Positions 1 to 40,909 of a stretch of DNA of 40,909 nucleotides are shown here, piece by piece (the first letter of the stretch is position 1; every line of letters starts with the position of its first letter). Source of the stretch: Caldifarciminota bacterium (lineage in GTDB: Bacteria > Hydrothermota > Hydrothermia > UBA1063 > CAJXJZ01); the NCBI GenBank assembly GCA_026986775.1, contig JALSNX010000016.1, positions 1-40,909 on the forward strand. Reading direction: 5' to 3'. A model generated the notes under the pieces. That model was not told the origin of the DNA. It saw only the letters and a list, made by a program, of their open reading frames with translations, and made no database searches. The translations under genes were made by a program, and so were the position numbers.

Positions 1-1
1 T

Positions 2-47
2 TACCCTCCTTCTTCCTTTTGTTGCCTTTATTAGAAGAAGGAGGGTA
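2..47. repeat. 14-bp perfect inverted repeat (hairpin)
   Basis: Arms at 2-15 and 34-47 are exact reverse complements (TACCCTCCTTCTTC / GAAGAAGGAGGGTA) separated by 18 nt. The right arm contains an AAGGAGG core but no start codon follows at a useful distance. It may be the terminator of a gene left of the window, although the following T tract is weak (CTATATTTTA), or one end of a small repeat element. The left context is cut off, so the role cannot be settled. Confidence 0.6.
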
Positions 48-61
48 CTATATTTTACTCG

Positions 62-119
62 TTTCGTGTAGTTTTTATCATGAGCCAATGATATACCTTT
101 CGTGTAGATTTTTAATGAG
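62..119. repeat. imperfect 22-23 bp direct repeat, 36-nt period
   Basis: TTTCGTGTAG occurs at 62-71 and again at 98-107. Each copy is followed by a T-rich run and ATGAG, so the similarity covers about 22 bp per copy with a start-to-start distance of 36 nt. There are only two copies and they lie just upstream of the lipoprotein promoter. It could be a regulatory duplication or a remnant of a repeat element. Confidence 0.5.
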
Positions 120-132
120 GCAACTCGTCTCT

Positions 133-161
133 TTGACACAGGAACAATTACCCATTATACT
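133..161 (+). promoter_or_regulatory. sigma70-type promoter of the lipoprotein gene
   Basis: TTGACA (133-138), a 17-nt spacer and TATACT (156-161) give a near-consensus promoter with a start point expected near 168. An AGGAGG ribosome site follows at 178-183. This shows that the open frame upstream of about position 168 is not part of the gene. Confidence 0.8.
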
Positions 162-189
162 TTATACCTACTCAAACAGGAGGGATAAA

Positions 190-1146
190 ATTAAATTTGC
201 AAAATATATACTGGCATTGGGGATAGTGGCACTCTTTATATCCAGCGCATGTAAAAAAGAGGAAACAAACGAACTTCCTGACATAAGTTCGTTTTTTACC
301 ATACAGAATGCTACAGCAAAAGAGGGCGACATGCCAGAATCACGGGGTCCACAGGACAGCACCCCAACTATCACAAGCATTTTTGGGAACAATTATATAG
401 TGCCTGGTGGAACAAATATCATATCCATCAAGGGAGAGGATGCACAGAACGACATAAAATACCTGATTGTTGGTGTTCAGGATGCAGCAGGTTATTATCT
501 TGTGAATTTTTCAGGAGACTCTATCAGGATTACCCTTACTCTGAATAACTCCCTGCCAAGGGATACCTTTGTTATCCTATTTGCACTACAGGATGAAGAG
601 CAAAACGTAAGTACAAGAAATACACTAACTGTGCAACAGGCACAGGTTCAGAGAGGAAAACTTGAAATTGCACTCTCATGGGACCTTTTAAATGATATTG
701 ACCTTCATGTGGTACAACCTGATGGTGAGGAAATCTACTATGGACATCCGGCAAGTACTGAGGGTGGCTACCTTGACCTTGATTCCAATGCAGGATGTTC
801 AATAGACAGCGTGAACAACGAACATATTATATACCCTGATACCGCAACCATACTGTCGGGAACTTACATTGTGCGCGTTGACTTTTATTCTGACTGTGTA
901 GGCTCAGGGATAACCCATTATGCAGTAATTGCAAGGTATAATGGTGAACTTATAAATCCCACATCAGGAAATAATCCAGAAGAGGGCACATTTGAGGCAG
1001 GAACAGACGATGGCGGCAGTGCAGGCTCGGGCGTTGAGGTAATGAGATTTAATATCTCTGGTGGTTCAAAAGTGTACTCCTTTAAATTTCCAAAACAGAA
1101 ACTACAGGAGAATAAAATCAGCAAATCCTGTAAAAAGTGTAAATAA
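190..1146 (+). CDS. lipoprotein with YfaP/DUF2135-like beta domain
   Basis: The protein is about 318 residues. It opens with a lysine, a hydrophobic stretch and the lipobox SSAC, so it is probably lipidated and anchored at an envelope membrane. After a low-complexity linker, a C-terminal region reads SWDLLNDIDLHVVQPDGEE and later GGYLDLDSNAGC, which resembles the YfaP/DUF2135 domain; its function is unknown. The frame is open back to position 19, but the promoter at 133-161 and AGGAGG at 178-183 lie inside that extension. The only in-frame codon 6 nt after the ribosome site is ATT at 190, so I infer a rare ATT start. The next in-frame alternative, TTG at 217, would remove the positive N-terminus and lies 33 nt from the ribosome site. 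The gene is monocistronic, followed by a strong terminator. Confidence 0.75.
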   Translation: MKFAKYILALGIVALFISSACKKEETNELPDISSFFTIQNATAKEGDMPESRGPQDSTPTITSIFGNNYIVPGGTNIISIKGEDAQNDIKYLIVGVQDAAGYYLVNFSGDSIRITLTLNNSLPRDTFVILFALQDEEQNVSTRNTLTVQQAQVQRGKLEIALSWDLLNDIDLHVVQPDGEEIYYGHPASTEGGYLDLDSNAGCSIDSVNNEHIIYPDTATILSGTYIVRVDFYSDCVGSGITHYAVIARYNGELINPTSGNNPEEGTFEAGTDDGGSAGSGVEVMRFNISGGSKVYSFKFPKQKLQENKISKSCKKCK

Positions 1147-1168
1147 GCATTCATTGTGTCTTTTTTGC

Positions 1169-1198
1169 AAAGCCCGCTCTGGCGGGCTTTTTTATTTT
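1169..1198 (+). terminator. rho-independent terminator
   Basis: A perfect 9-bp stem (AAAGCCCGC at 1169-1177, GCGGGCTTT at 1182-1190) with a TCTG loop is followed by a T-rich tract to 1198. It ends the lipoprotein transcript and separates it from the peroxiredoxin operon. Confidence 0.92.
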
Positions 1199-1248
1199 CA
1201 TATACATGCCTTCCCCATTAAAATTACTAAAAAATAAGGAGGATGGAT

Positions 1249-1719
1249 ATGTTGAAAACAGGTGAGAAAGCACCAGAATTCTGTCTCAAAGATGCAAATG
1301 AAAAGGATGTATGCCTTAAAGATTTTAGGGGAAAATACCTCGTCCTCTATTTTTATCCTAAAGATAATACCTCAGGTTGCACAAAGGAGGCTGTGGGTTT
1401 TTCTGAAAAGATAGATGAGATAAGAAAACTGGGTGCAGAGGTAGTTGGCATATCAAAAGACTCTATTAAAAGTCATCAGAACTTTATAAAAAAACACGAC
1501 CTTAAAATCATTCTGCTTTCTGACCCTGCACACGAGGTTATAGAAAAATACGGTGCATGGCAACTTAAAAAGAACTATGGTAGAGAGTACTACGGAACTG
1601 TGAGAACAACATATTTAATTGACCCTGAGGGTAAAATAGCATACGTATGGCCAAAGGTGAAGGTAAAGGGTCATGTGGAAGATGTGATTGCCAAACTCAG
1701 GGAACTTGCCCTAAAGTAA
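1249..1719 (+). CDS. bcp: peroxiredoxin, BCP/PrxQ type
   Basis: A thiol peroxidase that reduces hydrogen peroxide and organic hydroperoxides in the cytoplasm using thioredoxin-like donors. The 156-residue length fits BCP/PrxQ. The active-site block YPKDNTSGCTKEA carries the peroxidatic Cys44. In many PrxQ proteins a resolving cysteine sits five residues later; here that position is Val49, so this looks like the atypical or one-Cys form. Two further cysteines (12 and 22) lie near the N-terminus. I chose ATG 1249 over ATG 1243 because AAGGAGG (1236-1242) is directly adjacent to 1243 but 6 nt from 1249. A weak promoter (TTTTCA, 18 nt, TAAAAT ending at 1224) may serve the operon. The two genes downstream follow with short gaps. 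Confidence 0.93.
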   Translation: MLKTGEKAPEFCLKDANEKDVCLKDFRGKYLVLYFYPKDNTSGCTKEAVGFSEKIDEIRKLGAEVVGISKDSIKSHQNFIKKHDLKIILLSDPAHEVIEKYGAWQLKKNYGREYYGTVRTTYLIDPEGKIAYVWPKVKVKGHVEDVIAKLRELALK

Positions 1720-1757
1720 AATGTGTATCTTGAAATCAAAAACAAAAGGAGGTTAAA

Positions 1758-2951
1758 TTGGCCAACCTGAAAGTTGAAATAGCAGGCATTGAATTTAAAA
1801 ACCCTGTTCTTCCTGCAGCAGGTCCCCCTGTAAGGGACGCAAAGGCTATAAAGGACTGTGAGGAAGGTGGAGCAGGTGGCATTGTTACAAAAACCATATC
1901 AACGAAAGCAGCACCTGTTCCAAGACCTAATATGGCTGTATTGAACAGGGCAAGGATAGTGCAGATGTACAATACTGTTAAAAATGGCAAAGAACAGACC
2001 CTTGTGAAAACTGCATACAGAATGGACCAGGGCTTTATAAACACAGAACTCTGGACTGAGTTACCCTTAGAACAGTGGATTGAGAAGGAACTGCCATCAT
2101 TAAATGATCTTACAGTTCCTCTTATTGTATCTGTTGGCTACACACCGGATGATATGAAAAAGATTATACCTCTTCTTAAGGAATTTGATATTGATGCAAT
2201 TGAGTTTTCCACTCACTACATAGAACCGGGTATTATCACTGACATTATTAAAACCATAAAGAGCATTATGGATGTGCCTGTTTTTCCAAAACTCTCACCC
2301 CATCACACAGACCTTCTTGTCAGTCAGGCAAAGGAGGCAGAAAAGGCAGGGGCAGATGCCATCGTTGCCATTAACTCTTTTGGTCCCACACTCCATTTTG
2401 ACATCTATACAAGGAAACCCTATATGGGCTCAGAATTCGGGTTTGGCTGGATGAGCGGCCCGCCCATAAAACCCCTTGCTGTAAGGGCAGTTTTTGATAT
2501 TGCCCGCAACGTTAATATTCCTGTGATAGGGGTTGGTGGTATCTCAACTGGAAAAGACGCAATAGAACATATTATGGCGGGTGCAACTATAGTGGGAGTT
2601 TGCACACAGGCGATAATTGAAGGCAAAAAGGCATTTGGTCGTATTGCACGGGAAATTTCCGAAGAACTTGATAAGATGGGATTTTCGTCTTTAGAGGAAA
2701 TACGCGGACTTTACATAAAAGAAATGGGTGCTGGTCAGAAGGTTAGGATAGAAGGTGGTATTGCACGTCTTGTAGAGGACAAATGCACGGGGTGTAAACT
2801 CTGTGAAAGGGTCTGTCAGTATGAGGCCATTACTATGGTGAAAAAAGAGGGTATAAGACATCTTTTGCCAGAAATAAACGGAGAAAAGTGTGCAGCATGT
2901 GGGCTCTGTGTTTCTATATGTCCCACAGATGCACTGTATCTTGAATTTTAA
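1758..2951 (+). CDS. DHODH/PreA-like flavoprotein with C-terminal 2x[4Fe-4S] ferredoxin
   Basis: The 397-residue protein has a dihydroorotate/dihydropyrimidine dehydrogenase-type TIM barrel (about 1-310) followed by a ferredoxin domain. That domain has two CxxCxxCxxxC clusters starting at Cys343 and Cys378. FMN-binding features are visible: TKTIS near the N-terminus, the lysine of FPKLSP, and GVGGISTGKDAIEHIMAGA for the phosphate. The usual substrate loop of this superfamily (NxSCPN with its catalytic cysteine) is absent; the equivalent strand reads EFSTHYIEP. The substrate is therefore uncertain, and neither dihydroorotate nor pyrimidine reduction should be assumed. Translation starts at TTG 1758, supported by AAAGGAGG at 1746-1752. 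No PreT-type partner or other pyrimidine gene is nearby. Confidence 0.82.
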   Translation: MANLKVEIAGIEFKNPVLPAAGPPVRDAKAIKDCEEGGAGGIVTKTISTKAAPVPRPNMAVLNRARIVQMYNTVKNGKEQTLVKTAYRMDQGFINTELWTELPLEQWIEKELPSLNDLTVPLIVSVGYTPDDMKKIIPLLKEFDIDAIEFSTHYIEPGIITDIIKTIKSIMDVPVFPKLSPHHTDLLVSQAKEAEKAGADAIVAINSFGPTLHFDIYTRKPYMGSEFGFGWMSGPPIKPLAVRAVFDIARNVNIPVIGVGGISTGKDAIEHIMAGATIVGVCTQAIIEGKKAFGRIAREISEELDKMGFSSLEEIRGLYIKEMGAGQKVRIEGGIARLVEDKCTGCKLCERVCQYEAITMVKKEGIRHLLPEINGEKCAACGLCVSICPTDALYLEF

Positions 2952-2962
2952 AGGAGGCAGGT

Positions 2963-4528
2963 ATGAATCTTTTAGCGGCACTTTTGATTTTTGTTTATCC
3001 TCATTTAAAGATAGAGGCCTTCACAGATAGTGCAGGGCCATACATTGTGGTCCACGCTCCACACGTTTCAACGGATTTCACTCTCTACGTATCAGACCTT
3101 TCTTACGAAAAGGACTCCATCCTCAACTATTCCTATCCTGATTTTGACCTGTGGGACAGGAATAAAACAGAGAACAGTGTTTTTATATTCAGACCAACAA
3201 GGAGAAGAAAGTTTGAAAGGGGGAAGTTATATGCGATAAGGGCCTCTGTATTTGACCTTGAAGATAAAAACATGATTTCAAGCACCTACTATTTTTTCAG
3301 ATTAAATAATCGTGGGAAGATAGGGCTTGCACCATTTATATATCCTGTTATGCAGCTTTTAAGTGAAGATACCATCGGCATTTTCTTTGAATCAAACAAA
3401 CCGTGTTTTGCATCAATTACACTTCTTTTTAAAAATAGAAATCCAAAAACCATACTCCACAACAAAAAAATTAAAAGACACGAGTTCAAAATACCTTATG
3501 AAAATGGCCTTGAATACTACAGGTTTACACTGTTTACAAAGTATGACACCTTTGTATCACGCACCATACCTGTAAAATACAGGGGAGAAATTGAGCGTTT
3601 TGCCATCTTTGGAGACACGAGAGCCAACTGGGCAATGCCATCTCCCATAGGTCGTGCAGACGGGGTAAACGAAGAAGTTATAAACGATATTCTCAGGGCA
3701 ATCTACAAAGAAAACCCTGATTTTATTGAGATAAACGGTGACCTTATAACAGGATACACTGCTGATAGAGAAGACGCTCTCATGCAGTATCAGGCGTTTT
3801 TGAAGTCTCTTTATCCGTATGCGTCATCAATACCGTTTCTTTTCACAGCAGGTAACCATGATATGACTGCACCAATGGAAGGCGATCGCAAAAATCATAA
3901 TGACCCTGCACCACCAGAGAGTGCAGAAGACCTATGGGCATCTTTGTTCATGCAACCTGAAAATGGTCCTGTGGCTCGCAAGGGAATGCCTCCGTACAGA
4001 GAGAATGTTTATTTTATAGGCACTGATAACTGGGGTATATTCTTCTTAAACAGCGATTACAACTACGCTAAAAAGAACAGAAAGAGGATAAGTGGAAACA
4101 TAACCTTTGAAGAAACTGACTGGTTTCTGAAAGAAAGCCGGCGATTTAGAAATACAATTGTTATTTTTCATGAGCCTCTGTATTCCAATACAGGAATGCC
4201 TGGACACGCACTTGACTATGATATAAAATTAAGAGACTCTGTGGCAAACGTATTTTTCAACTCCAACGCAAAACTCATCTTAACGAGTCATGAACATCTG
4301 TATGCAAGAAGGAAGATACCTTTAAAAGACTCAGGAAAATGGCTCTATCAGGTAACTATTGGTGCAGGTGGCGCTCCAATATACAATGTGCCAGAAGACA
4401 AACGGAAAGGGCTTGACGCTTTTTCAAGAGAAACAGTTTTCGGACTTATCACCCTCAAAGGACACAGAATAAAAGGACTTATTAAGAATATCAATGGATT
4501 TACAGTTGATTACTTTGAAGTTAAATAG
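2963..4528 (+). CDS. exported metallophosphoesterase (purple acid phosphatase-like)
   Basis: The 521-residue protein begins with a short hydrophobic signal-like segment, so it is probably exported. An N-terminal beta-rich region (about 20-205) precedes a calcineurin-like phosphoesterase domain. Metal-binding motifs are GDTR (217-220), GDL (259-261), GNHD (297-300), His403 in HEPLY, and SHEHLYAR with His443 and His445. The first motif lacks the histidine of the classic DxH, as in purple acid phosphatases and their relatives. It likely hydrolyses phosphomonoesters or diesters outside the cytoplasm; the substrate is unknown. The start ATG 2963 has AAAGGAGG just upstream and lies 11 nt after the Fe-S flavoprotein. 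Its 3' end is 5 nt from the end of convergent recJ, with no visible terminator. Confidence 0.88.
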   Translation: MNLLAALLIFVYPHLKIEAFTDSAGPYIVVHAPHVSTDFTLYVSDLSYEKDSILNYSYPDFDLWDRNKTENSVFIFRPTRRRKFERGKLYAIRASVFDLEDKNMISSTYYFFRLNNRGKIGLAPFIYPVMQLLSEDTIGIFFESNKPCFASITLLFKNRNPKTILHNKKIKRHEFKIPYENGLEYYRFTLFTKYDTFVSRTIPVKYRGEIERFAIFGDTRANWAMPSPIGRADGVNEEVINDILRAIYKENPDFIEINGDLITGYTADREDALMQYQAFLKSLYPYASSIPFLFTAGNHDMTAPMEGDRKNHNDPAPPESAEDLWASLFMQPENGPVARKGMPPYRENVYFIGTDNWGIFFLNSDYNYAKKNRKRISGNITFEETDWFLKESRRFRNTIVIFHEPLYSNTGMPGHALDYDIKLRDSVANVFFNSNAKLILTSHEHLYARRKIPLKDSGKWLYQVTIGAGGAPIYNVPEDKRKGLDAFSRETVFGLITLKGHRIKGLIKNINGFTVDYFEVK

Positions 4529-4533
4529 CTATA

Positions 4534-6186
4534 TCAGTCCGACGGCTTTGCATCAATTATTTCAATAATCTTCTTTGAAAGGAATCTGTCCTCCCGCAGG
4601 GTGAAAACCACATCGCTTTTGCGGGAGGAAGTTATATTTGATATTACATCACTATTTCCAGCATAAACTGCTGTTTGAATATCGCCATTTATGTCTATTC
4701 TGAACTTGTAAAAGTTTTCCTTCAGCCTGTTAACAGCTCCAATGAGTTTTGCTCTCCTGAACAGAAACTTAGGCTTTGAGTTCCCCATGCCAAAGGGCTG
4801 AAAAAGGTCAAAGGATTGTATGAGTTCTTCTCTATTATAAACATCCGAAATGTCAAGGTCAATTTCAATTTCTTTTTCAAGATCATCTTCTGAAAGAACA
4901 CTTTTTGCATAGGCATTAATCCCCTCTTCAAATTTTTCAAGATTCTCGGGTTTTAAACTCAAACCTGCAGCGTATTTGTGCCCACCAAAGGTTTCAAGAT
5001 ATTCCCCCTGTGAAGAAATGGCCTCAAATATATTGAAGCCTGCGATACTTCTTGCTGAACCTTTCAATACGTCATCCTTGCGAGTGAGCAGTATTGCAGG
5101 TCTGTAAAATCTGTCAACTACCCTTGAAGCAACTATACCAACAACTCCTTCATGCCATCCAGGGTCATAGAGCACGTAAATTAACCTGTCGCCTTTCGCT
5201 TTAGCCATATTGATGGCCTCTTCAACCATATCTTTTTCTATACGCTGTCTTTTCAGGTTAAGATTATTTAGTTCCACAGCATGCTGTCTTGCAGTAACAC
5301 CCTGAGTGGTTACAAGTAGTTTAAAGGCCTTCATGGCATCTTCCATTCTACCTGCTGCATTGAGACGGGGAGCAAGTATAAAACTCACATGGTAGGTATC
5401 TATTGCACCGGATATTCCTGCAACATTTTTAAGTGCCTTAAGTCCTGCCTTCTTTGTTTTGTTCAGTATTGATATTCCAGCCTTGGCAAAGATTCTGTTC
5501 TCGTCTATAAGAGGGACGAGGTCAGAGATGGTACCAAGTGCAACAAGGTCAAGGTCCCAATAAAGTTCAGTTTTGTCCCTTTTTAACTTCTCATAGAGTC
5601 CTTCAAGTAATTTAAAAGCAACTCCAACACCAGCGAGATTATCATAGGGATAATCACCTAACTTGGGATTAATTATGGCATAGGATGAAGGCAGTGATTC
5701 TTTTGGTTCATGATGGTCTGTTATTATTACGTCTATTTTAAGGGAGTTTGCATATTCTATCTCCTCATAAGCAGTTATACCACAATCCACCGTTATAATA
5801 AGTGTGGCACCTGCTTTTGCTGCTTTCTCTATCCCCTGACGGGAAACTCCATATCCCTCATCAAATCTATTGGGCACATAGGCAAAAACCTCAAAACCAA
5901 GCCTCTTTAACACTCTGTACATTAAAGCAAGGGATGTAACCCCATCAACATCAAAATCACCGTGTATCAAAATCCTTTCATTTCTTCTAAGTGCAAGAAT
6001 AAGTCTATCTATCGCCTTCTCCATGTCCTTGAATTTGAAAGGTGAGTAAAGCGAACCAAGCCCTGGATAAAGATACATACCTGCCTTCTCAGGTTCTACC
6101 CCACGAACAGACAAAAGTAGCGATACAATAGGCGAAAACGTGTACTTTTCTATCGGAAATACAGGTTTCTTTAACTTCCAGCGCAT
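4534..6186 (-). CDS. recJ: single-stranded-DNA-specific exonuclease RecJ
   Basis: RecJ is a 5'-3' exonuclease on single-stranded DNA used in recombinational and mismatch repair. The DHH phosphoesterase core is clear: HGDFDVDG (75-82), VDCG (133-136) and the diagnostic TDHHE (156-160). A DHHA1-type substrate domain follows, with FGGHKYAAGLSL. At 550 residues it matches the family length. ATG 6186 is the first methionine of the frame. There is no Shine-Dalgarno sequence, and a -10-like hexamer ends 6 nt before the start codon, suggesting leaderless expression. The gene is divergent from the MarR operon and convergent with the phosphoesterase. Confidence 0.96.
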   Translation of the reverse strand: MRWKLKKPVFPIEKYTFSPIVSLLLSVRGVEPEKAGMYLYPGLGSLYSPFKFKDMEKAIDRLILALRRNERILIHGDFDVDGVTSLALMYRVLKRLGFEVFAYVPNRFDEGYGVSRQGIEKAAKAGATLIITVDCGITAYEEIEYANSLKIDVIITDHHEPKESLPSSYAIINPKLGDYPYDNLAGVGVAFKLLEGLYEKLKRDKTELYWDLDLVALGTISDLVPLIDENRIFAKAGISILNKTKKAGLKALKNVAGISGAIDTYHVSFILAPRLNAAGRMEDAMKAFKLLVTTQGVTARQHAVELNNLNLKRQRIEKDMVEEAINMAKAKGDRLIYVLYDPGWHEGVVGIVASRVVDRFYRPAILLTRKDDVLKGSARSIAGFNIFEAISSQGEYLETFGGHKYAAGLSLKPENLEKFEEGINAYAKSVLSEDDLEKEIEIDLDISDVYNREELIQSFDLFQPFGMGNSKPKFLFRRAKLIGAVNRLKENFYKFRIDINGDIQTAVYAGNSDVISNITSSRKSDVVFTLREDRFLSKKIIEIIDAKPSD

Positions 6187-6192
6187 ATTTTA

Positions 6193-6221
6193 AGTTTAAG
6201 TTCAACTACGGGTGCATGCAA
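6193..6221 (-). promoter_or_regulatory. candidate recJ promoter (leaderless)
   Basis: On the minus strand TTGCAT (6221-6216), 17 nt and TAAACT (6198-6193) are followed by 6 nt and the recJ ATG. Match to consensus is moderate. The spacing equals that of the other leaderless candidates in this window. Confidence 0.5.
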
Positions 6222-6229
6222 TAATCAGA

Positions 6230-6263
6230 GCGTAATGTATTACAAAATGGTGCGTAATGCTAA
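6230..6263. promoter_or_regulatory. candidate operator half-sites in the recJ/marR intergenic region
   Basis: GCGTAATG occurs at 6230-6237 and 6252-6259, 22 bp (two helical turns) apart. The first copy is part of the inverted repeat GTAAT-GT-ATTAC (6232-6243). The second extends to AATGCTAA (6256-6263), which reappears inverted as TTAGCATT at 6318-6325, over the expected marR transcription start. These are plausible binding sites for the adjacent MarR-type regulator. Confidence 0.45.
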
Positions 6264-6287
6264 GTTATCCTGGAAGCTCCTGCCATC

Positions 6288-6316
6288 TTGAATGGACACC
6301 AGATTTAAAATATAAT
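6288..6316 (+). promoter_or_regulatory. promoter of the marR-DUF401-ABC operon
   Basis: TTGAAT (6288-6293), a 17-nt spacer and a perfect TATAAT (6311-6316). The imperfect palindrome AATGTTAGCATT (6314-6325) overlaps the -10 and start point, a typical place for autorepression. A GAGGAGG ribosome site follows. Confidence 0.8.
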
Positions 6317-6345
6317 GTTAGCATTGCGAACAGAGGAGGTGTAGT

Positions 6346-6771
6346 ATGATTGAAAGAGAGATAGAAAAGGTACTGAGAGATGTATATTTCAAGATAACAA
6401 AAGAGGGAAGAACCGCCCTCAATGAAATAGGTCTTACACCACCACAGTTCAGACTTATGACACATATATACTTCAATGGTCCCATGAACCAGACCACTCT
6501 ATCAAAGGACCTGTATCTTGCTAAAAGTACGATATCCGGAATAGTTGAAAGACTCAGAAAAAGAAGATTTGTCAAGATGGCTAAAAGGGAAAAGGATTTA
6601 AGAAATGAAATTGTCATGCTCACACCTGCAGGTGAAGAGGTGATAAAAAGGGTTATAGACAAGAGAGTGGATTATATTCACAAACTCCTTTATGACTTTG
6701 ACGAGGAGGACAAAGAAAAACTCCTTGAACTTCTGATCCAGATGGATGAGGCATCAAAAAAACTGGAATAA
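6346..6771 (+). CDS. MarR-family transcriptional regulator
   Basis: The 141-residue winged-helix protein has the usual MarR length. The helix-turn-helix region is LTPPQFRLMTHIYF...NQTTLSKDLYLAKSTISGIVERLRKR, and the wing contains KDLRNEIVMLTPAGEEV. Members bind palindromic operators as dimers and are released by small ligands. ATG 6346 is preceded by GAGGAGG. It is first in an operon with a DUF401 membrane protein (12 nt downstream) and two ABC exporter subunits. The likely role is ligand-responsive control of that export module and of itself. Inverted repeats at its own promoter fit autoregulation. Confidence 0.92.
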   Translation: MIEREIEKVLRDVYFKITKEGRTALNEIGLTPPQFRLMTHIYFNGPMNQTTLSKDLYLAKSTISGIVERLRKRRFVKMAKREKDLRNEIVMLTPAGEEVIKRVIDKRVDYIHKLLYDFDEEDKEKLLELLIQMDEASKKLE

Positions 6772-6783
6772 CAAGTCTTTTCC

Positions 6784-7929
6784 ATGAATAAATCGGCTTT
6801 TGGAAAAATTCTGAGTATCGGAATACCTGTACTTCTCATTGTGCTATTTCTGATTATTGAACCTGTTAATGCCAAAATCCTGATAAACAGCTTTTTTACA
6901 AAGAGGATAGTGAATGTTATTATAGCCGTTATTCTGGTTCAGGTCTTTTCAAAGACAATGAAATTGGGTGGTTTTGATGCAAAACTCCAGAATGCCATAA
7001 GAATGATTACGAAAAGTAAAACCATGGGAACAATTATACCCTCCGCACTCTTCGGGCTTCTACCAATGCCTGCAGGCGCTCTGGTATCTGCACCTTTCAC
7101 CGAAAAAGCCGCATCGTATCTCGGCTTATCCAGAGAAAAGACCTTTTTCATCAATTACTGGTTCCGCCATATCTGGGAATACTCATGGCCTTTATATGCA
7201 GGAGTTATACTTGGCTCTGGAATAATGCGTATGTCTGTGGGTAAATTCGCCCTCATTCAATCTCCTTTAGTGTTCGCTTCATTTGTGGTGGGACTTGTTC
7301 CACTGTTATTCTGGACAAGGAATCATCCATCAAGAAAACACGAAAGTCTCTTGCCCTTTGACCGAAAAACTATTGTTGAGGTATTTTCACCTGTTGTGGT
7401 TCTTTTTATACTTACACTCGTTCTGAGGATAAATATAAATATTGCGCTTCTTGTTGCAATTTTAATGATTTATGTTATGTCACATATTAACGCACTGAAC
7501 TTCATCATTTCCCTTAAAAAATCCATATTTTCCTTTACCACCCTGCTAATTATCACGGTGCTGTTTTTAAAGACAGTTATAGAAAAAAGCGGTATTCTCA
7601 CACCTTTATATGAATCCCTCGTTAAAAGCGGCGTATCACCCATTATAGTCGGCATGGGGATAGCCTATATCTCTGGCTTTTTTACTGGCATCACACAGGC
7701 ATCAGTGGGCATTACCTTTCCTGTTTTTATTGCCGTGCTCACTAAAAACCCGTATGTTGCTCCCATTCTATATACCACCGGATTCATGGGTGTGATGGTA
7801 TCCCCTTTCCATCTCTGTTATCTCACAACGAGAGAGTATTTTAAGGTATCTACCAGAGAAACCTACCCAATAATAATACCATCCACTATAATTATGATTC
7901 TTTTGAGCCTTCTTTATCTCTTAATTTGA
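6784..7929 (+). CDS. DUF401-family integral membrane protein
   Basis: A 381-residue polytopic protein with about ten hydrophobic segments, resembling the DUF401 family of the ion-transporter superfamily (distant relatives of gluconate/citrate permeases). Conserved-looking blocks include LFGLLPMPAGALVSAPF (about 82-98) and the TGITQASVGITFPVF segment near 300. The transported solute is unknown. It lies 12 nt after marR and 1 nt before the first ABC subunit, so it is surely co-transcribed. No strong ribosome site precedes ATG 6784, suggesting coupled translation. Its placement inside a MarR-controlled exporter operon is unusual; it could import or exchange a compound related to the exported one. 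Confidence 0.83.
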   Translation: MNKSAFGKILSIGIPVLLIVLFLIIEPVNAKILINSFFTKRIVNVIIAVILVQVFSKTMKLGGFDAKLQNAIRMITKSKTMGTIIPSALFGLLPMPAGALVSAPFTEKAASYLGLSREKTFFINYWFRHIWEYSWPLYAGVILGSGIMRMSVGKFALIQSPLVFASFVVGLVPLLFWTRNHPSRKHESLLPFDRKTIVEVFSPVVVLFILTLVLRININIALLVAILMIYVMSHINALNFIISLKKSIFSFTTLLIITVLFLKTVIEKSGILTPLYESLVKSGVSPIIVGMGIAYISGFFTGITQASVGITFPVFIAVLTKNPYVAPILYTTGFMGVMVSPFHLCYLTTREYFKVSTRETYPIIIPSTIIMILLSLLYLLI

Positions 7930-7930
7930 T

Positions 7931-9664
7931 ATGAGACACCTATTTAAATGGATACTCAGATACAAAATAAGATTGATAGTCGGCATTATAATTTTATTTG
8001 TTGTTGACCTTTTTCAACTTGTCATACCTCTTGTTCTGAGGAAACTTATTAATCTCCTTGAAAAAGGCGCTGCCACAAATGCTCTTATCGTGAGATTCTC
8101 ACTTTATATATTAACTCTTGCTCTGCTGACAGCGGTTTTCAGGTTCTTCTGGCGCCTCTTTATAGTTGGCAATGCAAGGAAAATAGAAGAGGACCTCAGA
8201 AATGCCATCTATAGCCATATAGTAGGGCTATCTCCCTCATTCTTTACTAAATTTACCACAGGTGACCTTATGGCCCGTGCTACAAATGACATAGATGCCG
8301 TTAGAATGGCATGTATCATGGGTGTTGTGGGCACATTTGATACTCTTTACTACGGTGTGTTCAGCATTGTTGCAATGCTAAAACTTTCAACTAAATTGGC
8401 CATCTACATACTCATACCACTACCTCTGCTTACGATTACGATATTTGTTTTTTCAAAACTAATTTACAGGTACTTCCAGCAGGTTCAATCTGCATTTTCA
8501 AATATAACAGAAGCAGTCAGGGAGAGTGTGGCAGGAATACGCGTTGTAAGAGGTTATGCGCAGGAAGAAGGTGCCATCAGGGAATTTGCACAGATCAACA
8601 GAGATTACCTTGACAAGAACATGAAGCTTGTTAGAATATTTGGGGGCTTTCAGCCAATAATTAACTTTTTTGCAAGCTTCTCTCTTTTTCTTATACTATG
8701 GCTTGGTGGTAGGAGAACCATAATGGGAGAAATGCAACTGGGAGACCTTGTGGCATTCTCAAGCTACATGGGCATGCTCATATGGCCTGTAATTGCCATA
8801 GGATGGGTCACCAATGTGCTGCAAAGAGGAGCTGCATCCATGGAAAGAATTCAAAAGCTCTTTGATGAAAAACCCGACATTAAAGAGCCTGAAAAACCCA
8901 GAAATCCTGATATTAAAGGAAACATAGAGGTCAAAAACCTCTTTTTTGAATACCTTGAAACAAAGCCTGTACTCAGGAATGTAAATATCAGCATAAAAGA
9001 GGGACAGAGAATAGGCATACTTGGAAAAACGGGAAGCGGTAAAACAACCCTTATAAGACTGCTTTTAAAACTATTCAACGCCCCAGATAATACCATCTTT
9101 TACGAGGGTATTCCCATAGAACATATTCATTCAGAACACTTGAGGAAATTTATAGGTATTGTGCCGCAGGAAAGTGTTTTATTCACTGATACCATTAAAA
9201 ACAATATATGTTTCGGCCTTACTGAAGAAGAATGCACCATGGAAAAGGTGATTGAAGCGGCTAAAATGGCTGAAATTCACGATGAAATTATGAAGTTTCC
9301 TGAAGGATATGATACTGTAGTGGGTGAACGTGGAACCACTCTCTCAGGTGGGCAAAAGCAGAGGGTGGCAATAGCAAGAGCCATAATAAAGAAACCCAGA
9401 ATTATTATTTTTGACGATGCACTTTCTGCAGTTGACGCGCGAACAGAGAGAAAAATACTTGATAACCTCAAAAAGTTCCTGAAGGGCAGGACTTCAATAA
9501 TAATATCCCAGAGAATAGTTGCCTTAAAGGACTCAGATTACATCTATGTCATGCAGGACGGAGAAATTACAGACGAAGGTACGCATGAAGACCTCATAAA
9601 GAAGGAAGGTATATATAAGACCATATTTGAACTTCAAAAAATTACGGAAAAGGAAGTTCTATGA
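7931..9664 (+). CDS. ABC exporter subunit A (fused permease-ATPase, degenerate nucleotide site)
   Basis: A 577-residue half-transporter with an N-terminal six-helix type-I exporter domain (about 1-315) and a C-terminal nucleotide-binding domain. Walker A is GKTGSGKTT (from 365) and the signature LSGGQ (471-475) is intact. The Walker B motif is followed by Asp496 instead of the catalytic glutamate, and the switch histidine is Gln527. This pattern marks the subunit that carries the degenerate site in heterodimeric exporters of the TM287/288, LmrCD and BmrCD kind. It overlaps the next gene by ATGA (9661-9664). The substrate is unknown; multidrug or lipid-like export is suggested by the MarR context. 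Confidence 0.94.
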   Translation: MRHLFKWILRYKIRLIVGIIILFVVDLFQLVIPLVLRKLINLLEKGAATNALIVRFSLYILTLALLTAVFRFFWRLFIVGNARKIEEDLRNAIYSHIVGLSPSFFTKFTTGDLMARATNDIDAVRMACIMGVVGTFDTLYYGVFSIVAMLKLSTKLAIYILIPLPLLTITIFVFSKLIYRYFQQVQSAFSNITEAVRESVAGIRVVRGYAQEEGAIREFAQINRDYLDKNMKLVRIFGGFQPIINFFASFSLFLILWLGGRRTIMGEMQLGDLVAFSSYMGMLIWPVIAIGWVTNVLQRGAASMERIQKLFDEKPDIKEPEKPRNPDIKGNIEVKNLFFEYLETKPVLRNVNISIKEGQRIGILGKTGSGKTTLIRLLLKLFNAPDNTIFYEGIPIEHIHSEHLRKFIGIVPQESVLFTDTIKNNICFGLTEEECTMEKVIEAAKMAEIHDEIMKFPEGYDTVVGERGTTLSGGQKQRVAIARAIIKKPRIIIFDDALSAVDARTERKILDNLKKFLKGRTSIIISQRIVALKDSDYIYVMQDGEITDEGTHEDLIKKEGIYKTIFELQKITEKEVL

Positions 9665-11739
9665 GAAGGCATTACGACGTCCTGGAAGAAAAACGTATAG
9701 GCAAAGTAAAGGATTCAGATATATTCAAAAAACTCCTTGAATTCTCAAAACCTTATACAAAAATATTCGTTTTAACCGTTTTTCTGCTTCTGGGTACTAC
9801 CTTTTTTGAACTTGGCATGCCCTACATTATGAAGTCTGCCATAGACAGAACTTTAATGCCAACTGCACGAAAACTCATAAAAAACGACGATTTTACAGTA
9901 AAGTTGCGAAAAAAATATAAGAAGGCCTTCTACGGTGACTATGTATTGCTTTACCATCTTCCCGGGCCTTTAAAAAAAGATCTTGAAGTTAAAAAGTATT
10001 TCAGCAAAGCCACATTCTTTGCCTTAAAGGAAAATAAAACTGTGGATTCTATTCTCATTTCATCAAACCTACCATACGAAAAACAAAACCATCATATTTT
10101 TATTAGACAGGATATAATGTACAGGCTTTCGCCAGGAAACCTCAGAATTCTGAGAAGTGAACATTACAATCTCCTTGTAAAATACTCTTTTTTATTCCTG
10201 TTGTTTCTGTTTCTCAACTTTATCTTTACATTTCTTCAGGTGTATTTCCTTCAATACTTTGGCCAGCTCGTGATGTATGACCTGAGAATGGCCATTTACA
10301 GAAAGATAATGAAACTACCCATAAGCTACTTTGATAAAAATCCCACAGGTAGAATTGTAACAAGGGCTACGAACGACGTAAACGCAATAAACGAGATGTT
10401 TTCATCTGTTTTAGTGTATGCCATAAAAGACTTTTTCCTCTTAGTGGGTATTCTCATGGTGATGTTCAAACTCTCTCCATCACTTTCATGGAAAATAATC
10501 CTGTTTGTTCCATTTATAATTGGACTTTCTTTAATTTTCCAGAAATACGCAAGAAAGGCTTACAGAAACGTTAGAAGAAAGCTCTCAAAACTGAATGCAT
10601 TTACCCAGGAAAGTATTTCAAGCATTGAGGTAGTGCACGTTTTCTATGCCATGAAGAAAATGATTAAACGATACAGGGAAATAAACCATGAACTTTACAG
10701 GGCAAATATAGAGCAGATGTATGTGTATGCATTCTTCAGACCTTTAATGGAAATGCTCAGGGTTGTGGCAGTTGCCGCTCTGGTCTATTTCGGAGGCAAG
10801 GGCATTGTTGCAAACTACATCACATTTGGAACACTTGTGGCATTTTTATCTTACATTGACATGTTCTTTTCACCCATAAGAGACCTTGCAGAAAAATACA
10901 ATATACTTCAATCTTCGTTTGCAGCAGGTGAGAGAATAATTCTCTTGCTTGAAGAAGATGAAGAGGAAAGGGACGGTAATAAAGAAAAGAACATAAAAGG
11001 TGACATAGAATTTGAACACGTGTGGTTTTCCTATGATAATGAGCGCTGGATTCTTAAAGACGTTTCATTCAAGGTGCACAAAGGAAAAACCGTGGCCATA
11101 GTGGGACCCACGGGTGCTGGCAAAACATCAACCATAAGTCTTCTTGCAAGGTTTTATGACAATCAAAAGGGGATTATAAAAATAGACGACGAAAATATAA
11201 GAGAATATGACATACACAGTTTAAGAAAACAGATGGCATTTGTTTTTCAGGATGTTTTTATTTTTAAAGGTGATGTAAAAAAGAACATTGCACTGTGGGA
11301 TGATATTGATGATGAAAGTATAGAAGAAGCCTTAAGACTTACGTATTCAAAAGAATTTATAGACAGACTGCCCAACGGCATTCACACAGAACTCGGAGAA
11401 AGGGGAATAACCCTATCAATGGGACAGAGACAGCTTATTTCATTTGCAAGGGCTATAGTGAGGAAACCCAAAATTCTCGTGCTTGACGAGGCTACGAGCA
11501 ATATTGATACATACACGGAACATCTTATAGAGAAGGCCTTATCAAATCTCATCAAAGATAGAACCTCAATAGTGATTGCCCACAGGCTTTCTACCATCAA
11601 AAATGCGGATAAAATTATGGTTATACTTGATGGAAAACTGGTTGAAGAGGGTTCTCACAGAGAACTCATGAAAAAAGACGGTGTCTACGCAAAACTCTAT
11701 AAAATACAGTTTGAACTTTCAGGAAAAACAGAGGCTTAG
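9661..11739 (+). CDS. ABC exporter subunit B with large extracytoplasmic insertion
   Basis: The 692-residue partner half-transporter. The nucleotide-binding domain has Walker A GPTGAGKTS (from 482), Walker B with Asp609 and catalytic Glu610, and switch His641. Its signature is LSMGQ (585-589) rather than LSGGQ. Together with subunit A this gives one active and one degenerate ATP site. The protein is over 100 residues longer than A because of a hydrophilic insertion at about 66-165, between the first and second transmembrane helices and predicted to face outside. BmrD-type subunits carry an extracellular domain at the same place. The gene ends 5 nt from the convergent UDG gene. Confidence 0.94.
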   Translation: MRRHYDVLEEKRIGKVKDSDIFKKLLEFSKPYTKIFVLTVFLLLGTTFFELGMPYIMKSAIDRTLMPTARKLIKNDDFTVKLRKKYKKAFYGDYVLLYHLPGPLKKDLEVKKYFSKATFFALKENKTVDSILISSNLPYEKQNHHIFIRQDIMYRLSPGNLRILRSEHYNLLVKYSFLFLLFLFLNFIFTFLQVYFLQYFGQLVMYDLRMAIYRKIMKLPISYFDKNPTGRIVTRATNDVNAINEMFSSVLVYAIKDFFLLVGILMVMFKLSPSLSWKIILFVPFIIGLSLIFQKYARKAYRNVRRKLSKLNAFTQESISSIEVVHVFYAMKKMIKRYREINHELYRANIEQMYVYAFFRPLMEMLRVVAVAALVYFGGKGIVANYITFGTLVAFLSYIDMFFSPIRDLAEKYNILQSSFAAGERIILLLEEDEEERDGNKEKNIKGDIEFEHVWFSYDNERWILKDVSFKVHKGKTVAIVGPTGAGKTSTISLLARFYDNQKGIIKIDDENIREYDIHSLRKQMAFVFQDVFIFKGDVKKNIALWDDIDDESIEEALRLTYSKEFIDRLPNGIHTELGERGITLSMGQRQLISFARAIVRKPKILVLDEATSNIDTYTEHLIEKALSNLIKDRTSIVIAHRLSTIKNADKIMVILDGKLVEEGSHRELMKKDGVYAKLYKIQFELSGKTEA

Positions 11740-11744
11740 AAGGC

Positions 11745-12404
11745 TTAACTCTGTTGTATTTCTTTAATTTTTTCTGCAAATAGCTTTAAATCCTCTCTTA
11801 TTGCATTTAGAGCAAAATTTCTCCACTCAGGATTCCTCGCATGGTCAACAGTTGAGGGATGGTATGTGACAATTAAAGGGACATTAAATTTTGACACTAG
11901 AATTTTCCCCCTTATCTCTTTCATGGAAGGTTCCCTTTTTAATCCAAGAAGCCATGCAGCCGAATATCTGCCGAGAGCAAGGAACAGTTTTGGCTTTATT
12001 ATCTTTATCTGGGCAACGAGAAAGGGCTCACAGGCCTGAATTTCGTCCTTTTGCGGGTCCCTGTTCTTTGGAGGTCTGCATTTTACCACATTTGTTATGT
12101 AAAAATCTCTATCCCTTTCTATACCATATTCCTTTAAGATTGAAGAGAATCTCTCTCCAGCCTTTCCTATAAATGGTTTTCCATAAATATCCTCATTTCC
12201 CCCCGGGGCTTCACCTATTACCATAACCCCAGAAGCAATGTTTCCGAAACCGAAAACCACCTGCGTTCTTGTTGAATGTAATCTGCACCTTTTACACCTT
12301 TCTGCTATGGATTTTATCCTGTAAAATCTGTGTATAGGAGATTCTTCAGGTGTGAATACTTCCTCTATACCCAGAAGGTCATAAAGATTACTCTTACTCT
12401 GCAA
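11745..12404 (-). CDS. family-4 uracil-DNA glycosylase (Fe-S)
   Basis: Removes uracil from DNA as the first step of base excision repair. The 219-residue protein has the type-4 motif GEAPGGNED (64-72), the second motif HPS (182-184), and four cysteines placed as [4Fe-4S] ligands: Cys37, Cys40, Cys109 and Cys125. An N-terminal segment of about 30 residues precedes the core. It overlaps the end of coaBC by 11 nt and is the last gene of the zinc-ribbon-rpoZ-coaBC operon. Family 4 is common in thermophiles but not confined to them. Confidence 0.93.
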   Translation of the reverse strand: MQSKSNLYDLLGIEEVFTPEESPIHRFYRIKSIAERCKRCRLHSTRTQVVFGFGNIASGVMVIGEAPGGNEDIYGKPFIGKAGERFSSILKEYGIERDRDFYITNVVKCRPPKNRDPQKDEIQACEPFLVAQIKIIKPKLFLALGRYSAAWLLGLKREPSMKEIRGKILVSKFNVPLIVTYHPSTVDHARNPEWRNFALNAIREDLKLFAEKIKEIQQS

Positions 12405-13569
12405 CTTCCAGAATTTCCTGAACTATAAGATGGGCAAGTCTTTCTTTTTCAATTTCTGAAAAGGCCTTTTTGCTTCCATCTTTTGTAAGTATAAAACCTG
12501 AAGACCTTTCACCTTCCATCGCAGATATGGTATTTGCCACCAGAATATCCAGATTCTTCTCCCTGAGTTTCAAAGGTGCTACAGTTTCAATATCATCAGA
12601 AAGGGCAAAACCAACAAATACTTTTTCTCCTTTTAAGTCGGAGAGACTTTTGAGAATATCATCTGTTCTTTTTAAAGAGATATAGAGACGCTCTGTTTTT
12701 TCACGTCTCAGTTTTCCAGTCAGCCTGTTTTCTGGCTTAAAGTCCGACACGGCGGCAGCCATTATAAGAATATCGGATTCCTTTATTTTGTCATGCACGG
12801 CGTTTTTCATTTCCTCTGAGGTGGTGACCCTGACAATCTCATCCCTGCCATAGACTTCCACCGAGAGTTTACCGGCTATTTGAATGAGATAACCACCGTG
12901 CTTTTTAATTTCCTTGGCAATGGCTACCCCCATTTTTCCACTGGACCTGTTTGTAATAACCCTGACATCATCAATGGGTTCCTCTGTTCTTCCATAAACA
13001 AGGAGCACCTTTTTTTCAGCAAGCGGAGCTCTGTTGTGTGCAGCGTAAAGGTCCTCAATAATAAATTCAATCTCATGAAATCTGCCCTTACCCTTATCTC
13101 CACTGTAAAGGTCCCCCTCTATGGGGCCTGAAAAATAATATCCCTTTTCTTTTAAATACCTTACCCTGTCCTGCAATACAGGGTTTTCCCACATCACATC
13201 ATGCATGGCAGGAGCAAATACAACAGGACCTTTGAAAGCAGCCACCAGTGTACTAACTATATCATCAGCCACACCTGAAGCCACTTTTCCTATAATATTG
13301 TAGTCTGCAGGTGCAATAAGCAGTACATCCGCCCACTTTGAAATCTCAATGTGCTGTGATGAGGTTTTCAGGAAATATCTATTCCCTACTATGACGTCAT
13401 TGCCAGTAAGTAATGTTACAATTTCTGGTGTAACAAACCTTGCTGCGTTTTCAGTAAGAACAGCCCTGACTTCATGTCCCTGTTTTTTTAGCGCTCTTAT
13501 AAGTAAGGGAACCTTGTAGGCGGCAATACTACTGGTTATGCCCAGCGCTACCTTCATCTTCTGCACCAA
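12394..13569 (-). CDS. coaBC: bifunctional phosphopantothenoylcysteine synthetase/decarboxylase
   Basis: Catalyses two steps of coenzyme A synthesis. The N-terminal FMN-dependent decarboxylase (about 1-180) shows GITSSIAAYK, the catalytic His73 in SQHIEIS, PADYN (87-91) and PAMHDVMW (from 120). The last has His where most bacterial enzymes have Asn, a form I recall from archaeal Dfp proteins. In the substrate clamp, the usual CGDxGxGR cysteine is Ser156. The C-terminal CTP-dependent synthetase domain has NRSSGKMG and AAAVSDF. The frame allows GTG 13569 or ATG 13557; the start overlaps rpoZ by 41 or 29 nt, so the choice is uncertain. Confidence 0.94.
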   Translation of the reverse strand: MVQKMKVALGITSSIAAYKVPLLIRALKKQGHEVRAVLTENAARFVTPEIVTLLTGNDVIVGNRYFLKTSSQHIEISKWADVLLIAPADYNIIGKVASGVADDIVSTLVAAFKGPVVFAPAMHDVMWENPVLQDRVRYLKEKGYYFSGPIEGDLYSGDKGKGRFHEIEFIIEDLYAAHNRAPLAEKKVLLVYGRTEEPIDDVRVITNRSSGKMGVAIAKEIKKHGGYLIQIAGKLSVEVYGRDEIVRVTTSEEMKNAVHDKIKESDILIMAAAVSDFKPENRLTGKLRREKTERLYISLKRTDDILKSLSDLKGEKVFVGFALSDDIETVAPLKLREKNLDILVANTISAMEGERSSGFILTKDGSKKAFSEIEKERLAHLIVQEILEVAE

Positions 13570-13795
13570 GGTCCGATAGGACCTTTATCTTTCTTGAAGA
13601 AAATGTGTATTCCACATTTCCTTCAAGAATCTCTCTCAGTGCAATGATTGTGGGCTTCTCCCGAAGATGAGTACCCTCTTCTCTGGCTTTTCTTGAGATA
13701 AACCTTGCTTTTCTTGCTGCAAGGACTATAGCAAAAAACTTATTGGGATACTTTTTCCAGAGTTCATCAAGGGGTACAAATTCCATTTTTTCCAT
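13529..13795 (-). CDS. rpoZ: RNA polymerase omega subunit
   Basis: An 88-residue omega/Rpb6-type protein that helps assemble RNA polymerase by clamping the beta' C-terminus. The core NKFFAIVLAARKARFI followed by KPTIIALREILEGNV matches the omega fold. The C-terminal tail is acidic and is encoded over the start of coaBC. A GAGGTA-type ribosome site precedes ATG 13795 and coincides with the end of the zinc-ribbon gene. An rpoZ-coaBC neighbourhood is common in bacteria and supports both calls. Confidence 0.9.
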   Translation of the reverse strand: MEKMEFVPLDELWKKYPNKFFAIVLAARKARFISRKAREEGTHLREKPTIIALREILEGNVEYTFSSRKIKVLSDLGAEDEGSAGHNQ

Positions 13796-14548
13796 TTATT
13801 TTACCTCCTCATTTTCAAATTCATAATAAAGGTATCTACCACAGTTTTCACATCTTACAAAAGACTCTCCCTCTCTCACCTTGAGAGATATTTCAAGAGG
13901 TATTGTGGAATTACATGCCGAGCAAACATACTCTTCACCTTCATTTCCCATAATCTTTTTAATGGGTACAAGAACCTCTCTATAACCTTTTGCTCTCAAA
14001 CGCTCATACTTTTTTAATACAGAAACCTTTATTCTCTCTTCAATTTTATGCCGTTCCTCAAGCAAAACCGAAATGTCTTTTTTCAGAACACTGTCCATAC
14101 CTAAAAGTTTGTCTTTTTCACTCTCCACTGCCTGTATCTCAGTCTCAATCGCCTTTTTTCTCTCTGGTAAGCTTTCTCTAAACTCCTCCAGTTCCTCCTC
14201 CATCAGAATTATTTCCTCTTCCACCTTCTCAATTATCTTTTTCTGATTCTCTATCTGATGTAACATGGCCCTATACTCATCATTATTTTTTATATCAAGT
14301 AGTTGCTTCTTATACAGTGCCAGTTTTTCCTGTTTCTCCCTGTATTCAGAATTTTTCTCCCTGAGCTTTAGTTCCTTGTCTTTCAATAGATTATCCAGAG
14401 ATTCAAGCTCTTTTTTAAGACTTTCAATGCGGTTCTTTAGTTCCTCTATTTCGCCCGGTAGATTTGCGAGCCTATCTTTGACAGCATCTATTTTTATATC
14501 CAGCTTTTGAAGACTGATTAAAAAGGTGTAATTTTCCTCATATTGCAT
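13796..14548 (-). CDS. coiled-coil protein with C-terminal C4 zinc ribbon
   Basis: About 250 residues. Residues 10-190 are an almost continuous heptad-rich coiled coil (repeated E, K and L). The C-terminus has a C4 zinc ribbon, CSAC...CENC, typical of the zf-RING_7/DUF164 family. Such proteins are widespread but poorly understood; a nucleic-acid or polymerase-related role has been suggested mainly from context. The frame is open to TTG 14584, but that extension covers a hairpin and promoter elements, so ATG 14548 is preferred. No Shine-Dalgarno sequence is present, and the -10 ends 7 nt before the ATG. It immediately precedes rpoZ. Confidence 0.85.
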   Translation of the reverse strand: MQYEENYTFLISLQKLDIKIDAVKDRLANLPGEIEELKNRIESLKKELESLDNLLKDKELKLREKNSEYREKQEKLALYKKQLLDIKNNDEYRAMLHQIENQKKIIEKVEEEIILMEEELEEFRESLPERKKAIETEIQAVESEKDKLLGMDSVLKKDISVLLEERHKIEERIKVSVLKKYERLRAKGYREVLVPIKKIMGNEGEEYVCSACNSTIPLEISLKVREGESFVRCENCGRYLYYEFENEEVK

Positions 14549-14555
14549 AAATACT

Positions 14556-14584
14556 ATGATAAAACCGTCCATAAGGACGGTCAA
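14556..14584 (-). promoter_or_regulatory. promoter embedded in an intergenic hairpin (leaderless)
   Basis: On the minus strand TTGACC (14584-14579), 17 nt and TATCAT (14561-14556) are followed by 7 nt and ATG 14548. The -35 overlaps the TGA stop of the PAS gene, and the spacer consists mostly of the hairpin listed separately. Confidence 0.65.
14561..14581 (-). terminator. short hairpin with T run after the PAS gene
   Basis: Minus-strand ACCGTCC-TTAT-GGACGGT (14581-14564) followed by TTT. The stem begins at the last base of the PAS gene stop codon. With seven base pairs and a short T run it is a weak or attenuating terminator. It also forms the spacer of the next promoter. Confidence 0.6.
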
Positions 14585-16584
14585 TTAAGTTTTAAATGAA
14601 ACAGGGCATATGCTACGTCATCTGCAAGTTCCTTAAAAAGTTCCACCTCTTCGTTGTCACCTATATTTTCGTTTTTCACACACACAATTAGAAACCCCAT
14701 AACATGTCCTTTATACTCTAACCGTCTGGCAAGAATACCATATCCCTCTGAACATACATCTTTAAGTGAACAATCCATACATCTTTCCTCGGGGCGGGGT
14801 TCAATTACTATATCCTCTGAGAACACCTTTTCAATGCAAGGTGGAGTTTCTCCCTTTTGCATCTTTGTTGAGAGTTGTTGAAGTGATGTGGCAAAACTTT
14901 CAGGTGTTACATAAAAGTAAACGGGGATATTCAACCTGTCGGTGAGAACCATAAGAGCGAATCTGTAATCCTCTTTCTTGCCAAGAACCTCTGTTACACC
15001 CTTCGCTATTTCATCAACTGCCTCACCTCTCATAATTACACGGTTGACTTTCTTCATCACGGTCAGCATATTATTTAATCTATTTATACTCCTCTCCCTT
15101 TCTCTAAGTTGCGTTACATCAAGACACGCCACAACAATACCCTCAAGTTTCCCATCTCTAATATCCGGGAAGGAACGTACATAAAACTCCCTGCCATCCG
15201 GGAACTTAACGTAAGCTGAATGTGATTTTAAATCATTAAGCGTTTCTATCGCAGGGCAATTGCCACACGGAGAAGTTTTATTCTCTAAAGCAGTATAACA
15301 CTTCTTCCCCACAAGTTTCTCAAAATTTTCATAGACAGAGGCATTCAGATACTGTTTGTTAGCCCACTTTATACCAAAATCTGGAGTTATATATGTAACG
15401 AGCTCGTTCAGTTCATGAAGTACAGTGTTTTTAATGTATTCAACTTCCATGAGGGCACTTCTTGTAGATACAAGTTCCGTAACATCAATACCACTGAATA
15501 TAAGCCCTTTAAGATCACTTCCCTCCTCATACAGAGATGAAATCATAAAATCAACAAAAACCATTCTACCATCAGGTGTGTTAAATGGAAATTCCCTCAT
15601 GGAAAGGCTTTTCTTTAAGAGAATCACCTCTTCAAAAAGCGCTCTGAGTTCAGGCTCATCAAAAATATCAAAGAAATTCCTGCCCACAAACTGTTCAACC
15701 TCCGGACCAAGTATGCGGGCAAAGTTCTCATTCACTCTCACTATCTTAAAATCTTCATTCATATGGGCAAACATGAGTGTAGTTTTTTCAAAAATTGCTT
15801 CAAGTAATCTATTGGTGGTAAGAAGTTTTGACAGCAATGCCTTTTTGTAAGTAATGTCTCTTAAAACTCCTATTAAATACACTTTGCCACTTGCAACAAT
15901 GCGTGTTGAGTTTACATCAACATAAATTATATTACCATCTTTTCTTATAAAAGGTATATCCTCTGCGAACTCAATTTCCCCCCTGCCCTGACGGTCCAAA
16001 ATGGAGGCTATTCTTTCATACTCATCATCAGGATGCAGCTGTTTGACAGGCATGTCAAAGAAATCCGCTCTGGAATAACCTAAAAGTTGACTTGCTTTGT
16101 TATTTGCAAAAACAATGCGCCTGGATTCAACTTCAAGCACAAGTATGGCATCACTTATGCTTTCAAGTAGCAATCTAACAATATTTTCAACACCACGACC
16201 GCGTGTACCAATACTCTTATCCTTTTCAATATACTCTATAAAACATGCGTACATATTATCAAAATCACCTATTCTTGAAAGAGGATATATGGCGAAATTG
16301 GCTTTTTTACCGTTTATTTCAATTCTTAATTCCAATCCCAATTTATTATCTTTCTCCTTTAGAAACCTCTCCTTTATATTAGCATTTTTGAAATAATCAA
16401 TCTCAAAAACAGAATCTTTTCCGCTTTTAACAGACTGATATTCTGAAAAAATCCAGCTTGACATTTTGTTAAACGCTATTAATTTTCCATATCCATCAAT
16501 TATGAAAATTTCAAGTGGTGCATGCTCCAGCATCATATCAACAAGAAATATGCCTGACCCTTTCACTTCTATTTTATCTTCCAT
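14581..16584 (-). CDS. multi-PAS/GAF sensor protein without an output domain
   Basis: The 667-residue protein appears soluble, with no clear membrane segment. I see a divergent PAS (about 15-125), clear PAS domains at about 131-250, 255-378 and 385-497, and a GAF-like domain at about 505-665. The fourth PAS has Cys429, Cys440 and Cys443 (CY...SPCGNC); the GAF has Cys583, Cys602, Cys605 and Cys611, so metal, heme or redox sensing is possible. There is no histidine kinase, GGDEF, EAL, DNA-binding or phosphatase region after the GAF. It must signal through a partner, or it is a shortened histidine kinase. It has its own near-consensus promoter and is probably leaderless. Confidence 0.85.
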   Translation of the reverse strand: MEDKIEVKGSGIFLVDMMLEHAPLEIFIIDGYGKLIAFNKMSSWIFSEYQSVKSGKDSVFEIDYFKNANIKERFLKEKDNKLGLELRIEINGKKANFAIYPLSRIGDFDNMYACFIEYIEKDKSIGTRGRGVENIVRLLLESISDAILVLEVESRRIVFANNKASQLLGYSRADFFDMPVKQLHPDDEYERIASILDRQGRGEIEFAEDIPFIRKDGNIIYVDVNSTRIVASGKVYLIGVLRDITYKKALLSKLLTTNRLLEAIFEKTTLMFAHMNEDFKIVRVNENFARILGPEVEQFVGRNFFDIFDEPELRALFEEVILLKKSLSMREFPFNTPDGRMVFVDFMISSLYEEGSDLKGLIFSGIDVTELVSTRSALMEVEYIKNTVLHELNELVTYITPDFGIKWANKQYLNASVYENFEKLVGKKCYTALENKTSPCGNCPAIETLNDLKSHSAYVKFPDGREFYVRSFPDIRDGKLEGIVVACLDVTQLRERERSINRLNNMLTVMKKVNRVIMRGEAVDEIAKGVTEVLGKKEDYRFALMVLTDRLNIPVYFYVTPESFATSLQQLSTKMQKGETPPCIEKVFSEDIVIEPRPEERCMDCSLKDVCSEGYGILARRLEYKGHVMGFLIVCVKNENIGDNEEVELFKELADDVAYALFHLKLN

Positions 16585-16591
16585 GACTTAA

Positions 16592-16620
16592 ATAATAAAG
16601 TTTTAAAAGTAATTTGTCAA
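16592..16620 (-). promoter_or_regulatory. promoter of the PAS gene (leaderless)
   Basis: Minus-strand TTGACA (16620-16615), exactly 17 nt, TATTAT (16597-16592), then 7 nt and ATG 16584. Both hexamers are near-consensus. No room remains for a ribosome site, so a leaderless mRNA is predicted. Confidence 0.8.
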
Positions 16621-16707
16621 GAAAACATTAAACACCATCAATTATGTAAAAGAAAACTAACAAAAAACAGTGATATTTATGTTTTGTGCGTTCATAAATT
16701 CGACACT

Positions 16708-16736
16708 TTGCTCTTACATTCACGTAGCCTTAAAAT
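16708..16736 (+). promoter_or_regulatory. promoter of the TPR lipoprotein-like gene
   Basis: TTGCTC (16708-16713), 17 nt and TAAAAT (16731-16736). AGGAGG at 16751-16756 follows in the short leader before ATG 16762. Confidence 0.6.
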
Positions 16737-16761
16737 TTTACGAGAGAAAAAGGAGGCTCAA

Positions 16762-17481
16762 ATGTTTACATCAATACTGATTTTATCCCTTGTCTCTCAA
16801 ATTTTAGAAAAGGCGGATTCTTTTTTCTGGGCAATGAATTACGACAGTGCAAGGGTATATTACAACAGGGCACTTCAGGAAGATTACACCAGTTATGACG
16901 TTCACTGGAAACTGGCACGTCTTTATTGCAATATAGGTGATGTATTGCAGAAAAAGGATAGCATTAAGACCATGTATGAACTTGCTCTTAAACACGCAGA
17001 AAAGGCCATATCACTGGATAGTACGAGATACGAAGGGTATTTATGGAAATCTGCTGCCGCAGGCGACAAGGCTCTGTTTCTGGGCGGAAAGAAAAAGGTA
17101 GAATTTGCCTTTGTGGTCAAAAACAATGCTGAAAAGGCACTTAAATTAAATCCACAATGTGCATACGCCTATTTTATACTGGGAGAGTACCAGAAAGAGG
17201 CGGCAACAATAGGTCCTATCCTGAAAAGGATTGCAAAAACCCTTTTTGGAAAAGTGCCAGAGGGGACACTTGATAGTTCACTTGTTCTCTTAAATAAAGC
17301 AATTTCGCTGGACTCAACTGAGGTAAAATTTTATCTTGGAAGGGGTAAAACATACAGAGAAATGAAAAAATATGACCTTGCAAAAAAGGACTTTGAAAAA
17401 GCACTCACTTTGAAAGACAAATATCTCGTGGACAGGAAACTGAAAGAGGAGGCAAGAAAACTTCTCAAAAAACTCAAATAG
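16762..17481 (+). CDS. exported TPR-repeat protein
   Basis: 239 residues beginning with a hydrophobic signal-like stretch (FTSILILSLVSQ), so probably exported. The rest is helical tetratricopeptide-like repeats: FFWAMNYDSARVYYNRALQ, HAEKAISLDSTRYEGYLWK, NAEKALKLNPQCAYAYFI and a final copy around YDLAKKDFEKALTL. Such proteins usually act as scaffolds; no specific partner is evident. The frame is open to 16684, but the promoter and AAAAAGGAGG (ending 16756) place the start at ATG 16762. It is monocistronic and convergent with the DUF4837 gene, 7 nt apart, with no clear terminator hairpin. Confidence 0.88.
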   Translation: MFTSILILSLVSQILEKADSFFWAMNYDSARVYYNRALQEDYTSYDVHWKLARLYCNIGDVLQKKDSIKTMYELALKHAEKAISLDSTRYEGYLWKSAAAGDKALFLGGKKKVEFAFVVKNNAEKALKLNPQCAYAYFILGEYQKEAATIGPILKRIAKTLFGKVPEGTLDSSLVLLNKAISLDSTEVKFYLGRGKTYREMKKYDLAKKDFEKALTLKDKYLVDRKLKEEARKLLKKLK

Positions 17482-17488
17482 ATAGAGT

Positions 17489-18481
17489 TTACTTATTTAA
17501 AAACCTGAGGGTGCTGGCAAAAATCTGCATCCTCAACAGGTATTGAATTTTTCGCCTTCTTTCAGGGGCATAGACTCCCATATCAATCATGTAAAATCCA
17601 CGTTCCGACATAAAAGCAATGATCCTGAATGGTCCTCCAACATATTCATCTGGATTCTGCCATGCTCCTGTTAGTACCATTGCTCTGTATTTACCGCCAA
17701 ACAACATACTGTCAACCTTGACCGTGCTCTTTACAACCTTATCCCCACCGTAATAAAGCGCTGCTATGGAATCCCTTATTTTAATAAGCATGTCCCTGTC
17801 AAAATACCTTATATCAGGGTTGTTATAGAAAAACATAAACCTTTCAGGGTAATGCTTGGTTATTCCAAAAATGTTGTCAAACTTCATTATGGTATCTTTC
17901 AATTTAATATAGGTCCATCCTTCAGGAACGTCAAGAGAAATAGCGTATTTCTTTAAAAGTTCCTTCTTCATCCAGTCGTTCTTTCCGGCAAAATATACAA
18001 GCTTTTTTAGATGCTTCATATACGCTGCATAAAGAGAAGATTTGACTGAATCTGCGTATTTCTCAAGGAAAGATTCCAGAAGTTCTGGCCCGGGTGCACA
18101 TATACCTATGACAAAATCTCCCTGAGAAAACACATTCTCTTTAGTATAGATACCCGGGTTTTTATCACCAAATGCCATTTTGAAAAACGCATAGGATGCG
18201 AGTTGCGGACTCGTGAGTATGAAAACATAAGGATAACCTGCATCAAGTTGAAACTGCTCTGGTGTATATCCATCAAGGTCAAAAACGGGGTCAGGCATAG
18301 GGTCATAGAATGTATCGGTGAGTGTTTGTTCAACTTTAGGTACAAATTTAATGGCACTTTCATCTATTATGTACGCTACCTGATTTCTCTTTTTCCTTAT
18401 TTTATATTCAGGCCCCCTGCTTTTGCATCCTGAAGACAGGATTATGATAAAGACCATAACAACTCCAATCTTACGCCACAT
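17489..18481 (-). CDS. DUF4837-like lipoprotein
   Basis: About 330 residues with a lipoprotein signal ending LSSGC near residue 19. The body resembles DUF4837 proteins known mostly from Bacteroidota: alternating beta segments, a conserved-looking region NPDEYVGGPFRIIAF, and a C-terminal helical FASTLRF. Function is unknown. The start is ATG 18481 because GAGGAGGAG lies 4 nt upstream; the longer frame to 18496 would cover that site. It overlaps the 3' end of recG by 11 nt, so it is translationally coupled at the end of the MoxR-dgt-M55-recG operon. Confidence 0.72.
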   Translation of the reverse strand: MWRKIGVVMVFIIILSSGCKSRGPEYKIRKKRNQVAYIIDESAIKFVPKVEQTLTDTFYDPMPDPVFDLDGYTPEQFQLDAGYPYVFILTSPQLASYAFFKMAFGDKNPGIYTKENVFSQGDFVIGICAPGPELLESFLEKYADSVKSSLYAAYMKHLKKLVYFAGKNDWMKKELLKKYAISLDVPEGWTYIKLKDTIMKFDNIFGITKHYPERFMFFYNNPDIRYFDRDMLIKIRDSIAALYYGGDKVVKSTVKVDSMLFGGKYRAMVLTGAWQNPDEYVGGPFRIIAFMSERGFYMIDMGVYAPERRRKIQYLLRMQIFASTLRFLNK

Positions 18482-20564
18482 AGAACTCCTCCTCAATTTT
18501 TTCTTTTAAACTCATGAGTTTTTCCCTTTCATTTTCTCTAAGGGGTATTTTTCCGTCCTTTAAAAGGCCAACATATCTTCTTACTTTTTCTATAATATCC
18601 TGGTCTTTGTAAAAATGGAATACACGAAAGCCGCCAAAACCGTGCTGCTTTGTACCCAAAAATTCTCCAGGCCCTCTCATTTTAAGGTCAATCTCTGCAA
18701 GGTCAAAGCCACTATTATACTTTTTAAGAGCTCTGAGCCTTTCCCTGCCCTCTTCAGAGACCTTATCAGACATAACGAGAATGCAAAAGGATTTCTTCTC
18801 TCCCCGGCCCACTCTACCCCTTAACTGGTGTAACTGCGCAAGTCCAAACCTGTCTGCATGTTCTATGACCATTAAAGTGGCATCTTTTACATCAATACCT
18901 ACCTCAATTACTGTTGTTGAAAGAAGAACATTGAATTCTCCATCCCTGAATCCTTCCATCACCCTGCGCTTTTCTTCAGTCTTCATTCTCCCATGCAATA
19001 ATCCAATCCGCACATTATCACTCTTCATTTTTAGAAGATACTCATACATGCTGTATAAGTCCTTTATCCCTCTTTCTTTAGAAAAATCGCTCCCTTCAAT
19101 GAGAGGGACGACTATGTAAGCCTTTTCACCCTTTTCCACACGTCTAAAAACCCACGAATAAATCTTATCTCTATTTCTTTCAAGTTTAACAACGGTTTCT
19201 ATTTTTCCTCTTCCAGCAGGTTTTTCAGTAAGAAGGGAAAGTTCAAGATTACCGTACAGGGTGAGAGCAAGGCTTCTTGGAATTGGCGTTGCAGTCATAA
19301 GTAAAAGATGGGGTGTAAACTCATCACCTTTCTTCCAAAGGTCATATCTCTGAAGCACTCCGAATTTATGCTGCTCGTCTATGACAACAAGTCCAAGTTT
19401 ATGAAAATCAACATTTTCAGTCAAAAGGGCATGTGTTCCAACAAGTATATCAATGTCACCATTTTCAAGGTCCTTCAGAATTCCCCTTCTTTCACTGGCC
19501 TTCGTACTTCCCTTGAGAAGTCCAAGCCTTAAGGGCAAACCACTTACAAAATTTAAAAGGACAAGAAAAATCTGGTCAGCAAGGGTCTCTGTGGGTGCCA
19601 TGAGTGCTGCCTGCATACCGTTTTCAACAGCCCTCAGCATTGAGTAAATCGCAATAACGGTTTTACCCGAACCCACGTCACCCTGAAGAAGCCTCTGCAT
19701 TGGAACACTTCTTACAAGGTCTTTATCAATCTCCTCTATCACCCTTTGCTGTCCTTTTGTGAGTTTAAAAGGAAGCCTTCTTATAAACTCGGACGACAAC
19801 CTGCCTTTCTCCTTGAAGGGACGAGCCTTACCGATATTCTCCCTTTTTAAGTTTAACTTCCAGAAAAACTGAAAAAGTTCATAAAATGCAATAGCCTTCC
19901 TTGCCTTCTCTCCTTCTTCAACAGAGTCGGGAAAGTGCATCTTCTTTACAGCCTCCTGGATGGATAACAGATTTTCCCTCTTTCTTATAACTTCGGGGAC
20001 ATAATCTGTGAATTTTATGTCCTGTTTGAGTAAATCGTAAACCAATCTCCGGATAAACCTTGAATCAAGGCCCTCTGTCTGTGGATATACTGGAATAACC
20101 ATACCTGCAATGACATCATCAATGTTTTTCCCTATAATGGAATAATCGGGGTGCACAAAGATGGATTTGTGATAGTACTTATCAAACTCCACCTTTCCGC
20201 TTATTATTATCTTCGCTCCTATTGGAAAGAGTTTCTGCATGTTTTTGACAAAGAACACAACCTCAATCCACCCTGTACCATCATCCACTATTATGCCAAA
20301 CCCATCTTTCCCATAGAGCCTTCTCTTTCCTCTTAAGGTAATGGTTCCCTGCACTGTAGCAAATTTACCGGGTACAACATCCTTTATGGGAGTGATTTTT
20401 GTTCTATCCTCATACCTGCGGGGTACAAGAAAAAGCAGGTCGCTTACAGTTCTGACACCTATTCTTCTGAAAAGTCCCTGTTTTTTGGGACCAACTCCCT
20501 TGAGGTACCTGATATCCCTCTTTAAAATGTCATTTTTTTCTACTTTATCTGACTCGCCTGCCAT
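18471..20564 (-). CDS. recG: ATP-dependent DNA helicase RecG
   Basis: Remodels stalled replication forks and branch-migrates Holliday junctions. The 697-residue protein has the N-terminal wedge/OB domain (about 20-170, starting KGVGPKK), helicase motif I GDVGSGKT, motif II DEQH, motif III TATPIPRS, and motif VI in HQLRGRVGRG. The C-terminal TRG-type region includes FLGTKQHG. Length matches the family. ATG 20564 lies inside the end of the M55 peptidase gene, a 25-nt overlap in another frame. No good ribosome site precedes it, so translational coupling is likely. Confidence 0.97.
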   Translation of the reverse strand: MAGESDKVEKNDILKRDIRYLKGVGPKKQGLFRRIGVRTVSDLLFLVPRRYEDRTKITPIKDVVPGKFATVQGTITLRGKRRLYGKDGFGIIVDDGTGWIEVVFFVKNMQKLFPIGAKIIISGKVEFDKYYHKSIFVHPDYSIIGKNIDDVIAGMVIPVYPQTEGLDSRFIRRLVYDLLKQDIKFTDYVPEVIRKRENLLSIQEAVKKMHFPDSVEEGEKARKAIAFYELFQFFWKLNLKRENIGKARPFKEKGRLSSEFIRRLPFKLTKGQQRVIEEIDKDLVRSVPMQRLLQGDVGSGKTVIAIYSMLRAVENGMQAALMAPTETLADQIFLVLLNFVSGLPLRLGLLKGSTKASERRGILKDLENGDIDILVGTHALLTENVDFHKLGLVVIDEQHKFGVLQRYDLWKKGDEFTPHLLLMTATPIPRSLALTLYGNLELSLLTEKPAGRGKIETVVKLERNRDKIYSWVFRRVEKGEKAYIVVPLIEGSDFSKERGIKDLYSMYEYLLKMKSDNVRIGLLHGRMKTEEKRRVMEGFRDGEFNVLLSTTVIEVGIDVKDATLMVIEHADRFGLAQLHQLRGRVGRGEKKSFCILVMSDKVSEEGRERLRALKKYNSGFDLAEIDLKMRGPGEFLGTKQHGFGGFRVFHFYKDQDIIEKVRRYVGLLKDGKIPLRENEREKLMSLKEKIEEEFYVA

Positions 20565-21376
20565 GCCAGAATTGACGACGCTACAATGAACCTGTAAATA
20601 TCACGGAAATCCGCTGAAAAATATTCCACAATTCGCCCATCTTTCCTTTTGCTACCGGGTATTATTGAAACGAGGTCAGCCCTCAGGGTATCTTTTAATA
20701 CAATTTCAAGATTATACGGTGGCGCAAACTGAGGGTTGTTCTCTATAAATGTTTTAAATCTGCCTTCCTTCAGTTTTTTAACCGCCTTTTCTATCGCCTT
20801 AACCCGTTCTCCATAAATCCTGTCTCTCTCATAAAGCAGTACAGCATTGTGCCCTATGGAATCCTTTGTTATAAGAAACTCTGTCTCGGGGAAATAACCT
20901 GAAGAGAATTCAAAGAGTGCACTATCACCGGATATAAAAATTACAGGCACATTGAACATGGAGGCAAAAATGGCATTAATTTCTGACTCGCCAAGAGGTG
21001 CACCATTGATTCTAATTTCAAAAAAACTTGCCGAGGAATACGTATGGTTCATAGCACCCTTCGGATGACCAATAGGGGCATGATAACCAACAAAGAGTAC
21101 TGCATCAAAACTCTCATCAAGACCTTCCATCATGTAAAACATACGAGGAAATCCCCTTACAAGTTCCACATTCACTCTCAGGGCTTCGGGTAAAATGTTT
21201 GTTCCAAGAGCATGAGAATCACAAACCCTTACCTTAGCACGTGGGTCTATGTCCATCAACACCTCAACGGTGTGCGCAAGTTCTTCTGTCATCAACTTAC
21301 TCACCCTCTCCCCGGGTTCATAAAAATAACTGGTTCCCCATATACCTTCCATATCTATGGAAATAAAATACTTCAT
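20540..21376 (-). CDS. M55-family D-aminopeptidase (DppA-like)
   Basis: A zinc aminopeptidase family acting on D-amino-acid peptides, probably cytoplasmic recycling of cell-wall-type peptides. Of 278 residues, the N-terminal ISIDMEGIWG supplies the Asp/Glu zinc ligands. CDSHALG, GYHAPIGHPKGAMNHTYSS and GESEINA supply further metal and catalytic positions. AGGAGG lies 5 nt before ATG 21376; the alternative GTG 21382 overlaps that site and is unlikely. Both ends lie in an operon of otherwise DNA-related genes (dgt upstream, recG downstream, overlapping by 25 nt). Substrate specificity cannot be read from the sequence. Confidence 0.92.
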   Translation of the reverse strand: MKYFISIDMEGIWGTSYFYEPGERVSKLMTEELAHTVEVLMDIDPRAKVRVCDSHALGTNILPEALRVNVELVRGFPRMFYMMEGLDESFDAVLFVGYHAPIGHPKGAMNHTYSSASFFEIRINGAPLGESEINAIFASMFNVPVIFISGDSALFEFSSGYFPETEFLITKDSIGHNAVLLYERDRIYGERVKAIEKAVKKLKEGRFKTFIENNPQFAPPYNLEIVLKDTLRADLVSIIPGSKRKDGRIVEYFSADFRDIYRFIVASSILAWQASQIK

Positions 21377-21385
21377 ATTCACCTC

Positions 21386-22426
21386 CTAAAAAGTGGTCCA
21401 GGGCTTTGGAATAAAAAGTTCATGAAAAATCTCAATGGCATATCTGTCTGTCATTCCTGAAATATAATCCCTCACAGCCTGCCACGGTCTATAATTCTTT
21501 TTCGTGTTTTTTATTTTCTCGTACAGAGGTATTCTGTCAAGGTGTTCCATAAAATACCTGTAGAGAAATTCAATGATGTTTTTGGCCTTGTCTGACTCTG
21601 ATTTCACATAGTGATTGAGGTAAACCCTTTCCTTCAGAAAGTCTCTCATTTTTTTAATCATCACATCCATTTCTTCATCAAAAGCAACTCTTTCATACTC
21701 AAGGTTTATGGTAGTTTCAATTATATTGGAAACAATCGTTGTTATTCTGTCCCCATGAGTTCTTCCAAAAAAGTCAAGAAGTTCAGTAGGAACATCTTCA
21801 ATCCTCAAAACCTTTGCCCTCAGCGCATCGTCAAGGTCATGGTTCAGATAAGCCACAATATCTGAAATTCTCACAACCTGACCTTCAAGGGTTCTTGGGA
21901 CATTTGCATTTAAAATCTCACCAAAGCCCTTTGAGTGCTTTACTATTCCCTCCCGCACTTCCCAGGTGAGATTCAGGCCTTTTCCATCTTTTTCAATGTA
22001 ATCCACCACCCTCAGGGATTGATAGGGGTGGCGGAAACCTCCATGGTCCTTCAAAAGCTCATTTAAAACAGCTTCTCCTGCATGGCCGAATGGTGTATGT
22101 CCGAGGTCATGCCCGAGGGCTATAGACTCTATTAAATCCTCATTTAACCCAAGCGCCCTTCCTATGGTTCTTGCAATCTGGGCCACTTCAAGTGTGTGAG
22201 TGAGTCTCGTTCTATAGTGGTCTCCAACGGGTGATAAAAATACCTGAGTTTTATGCTTCAGTCTTCTAAAGGCTTTGGAGTGCAGAATCCTGTCCCTATC
22301 TCTCTGATACTCAGTTCTGAATCTACACGGTGCTTCCTTTCTCTTTCTTCCTTTTGTCTGACTGGATTTCTGGGCTCTGGGATGCAGAAACTTTCTCTCT
22401 AATTCTTCAAAGTTTTCCCTGTACAT
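21386..22426 (-). CDS. dgt: dGTP triphosphohydrolase-like HD protein
   Basis: Hydrolyses dNTPs to deoxynucleoside plus triphosphate and controls the nucleotide pool. About 346 residues. HD-domain ligands are visible: His in [15 protein letters not shown], His-Asp in [16 protein letters not shown], and Asp in [15 protein letters not shown]. The N-terminal [20 protein letters not shown] is typical of Dgt. ATG 22426 has GAAGG 9 nt upstream; TTG 22432 is an alternative but sits too close. The start overlaps the MoxR gene end by 20 nt. It could equally be a type-2 dNTPase with broader substrate range. Confidence 0.93.
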
Positions 22427-23390
22427 ACTCAAGAACCTTCTTGATTATATCCTCTTTCCTTATTCCCTCTGCTTCTGCCCTGTAATTTAATATGAGCCTG
22501 TGTCTTAAAACATCAAATACCATCTCATTTACTTCTTTTGTGGTGGCTACAGGCTTACCATAAAGAAGTGCGAGGGCCTTTGCAGAAAGAACAAGATACT
22601 GCGATGCACGTGGACCTGCACCGTATAGCACATAATCCTTCACTTCTTTTATGTGTGTGTATTCGGGTCTTGTTTCCCTTGCAATATTAACAGCATACGC
22701 TATCACATGCTCACCCACAGGAAGGGAAAGAACAAGCTGCTGATACTCCTCTATCTCTCTTCTTGTAACAACCCTCTCAGGCACATCTTCCTCATGTGTT
22801 GTGGTAAGTTCAACAACCCTCATTTCCTCCTCAAAATCAGGATAGTCTATAATTATCTCAAGCATGAACCTGTCAAGTTGAGCCTCTGGCAAAGGATATG
22901 TGCCTTCCTGCTCTATAGGATTTTGAGTTGCAATAACAGTAAAAGGTCTTGGAAGTTCATAGGTCTTTCCCTGTACTGTAACCTTCCGCTCCTGCATTGC
23001 CTCTAAAAGGGCCGACTGGGTTTTTGGTGGGGTTCTGTTTATCTCATCAGCCAGAATGAGGTTCGCAAAGACAGGGCCCTTTATAAACTTAAAAAACCTT
23101 CTACCATTCTGGTCTGTATCAAGGATTTCAGTTCCAACAATATCAGAGGGCATGAGGTCAGGTGTAAACTGAATACGGGAGAACTCAAGGTCAAGAATCT
23201 CAGATAGTGTTTTAATAATTCTTGTTTTTGCAAGTCCAGGAACACCTGTGATTATTGAATGTCCTTCACACAAAAGTGTAACCACAATTTTTTTAACCAC
23301 ATCTTTCTGTCCGATTATTCTCTTTTCAAGTTCAAGGTTAACAGACTGCCACAGTTTTGTGGCACCTCTCAGTTTCTCTTCTATATTCAT
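22407..23390 (-). CDS. MoxR-family AAA+ ATPase
   Basis: MoxR ATPases act as chaperones that help metal-cofactor insertion or complex maturation, often with VWA-domain partners. About 327 residues with IIGQKDVV, Walker [10 protein letters not shown], Walker [21 protein letters not shown], sensor 1 [20 protein letters not shown], and the C-terminal lid. The frame is open to 23528, but similarity begins at MNIEEKL, so ATG 23390 is chosen. TATAAT ends 7 nt before it and no ribosome site is present. No DUF58 or VWA gene follows, unlike most moxR loci; the next genes are dgt and an M55 peptidase. It is divergent from lemA-htpX. Confidence 0.94.
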
Positions 23391-23397
23391 ACTTTCA

Positions 23398-23427
23398 ATT
23401 ATAAAGGCAGTGATGTGTAAATCTAAA
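23398..23427 (-). promoter_or_regulatory. MoxR promoter (leaderless)
   Basis: Minus-strand TTTAGA (23427-23422), 18 nt, perfect TATAAT (23403-23398), then 7 nt and ATG 23390. Confidence 0.65.
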
Positions 23428-23516
23428 AGATTCAGACATGTTCGTATAGCGAAACTTCTTTCAGATTGAAAAAGAGAAAAATTCCGACCTGAAAACCTCA
23501 CAGGCTGTATGATAAT

Positions 23517-23545
23517 TTGCAATTTCAATTTCCCTGCGATATAAT
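23517..23545 (+). promoter_or_regulatory. lemA-htpX promoter (leaderless)
   Basis: TTGCAA (23517-23522), 17 nt, perfect TATAAT (23540-23545), then 6 nt and ATG 23552. It faces away from the MoxR promoter, with about 90 bp between the two -35 elements. Confidence 0.8.
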
Positions 23546-23551
23546 CTAACC

Positions 23552-24091
23552 ATGATATGGTTTTTGTTAGCAGTCGGTGCAGCTGTACTCTATCTCATCT
23601 ACATCTACAACTCTCTTGTTAAACTCAGGATCAGGGTTAAAAATGCATGGTCACAGATTGATGTGCAGCTTAAAAGAAGGCATGACCTTATACCAAATCT
23701 TGTCAACACTGTTAAGGGTTATGCAAAACACGAAAAGGAACTCTTTGAAACCATTGCAAAATACAGGGCACAGGCCCAGAATGCAAAGAGCATGAGGGAA
23801 ATCGGTGAAAGCGAAGGACACCTTTCAGAAGCCATGCAGAAACTAATAGCTGTGGTTGAAAATTATCCTGAACTCAAGGCTAATGAAAACTTTCTCCAGC
23901 TTCAGGAAGAACTGGTTTCAACGGAAAACAAAATCGCCTTTGCAAGGCAGTTCTACAACGATATGGTGATGAAGTACAATACAAAGATTCAATCCTTCCC
24001 CTCAAATATCATAGCAAATATGTTTAACTTCAAAAAAGCGGAGTTTTTGCTCTTTCCGGGAGAAAGGGAAAACGTGGTGGTGAATTTCTGA
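23552..24091 (+). CDS. LemA family membrane-anchored protein
   Basis: A 179-residue protein with one N-terminal membrane helix (residues 2-19) and a helical body. The LemA hallmark is clear: [29 protein letters not shown], then [12 protein letters not shown] near the end. The biochemical role is unknown; it is often encoded beside HtpX or TPM/DUF2207 proteins. ATG 23552 is the first methionine, directly behind a consensus -10 with no ribosome site. htpX follows 1 nt downstream. Confidence 0.94.
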
Positions 24092-24092
24092 C

Positions 24093-25031
24093 ATGGATTT
24101 TTACGCCATACAGGAAAAAAATAAAAGAAGAACGATCTTTCTGATAATGGTATTTACTGCTATTCTCGCTTTTTTGGGATATATTCTTGACTTTTATTAC
24201 TTTAATAACCACTTCCCGTTCATGACCATTTTAGCCATTTTCATCGGCGGATTTCAGGCTTTTATAGGCTATATGGCTGGTGACAAAATGGTACTGCATT
24301 CTGTAAAAGCACGACCGGCCAATCCAGAAGACCTGAAAGAGAAACAACTTATAAACGTGGTTGAAGAACTTTCAATTGCAGCAGGTCTGCCAACACCCAG
24401 AATATATGTAATGGACGACCCATCTCCAAACGCATTTGCCACAGGGAGGGACCCGGAACATGCCTCTGTATGTGCCACAACAGGGTTATTGAACATGATG
24501 AACAGAGAGGAACTTCAGGGCGTAATGGCTCATGAACTTACCCACGTAAGGGAGAGGGATATTCTCACCATGACCATGGTTGCAGCACTCGCAGGAGCAA
24601 TAGGTATCCTTGCTGCCATATCAAGAAACCTCGTGTATTTTGGAAGCGGTAGAAGACGCAGAAGCAGGGATTCAGAAGGAGGAAGTGCGGGTCTCATAAT
24701 ATTCATAATTTACATTGTTCTTGCAATACTTGCACCCATAATTGCAAGACTACTTGCCCTTGCAGTATCACGGGCACGTGAGTATGCAGCAGATGCAGGT
24801 AGTGCGGAACTTACGAGAAACCCACTTGCACTTGCAAGTGCACTCAGGAAAATAGCAGGAGCACCACCCATGAAACACGTAAATCATGGAGTGGCACACC
24901 TCTTCATCTCAGAGCCCTACAAAAAAAGAATAACAGAGAAAGATTCACTCTGGGCAAACCTGTGGGCAACCCACCCTCCCATTCATAAACGCATAGCCCT
25001 ACTTGAACAGATGGCGCACAAATATTCCTGA
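24093..25031 (+). CDS. htpX: membrane zinc metalloprotease HtpX (M48)
   Basis: Degrades misfolded membrane proteins. The 312-residue protein has two N-terminal transmembrane helices, the zinc motif HELTH (147-151), a second hydrophobic pair at about 165-225, and the third-ligand region SRAREYAADAGSAEL. The C-terminal LWATHPPIHKRIALLE is typical. It lies 1 nt after lemA, a conserved pairing. No ribosome site is evident, so translation is probably coupled to lemA. Confidence 0.95.
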   Translation: MDFYAIQEKNKRRTIFLIMVFTAILAFLGYILDFYYFNNHFPFMTILAIFIGGFQAFIGYMAGDKMVLHSVKARPANPEDLKEKQLINVVEELSIAAGLPTPRIYVMDDPSPNAFATGRDPEHASVCATTGLLNMMNREELQGVMAHELTHVRERDILTMTMVAALAGAIGILAAISRNLVYFGSGRRRRSRDSEGGSAGLIIFIIYIVLAILAPIIARLLALAVSRAREYAADAGSAELTRNPLALASALRKIAGAPPMKHVNHGVAHLFISEPYKKRITEKDSLWANLWATHPPIHKRIALLEQMAHKYS

Positions 25032-25051
25032 TTTTTTGCACACATTTTCAT

Positions 25052-25080
25052 TTGATTGAACCTTTTTTCTCCATTAAAAT
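25052..25080 (+). promoter_or_regulatory. promoter of the GH57-like gene
   Basis: TTGATT (25052-25057), 17 nt, TAAAAT (25075-25080). A G-rich ribosome site (AAAGGGGG) follows before ATG 25102. I see no hairpin terminator between htpX and this promoter. Confidence 0.65.
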
Positions 25081-25101
25081 AAGATTAGAAAGGGGGTAAA
25101 A

Positions 25102-28100
25102 ATGCAGCAATTAATCCTTTTACTCACTTTAATTTCAGGAACAGCAAAAATAGCAATCTTGCATCACGCCAATCAATCAATCGCAGACAATGGCTCGTAT
25201 GCAATGCGTCCCGGGGATTATGGATACAATGGCAATTCTTTTCACAGAATCCTTGATACCCATGAATACTATCATTTTCCTGTTGATCTGCACATGTCAG
25301 GGGTTTTAGCCCAATCCTATGCATGGATGAGAAATGACAGAGGGCTTCTTGACAGAATGAAGTACGATGACATAGTCTATATCGTGGGAGGGACATACGC
25401 TGAACACATAATGCCCTACGTTGATAAGGAAATGAACGAGTTTTCCCTCTGGTATGTTCAGGATGTTTACAGAAACCTTATAAAAGAACCCGGATGGCCC
25501 GATTATCCCAATGTAATATGGATACCAGAAAGGGTATTTAAAGACCAGACAGGCATGCCTTATTCCCTGATTAAAATTCTCAATGATAAATACGGCAAAT
25601 GGGGCCACACCTCCAGCGGACAGTGGGTTTATATGCCACCTGTTATTGTTCTTGATGACCACGTTGTTGGATGGTATCACAGTTATTATCCGGATGGAAC
25701 AAGATGCGACAACCCCTTTAAAATACACCAGATGTTTGATAATGAAGGGAACAGAGTTTTCATAATCTTTATTTCAAAAACAGCAAGGGATAACCTTGTA
25801 TGGCAGGACGTTTCCAATAATGACAATCCATTATATCAACTTTTATGGAATCTTCATAACTCTCCTGATCAGGAACAGGTTGTCCTATACGCAGACGACT
25901 GGGAAAAGGCAGCAGGAGTGGCAGGATGGGATTTCGGACATCCCGGAGCGCCATCTTCTTCCTATGACCACAATATAGCATGGATGAAATCACAATCATG
26001 GATTCAGCCCGTACACATCTGTGAGGTGGCAAAATGGTGGGGAGTTGATAAAATTTATGATTCAGACCCGAACAATGACCCACCTACAATAACCATACAC
26101 TATGCCACGTATCAGGAACTTCATGAGTGGACCGGTGGTAATTATGACAACTGGTATAACGATTTCAAGAACACTCAGGCCTATGACTGTGGTAATGGCT
26201 ACGACAGGAACGGAAACGGTATAAGAGGAGACTATGAAGATCTGTGGAAGTGGGCAAAGGGTGAACTCATGATGGCACCTGACAATAGACTTGCAAAGAT
26301 GGGGTGGGTAACGCTCATGGCAATGACCTACGAAACAGCGTGGCATACAGGACCAGGGGGGCAGCTTGAAGGCTGGGGAAAAAATTTGTGGAATCATACG
26401 AGGTATGCCGGAGGATTTGCAAGGGGCGCAAAGTGGTTAAGAGACATAAGGAATATAACACAACCTCAGATTGAGGTTGGAGATTATGACGGTGATGGCA
26501 TAGATGAATACGCTATATTCAATGACCAGATATTTGCCATCTTTGACAGAAGAGGCGGAAGGGCATTATGGGTATTCAATAAAGATGGTGATGTAATAGT
26601 GGGCAATCTCTTTACCAATTATGGAGGAGAGGGAGACTTTGATGATGGCGGGCACCCCGGTCTATTACAGGAGTCACAGGCAGAAAACTCGTGGTATAAC
26701 GTAACCTACGAGACAAGAGGTGACACTGCAATACTATATCTCAACGAAGCCTATAATGCAGGCGGAGGCACTGAAAACGATTTAAGAAAAGAGGTTGTGT
26801 TAATAAAAGGAAAACCATATTTTAAAATCAATTACCACTCAAGATGGGACAACTGGACCAAGGCCGGTGTCTCGCCTGATGCGTGGGATATGCTTCTTCA
26901 TGGTTACAATTTATCCTTTATAAACGGCATGACACCCAACGGCTGGCAGTATGCCGGTTATGAGAACAATACCACACACGCAAAAGGATGCTTTGTATGG
27001 GGGTCTGGACAGGGACTTACATACCATAACAACGGCAAGATGTCCTCTTTTGCAGAGAAAATAGAATTGGGAGGAAGGTCTGGAGATTACACCATTTACT
27101 TCTTTGCTGGCAGGGGACCTGTTGAAATTGATGAGATAGGACCCGGAGATAAAGACGGTCCCATTATTTACGGCGGCTGGCAGTATCCGCAGGACATTAT
27201 ACATGCAAGAGTTCTCATAACAAGATACATAAAGGACATGTCGGGTGTTAAACTTGCAGAAATACACTACGGAGTTAATGGGAACTGGTCATATCCTGAC
27301 GTAGTAATGCACAGAGACAACGGCAGAGAGTACGATTTTGACTCAGACGGCCAGCCAGATTACGACCTCTTTGGAGGGTATATTCCCGCATATTCAGGGG
27401 GAAGCCATGTGGAATACGTGATTCACGCAGTAGATTCACTAAACAACGAGTCGTGGGACAACAATTATGGAAACAATTACTCCTACACGGTGAACATACG
27501 CCACTTTGTTATGGATGGCAATCTTGATGATGGCGCAGTTTTACTCACTGAAAAAGATGGAAGAAAACTCTATTACATATTTGACCCTGATGGACTTCAG
27601 ATTTACTTTGCCCTGACAGGAAATATCAATGAAAACAACACAAGGGAGTACATATTTATATCCCGTGACCCCTCAGACTTAACCACATCACCATGGGGAA
27701 GATATGAAATGACCACCTATGATTACTACCTCGTGGCAGATATGGGAGGAGCATTCTGGAAAAACTCCGATGGAATATCAATAAATGACACTGTAAATTT
27801 CAGATGTATTTACAGAAACGGATTGCTTGAAGGTGTTATAAAACCACAGCCATTTCCGAATAATATCTACATTCTATCGCTGGGATTTGAAAGATTCAAA
27901 ATTGCATGGGCACTGCCAAGAATGGACAATCCCATAGAAGACATTAAAGATGGTTCAAAACTCATAAGACTTGATTTAAGAGATATATCAAAGTCGCAGA
28001 GTGGCACACAGACAGAGGGCACCTCCATACGATCTAAAGGTCTAATAGTGAAAAACAACGTGATTGTCCTTCCATCAGGCCATAATATAGATAACCTGAG

Positions 28101-28251
28101 CATTACAGTTTATAACGTGGAAGGAAGAAGGGTGAAGTACACAAAAACCATAAAAGACGGCAGATTGATTTTACATCTTCCTCAAAAAGGTGGAATTTAT
28201 TTTGTAAAGCAGGGAAAAAGAACGCTCAAAAAAGTGTTGCTTCTTAGATAG
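25102..28251 (+). CDS. large exported GH57-like glycosidase with C-terminal sorting-like domain
   Basis: A 1049-residue protein with an N-terminal signal peptide. The first 450 residues look like a GH57 barrel: HMSGVLAQ (64-71), the motif-3-like VIWIPERVF with probable nucleophile Glu143, and motif-4-like VLYADDWEKAAG with Asp265/Asp266. GH57 enzymes act on alpha-glucans, but specificity cannot be assigned. The middle has calcium-loop-like repeats (YDRNGNGIRGD, DYDGDGIDEY, DFDSDGQPDYD) and beta-sandwich regions. The last 80 residues (LSITVYNVEGRRV, then GGIYFVKQG) resemble Por/type-IX secretion sorting domains. It may be co-transcribed with the lipid kinase 11 nt downstream. Confidence 0.82.
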   Translation: MQQLILLLTLISGTAKIAILHHANQSIADNGSYAMRPGDYGYNGNSFHRILDTHEYYHFPVDLHMSGVLAQSYAWMRNDRGLLDRMKYDDIVYIVGGTYAEHIMPYVDKEMNEFSLWYVQDVYRNLIKEPGWPDYPNVIWIPERVFKDQTGMPYSLIKILNDKYGKWGHTSSGQWVYMPPVIVLDDHVVGWYHSYYPDGTRCDNPFKIHQMFDNEGNRVFIIFISKTARDNLVWQDVSNNDNPLYQLLWNLHNSPDQEQVVLYADDWEKAAGVAGWDFGHPGAPSSSYDHNIAWMKSQSWIQPVHICEVAKWWGVDKIYDSDPNNDPPTITIHYATYQELHEWTGGNYDNWYNDFKNTQAYDCGNGYDRNGNGIRGDYEDLWKWAKGELMMAPDNRLAKMGWVTLMAMTYETAWHTGPGGQLEGWGKNLWNHTRYAGGFARGAKWLRDIRNITQPQIEVGDYDGDGIDEYAIFNDQIFAIFDRRGGRALWVFNKDGDVIVGNLFTNYGGEGDFDDGGHPGLLQESQAENSWYNVTYETRGDTAILYLNEAYNAGGGTENDLRKEVVLIKGKPYFKINYHSRWDNWTKAGVSPDAWDMLLHGYNLSFINGMTPNGWQYAGYENNTTHAKGCFVWGSGQGLTYHNNGKMSSFAEKIELGGRSGDYTIYFFAGRGPVEIDEIGPGDKDGPIIYGGWQYPQDIIHARVLITRYIKDMSGVKLAEIHYGVNGNWSYPDVVMHRDNGREYDFDSDGQPDYDLFGGYIPAYSGGSHVEYVIHAVDSLNNESWDNNYGNNYSYTVNIRHFVMDGNLDDGAVLLTEKDGRKLYYIFDPDGLQIYFALTGNINENNTREYIFISRDPSDLTTSPWGRYEMTTYDYYLVADMGGAFWKNSDGISINDTVNFRCIYRNGLLEGVIKPQPFPNNIYILSLGFERFKIAWALPRMDNPIEDIKDGSKLIRLDLRDISKSQSGTQTEGTSIRSKGLIVKNNVIVLPSGHNIDNLSITVYNVEGRRVKYTKTIKDGRLILHLPQKGGIYFVKQGKRTLKKVLLLR

Positions 28252-28262
28252 GAACATTCTTT

Positions 28263-29147
28263 ATGCAAAAGCCCAGAATACTTTTCGTATTAAACGAGGA
28301 GTCGTATAACTTTGGGAGGCTAAAGACAAAAGACGGTATAAAGGCCCTCTGGGAACTCAAAAATTTCGGAAGAGTTCACATTGAAAAAACAAAATACTCC
28401 GGCCATGCAACTCAGATTGTAAAAGAAAATCTTGACAGAGGTTTTGACATTGTAATTTCAGCAGGAGGAGACGGCACTTTAAACGAAGTGGTAAACGGGC
28501 TGTATGGTTCTTCAATACCCCTTGGCATTATTCCACTTGGAATAACCAATGTCTTTGCCCTTGAACTGGGTATACCCATGAATCCCTTAAAGGCAGTGAG
28601 GACCATAACAAAGGGACTGACAAAAGAGGTTGACCTTGGGGATGCAAATGGCAGATTATTTACCATGATGGTAGGTGCAGGGCTTGACGGTTATGTCATA
28701 CATAACCTTTCGCACGAATTCAAGAAGAAATACGGAGCACCCTCACATATAATTGAAGGCATAAAAAGTTACAGAACATACACACCAAGACCAATAAAAA
28801 TACATGCAGACGGCAGGGACCTGGGAACAGGGTATGAGGTTATAATAGCAAACACGTCCTCTTATGGAGGAAGATTCAAAATATCGCCCGTTGCCTCTGT
28901 TGATGACGGGTATCTTGATGTTGTGGTTTTCAGAAACAGCGGCATATTGAAAGACACACGATACTTTTTCAGCGTAATAATCAATCGGCATCTTTACCTT
29001 GAAGATGTAAACATTTACAGGGCAAAGGAAATTCATCTTGAAGGCAGTGGTGTTTACTATCACCTTGATTCCGAAAAAGGCGGCACGCTCCCCTTAACGG
29101 TAAAGGTAAGAGAAAAGGCAGTAAGGGTGTATGTAGAAAAGGAATAA
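28263..29147 (+). CDS. diacylglycerol/sphingosine kinase-family lipid kinase
   Basis: A 294-residue DAGK-catalytic-type protein, probably phosphorylating a membrane lipid using ATP or NTP. The nucleotide motif is ISAGGDGTLNEVVNGL (from about 65), followed by PLGIIPLGITNVFA; in most relatives the latter reads PLGTxN, so the Ile is slightly unusual. A beta-rich C-terminal domain includes ANTSSYGGRFKISPVASVDDGYLDVV, as in YegS/DgkB. It follows the GH57-like gene by 11 nt with a weak AGGA ribosome site. Confidence 0.91.
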   Translation: MQKPRILFVLNEESYNFGRLKTKDGIKALWELKNFGRVHIEKTKYSGHATQIVKENLDRGFDIVISAGGDGTLNEVVNGLYGSSIPLGIIPLGITNVFALELGIPMNPLKAVRTITKGLTKEVDLGDANGRLFTMMVGAGLDGYVIHNLSHEFKKKYGAPSHIIEGIKSYRTYTPRPIKIHADGRDLGTGYEVIIANTSSYGGRFKISPVASVDDGYLDVVVFRNSGILKDTRYFFSVIINRHLYLEDVNIYRAKEIHLEGSGVYYHLDSEKGGTLPLTVKVREKAVRVYVEKE

Positions 29148-29161
29148 ATATTTTACACCCT

Positions 29162-29190
29162 TTGAACATTCAAAAGTCTTGGTTTAAACT
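29162..29190 (+). promoter_or_regulatory. promoter of the yebC-ruvCAB operon
   Basis: TTGAAC (29162-29167), 17 nt, TAAACT (29185-29190), with GGGAGG upstream of ATG 29232. Moderate match. Confidence 0.5.
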
Positions 29191-29231
29191 ATGGTAATAA
29201 TAGAAATTTTTAAATAGGGAGGTTGATTTAT

Positions 29232-29981
29232 ATGGCTGGACATTCCAAATGGGCTCAAATTAAACACCAGAAGGCAAAAAACGACGCAAAAAGGGGTCAG
29301 ATTTTCACCAAACTGATAAGAGAAATTACTATTGCCGCAAGACTGGGTGGTGGAGACCCTGATTTAAACCCGAGACTTCGTCTTGCCATTGAAAAGGCAA
29401 AAGAGCATAATATGCCAAAGGATAATATTGAAAAGGCCATCAAAAAGGGGACAGGCGAACTTGAGGGTGTAAACTACGTTGAAGTTACCTTTGAAGGCTA
29501 TGGCCCTGGTGGTGTTGCACTTTTGATTGAGGCTGTCACAGACAATAAAAACAGAACCACTGGAGAAATAAGACATATTTTCTCTAAATACGGCGGCAAT
29601 CTGGGAAACCCCGGAAGCGTTGCATGGCAGTTTGAGCAGAAGGGAATTATTCAGGTTGATAAGGATAAAATTGACGAGGATACACTTATGGAAATAGCAC
29701 TTGAGGCAGGCGCGCAGGACATGACCACTGAAGAGGACTACTACGAGATTGTCACCACTCCTCATGACTTTATGCAGGTAAAATCTGCAATAGAGGAAAA
29801 GGATATTCCCATCAAATTCGCAGATGTACTTATGATACCCAAAAACACTGTAAAGGTCTCTGAAAAGGACGCTGAAAAACTACTAAAACTTATTGATGCT
29901 CTTGAGGCCAACGATGATGTTCAGAAAGTGCACGGTAATTACGATATTCCTGATGAAATTATTGAGAAACTTGCGTCATAA
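29232..29981 (+). CDS. yebC: YebC/PmpR-family protein
   Basis: About 249 residues beginning [28 protein letters not shown]-like, the family signature. Conserved blocks [19 protein letters not shown] and [20 protein letters not shown] follow. Members have been described as transcription regulators and, for the YebC1/2 group, as helpers of ribosomes at proline stretches. The frame extends to TTG 29223, but AGGGAGG lies 9 nt before ATG 29232. Its last base is shared with the ruvC start. Linkage yebC-ruvCAB is a classic arrangement. Confidence 0.96.
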
Positions 29982-30439
29982 TGCGTGTTCTGGGTATAGA
30001 CCCGGGGTCAAGAAAATTAGGCATTGGCATTATTGATAACGGAAGTTTTTTAAACTCAACTGTCATAAATCTGAAAGATACAGACTTTCAAAAGAGACTG
30101 CTTGAATTGTCTAAAAAATTTTCTGAGGTTCTTGAAGAATTTGAGCCCCACGTGGCTTTTCTTGAGTCCACCATATACTACAAAAACGTTAAAACTGCCA
30201 TTCAACTTGGTGCAATAAGGGGTGTCGTGCTTCTGGAACTGGCAAAAAGGGATATTCCAACACTTGAACTCTCACCCACAAAAATTAAGGGAGCAATTAC
30301 AGGAAATGGACAGGCAAAGAAATCACAGGTTGCTTATATGGTAAAAATCCTCCTTAATATTCCTGATGAAACCATGATGGACGAAAATGCCACCGATGCA
30401 CTTGCGTGTGCTCTTGCTGGATTAAGGAGCATGAGATGA
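29981..30439 (+). CDS. ruvC: Holliday junction resolvase RuvC
   Basis: Cuts Holliday junctions symmetrically with RuvAB. The 152-residue protein carries GIDPGS with Asp7, FLESTIYYKN with Glu62, and DENATDALACAL near the C-terminus, where Asp139 is the last catalytic acid. Three residues before it, where E. coli has Asp138 and Thermus His143, this protein has Asn136. ATG 29981 overlaps the yebC stop by one base. The 3' end overlaps ruvA by ATGA. Confidence 0.95.
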   Translation: MRVLGIDPGSRKLGIGIIDNGSFLNSTVINLKDTDFQKRLLELSKKFSEVLEEFEPHVAFLESTIYYKNVKTAIQLGAIRGVVLLELAKRDIPTLELSPTKIKGAITGNGQAKKSQVAYMVKILLNIPDETMMDENATDALACALAGLRSMR

Positions 30440-31005
30440 TTTACAGTATAGAGGGCCGTATTGTAAAAACGGAGAGCCTCCGCCTTGTGCTCAAAACGGG
30501 TGATATTTCATACGAAATTATATCTCCACAGGCTCTTAAATTGAAGCCGGGCGATATTGCCACGCTGTATACCTATTTATCCCTCAAAAATGAACAGGTA
30601 ACCTTATATGGATTTTTGAGTGAAAGAGAAAGGGAACTTTTCATAAAACTTACTAAACTGCAGGGAGTTGGCGAAAAAATGGCATTGAGGATTCTTGCAG
30701 CCCTGTCTCCAGATGAAATCATACAGGCTGTTGAAACAGAGGATATAAAGACACTCTCAAAAATAAAGGGATTTGGAAGAAAGAGGGCGGAAAGACTGAT
30801 TTTTGAACTTAAGGGAAGGCTACCCTCAATACAGACAGATACGACAAAAAGTATTACTCTTGAAGGTGAAATCTTGAAGCGGGCACTTATTGCACTTGGG
30901 CTTAAGGAGGAAGAGGCCAATAGTTCTGTAAGGGAATACCTTTCAAAACACGGCAAAATTGAATCTGTTGAAGAAGCAATAAAGGAAATTGTGAGGGAAA
31001 AATGA
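30436..31005 (+). CDS. ruvA: Holliday junction branch-migration protein RuvA
   Basis: Binds the four-way junction and loads RuvB. 189 residues: an OB fold ([18 protein letters not shown]...), two helix-hairpin-helix motifs ([13 protein letters not shown] and [13 protein letters not shown]), and a C-terminal domain III ([19 protein letters not shown]) that contacts RuvB. The frame is open to 30406, but ATG 30436, overlapping the ruvC stop as ATGA, is the family start and has AGGAG upstream. It overlaps ruvB by ATGA. Confidence 0.97.
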
Positions 31006-32009
31006 TACCTGACCTTACAAATCCAAATCCTCAAACTGAAGACTTTGAGATAGATGTAGCACTGCGTCCAAAGAGGCTTAAAGAGTTTATTGGACAGAGA
31101 AAGGTGAAGGAAAACCTTGAGGTATTCATTGAGGCATCCCGAAGAAAGGGCTGGGTTCTGGACCACATACTGTTTTATGGACCACCGGGACTTGGCAAAA
31201 CAACCCTTGCAAATATTATTGCCAATGAACTGGGGGTTAATATAAAAATCACAAGTGGCCCTGTAATTGAACGGCCTGTTGACCTTGCAGGAATTTTAAC
31301 CTCCCTTGGTGAAAAGGACGTTCTGTTTATAGATGAAATTCACAGGCTTCCGAGAGTGGTTGAGGAATACCTATACGGTGCTATGGAAGATTTTAGAATT
31401 GATATTCTCATAGACAGAGGCCCAAAGGCAGAAAGCGTCAAAATCAATCTTCTCCCATTTACTCTTATAGGAGCTACCACAAGAGCAGGTCTTTTGACAT
31501 CTCCACTCAGAGCAAGGTTTGGTATACAGGCAAGACTTGATTATTATCCTGTTGAAGACATAGTGCTTATTATCAAGCGCTCTGCAAGGATTTTGAATGT
31601 GAAAATTGAAGATGATGGAGCATACGAGATAGCAAAACGTTCACGTGGAACGCCACGTATAGCAAACAGACTGTTGAGAAGAGTAAGGGACTATGCCGAG
31701 GTTAAGGGAAACGGTATTGTTACAAAGGAAATTGCAGAATACGCCTTTCGCAACCTTGATGTGGACTCAAGGGGGCTTGATGAAATGGATAAAAGGATAT
31801 TGAGGGTCATCATTGAAAAATTCGGAGGCGGTCCTGTTGGTCTTAAAACCCTCTCTGTGGCAGTGGGAGAGGAGACTGGAACCATTGAAGAAATTTATGA
31901 ACCGTTTCTTATAAGGGAGGGCTTTTTAAAGAGAACTCCACGTGGAAGGATGGTAACAGAACTTGCTTACACCCATCTGGGCATAAAAAAGAGAGATGGC
32001 CTTTTCTAA
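31002..32009 (+). CDS. ruvB: Holliday junction helicase motor RuvB
   Basis: The AAA+ motor that drives branch migration. 335 residues with [11 protein letters not shown], Walker [10 protein letters not shown], Walker [10 protein letters not shown], sensor 1 LIGATTRAG, arginine finger region SPLRARFG, and the winged-helix C-terminal domain ([31 protein letters not shown]). Overlaps ruvA by 4 nt and the ClC gene by 14 nt. Confidence 0.98.
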
Positions 32010-33369
32010 TCCAGAGCGATTTCAAAAATGGCTTATTGAGCACCTTATTATCTTTTTCAGTATAATACGCTGGACAGTTCTTTCCACTATAACGGGTATT
32101 TTAGTTGGTGGCTCTGCGGCCCTGTTTATAAAGATTCTTGACCTCAGCATACTTTTTCACCGGTATACCGATTATTACTTTTTACTTCTTCCTCTGGGGC
32201 TTTTACTTTCCACGTTTCTTATAGAGAAATTTGCAAAAGATGCAGAAGGGCATGGAACAGAAAAGGTCATAGAGGCCATTCATAAAAAAAACGGTAAAAT
32301 CAAGCCTGAAGTTGTACCCGTTAAACTCCTGGCCACTGTAATCACAATAATGACAGGTGGGTCTGTTGGAAAAGAGGGGCCAAGCGCCCAGATAGGTGCA
32401 GGAGTCGCATCCACTATCGCAGATATTCTCAGGTTCTCCTCTGACGATAGAAGGAAACTCGTTATATGCGGCATAAGCGGTGGCTTCGCCTCCGTTTTCG
32501 GTGCGCCCATTGCTGGTGCCATTTTCGGTGTGGAGGTTCTTTTAATTGGTAACATGGTTTACGATGTCCTTCTTCCATCGTTTATTTCAGGCCTCATAGC
32601 GTACAAAACTGCCCTTCTTATTGGTATTGACTATACCTACCATCCTCTGAACATTGTACATGGATTTTCCATTGCAATGTTTCTGAAGGTCATTGTTATG
32701 GGAATCCTTGCAGGTATAGTCTCTTCAATCTTTATAGAGACCCTGAGACTTATGGAATACCTGTCATCACAACTTTCTTTCGGTAAGAAAAGAAGGGCAC
32801 TTACAGGCGGTGTTATTCTAATTATACTCACCCTTATATTTGGGACACGTTATCTCTCTCTGGGAATGAGCGATATAAATACTGCCATAAGAGGCGGAGA
32901 TATTCCCTTATTTGCCCCTTTGTTAAAGATAATTTTTACAAGTATTACTCTGTCATTCGGTGGAAGCGGTGGTATAGTAACACCCATATTCTATGTGGGG
33001 TCAACATTTGGAAATATAGTATCACATCTTTTTAAAATATCTGCTCGTGAGGGTGCGGCAATTGGCATGATGGCACTTCTATCTGGAGCCACAAACACCC
33101 CCATTGCATCAACTGTAATGGCTATAGAGATGTTCGGTCCTCAGATTGCCCATCTTGCAGCAATTGCCAATGTTATAAGTTTTTTAATGACCGGGCATAG
33201 AAGTGTTTACCCCTCACAGATTCTTGCCATGAAAAAATCAGAATCAATACATGTACCAACAGGGGTTATGCTTGAAGAAGCACAGGACTTCAGGGTGAAA
33301 TGGAGAACAAGTTGTGTATTTGTTCGCCTCTATTTTCTCATTATGAGAAAAATCAGGAAGAGGAAATAG
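31996..33369 (+). CDS. ClC-family chloride channel/transporter
   Basis: 457 residues with the ClC fold: [11 protein letters not shown] (selectivity motif 1), [14 protein letters not shown] with gating Glu127, [20 protein letters not shown], and [17 protein letters not shown] (motif 3). At the internal proton-glutamate position (E. coli Glu203) the residue is Val181, the channel-type residue, so strict chloride/proton exchange is doubtful. There are no C-terminal CBS domains. It starts inside ruvB by 14 nt, a surprising partner for recombination genes. Its 3' end overlaps the convergent AI-2E family gene by 17 nt. Confidence 0.92.
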
Positions 33370-34489
33370 AGTTTTTCTTCCTGAACTTTAAAATACCCTG
33401 TATAACCGCGATAGTTGGAACTGCAATAATCACTCCTGCTGTGCCAAAGAGTTTTCCAAATACTAAAAGCCCCAAAAGTATTATCATGGGATGAATACCC
33501 ACACTTCCACCAAGAACACGGGGAGATATGAATGCAGTTTCCATCGCCTGAATTGTCATGAATACCACCGTAACCTTAAGTGCACCTGAAAGCCAGTTCC
33601 CAGAACCAAGACCCACAAACAGTGCAGGTATGTAAGATAACCAGAATCCAAGAGTGGGAATCAGATTCATTACTCCTGCAAGAATGCCTAAAAATATGTA
33701 AAAGTCTATTCCAAGAACTCCAAGGCCAAGTGTTGTGAGAACGCCTATGATAGTTGCCTCTATTAACTGACCTCTTAAGTATCTTCTCAATCTCTTACCG
33801 ATGAAATCAAGTTCCTCATCACTGAATCCACCAAAGTTTAAAAATGCCTCTGTTAATCGTGAAACCTTATCAAAATCCACCAGAACGTAAAAGGCTATAA
33901 TAAATGTGAGCAAAAGAAATAGAAGTGAACCTGCAAAAGAGATGGCACTGTAAGATATGTTCACAAGGTTCCTTGAAAGGTTTAAGAACAGATTGTTAAG
34001 CACAGGATATACCTTCTCCTTTAGCAGCAGAGCATCCTGTCCAAATACGGTGAAATGTTTGAGTTTTGAAAAGAAATCAAGTAAAAGGCTCTGGACATTG
34101 TTGTAAAAAACAGGAGCACTCTTTATAACCTGAACACCTGCCTGTGTGATAAAACCAAGAATAAGCACAAACAGAAATAGGATTATGAAAAGGGAAGAAA
34201 GCCAGCGGGGAATTTTTTTCTTCTCTAAAAAATCAACAATCGGCGCTGTAAGAAACGCAAGCCACAGGGCAAGAAAAAACGGGGTGAGTATCATTTTGAA
34301 AACATATACGCCATAAAACAGCGTAAGATAAAAGGAAAGCCAGAATATCCCACCACGTTCTTCGTATTTATACAATAAAAACGCCGCAAATGCAAAGAGC
34401 ACAAGTGGCACGTATTCTGGAGGAAAACCCAGCACCATTCCTGCTGCAATGAGCAACAGTGAGAATATAAATCCTGCAATACTCTTCAT
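33353..34489 (-). CDS. AI-2E family transporter
   Basis: A 378-residue membrane protein with seven to eight predicted helices, in the AI-2E/PF01594 family (members include TqsA and sodium/proton antiporters). Recognisable blocks are LTPFFLALWLAFLTAPIVDFLEKKKIPRW near the N-terminus, then GQLIEATIIGVLTTLGLGVLGI and NLIPTLGFWLSYIP, and GVIIAVPTIAVIQGILKF at the end. It is the last gene of the ftsEX-envC operon, 1 nt after the envC-like gene. Substrate unknown. Confidence 0.92.
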   Translation of the reverse strand: MKSIAGFIFSLLLIAAGMVLGFPPEYVPLVLFAFAAFLLYKYEERGGIFWLSFYLTLFYGVYVFKMILTPFFLALWLAFLTAPIVDFLEKKKIPRWLSSLFIILFLFVLILGFITQAGVQVIKSAPVFYNNVQSLLLDFFSKLKHFTVFGQDALLLKEKVYPVLNNLFLNLSRNLVNISYSAISFAGSLLFLLLTFIIAFYVLVDFDKVSRLTEAFLNFGGFSDEELDFIGKRLRRYLRGQLIEATIIGVLTTLGLGVLGIDFYIFLGILAGVMNLIPTLGFWLSYIPALFVGLGSGNWLSGALKVTVVFMTIQAMETAFISPRVLGGSVGIHPMIILLGLLVFGKLFGTAGVIIAVPTIAVIQGILKFRKKNSISSS

Positions 34490-34490
34490 A

Positions 34491-35618
34491 CTAACTTCTC
34501 CTTAAATATTTTAAAGGGTCAACACTCTTCCCACCAACCCTTATCTCAAAATGCAGCGTGTATCCTGTGTTTGGGTCACCAACCCTTCCTATAAGTTGAC
34601 CTTTAAACACACTATCTCCTTTTTTCACATTAATCTGCGCAAGTTGTGTGTAAACCGAGAAAAATCCACCATGGTCAATAATGATTGTATTTCCATAACC
34701 GAGATAGGGCTCGGCAAAAATGACAGTTCCATTCTCTATTGACTTTACAGGCGTGTTTGGTGATGATACTTTAATGTCTATCCCGTTATTCTTAACCTTT
34801 GTCCTGTACTTTGGGTGCCAGACCGTACCATAATATGAAACTATTCTTCCCCTTACGGGCCAGGGATACGTGCCATGAGGTCTTCTTGCCACTTCACCAC
34901 GTTTCTTTCTGAGTTTTGCCCTCTCCCTTTCCAGTTTCTTTATGAGTTTTTCCATCTTTCTAATTGAAGCAAGTAGATTCTTTATCCTCTTTCTTTCCCT
35001 CTCTTCCTTTCTCTTAAGTGTTTTTAAATACGCCTCTTTCTCCATTCTCGTTTGTGCGAGTTCAAGCCTTTCTTTATCTTCCTCATCTCTCATGGCAAGC
35101 AAGAGAGCAAGATGTTCTTCTTTTAGCCTCTTTATTTCAGCTAATTCCCTGTACTCCTCTATAACACGTTCATATTCATTTTTTCTGAATACGACCACTC
35201 TCTTTAAATAATCGTTGAGCAGAACCCTGTATCTTGCACTTTTTTCCTCTCTCGGAAGAAAAAGATAATAACCAATAGGCTCTTTTATTCCACTCAGTTT
35301 ATAAAGCAGTATGAGACTTGATTTTATGTCCTCTCTGTCCTTATTAAGTATTCTTTCCCTCTCCAATATTTCTCTATCAAGGGCATTAAGTTCATTACTC
35401 ACATTTTCACTGCTTTTTTTAAGAAAATCAAGAAATTTAACTATGGCTTTTTCCTTCTCCTCAAGATACACAAGTTCATTCTCAATACCCTTTTTCTCTT
35501 TCTTTATTCTATAAAGCCTCGTTTTTGCGGCTTTCAGGTCTTTTTTTAATTTTCTCAGGTTTGTCCTGTACTTTGAAACCTGCGATGTAACAAGAAAAAA
35601 AGCAAGAATAATCTTCAT
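34491..35618 (-). CDS. EnvC-like coiled-coil protein with degenerate LytM domain
   Basis: 375 residues with a short signal peptide, a long charged coiled coil (about 15-245) and a C-terminal LytM/M23 domain (about 255-372). The domain keeps Asp281 and His356 (LHFEIR) but has Asn277, Gln325 and Thr354 where active M23 enzymes have histidines. It is therefore probably not a peptidase but an activator of an amidase, as EnvC is in E. coli. FtsX lies 4 nt upstream and FtsE before it, exactly the partners that control EnvC. Likely acts outside the inner membrane during septal wall splitting. Confidence 0.9.
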   Translation of the reverse strand: MKIILAFFLVTSQVSKYRTNLRKLKKDLKAAKTRLYRIKKEKKGIENELVYLEEKEKAIVKFLDFLKKSSENVSNELNALDREILERERILNKDREDIKSSLILLYKLSGIKEPIGYYLFLPREEKSARYRVLLNDYLKRVVVFRKNEYERVIEEYRELAEIKRLKEEHLALLLAMRDEEDKERLELAQTRMEKEAYLKTLKRKEERERKRIKNLLASIRKMEKLIKKLERERAKLRKKRGEVARRPHGTYPWPVRGRIVSYYGTVWHPKYRTKVKNNGIDIKVSSPNTPVKSIENGTVIFAEPYLGYGNTIIIDHGGFFSVYTQLAQINVKKGDSVFKGQLIGRVGDPNTGYTLHFEIRVGGKSVDPLKYLRRS

Positions 35619-35622
35619 AGCG

Positions 35623-36456
35623 TTAATTTATGGAAAGTTCAATAACTTCCCTTACCACAATAACAATGGTAAACATTGTAAAGCCGGGTGCTATGCCCAA
35701 AGTCCACACAGGAACGGTAAAAAACGCAAAAGGTAGATAAAGAACAAGCGATGCGAAAATACTGCCTAAAAGCCCTGAAATGAGCCCTGCCACCTGAAAT
35801 GGCCCTATAATGTCCTCAGTGTTGCCACCTAAAAGCCAGTAAACCTTTATAAGGTCTTTCTTTTTTTCTACGGCAGCCCTGATACTCCCCCTTGTTATCA
35901 TGGAGAGTATGAAAAAGAAGACTATAATAAAACTTATAAGCAAGAAGTAAGCTATTTTTTCAAGAAGATATAACCTGAAAACAAAAAGCCCCTGAAGATA
36001 GACCTCATCAACAAACTTAAAATTTAACAGAGCCTTTTTAAAGTTACCGAGTTTTTTGGGATTCAACAGTTTGTAATTCAAAAAAAGTTCGTAGTTTTCA
36101 GGAAGAGGGTTTGATTCAAAGAGTCTTATAAGGTCTGTAAACTCGGGAAAGTTTTTTTGAAATTCCATCTCTGCCTTTTTTTTATCAATAAACTTCAGAG
36201 AATCAACATAGGGATTATACCTAAGCATAAGTGCAAAAACATCCTTTAAAGCATGGGGTGTATCCTCTTTAAGATATACCCTTGCCTTGAGATAACCACT
36301 ATTCCTTCTGGTTATATTGTTTGTGTAAACATAGCCGCCAATGAAGAGATTTAAAAGCACGGACAGAAACAGAGCTGTTATGCCAATAAATACTAAAGAT
36401 GCAAAGGCTTCTTTATATATTCTTCTTACCTCACCAAAGAAAAACCCTATTCTCAT
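35623..36456 (-). CDS. ftsX: cell-division protein FtsX
   Basis: 277 residues with one N-terminal helix, an extracytoplasmic domain (about 45-165) and three C-terminal helices, the FtsX topology. ARVYLKEDTPHALKD and YVDSLKFIDKKKAEMEFQK match the FtsX outer domain (typically LxxxxxVxxVxYVSKEEA). The inner loop RAAVEKKKDLIKVYWLLGGNTEDI matches the permease core. With FtsE it forms an ABC-type regulator of peptidoglycan hydrolysis. Overlaps ftsE by 4 nt. Confidence 0.93.
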   Translation of the reverse strand: MRIGFFFGEVRRIYKEAFASLVFIGITALFLSVLLNLFIGGYVYTNNITRRNSGYLKARVYLKEDTPHALKDVFALMLRYNPYVDSLKFIDKKKAEMEFQKNFPEFTDLIRLFESNPLPENYELFLNYKLLNPKKLGNFKKALLNFKFVDEVYLQGLFVFRLYLLEKIAYFLLISFIIVFFFILSMITRGSIRAAVEKKKDLIKVYWLLGGNTEDIIGPFQVAGLISGLLGSIFASLVLYLPFAFFTVPVWTLGIAPGFTMFTIVIVVREVIELSIN

Positions 36457-37109
36457 AGGTAATCAACTCTCCCATCCTCTATATGTATTCTTATGGCATA
36501 GGGCACCATATCAACTATATTGTTATCATGAGTGGCAATAATACAGGTTGTTCCTTCTGAATTAAGTTCCATAAACATGCGAATTATCCCTTCCTTTTCA
36601 CTCCTGTAAATGTGTGCAGTTGGCTCATCCGCAATAAAAATCCTCGGCCTTCTCACAAGTGCACGGGCTATAGCTACCTTCTGCCGTTCGCCCTGAGAAA
36701 GGCTATGTGCATAACTGGATGCCTTGTGCAAAATTCCCAGTTTTCTCAAAACATCATGTACTCTATCATGTATATCATGCCTCCTGTCAATTTCAAGTGG
36801 CAATGCAACGTTATCATACGCTGTTCTATCATTTAGTAGTCTTAAATCCTGAAATACTATACCAAGGCTTTTTCTAACAACCAGCATTGTTTTCTTGTTT
36901 ATTTTCTTTGCATTGTATCCCATAATGCTCATGTTGCCCTTTGTGGGATACTCTTCAAAATATAGAAGTTTGAGTAGTGAAGACTTTCCAGCACCTGTTG
37001 GCCCCACCAGAAAAACAAATTCACCTGTTTCTATCTCAAGGTTTATATCATCAAGGATTAACCTGCCATTCTTTTTAAAATACACGTTTTTAAGCAATAT
37101 CTCTTTCAT
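36453..37109 (-). CDS. ftsE: cell-division ATP-binding protein FtsE
   Basis: 218 residues with Walker A VGPTGAGKSSLLKLL, signature LSQGERQ, Walker B FIADEPTAH, and switch ATHD. FtsE usually has DEPTGNLD after Walker B; here the D-loop reads AHIYRSE. It powers the FtsX membrane signal. Overlaps ftsX and the dehydrogenase gene by 4 nt at each end. Confidence 0.93.
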   Translation of the reverse strand: MKEILLKNVYFKKNGRLILDDINLEIETGEFVFLVGPTGAGKSSLLKLLYFEEYPTKGNMSIMGYNAKKINKKTMLVVRKSLGIVFQDLRLLNDRTAYDNVALPLEIDRRHDIHDRVHDVLRKLGILHKASSYAHSLSQGERQKVAIARALVRRPRIFIADEPTAHIYRSEKEGIIRMFMELNSEGTTCIIATHDNNIVDMVPYAIRIHIEDGRVDYL

Positions 37110-38080
37110 TTTTCAAGAAGTTCTTTATTTACAAGATTTGGTGGTATATGGCCTTTTAGTGCCATATCAACATTTTTGGCGACCATCTCGGCCATCTTTT
37201 CCCGGGTTCTGTGCGTGGCACTTCCTATATGTGGCAAAAGCACAACATTACTGAGGTTCATAAGTGATGGTGGAACATATGGCTCTTTTTCAAACACATC
37301 AAGACCTGCCCCACGTAGTCTTCCGTCATATAATGCCTTTATCATCTCCTCTTCATCAACCACAGCACCCCTCGCTGTGTTAATAAGAATTACTCTACCA
37401 TTTGACCTGTCAAAATGCTCCTTTTTTATAAGATGATAGGTTTCATCTGTGAGTGGAACATGCAGAGAAACAAAATCACATCTTTCAAACATTGTAAGGG
37501 TATCAACAAAACGAGCATTGAATTCCACTTCTAAATCATTTTTCCTCGTTCTGGAATAATAGCACCACTTTATATCAAACCCCTTACCCTTCTTCATGAA
37601 ACTCCTGCCTATTCTTCCCGCACCTATTACACCGATTCTGCTACCTGTAACCTCTTTTCCCAGAAAAAGTTCAGGTTCCCATCCCTTAAATTTACCTTCA
37701 CGCAGGAACATATCCGCCTCCCTCAGCCTCCTTGCAACAGCAAACAGCAGTGCCCATGCAAGTTCTGCTGTTGCATCAGTGAGAACATCAGGAGTGTTGG
37801 TCACGTAAATGCCTTTACGGGTAGCATACTCCACATCTATATTGTCGTATCCTACTGCATAATTAGCAATAATCTTAAGATTAGGGGCACTATCAATTAC
37901 CTCTCTATCTATTTTATCCGCAAGAAGGCAAATGAGAGCATCCTTATCCTTAATCTTCCTCTTAAGTTCATATCTGGAAATCTTTTCTTCTCTATCCCAT
38001 ACCTCAACATTATACCTCTCAGCAAGTTCATCAATTGCATTACCTGGCAGTTTTCTTGTTACTAATATATTACCCGCCAT
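37106..38080 (-). CDS. D-2-hydroxyacid dehydrogenase (glyoxylate/hydroxypyruvate reductase type)
   Basis: 324 residues; NAD(P)H-dependent interconversion of 2-keto and D-2-hydroxy acids, probably glyoxylate or hydroxypyruvate to glycolate or glycerate. Substrate region NYAVGYDNIDVEYATRKGI, Rossmann motif GVIGAGRIG, catalytic Arg in NTARGAVVDEE, Glu in DVFEKEP, His in LLPHIGSAT. Overlaps ftsE by 4 nt and the TPR gene by 11 nt. There is no obvious functional tie to division. Confidence 0.93.
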   Translation of the reverse strand: MAGNILVTRKLPGNAIDELAERYNVEVWDREEKISRYELKRKIKDKDALICLLADKIDREVIDSAPNLKIIANYAVGYDNIDVEYATRKGIYVTNTPDVLTDATAELAWALLFAVARRLREADMFLREGKFKGWEPELFLGKEVTGSRIGVIGAGRIGRSFMKKGKGFDIKWCYYSRTRKNDLEVEFNARFVDTLTMFERCDFVSLHVPLTDETYHLIKKEHFDRSNGRVILINTARGAVVDEEEMIKALYDGRLRGAGLDVFEKEPYVPPSLMNLSNVVLLPHIGSATHRTREKMAEMVAKNVDMALKGHIPPNLVNKELLEK

Positions 38081-39134
38081 AGTTATGCAGTTCCCTTACA
38101 AGTTCCTGTCTTTTCTTTTCATCATAAAGCCTGCGGTATTTTTCAAGTCTTTTGTTGAGTCTTTCTATCCTTTTTGCAAGGTCTTTCTTTTCTGGAATAT
38201 CTCTTGCATCATGAAGGAAGGCTTTTGCCATATCAAGATAGAATATTGCATAAAACTTCTTTCCCAGAACATACTCACAAATAGAAAGTGCATAAAGAGC
38301 TAAAGCTATGTTGTATGGATAGTTCCTCTGGTCTCTCAATGTGAGATATAGGATAACCTTGTGAACAAGTTCAGCTTCACGCCATCTTCCTGCTCTCTTT
38401 AAGGCATAGGCTAAAGTCCAGTTAAACGCCCTTGTACCCGGATACTCATTTACAAGTTCTCTTGCTATCTTTATGGCCTTTCTTCTCTGACCATCATAGG
38501 CCAAAACCCAGGCAAGGGCATCCTTTGCAAGCACCCTCACATATCTGCCCCTCTCCATGGCAAGTTCTATCATTCTGATACCTTCCTCCTTTGATTCAGC
38601 ATCAGGCAGGAAGACCTTGAGAAACCGGAGCCCCTTTGGAAGTTTGTTGACAGCATAGGCATAAACTCCAAGAGGAAGGTAAACATCGTACAGAGTAGAA
38701 TCATATTCAGGCACCTTCATTAAAATTTTCAGAGCACTCATACCGGCATTGGCAGCGTTTATATAACTTTTTTTTCTTCCATACCTCAGAGCAGCATACA
38801 TCAAAGCAGATCCTTTGAAAAAATATCCATAGGCCTTCTCTCTTCTTTTACTGCTCTTTATCAGTTTTTCAGAGAGTTTAATGGTTTTATTCAAGAGAGA
38901 AAAGAACTCTCCTTCTTTGCTGTCGTCAGTAAAATCTATCATATAAAGGTCTAAAAGAGCAGCCTTATACAGGTAAGCGGCAGGATAATCTGGTTTTTTA
39001 CTTATTGCAAGGTTAAAAAGTGTAAAAGCCTCGGTATATTTTTCTCTATAGCCAAACTGAATGCCATCCTGTAAAAGGCTTTCGTAGGTCTCTGTTTGTG
39101 CGAAAGAGAAAAATAAAAGTAATGCTTTAAACAT
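38070..39134 (-). CDS. exported TPR-like helical-repeat protein
   Basis: 354 residues with a short hydrophobic N-terminus (FKALLLFFSFAQT), so probably periplasmic. The body is helical repeats: YTEAFTLFNLAISKKPDYPAAYLYKA and WREAELVHKVILY are TPR-like. A middle stretch VYLPLGVYAYAVNKLPKGLRFL resembles proteins of WOR-3-like genomes, which I recall only loosely. Possibly a scaffold for the envelope complex encoded downstream. ATG 39134 is the first methionine; TATAAT ends 6 nt before it. Confidence 0.82.
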   Translation of the reverse strand: MFKALLLFFSFAQTETYESLLQDGIQFGYREKYTEAFTLFNLAISKKPDYPAAYLYKAALLDLYMIDFTDDSKEGEFFSLLNKTIKLSEKLIKSSKRREKAYGYFFKGSALMYAALRYGRKKSYINAANAGMSALKILMKVPEYDSTLYDVYLPLGVYAYAVNKLPKGLRFLKVFLPDAESKEEGIRMIELAMERGRYVRVLAKDALAWVLAYDGQRRKAIKIARELVNEYPGTRAFNWTLAYALKRAGRWREAELVHKVILYLTLRDQRNYPYNIALALYALSICEYVLGKKFYAIFYLDMAKAFLHDARDIPEKKDLAKRIERLNKRLEKYRRLYDEKKRQELVRELHNYGG

Positions 39135-39140
39135 ATAAAA

Positions 39141-39169
39141 ATTATAATGGCTGTGAACGGGTCTCAGAA
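39141..39169 (-). promoter_or_regulatory. promoter of the TPR-ftsEX operon (leaderless)
   Basis: Minus-strand perfect TATAAT (39146-39141) then 6 nt and ATG 39134. The -35 is weak (TTCTGA at 39169-39164, 17-nt spacer). The -10 overlaps the stop codon of the DUF2207-type gene. Confidence 0.55.
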
Positions 39170-40425
39170 ATAGTTATATACCAGTAAAAACCCCCTCCCC
39201 CCAGAATGTCCCACTCTCCGCGCTGTCTTCTTTTTTCCCTCTGTGCCTTTTCAATAGCCTTCCTCAAATTACGTCTTATAAACGCATCAAGTTTCATATA
39301 AACCTGAATCTTCTCATTGAGTTCTTTAAAGTCTGTAAGCACAACCTTTAATCTGTCAAAGAAACCAAGTGCCCTCAGTGCTATCATATAAACAAAGAGC
39401 TCCTCAACATCCACACTTTTTTCCTTAATAAGATAAGCAAGTCGGGGCCGCTCCACTCTTTTCAAAAACTCCCTGAAACCTAAAACCTTCCTGTATGCTT
39501 CCATTCCCTTCCGGGTTCTCTTTGTCACATACAGAGAAAGTATATAGGTGGCAACAGGCGGCACAAGTCCTGGAACAAAAATGTAAAACAAAAACTTAAA
39601 TGGCCCAAGGGTAATAATAAAAGGCAGCGCAAAGAATATAATTAATAGAAATCCACCCATAAGAACACCTGCAAGGTATTTTGTATATTTTTTCTGAAGA
39701 ACAGGTGCATAGTCATAGTACCCTGATTCTACCACATGTTCCTCTACTACACGCTCAAGTGCCGGTAGCCATTCAAGTATCTTTTCAAGCACGTGTCCAA
39801 AGCTCACCACCTCAGGAAATTCATCTGCCTTAAGCTCAATACCCATCGTTGCAATCTCAACACCAGTCATTACAAAAACCCTGTCAAGAAGAAATATTTC
39901 AGGCCTTGAGAGGAGCCTGTCAGAGGCTTTTCTTTTGAAATAAATATCATTCTTCTGTATCTCAACCTCTATGTGTCCCTTCCTTACAAGGTTATAGATA
40001 CAAGCAACAATATCAAAGGTATCAATTTCCTCTTTTAGCAAAAATGATGCAGTGAGCGGGTCAAGTTCTTCACCTGCTGTATACTCTGGTTTTATTGAGC
40101 CAAGGGGAGGGTCCTTTCCGAAATAGTACCAGTAAGCATAAACAACACCAGTATAAACAATGGTAAATGGCCAGAGCGTATGAGTGTAATAAATGCTTGC
40201 CACCAGGAGAGAAAGAAAAAGAGATATCACAATAAAAACAGTATTTTCAAGGAGTTTACTTCCTAAAAATGAAGCTGCAATGAGAAATAGCATGGATAAA
40301 AACACACTGCCAGTTTTCAGGTAGATGATTATAGATAAACCAACAATTGCCACAATATAGAGTGTTTCAAGTGTATCAAGGGCAAGATTTAATCCATCAT
40401 AAATGTACTCAAAAAATGCTTTCAT
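39142..40425 (-). CDS. DUF2207-type membrane protein
   Basis: About 427 residues. Four to five hydrophobic segments in the first 110 residues are followed by YYFGKDPPLGSIKPEYTAGEELDPLTASFL, a winged-helix-like part (DIVACIYNLVRKGHIEV), two more helices at about 250-300, and FREFLKRVERPRL. These are features of the C-terminal part of DUF2207 proteins. The usual extracellular N-terminal beta domain is missing. DUF2207 proteins often accompany LemA, which is encoded 16 kb away here. ATG 40425 is preferred over TTG 40443 because the latter lies inside the terminator/promoter region. Confidence 0.75.
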   Translation of the reverse strand: MKAFFEYIYDGLNLALDTLETLYIVAIVGLSIIIYLKTGSVFLSMLFLIAASFLGSKLLENTVFIVISLFLSLLVASIYYTHTLWPFTIVYTGVVYAYWYYFGKDPPLGSIKPEYTAGEELDPLTASFLLKEEIDTFDIVACIYNLVRKGHIEVEIQKNDIYFKRKASDRLLSRPEIFLLDRVFVMTGVEIATMGIELKADEFPEVVSFGHVLEKILEWLPALERVVEEHVVESGYYDYAPVLQKKYTKYLAGVLMGGFLLIIFFALPFIITLGPFKFLFYIFVPGLVPPVATYILSLYVTKRTRKGMEAYRKVLGFREFLKRVERPRLAYLIKEKSVDVEELFVYMIALRALGFFDRLKVVLTDFKELNEKIQVYMKLDAFIRRNLRKAIEKAQREKRRQRGEWDILGGGGFYWYITISETRSQPL

Positions 40426-40431
40426 GGCTAT

Positions 40432-40460
40432 ATTAAAAAGCAAAAGGGGCGACCCGTCAA
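40432..40460 (-). promoter_or_regulatory. promoter starting in a terminator loop (leaderless)
   Basis: Minus-strand TTGACG (40460-40455), 17 nt, TTTAAT (40437-40432), then 6 nt and ATG 40425. The -35 is exactly the six-base loop of the hairpin that ends the upstream gene. Confidence 0.6.
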
Positions 40461-40472
40461 GGTCGCCCCTTT
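40435..40472 (-). terminator. rho-independent terminator of the surface-protein gene
   Basis: Minus-strand stem of 12 perfect base pairs (AAAGGGGCGACC at 40472-40461, GGTCGCCCCTTT at 40454-40443) with loop TTGACG, followed by TGCTTTTT. It lies 25 nt after the stop codon of the partial gene. Confidence 0.9.
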
Positions 40473-40497
40473 AATTAAACTTATTAAAAGGGAAGCA

Positions 40498-40909
40498 CTA
40501 TTTCGCAACCATGAATTTGCCAACCATTTTCCTGTCAGAAGTCGTAGCAATCACCGTGTAAACACCAGCAGGCAGGTCAGAAACAGGAATGCTAACCTCA
40601 CCCACACCACTTACTATTCTTTCTTCGTTCTTTACTACTCTACCCTGAACGTCAAATACCTTTATGCCAAGACTGCTTGTGCCATTTACTGCATACCTTA
40701 TACCAACACCGTTTCTTACTATTGTGCTGGCAAGTCTCAGCACATTGCCATTCATCATGCCTGCTAATATGCTCTTTGAAGTAGGAACAAACCTGTATGC
40801 AGTTCCATTCCTCGGCATACCTGCACTCTTTCCCTTGCTTCCACTCGCATTCTCTATTCCTATTACCGTCGTTACATCATCCGTTATATCTCTGTACTGG
40901 AATACTATC
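40498..40909 (-). CDS. partial: C-terminus of a surface protein with sorting-like domain
   Basis: The gene enters from the right edge; the frame stays open from the TAG at 40498-40500 to the window end (about 136 residues seen). The upstream part reads IVFQYRDITDDVTTVIGIE, a beta-sandwich pattern common next to adhesion domains. The last 75 residues (LGIKVFDVQGRVV, then VSDLPAGVYTVIATT and GKFMVAK) match the Por/type-IX secretion C-terminal sorting pattern. This implies export to the surface or outside. Domain composition upstream is unknown. Confidence 0.8.
   Translation of the reverse strand, partial: IVFQYRDITDDVTTVIGIENASGSKGKSAGMPRNGTAYRFVPTSKSILAGMMNGNVLRLASTIVRNGVGIRYAVNGTSSLGIKVFDVQGRVVKNEERIVSGVGEVSIPVSDLPAGVYTVIATTSDRKMVGKFMVAK

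Follow-up and report, generated by a model that had tools for sequence, protein, structure and literature searches.

Organisation of the locus

The window, which is the whole stretch of DNA analysed here (40,909 nucleotides, contig JALSNX010000016.1 of a Caldifarciminota bacterium), begins within the end of an insertion sequence (IS). This is followed by a five-base target duplication and then by the promoter, Shine-Dalgarno sequence and coding frame of a putative lipoprotein gene. Contigs, loci and genomes used in the comparisons carry handles beginning with C, L and G, respectively. The features are as follows.

1 to 127, minus strand: transposase-proximal end of an IS, with 12 matches in its own genome; transcription of the transposase would run to the left, away from the lipoprotein gene, and its coding part lies off the contig
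62 to 76, no strand assigned: inner copy of a 15-nucleotide direct repeat, 93% identical to 98 to 112; probably an inner transposase-binding site
98 to 112, no strand assigned: outer copy of this repeat, at the terminus of the IS, found by repeat comparison
128 to 132, plus strand: target site duplication TCTCT
133 to 138, plus strand: -35 box TTGACA of the lipoprotein gene promoter, at offset +10 relative to GAGGCAA, which is conserved in the IS end
156 to 161, plus strand: -10 box TATACT, 17 nucleotides after the -35 box
178 to 183, plus strand: Shine-Dalgarno sequence AGGAGG, 6 nucleotides before the ATT
190 to 192, plus strand: start codon ATT; the aligned codon is ATG in four of four near-full-length relatives
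190 to 1146, plus strand: putative lipoprotein gene, 318 amino acids, with Cys at codon 21 (250 to 252), from the frame and alignment
1169 to 1190, plus strand: terminator-like hairpin 3' of the lipoprotein gene, from a sequence scan

This arrangement of promoter boxes, AGGAGG and ATT codon confirms the layout proposed in an earlier sequence-only reading. Of 18 promoter-like sites in positions 1 to 4600, that at 133-161 scores best, with 11 of 12 matches. Structure prediction for the RNA across the start region gave no signal (z 0.16), and Rfam and ARAGORN scans of the whole window gave no match. At E 0.001 the lipoprotein itself has no match in Pfam or NCBIfam, and at E 5 no Pfam family was over its cut-off. 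Further downstream, a dihydroorotate-dehydrogenase-like gene (window position 1758) has an apparent TTG start behind an AGGAGG, and L014 also has TTG at a comparable place.

Start codon of the lipoprotein gene

The lipoprotein frame is open from base 1, the start of the contig, to the stop codon at 1144-1146, and thus extends through the IS end and the promoter. The sequence-only reading held that automatic annotation would choose an ATG at position 19; codon 19-21 in fact reads TTG, and the first in-frame ATG codons are at 88 and 115, within the IS and 5' of the promoter. Since TTG19, ATG88 and ATG115 all precede the -35 box, they would be absent from an mRNA made from the 133-161 promoter. 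No ATG, GTG or TTG is in frame between the -10 box and ATT190, and the next candidates after ATT190 are CTG211, TTG217 and GTG226, none of which has a Shine-Dalgarno sequence and each of which would cost the protein its basic n-region. The existence of TTG217, CTG211 and the NTG codons inside the IS does provide other places in the frame where translation could begin, but with these deficiencies on one side of ATT190, the -35 box on the other, and relatives that start at 190, we consider a start elsewhere to be highly improbable.

The relatives come from a search with the lipoprotein of 60 genomes, including its own, which gave matches in nine: its own genome, four with near-full-length matches and four with partial ones. 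The near-full-length relatives L010, L011, L012 and L013 align from codon 1, with tblastn identities of ∼71, 59, 51 and 49% (72% for L010 by alignment). Each has an ATG at the codon aligned with ATT190 and its own AGGAGG before that ATG, which bears out the proposed start position; the more distant relatives L018 and L019 stand outside this count of four. The window protein and L010-L012 share a common start column in the protein alignment, and an N17 promoter lies at a similar distance from the start in L010, L011 and L012, but not in L013. Conservation further upstream in orthologues had been named beforehand as a sign against ATT190; no conserved protein is seen 5' of the start in the relatives, whose open in-frame stretches before it extend for merely 8, 8, 4 and 17 codons in L010, L011, L012 and L013, respectively. 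We conclude that, given the sequence as assembled, ATT190 is the start position. The lipobox signal peptide claimed for the protein stands in part: all four aligned proteins have the Cys of codon 21, whereas the lipobox is imperfect (S-S-A-C, with position -3 not aliphatic).

The ATT codon itself is unique among the five genes compared, those of the window and L010-L013. Since none of the four relatives shares it, this very rare start codon does not represent a conserved regulatory device. Its uniqueness, and the fact that the contig ends inside a repeat, would also be expected if the true codon were ATG (or GTG) and ATT an error of sequencing or assembly, 190 bases from the contig end. The contig break, however, is explained by a multicopy IS with copies that end at base 127, beyond which the bases are single copy, and the frame, Shine-Dalgarno sequence and promoter around the codon are all intact; a base error thus seems to us quite unlikely.

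Possible ATT initiation in this genome

The use of ATT starts was surveyed in 441 kb of the genome, comprising 20 stretches of 20 kb and the window. When an AGGAGG at a spacing of 5-9 and a frame of 100 or more codons were required, ATT was found 12 times, compared with 14 at control spacing, whereas the figures for ATG were 66 and 7. A strict filter left infC as the single ATT candidate in the 441 kb, against a background of 1 AAT and 4 AGG, and no ATA, ATC or CTG starts; ATT190 is dropped by this filter, owing to the NTG codons inside the IS and TTG217. With no enrichment after AGGAGG, and infC alone left by the strict filter, we rejected ATT as a general start codon of this genome.

The gene infC is the classical example of an ATT start. 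In this genome (L125:1207, contig C4) it has an apparent ATT start behind AAGGAGGT, with just GAT between the preceding stop codon and the ATT. An alternative start for infC is a GTG 22 codons later; the ATT is preferred. Given this apparent start of infC, AUU initiation is very probably usable in this organism.

In the lipoprotein gene, translation from AUU would be aided by the AGGAGG 6 nucleotides upstream and would proceed at a reduced rate, probably with discrimination by IF3. Low, IF3-sensitive expression of the lipoprotein would be expected, and IF3-sensitive control of the gene is plausible. As described in an excerpt from PMC13009471, infC has an AU-type start, and IF3 discriminates against such starts and regulates itself in E. 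coli; the same excerpt gives ∼10% of the activity of an AUG reporter for an AUU start in S. aureus in poor medium. Like infC, the lipoprotein gene has a rare AU-start behind a strong Shine-Dalgarno sequence. Unlike infC, which encodes a translation factor, it has four relatives that use ATG, and its regulation by IF3 is putative. It also resembles the S. aureus genes cvfC1 (AUU) and ccpN (AUA), which in that excerpt are likewise non-infC genes with non-canonical AU-starts behind strong Shine-Dalgarno sequences; in those genes, however, the codon is conserved among relatives and reporter-tested, whereas ATT190 is not conserved and is a predicted start.

A further possibility is that ATT is a real mutation that silences the gene completely or almost completely, as a stage towards its loss. 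In a genome of the same genus, G001, the conserved downstream genes are present and beside them lies only a relic of the lipoprotein gene, of ∼31-33 codons (L014:1501-1593). This is a case of gene loss; it indicates that loss of the lipoprotein gene is tolerated, so that the ATT, which is not conserved, could be a step in decay. Set against this, the 318-codon frame of the window gene is intact and 72% identical to L010, its promoter and Shine-Dalgarno sequence are in place, and AUU is probably usable here, as infC indicates. We regard decay as unlikely, and favour a start codon that still functions, if weakly.

The insertion sequence and its target duplication

Bases 1-138 have 12 matches in their own genome, of which eight are at a contig end or within ∼340 bases of one. 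The part common to these copies ends at base 127; there are 11 perfect occurrences of its terminal 26 bases. One copy, on C20, extends into sequence that encodes, on the opposite strand, the N-terminus of a transposase. For two relatives of this transposase, L040 (410 amino acids) and L043 (426 amino acids), the only Pfam match at E 0.001 is PF00665 (rve), over its cut-off, whereas the NCBIfam IS481 model NF033577 gives 48.6 bits for L040 and 62.4 bits for L043, against a curated cut-off of 224 bits. With an integrase core and a short target duplication both present, the element is a DDE/rve insertion sequence.

Nine contig ends carry a recognisable far end of the element, CCTATTGCCTCACG. The outer ends of elements in this genome are CCTATTGCC... 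and ...CAACTCG, and those of L043 are CGATC... and ...GACG. In the window, TCTCT separates the IS end from TTGACA, and the identical five bases precede the far IS end at the start of contig C30; TCTCT is the target duplication. Judged from this match, C30 would lie upstream of the window. A far end with the same 5-mer was found for five of eight near ends. Three of these pairs are at the strict offset (window/C30 TCTCT, C22/C10 GGCAC and C20/C22 GTTTT), for which the chance expectation is ∼0.07 in 72 comparisons, assuming equal base use, and two involve a shift of one base (C1/C18 GCAAT and C3/C27 GCCCC, the latter in a run of C). Complete elements elsewhere are flanked by ACCTC/ACCTC (L043), GGTAT/GGTAT (L085, read by eye) and GTTTT/ATTTT (L086, where one base differs). 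The flank on C30 showed no synteny with the flanks of L010, L011, L012 and L014, and the empty site is represented only by the two flanks joined together.

Other features of the IS ends may be mentioned here. Window positions 2-47 form a perfect 14-bp inverted repeat with an 18-nucleotide loop, in the transposase leader on the other strand, and L030 and L040 have hairpins of different sequence at a comparable place; perhaps these leader hairpins act as a brake on transposase expression. In L030, L029 and L031, which are degraded elements or solo ends in the same genome, the last 26 bases are intact and the remainder has diverged, and the end may have some use at the promoter.

Position of insertion sequence ends relative to promoters

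A search with the IS end of 60 genomes, including its own, gave 49 matches in 10 genomes, and all 49 were inspected. A -35 box was scored when at least four of six bases matched, and a -10 box when at least four of six matched, with A2 and T6 present, at 16-18 nucleotides from it; offsets of 1 to 26 were scanned. The consensus past the end of the element consists of five variable bases, TTGAC(A), 17 variable bases and TATAAT. Both boxes are found at offset +10, which places the -35 box exactly 5 bp from the IS end, in 36 of 49 sites, compared with two at most for any other offset; the two-box rule is satisfied by 0.42% of random positions in 400 kb of the window's own genome. The -35 box alone occurs at +10 in 38 of 49 sites, including the window, and in three at most at the other offsets scanned. 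It is the same one of the two IS ends that faces the promoter in all 49 sites, and the two ends must therefore be told apart. Six of the sites have tRNA genes downstream (Met, Glu, Ser, Trp, Arg and Lys).

Thirteen sites are exceptions to the two-box rule. In eight of these the -35 box matches at three bases or fewer but the -10 box at five or more; two have a -35 box and a weak -10 box, and three have neither box. L002, one of the sites with a poor -35 box, has this box shifted by one base. L072 is one of the sites with neither box; the other two are tandem matches in L115, next to an IS relic. In L115 (113-152) the tandem ends adjoin the 3' end of a transposase relic, which suggests that one element inserted next to an earlier one.

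At the end of contig C1 in the window's own genome (L233), an IS end of another type, GAGGAATAGAG, also fits the 5-bp rule, being followed by ATATC and then by TTGACA-N17-TATAAT.

Possible promoter recognition and proposed mechanism

Two explanations of this spacing require no recognition of promoters or of RNA polymerase. Insertion might be random, with the spacing a product of survival, or the transposase might read TTGACA directly. The evidence on IS placement consists of standing insertions only, among which those that broke genes or promoters would have been lost, and TTGA is present at most of the sites. Survival, however, does not explain a preference for one exact offset, as seen in the concentration of -35 boxes at +10. 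Direct reading of the word is at odds with the -10 boxes: all 14 sites with an exact TTGACA also have a -10 box, compared with 30 of 288 TTGACA words in 400 kb, and 8 of 11 sites with a poor -35 box have a -10 box matching at five or more bases at the right distance. We therefore see survival or word reading as a minority possibility, to be taken seriously but not preferred. Because sites with a poor -35 and a good -10 box are used at the exact distance, we favour recognition of the polymerase-bound promoter over direct reading of TTGACA.

The simplest account of the placement would be that the transposase recognises promoters, perhaps with RNA polymerase bound to them. Strand transfer would then take place at about -36/-41, the upstream edge of the polymerase core. 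The α C-terminal domains of RNA polymerase bind at this edge. Contact between transposase and polymerase is a step that we infer from the spacing, whereas the spacing itself is observed directly over many copies.

Taking the two halves of the locus together, we lean towards a reading in which the ancestral ATG of a conserved lipoprotein gene has changed to ATT190, and in which an IS that inserts in one orientation directly upstream of -35 boxes has landed next to its promoter. The upstream boundary of the gene would thus not be native; the IS would have inserted with duplication of TCTCT, leaving the promoter in place and replacing the DNA upstream of it. Transcription would be driven by the gene's own sigma70 promoter (133-161). 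The alignment of the start codon and the target duplication are matters of observation; weak AUU initiation and its sensitivity to IF3 we infer.

Comparison with known elements

Oriented insertion at promoters is already known, and it is the transposase family and the spacing that differ here. As described in an excerpt from PMC3942029, the TnGBS and ISLre2 elements, which have Mutator-type transposases (p-MULT 3), insert in an oriented manner upstream of sigmaA promoters, 15-17 bp from the -35 box, and elements of the ISKra4 group also insert upstream of promoters. Unlike the Mutator-type transposases of TnGBS, ISLre2 and ISKra4 in that account, those of L040 and L043 match rve only, and the distance from the end to the -35 box is 5 bp rather than the 15-17 bp given there for TnGBS and ISLre2. 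The likeness to the IS481 family is limited to a weak match, with a score far below the cut-off.

A parallel in geometry is found in the ISAjo2-type elements of the IS1202 family, which, according to a partial text of PMC10132070, insert 5 bp from XerC sites and produce 5-bp duplications. The elements described here share with that group, as portrayed there, a fixed orientation, a 5-bp duplication, a distance of 5 bp from a protein-binding site and, probably, an extra transposase-binding repeat inside the end. They differ from the IS1202 family in that text in their termini, which are C(G)...CG rather than TGT...ACA, and from the ISAjo2 group in their targets, which are promoters rather than XerC/dif sites. 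Yeast Ty elements, as summarised in PMC5911963, are retrotransposons found at RNA polymerase III genes; the likeness to these, that both land upstream of transcribed genes via the transcription machinery, is a functional analogy only. If the IS does home to polymerase, it might be regarded as the bacterial analogue of Ty elements, which home to RNA polymerase III genes.

In the open-licence literature we found no rve or IS481-like element with a promoter target; this is weak evidence, the TnGBS work having likewise been missed there. We think it fairly probable that a lineage of rve-type IS evolved homing to sigma70 promoters or RNA polymerase independently of TnGBS, ISLre2 and ISKra4, with a 5-bp stagger and one orientation, and that the window gene has in addition switched to an IF3-sensitive AUU start.

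The ATT start, if true, would be a non-infC addition to a short list, one with its ATG replaced and its frame, Shine-Dalgarno sequence and promoter intact. Alone it is of modest interest, and the IS matters more. Promoter-targeted insertion in a second DDE family, with another spacing, would mean that the promoter, or the polymerase on it, has been reached as a landing site more than once, and the rve-type IS could serve as a simple system for studying how a transposase reads a promoter. In practical terms, IS ends of this kind mark promoters in the genomes of unstudied bacteria, and gene callers may place false starts within them.

Distribution of the promoter rule

A search of the phylum with one transposase covered 147 genomes, including its own, and gave matches in 32. 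Of 18 loci inspected, 11 had a readable near end, one was masked there and six yielded none. A -35 box matching at five or more of six bases is present at the exact offset in 8 of the 11 readable ends (L043, L085, L086, L193, L194, L195, L198 and L208), although L043, L085 and L086 are not blind tests, as they initially came to attention by eye. In the other readable ends, L188 and L200 show mainly a -10 box and L101 neither box. Automatic detection of ends and duplications did not succeed for ends that differ by insertions or deletions; L085 and L128 were read by eye.

Actinobacterial relatives found on plasmids suggest that the promoter rule may extend outside the phylum. Seven actinobacterial loci gave an end, in a count that leaves aside L129; L152, L154 and L157 gave none. 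L128 and L159 have promoter boxes and a duplication, L155 and L158 a -10 box only, L156 a -35 box, and L151 and L153 neither box. The rule is absent from the alphaproteobacterial loci L126, L127, L130 and L160-L163 and from the betaproteobacterial locus L164; L165 gave no end. The elements described here differ in this respect from the ISBj12-like ISNCY elements of rhizobia, in which, at L126, L127 and L130, no promoter rule is seen. ISBj12 is the nearest named relative found on plasmids, with 33.7% identity over 83% of the L043 transposase.
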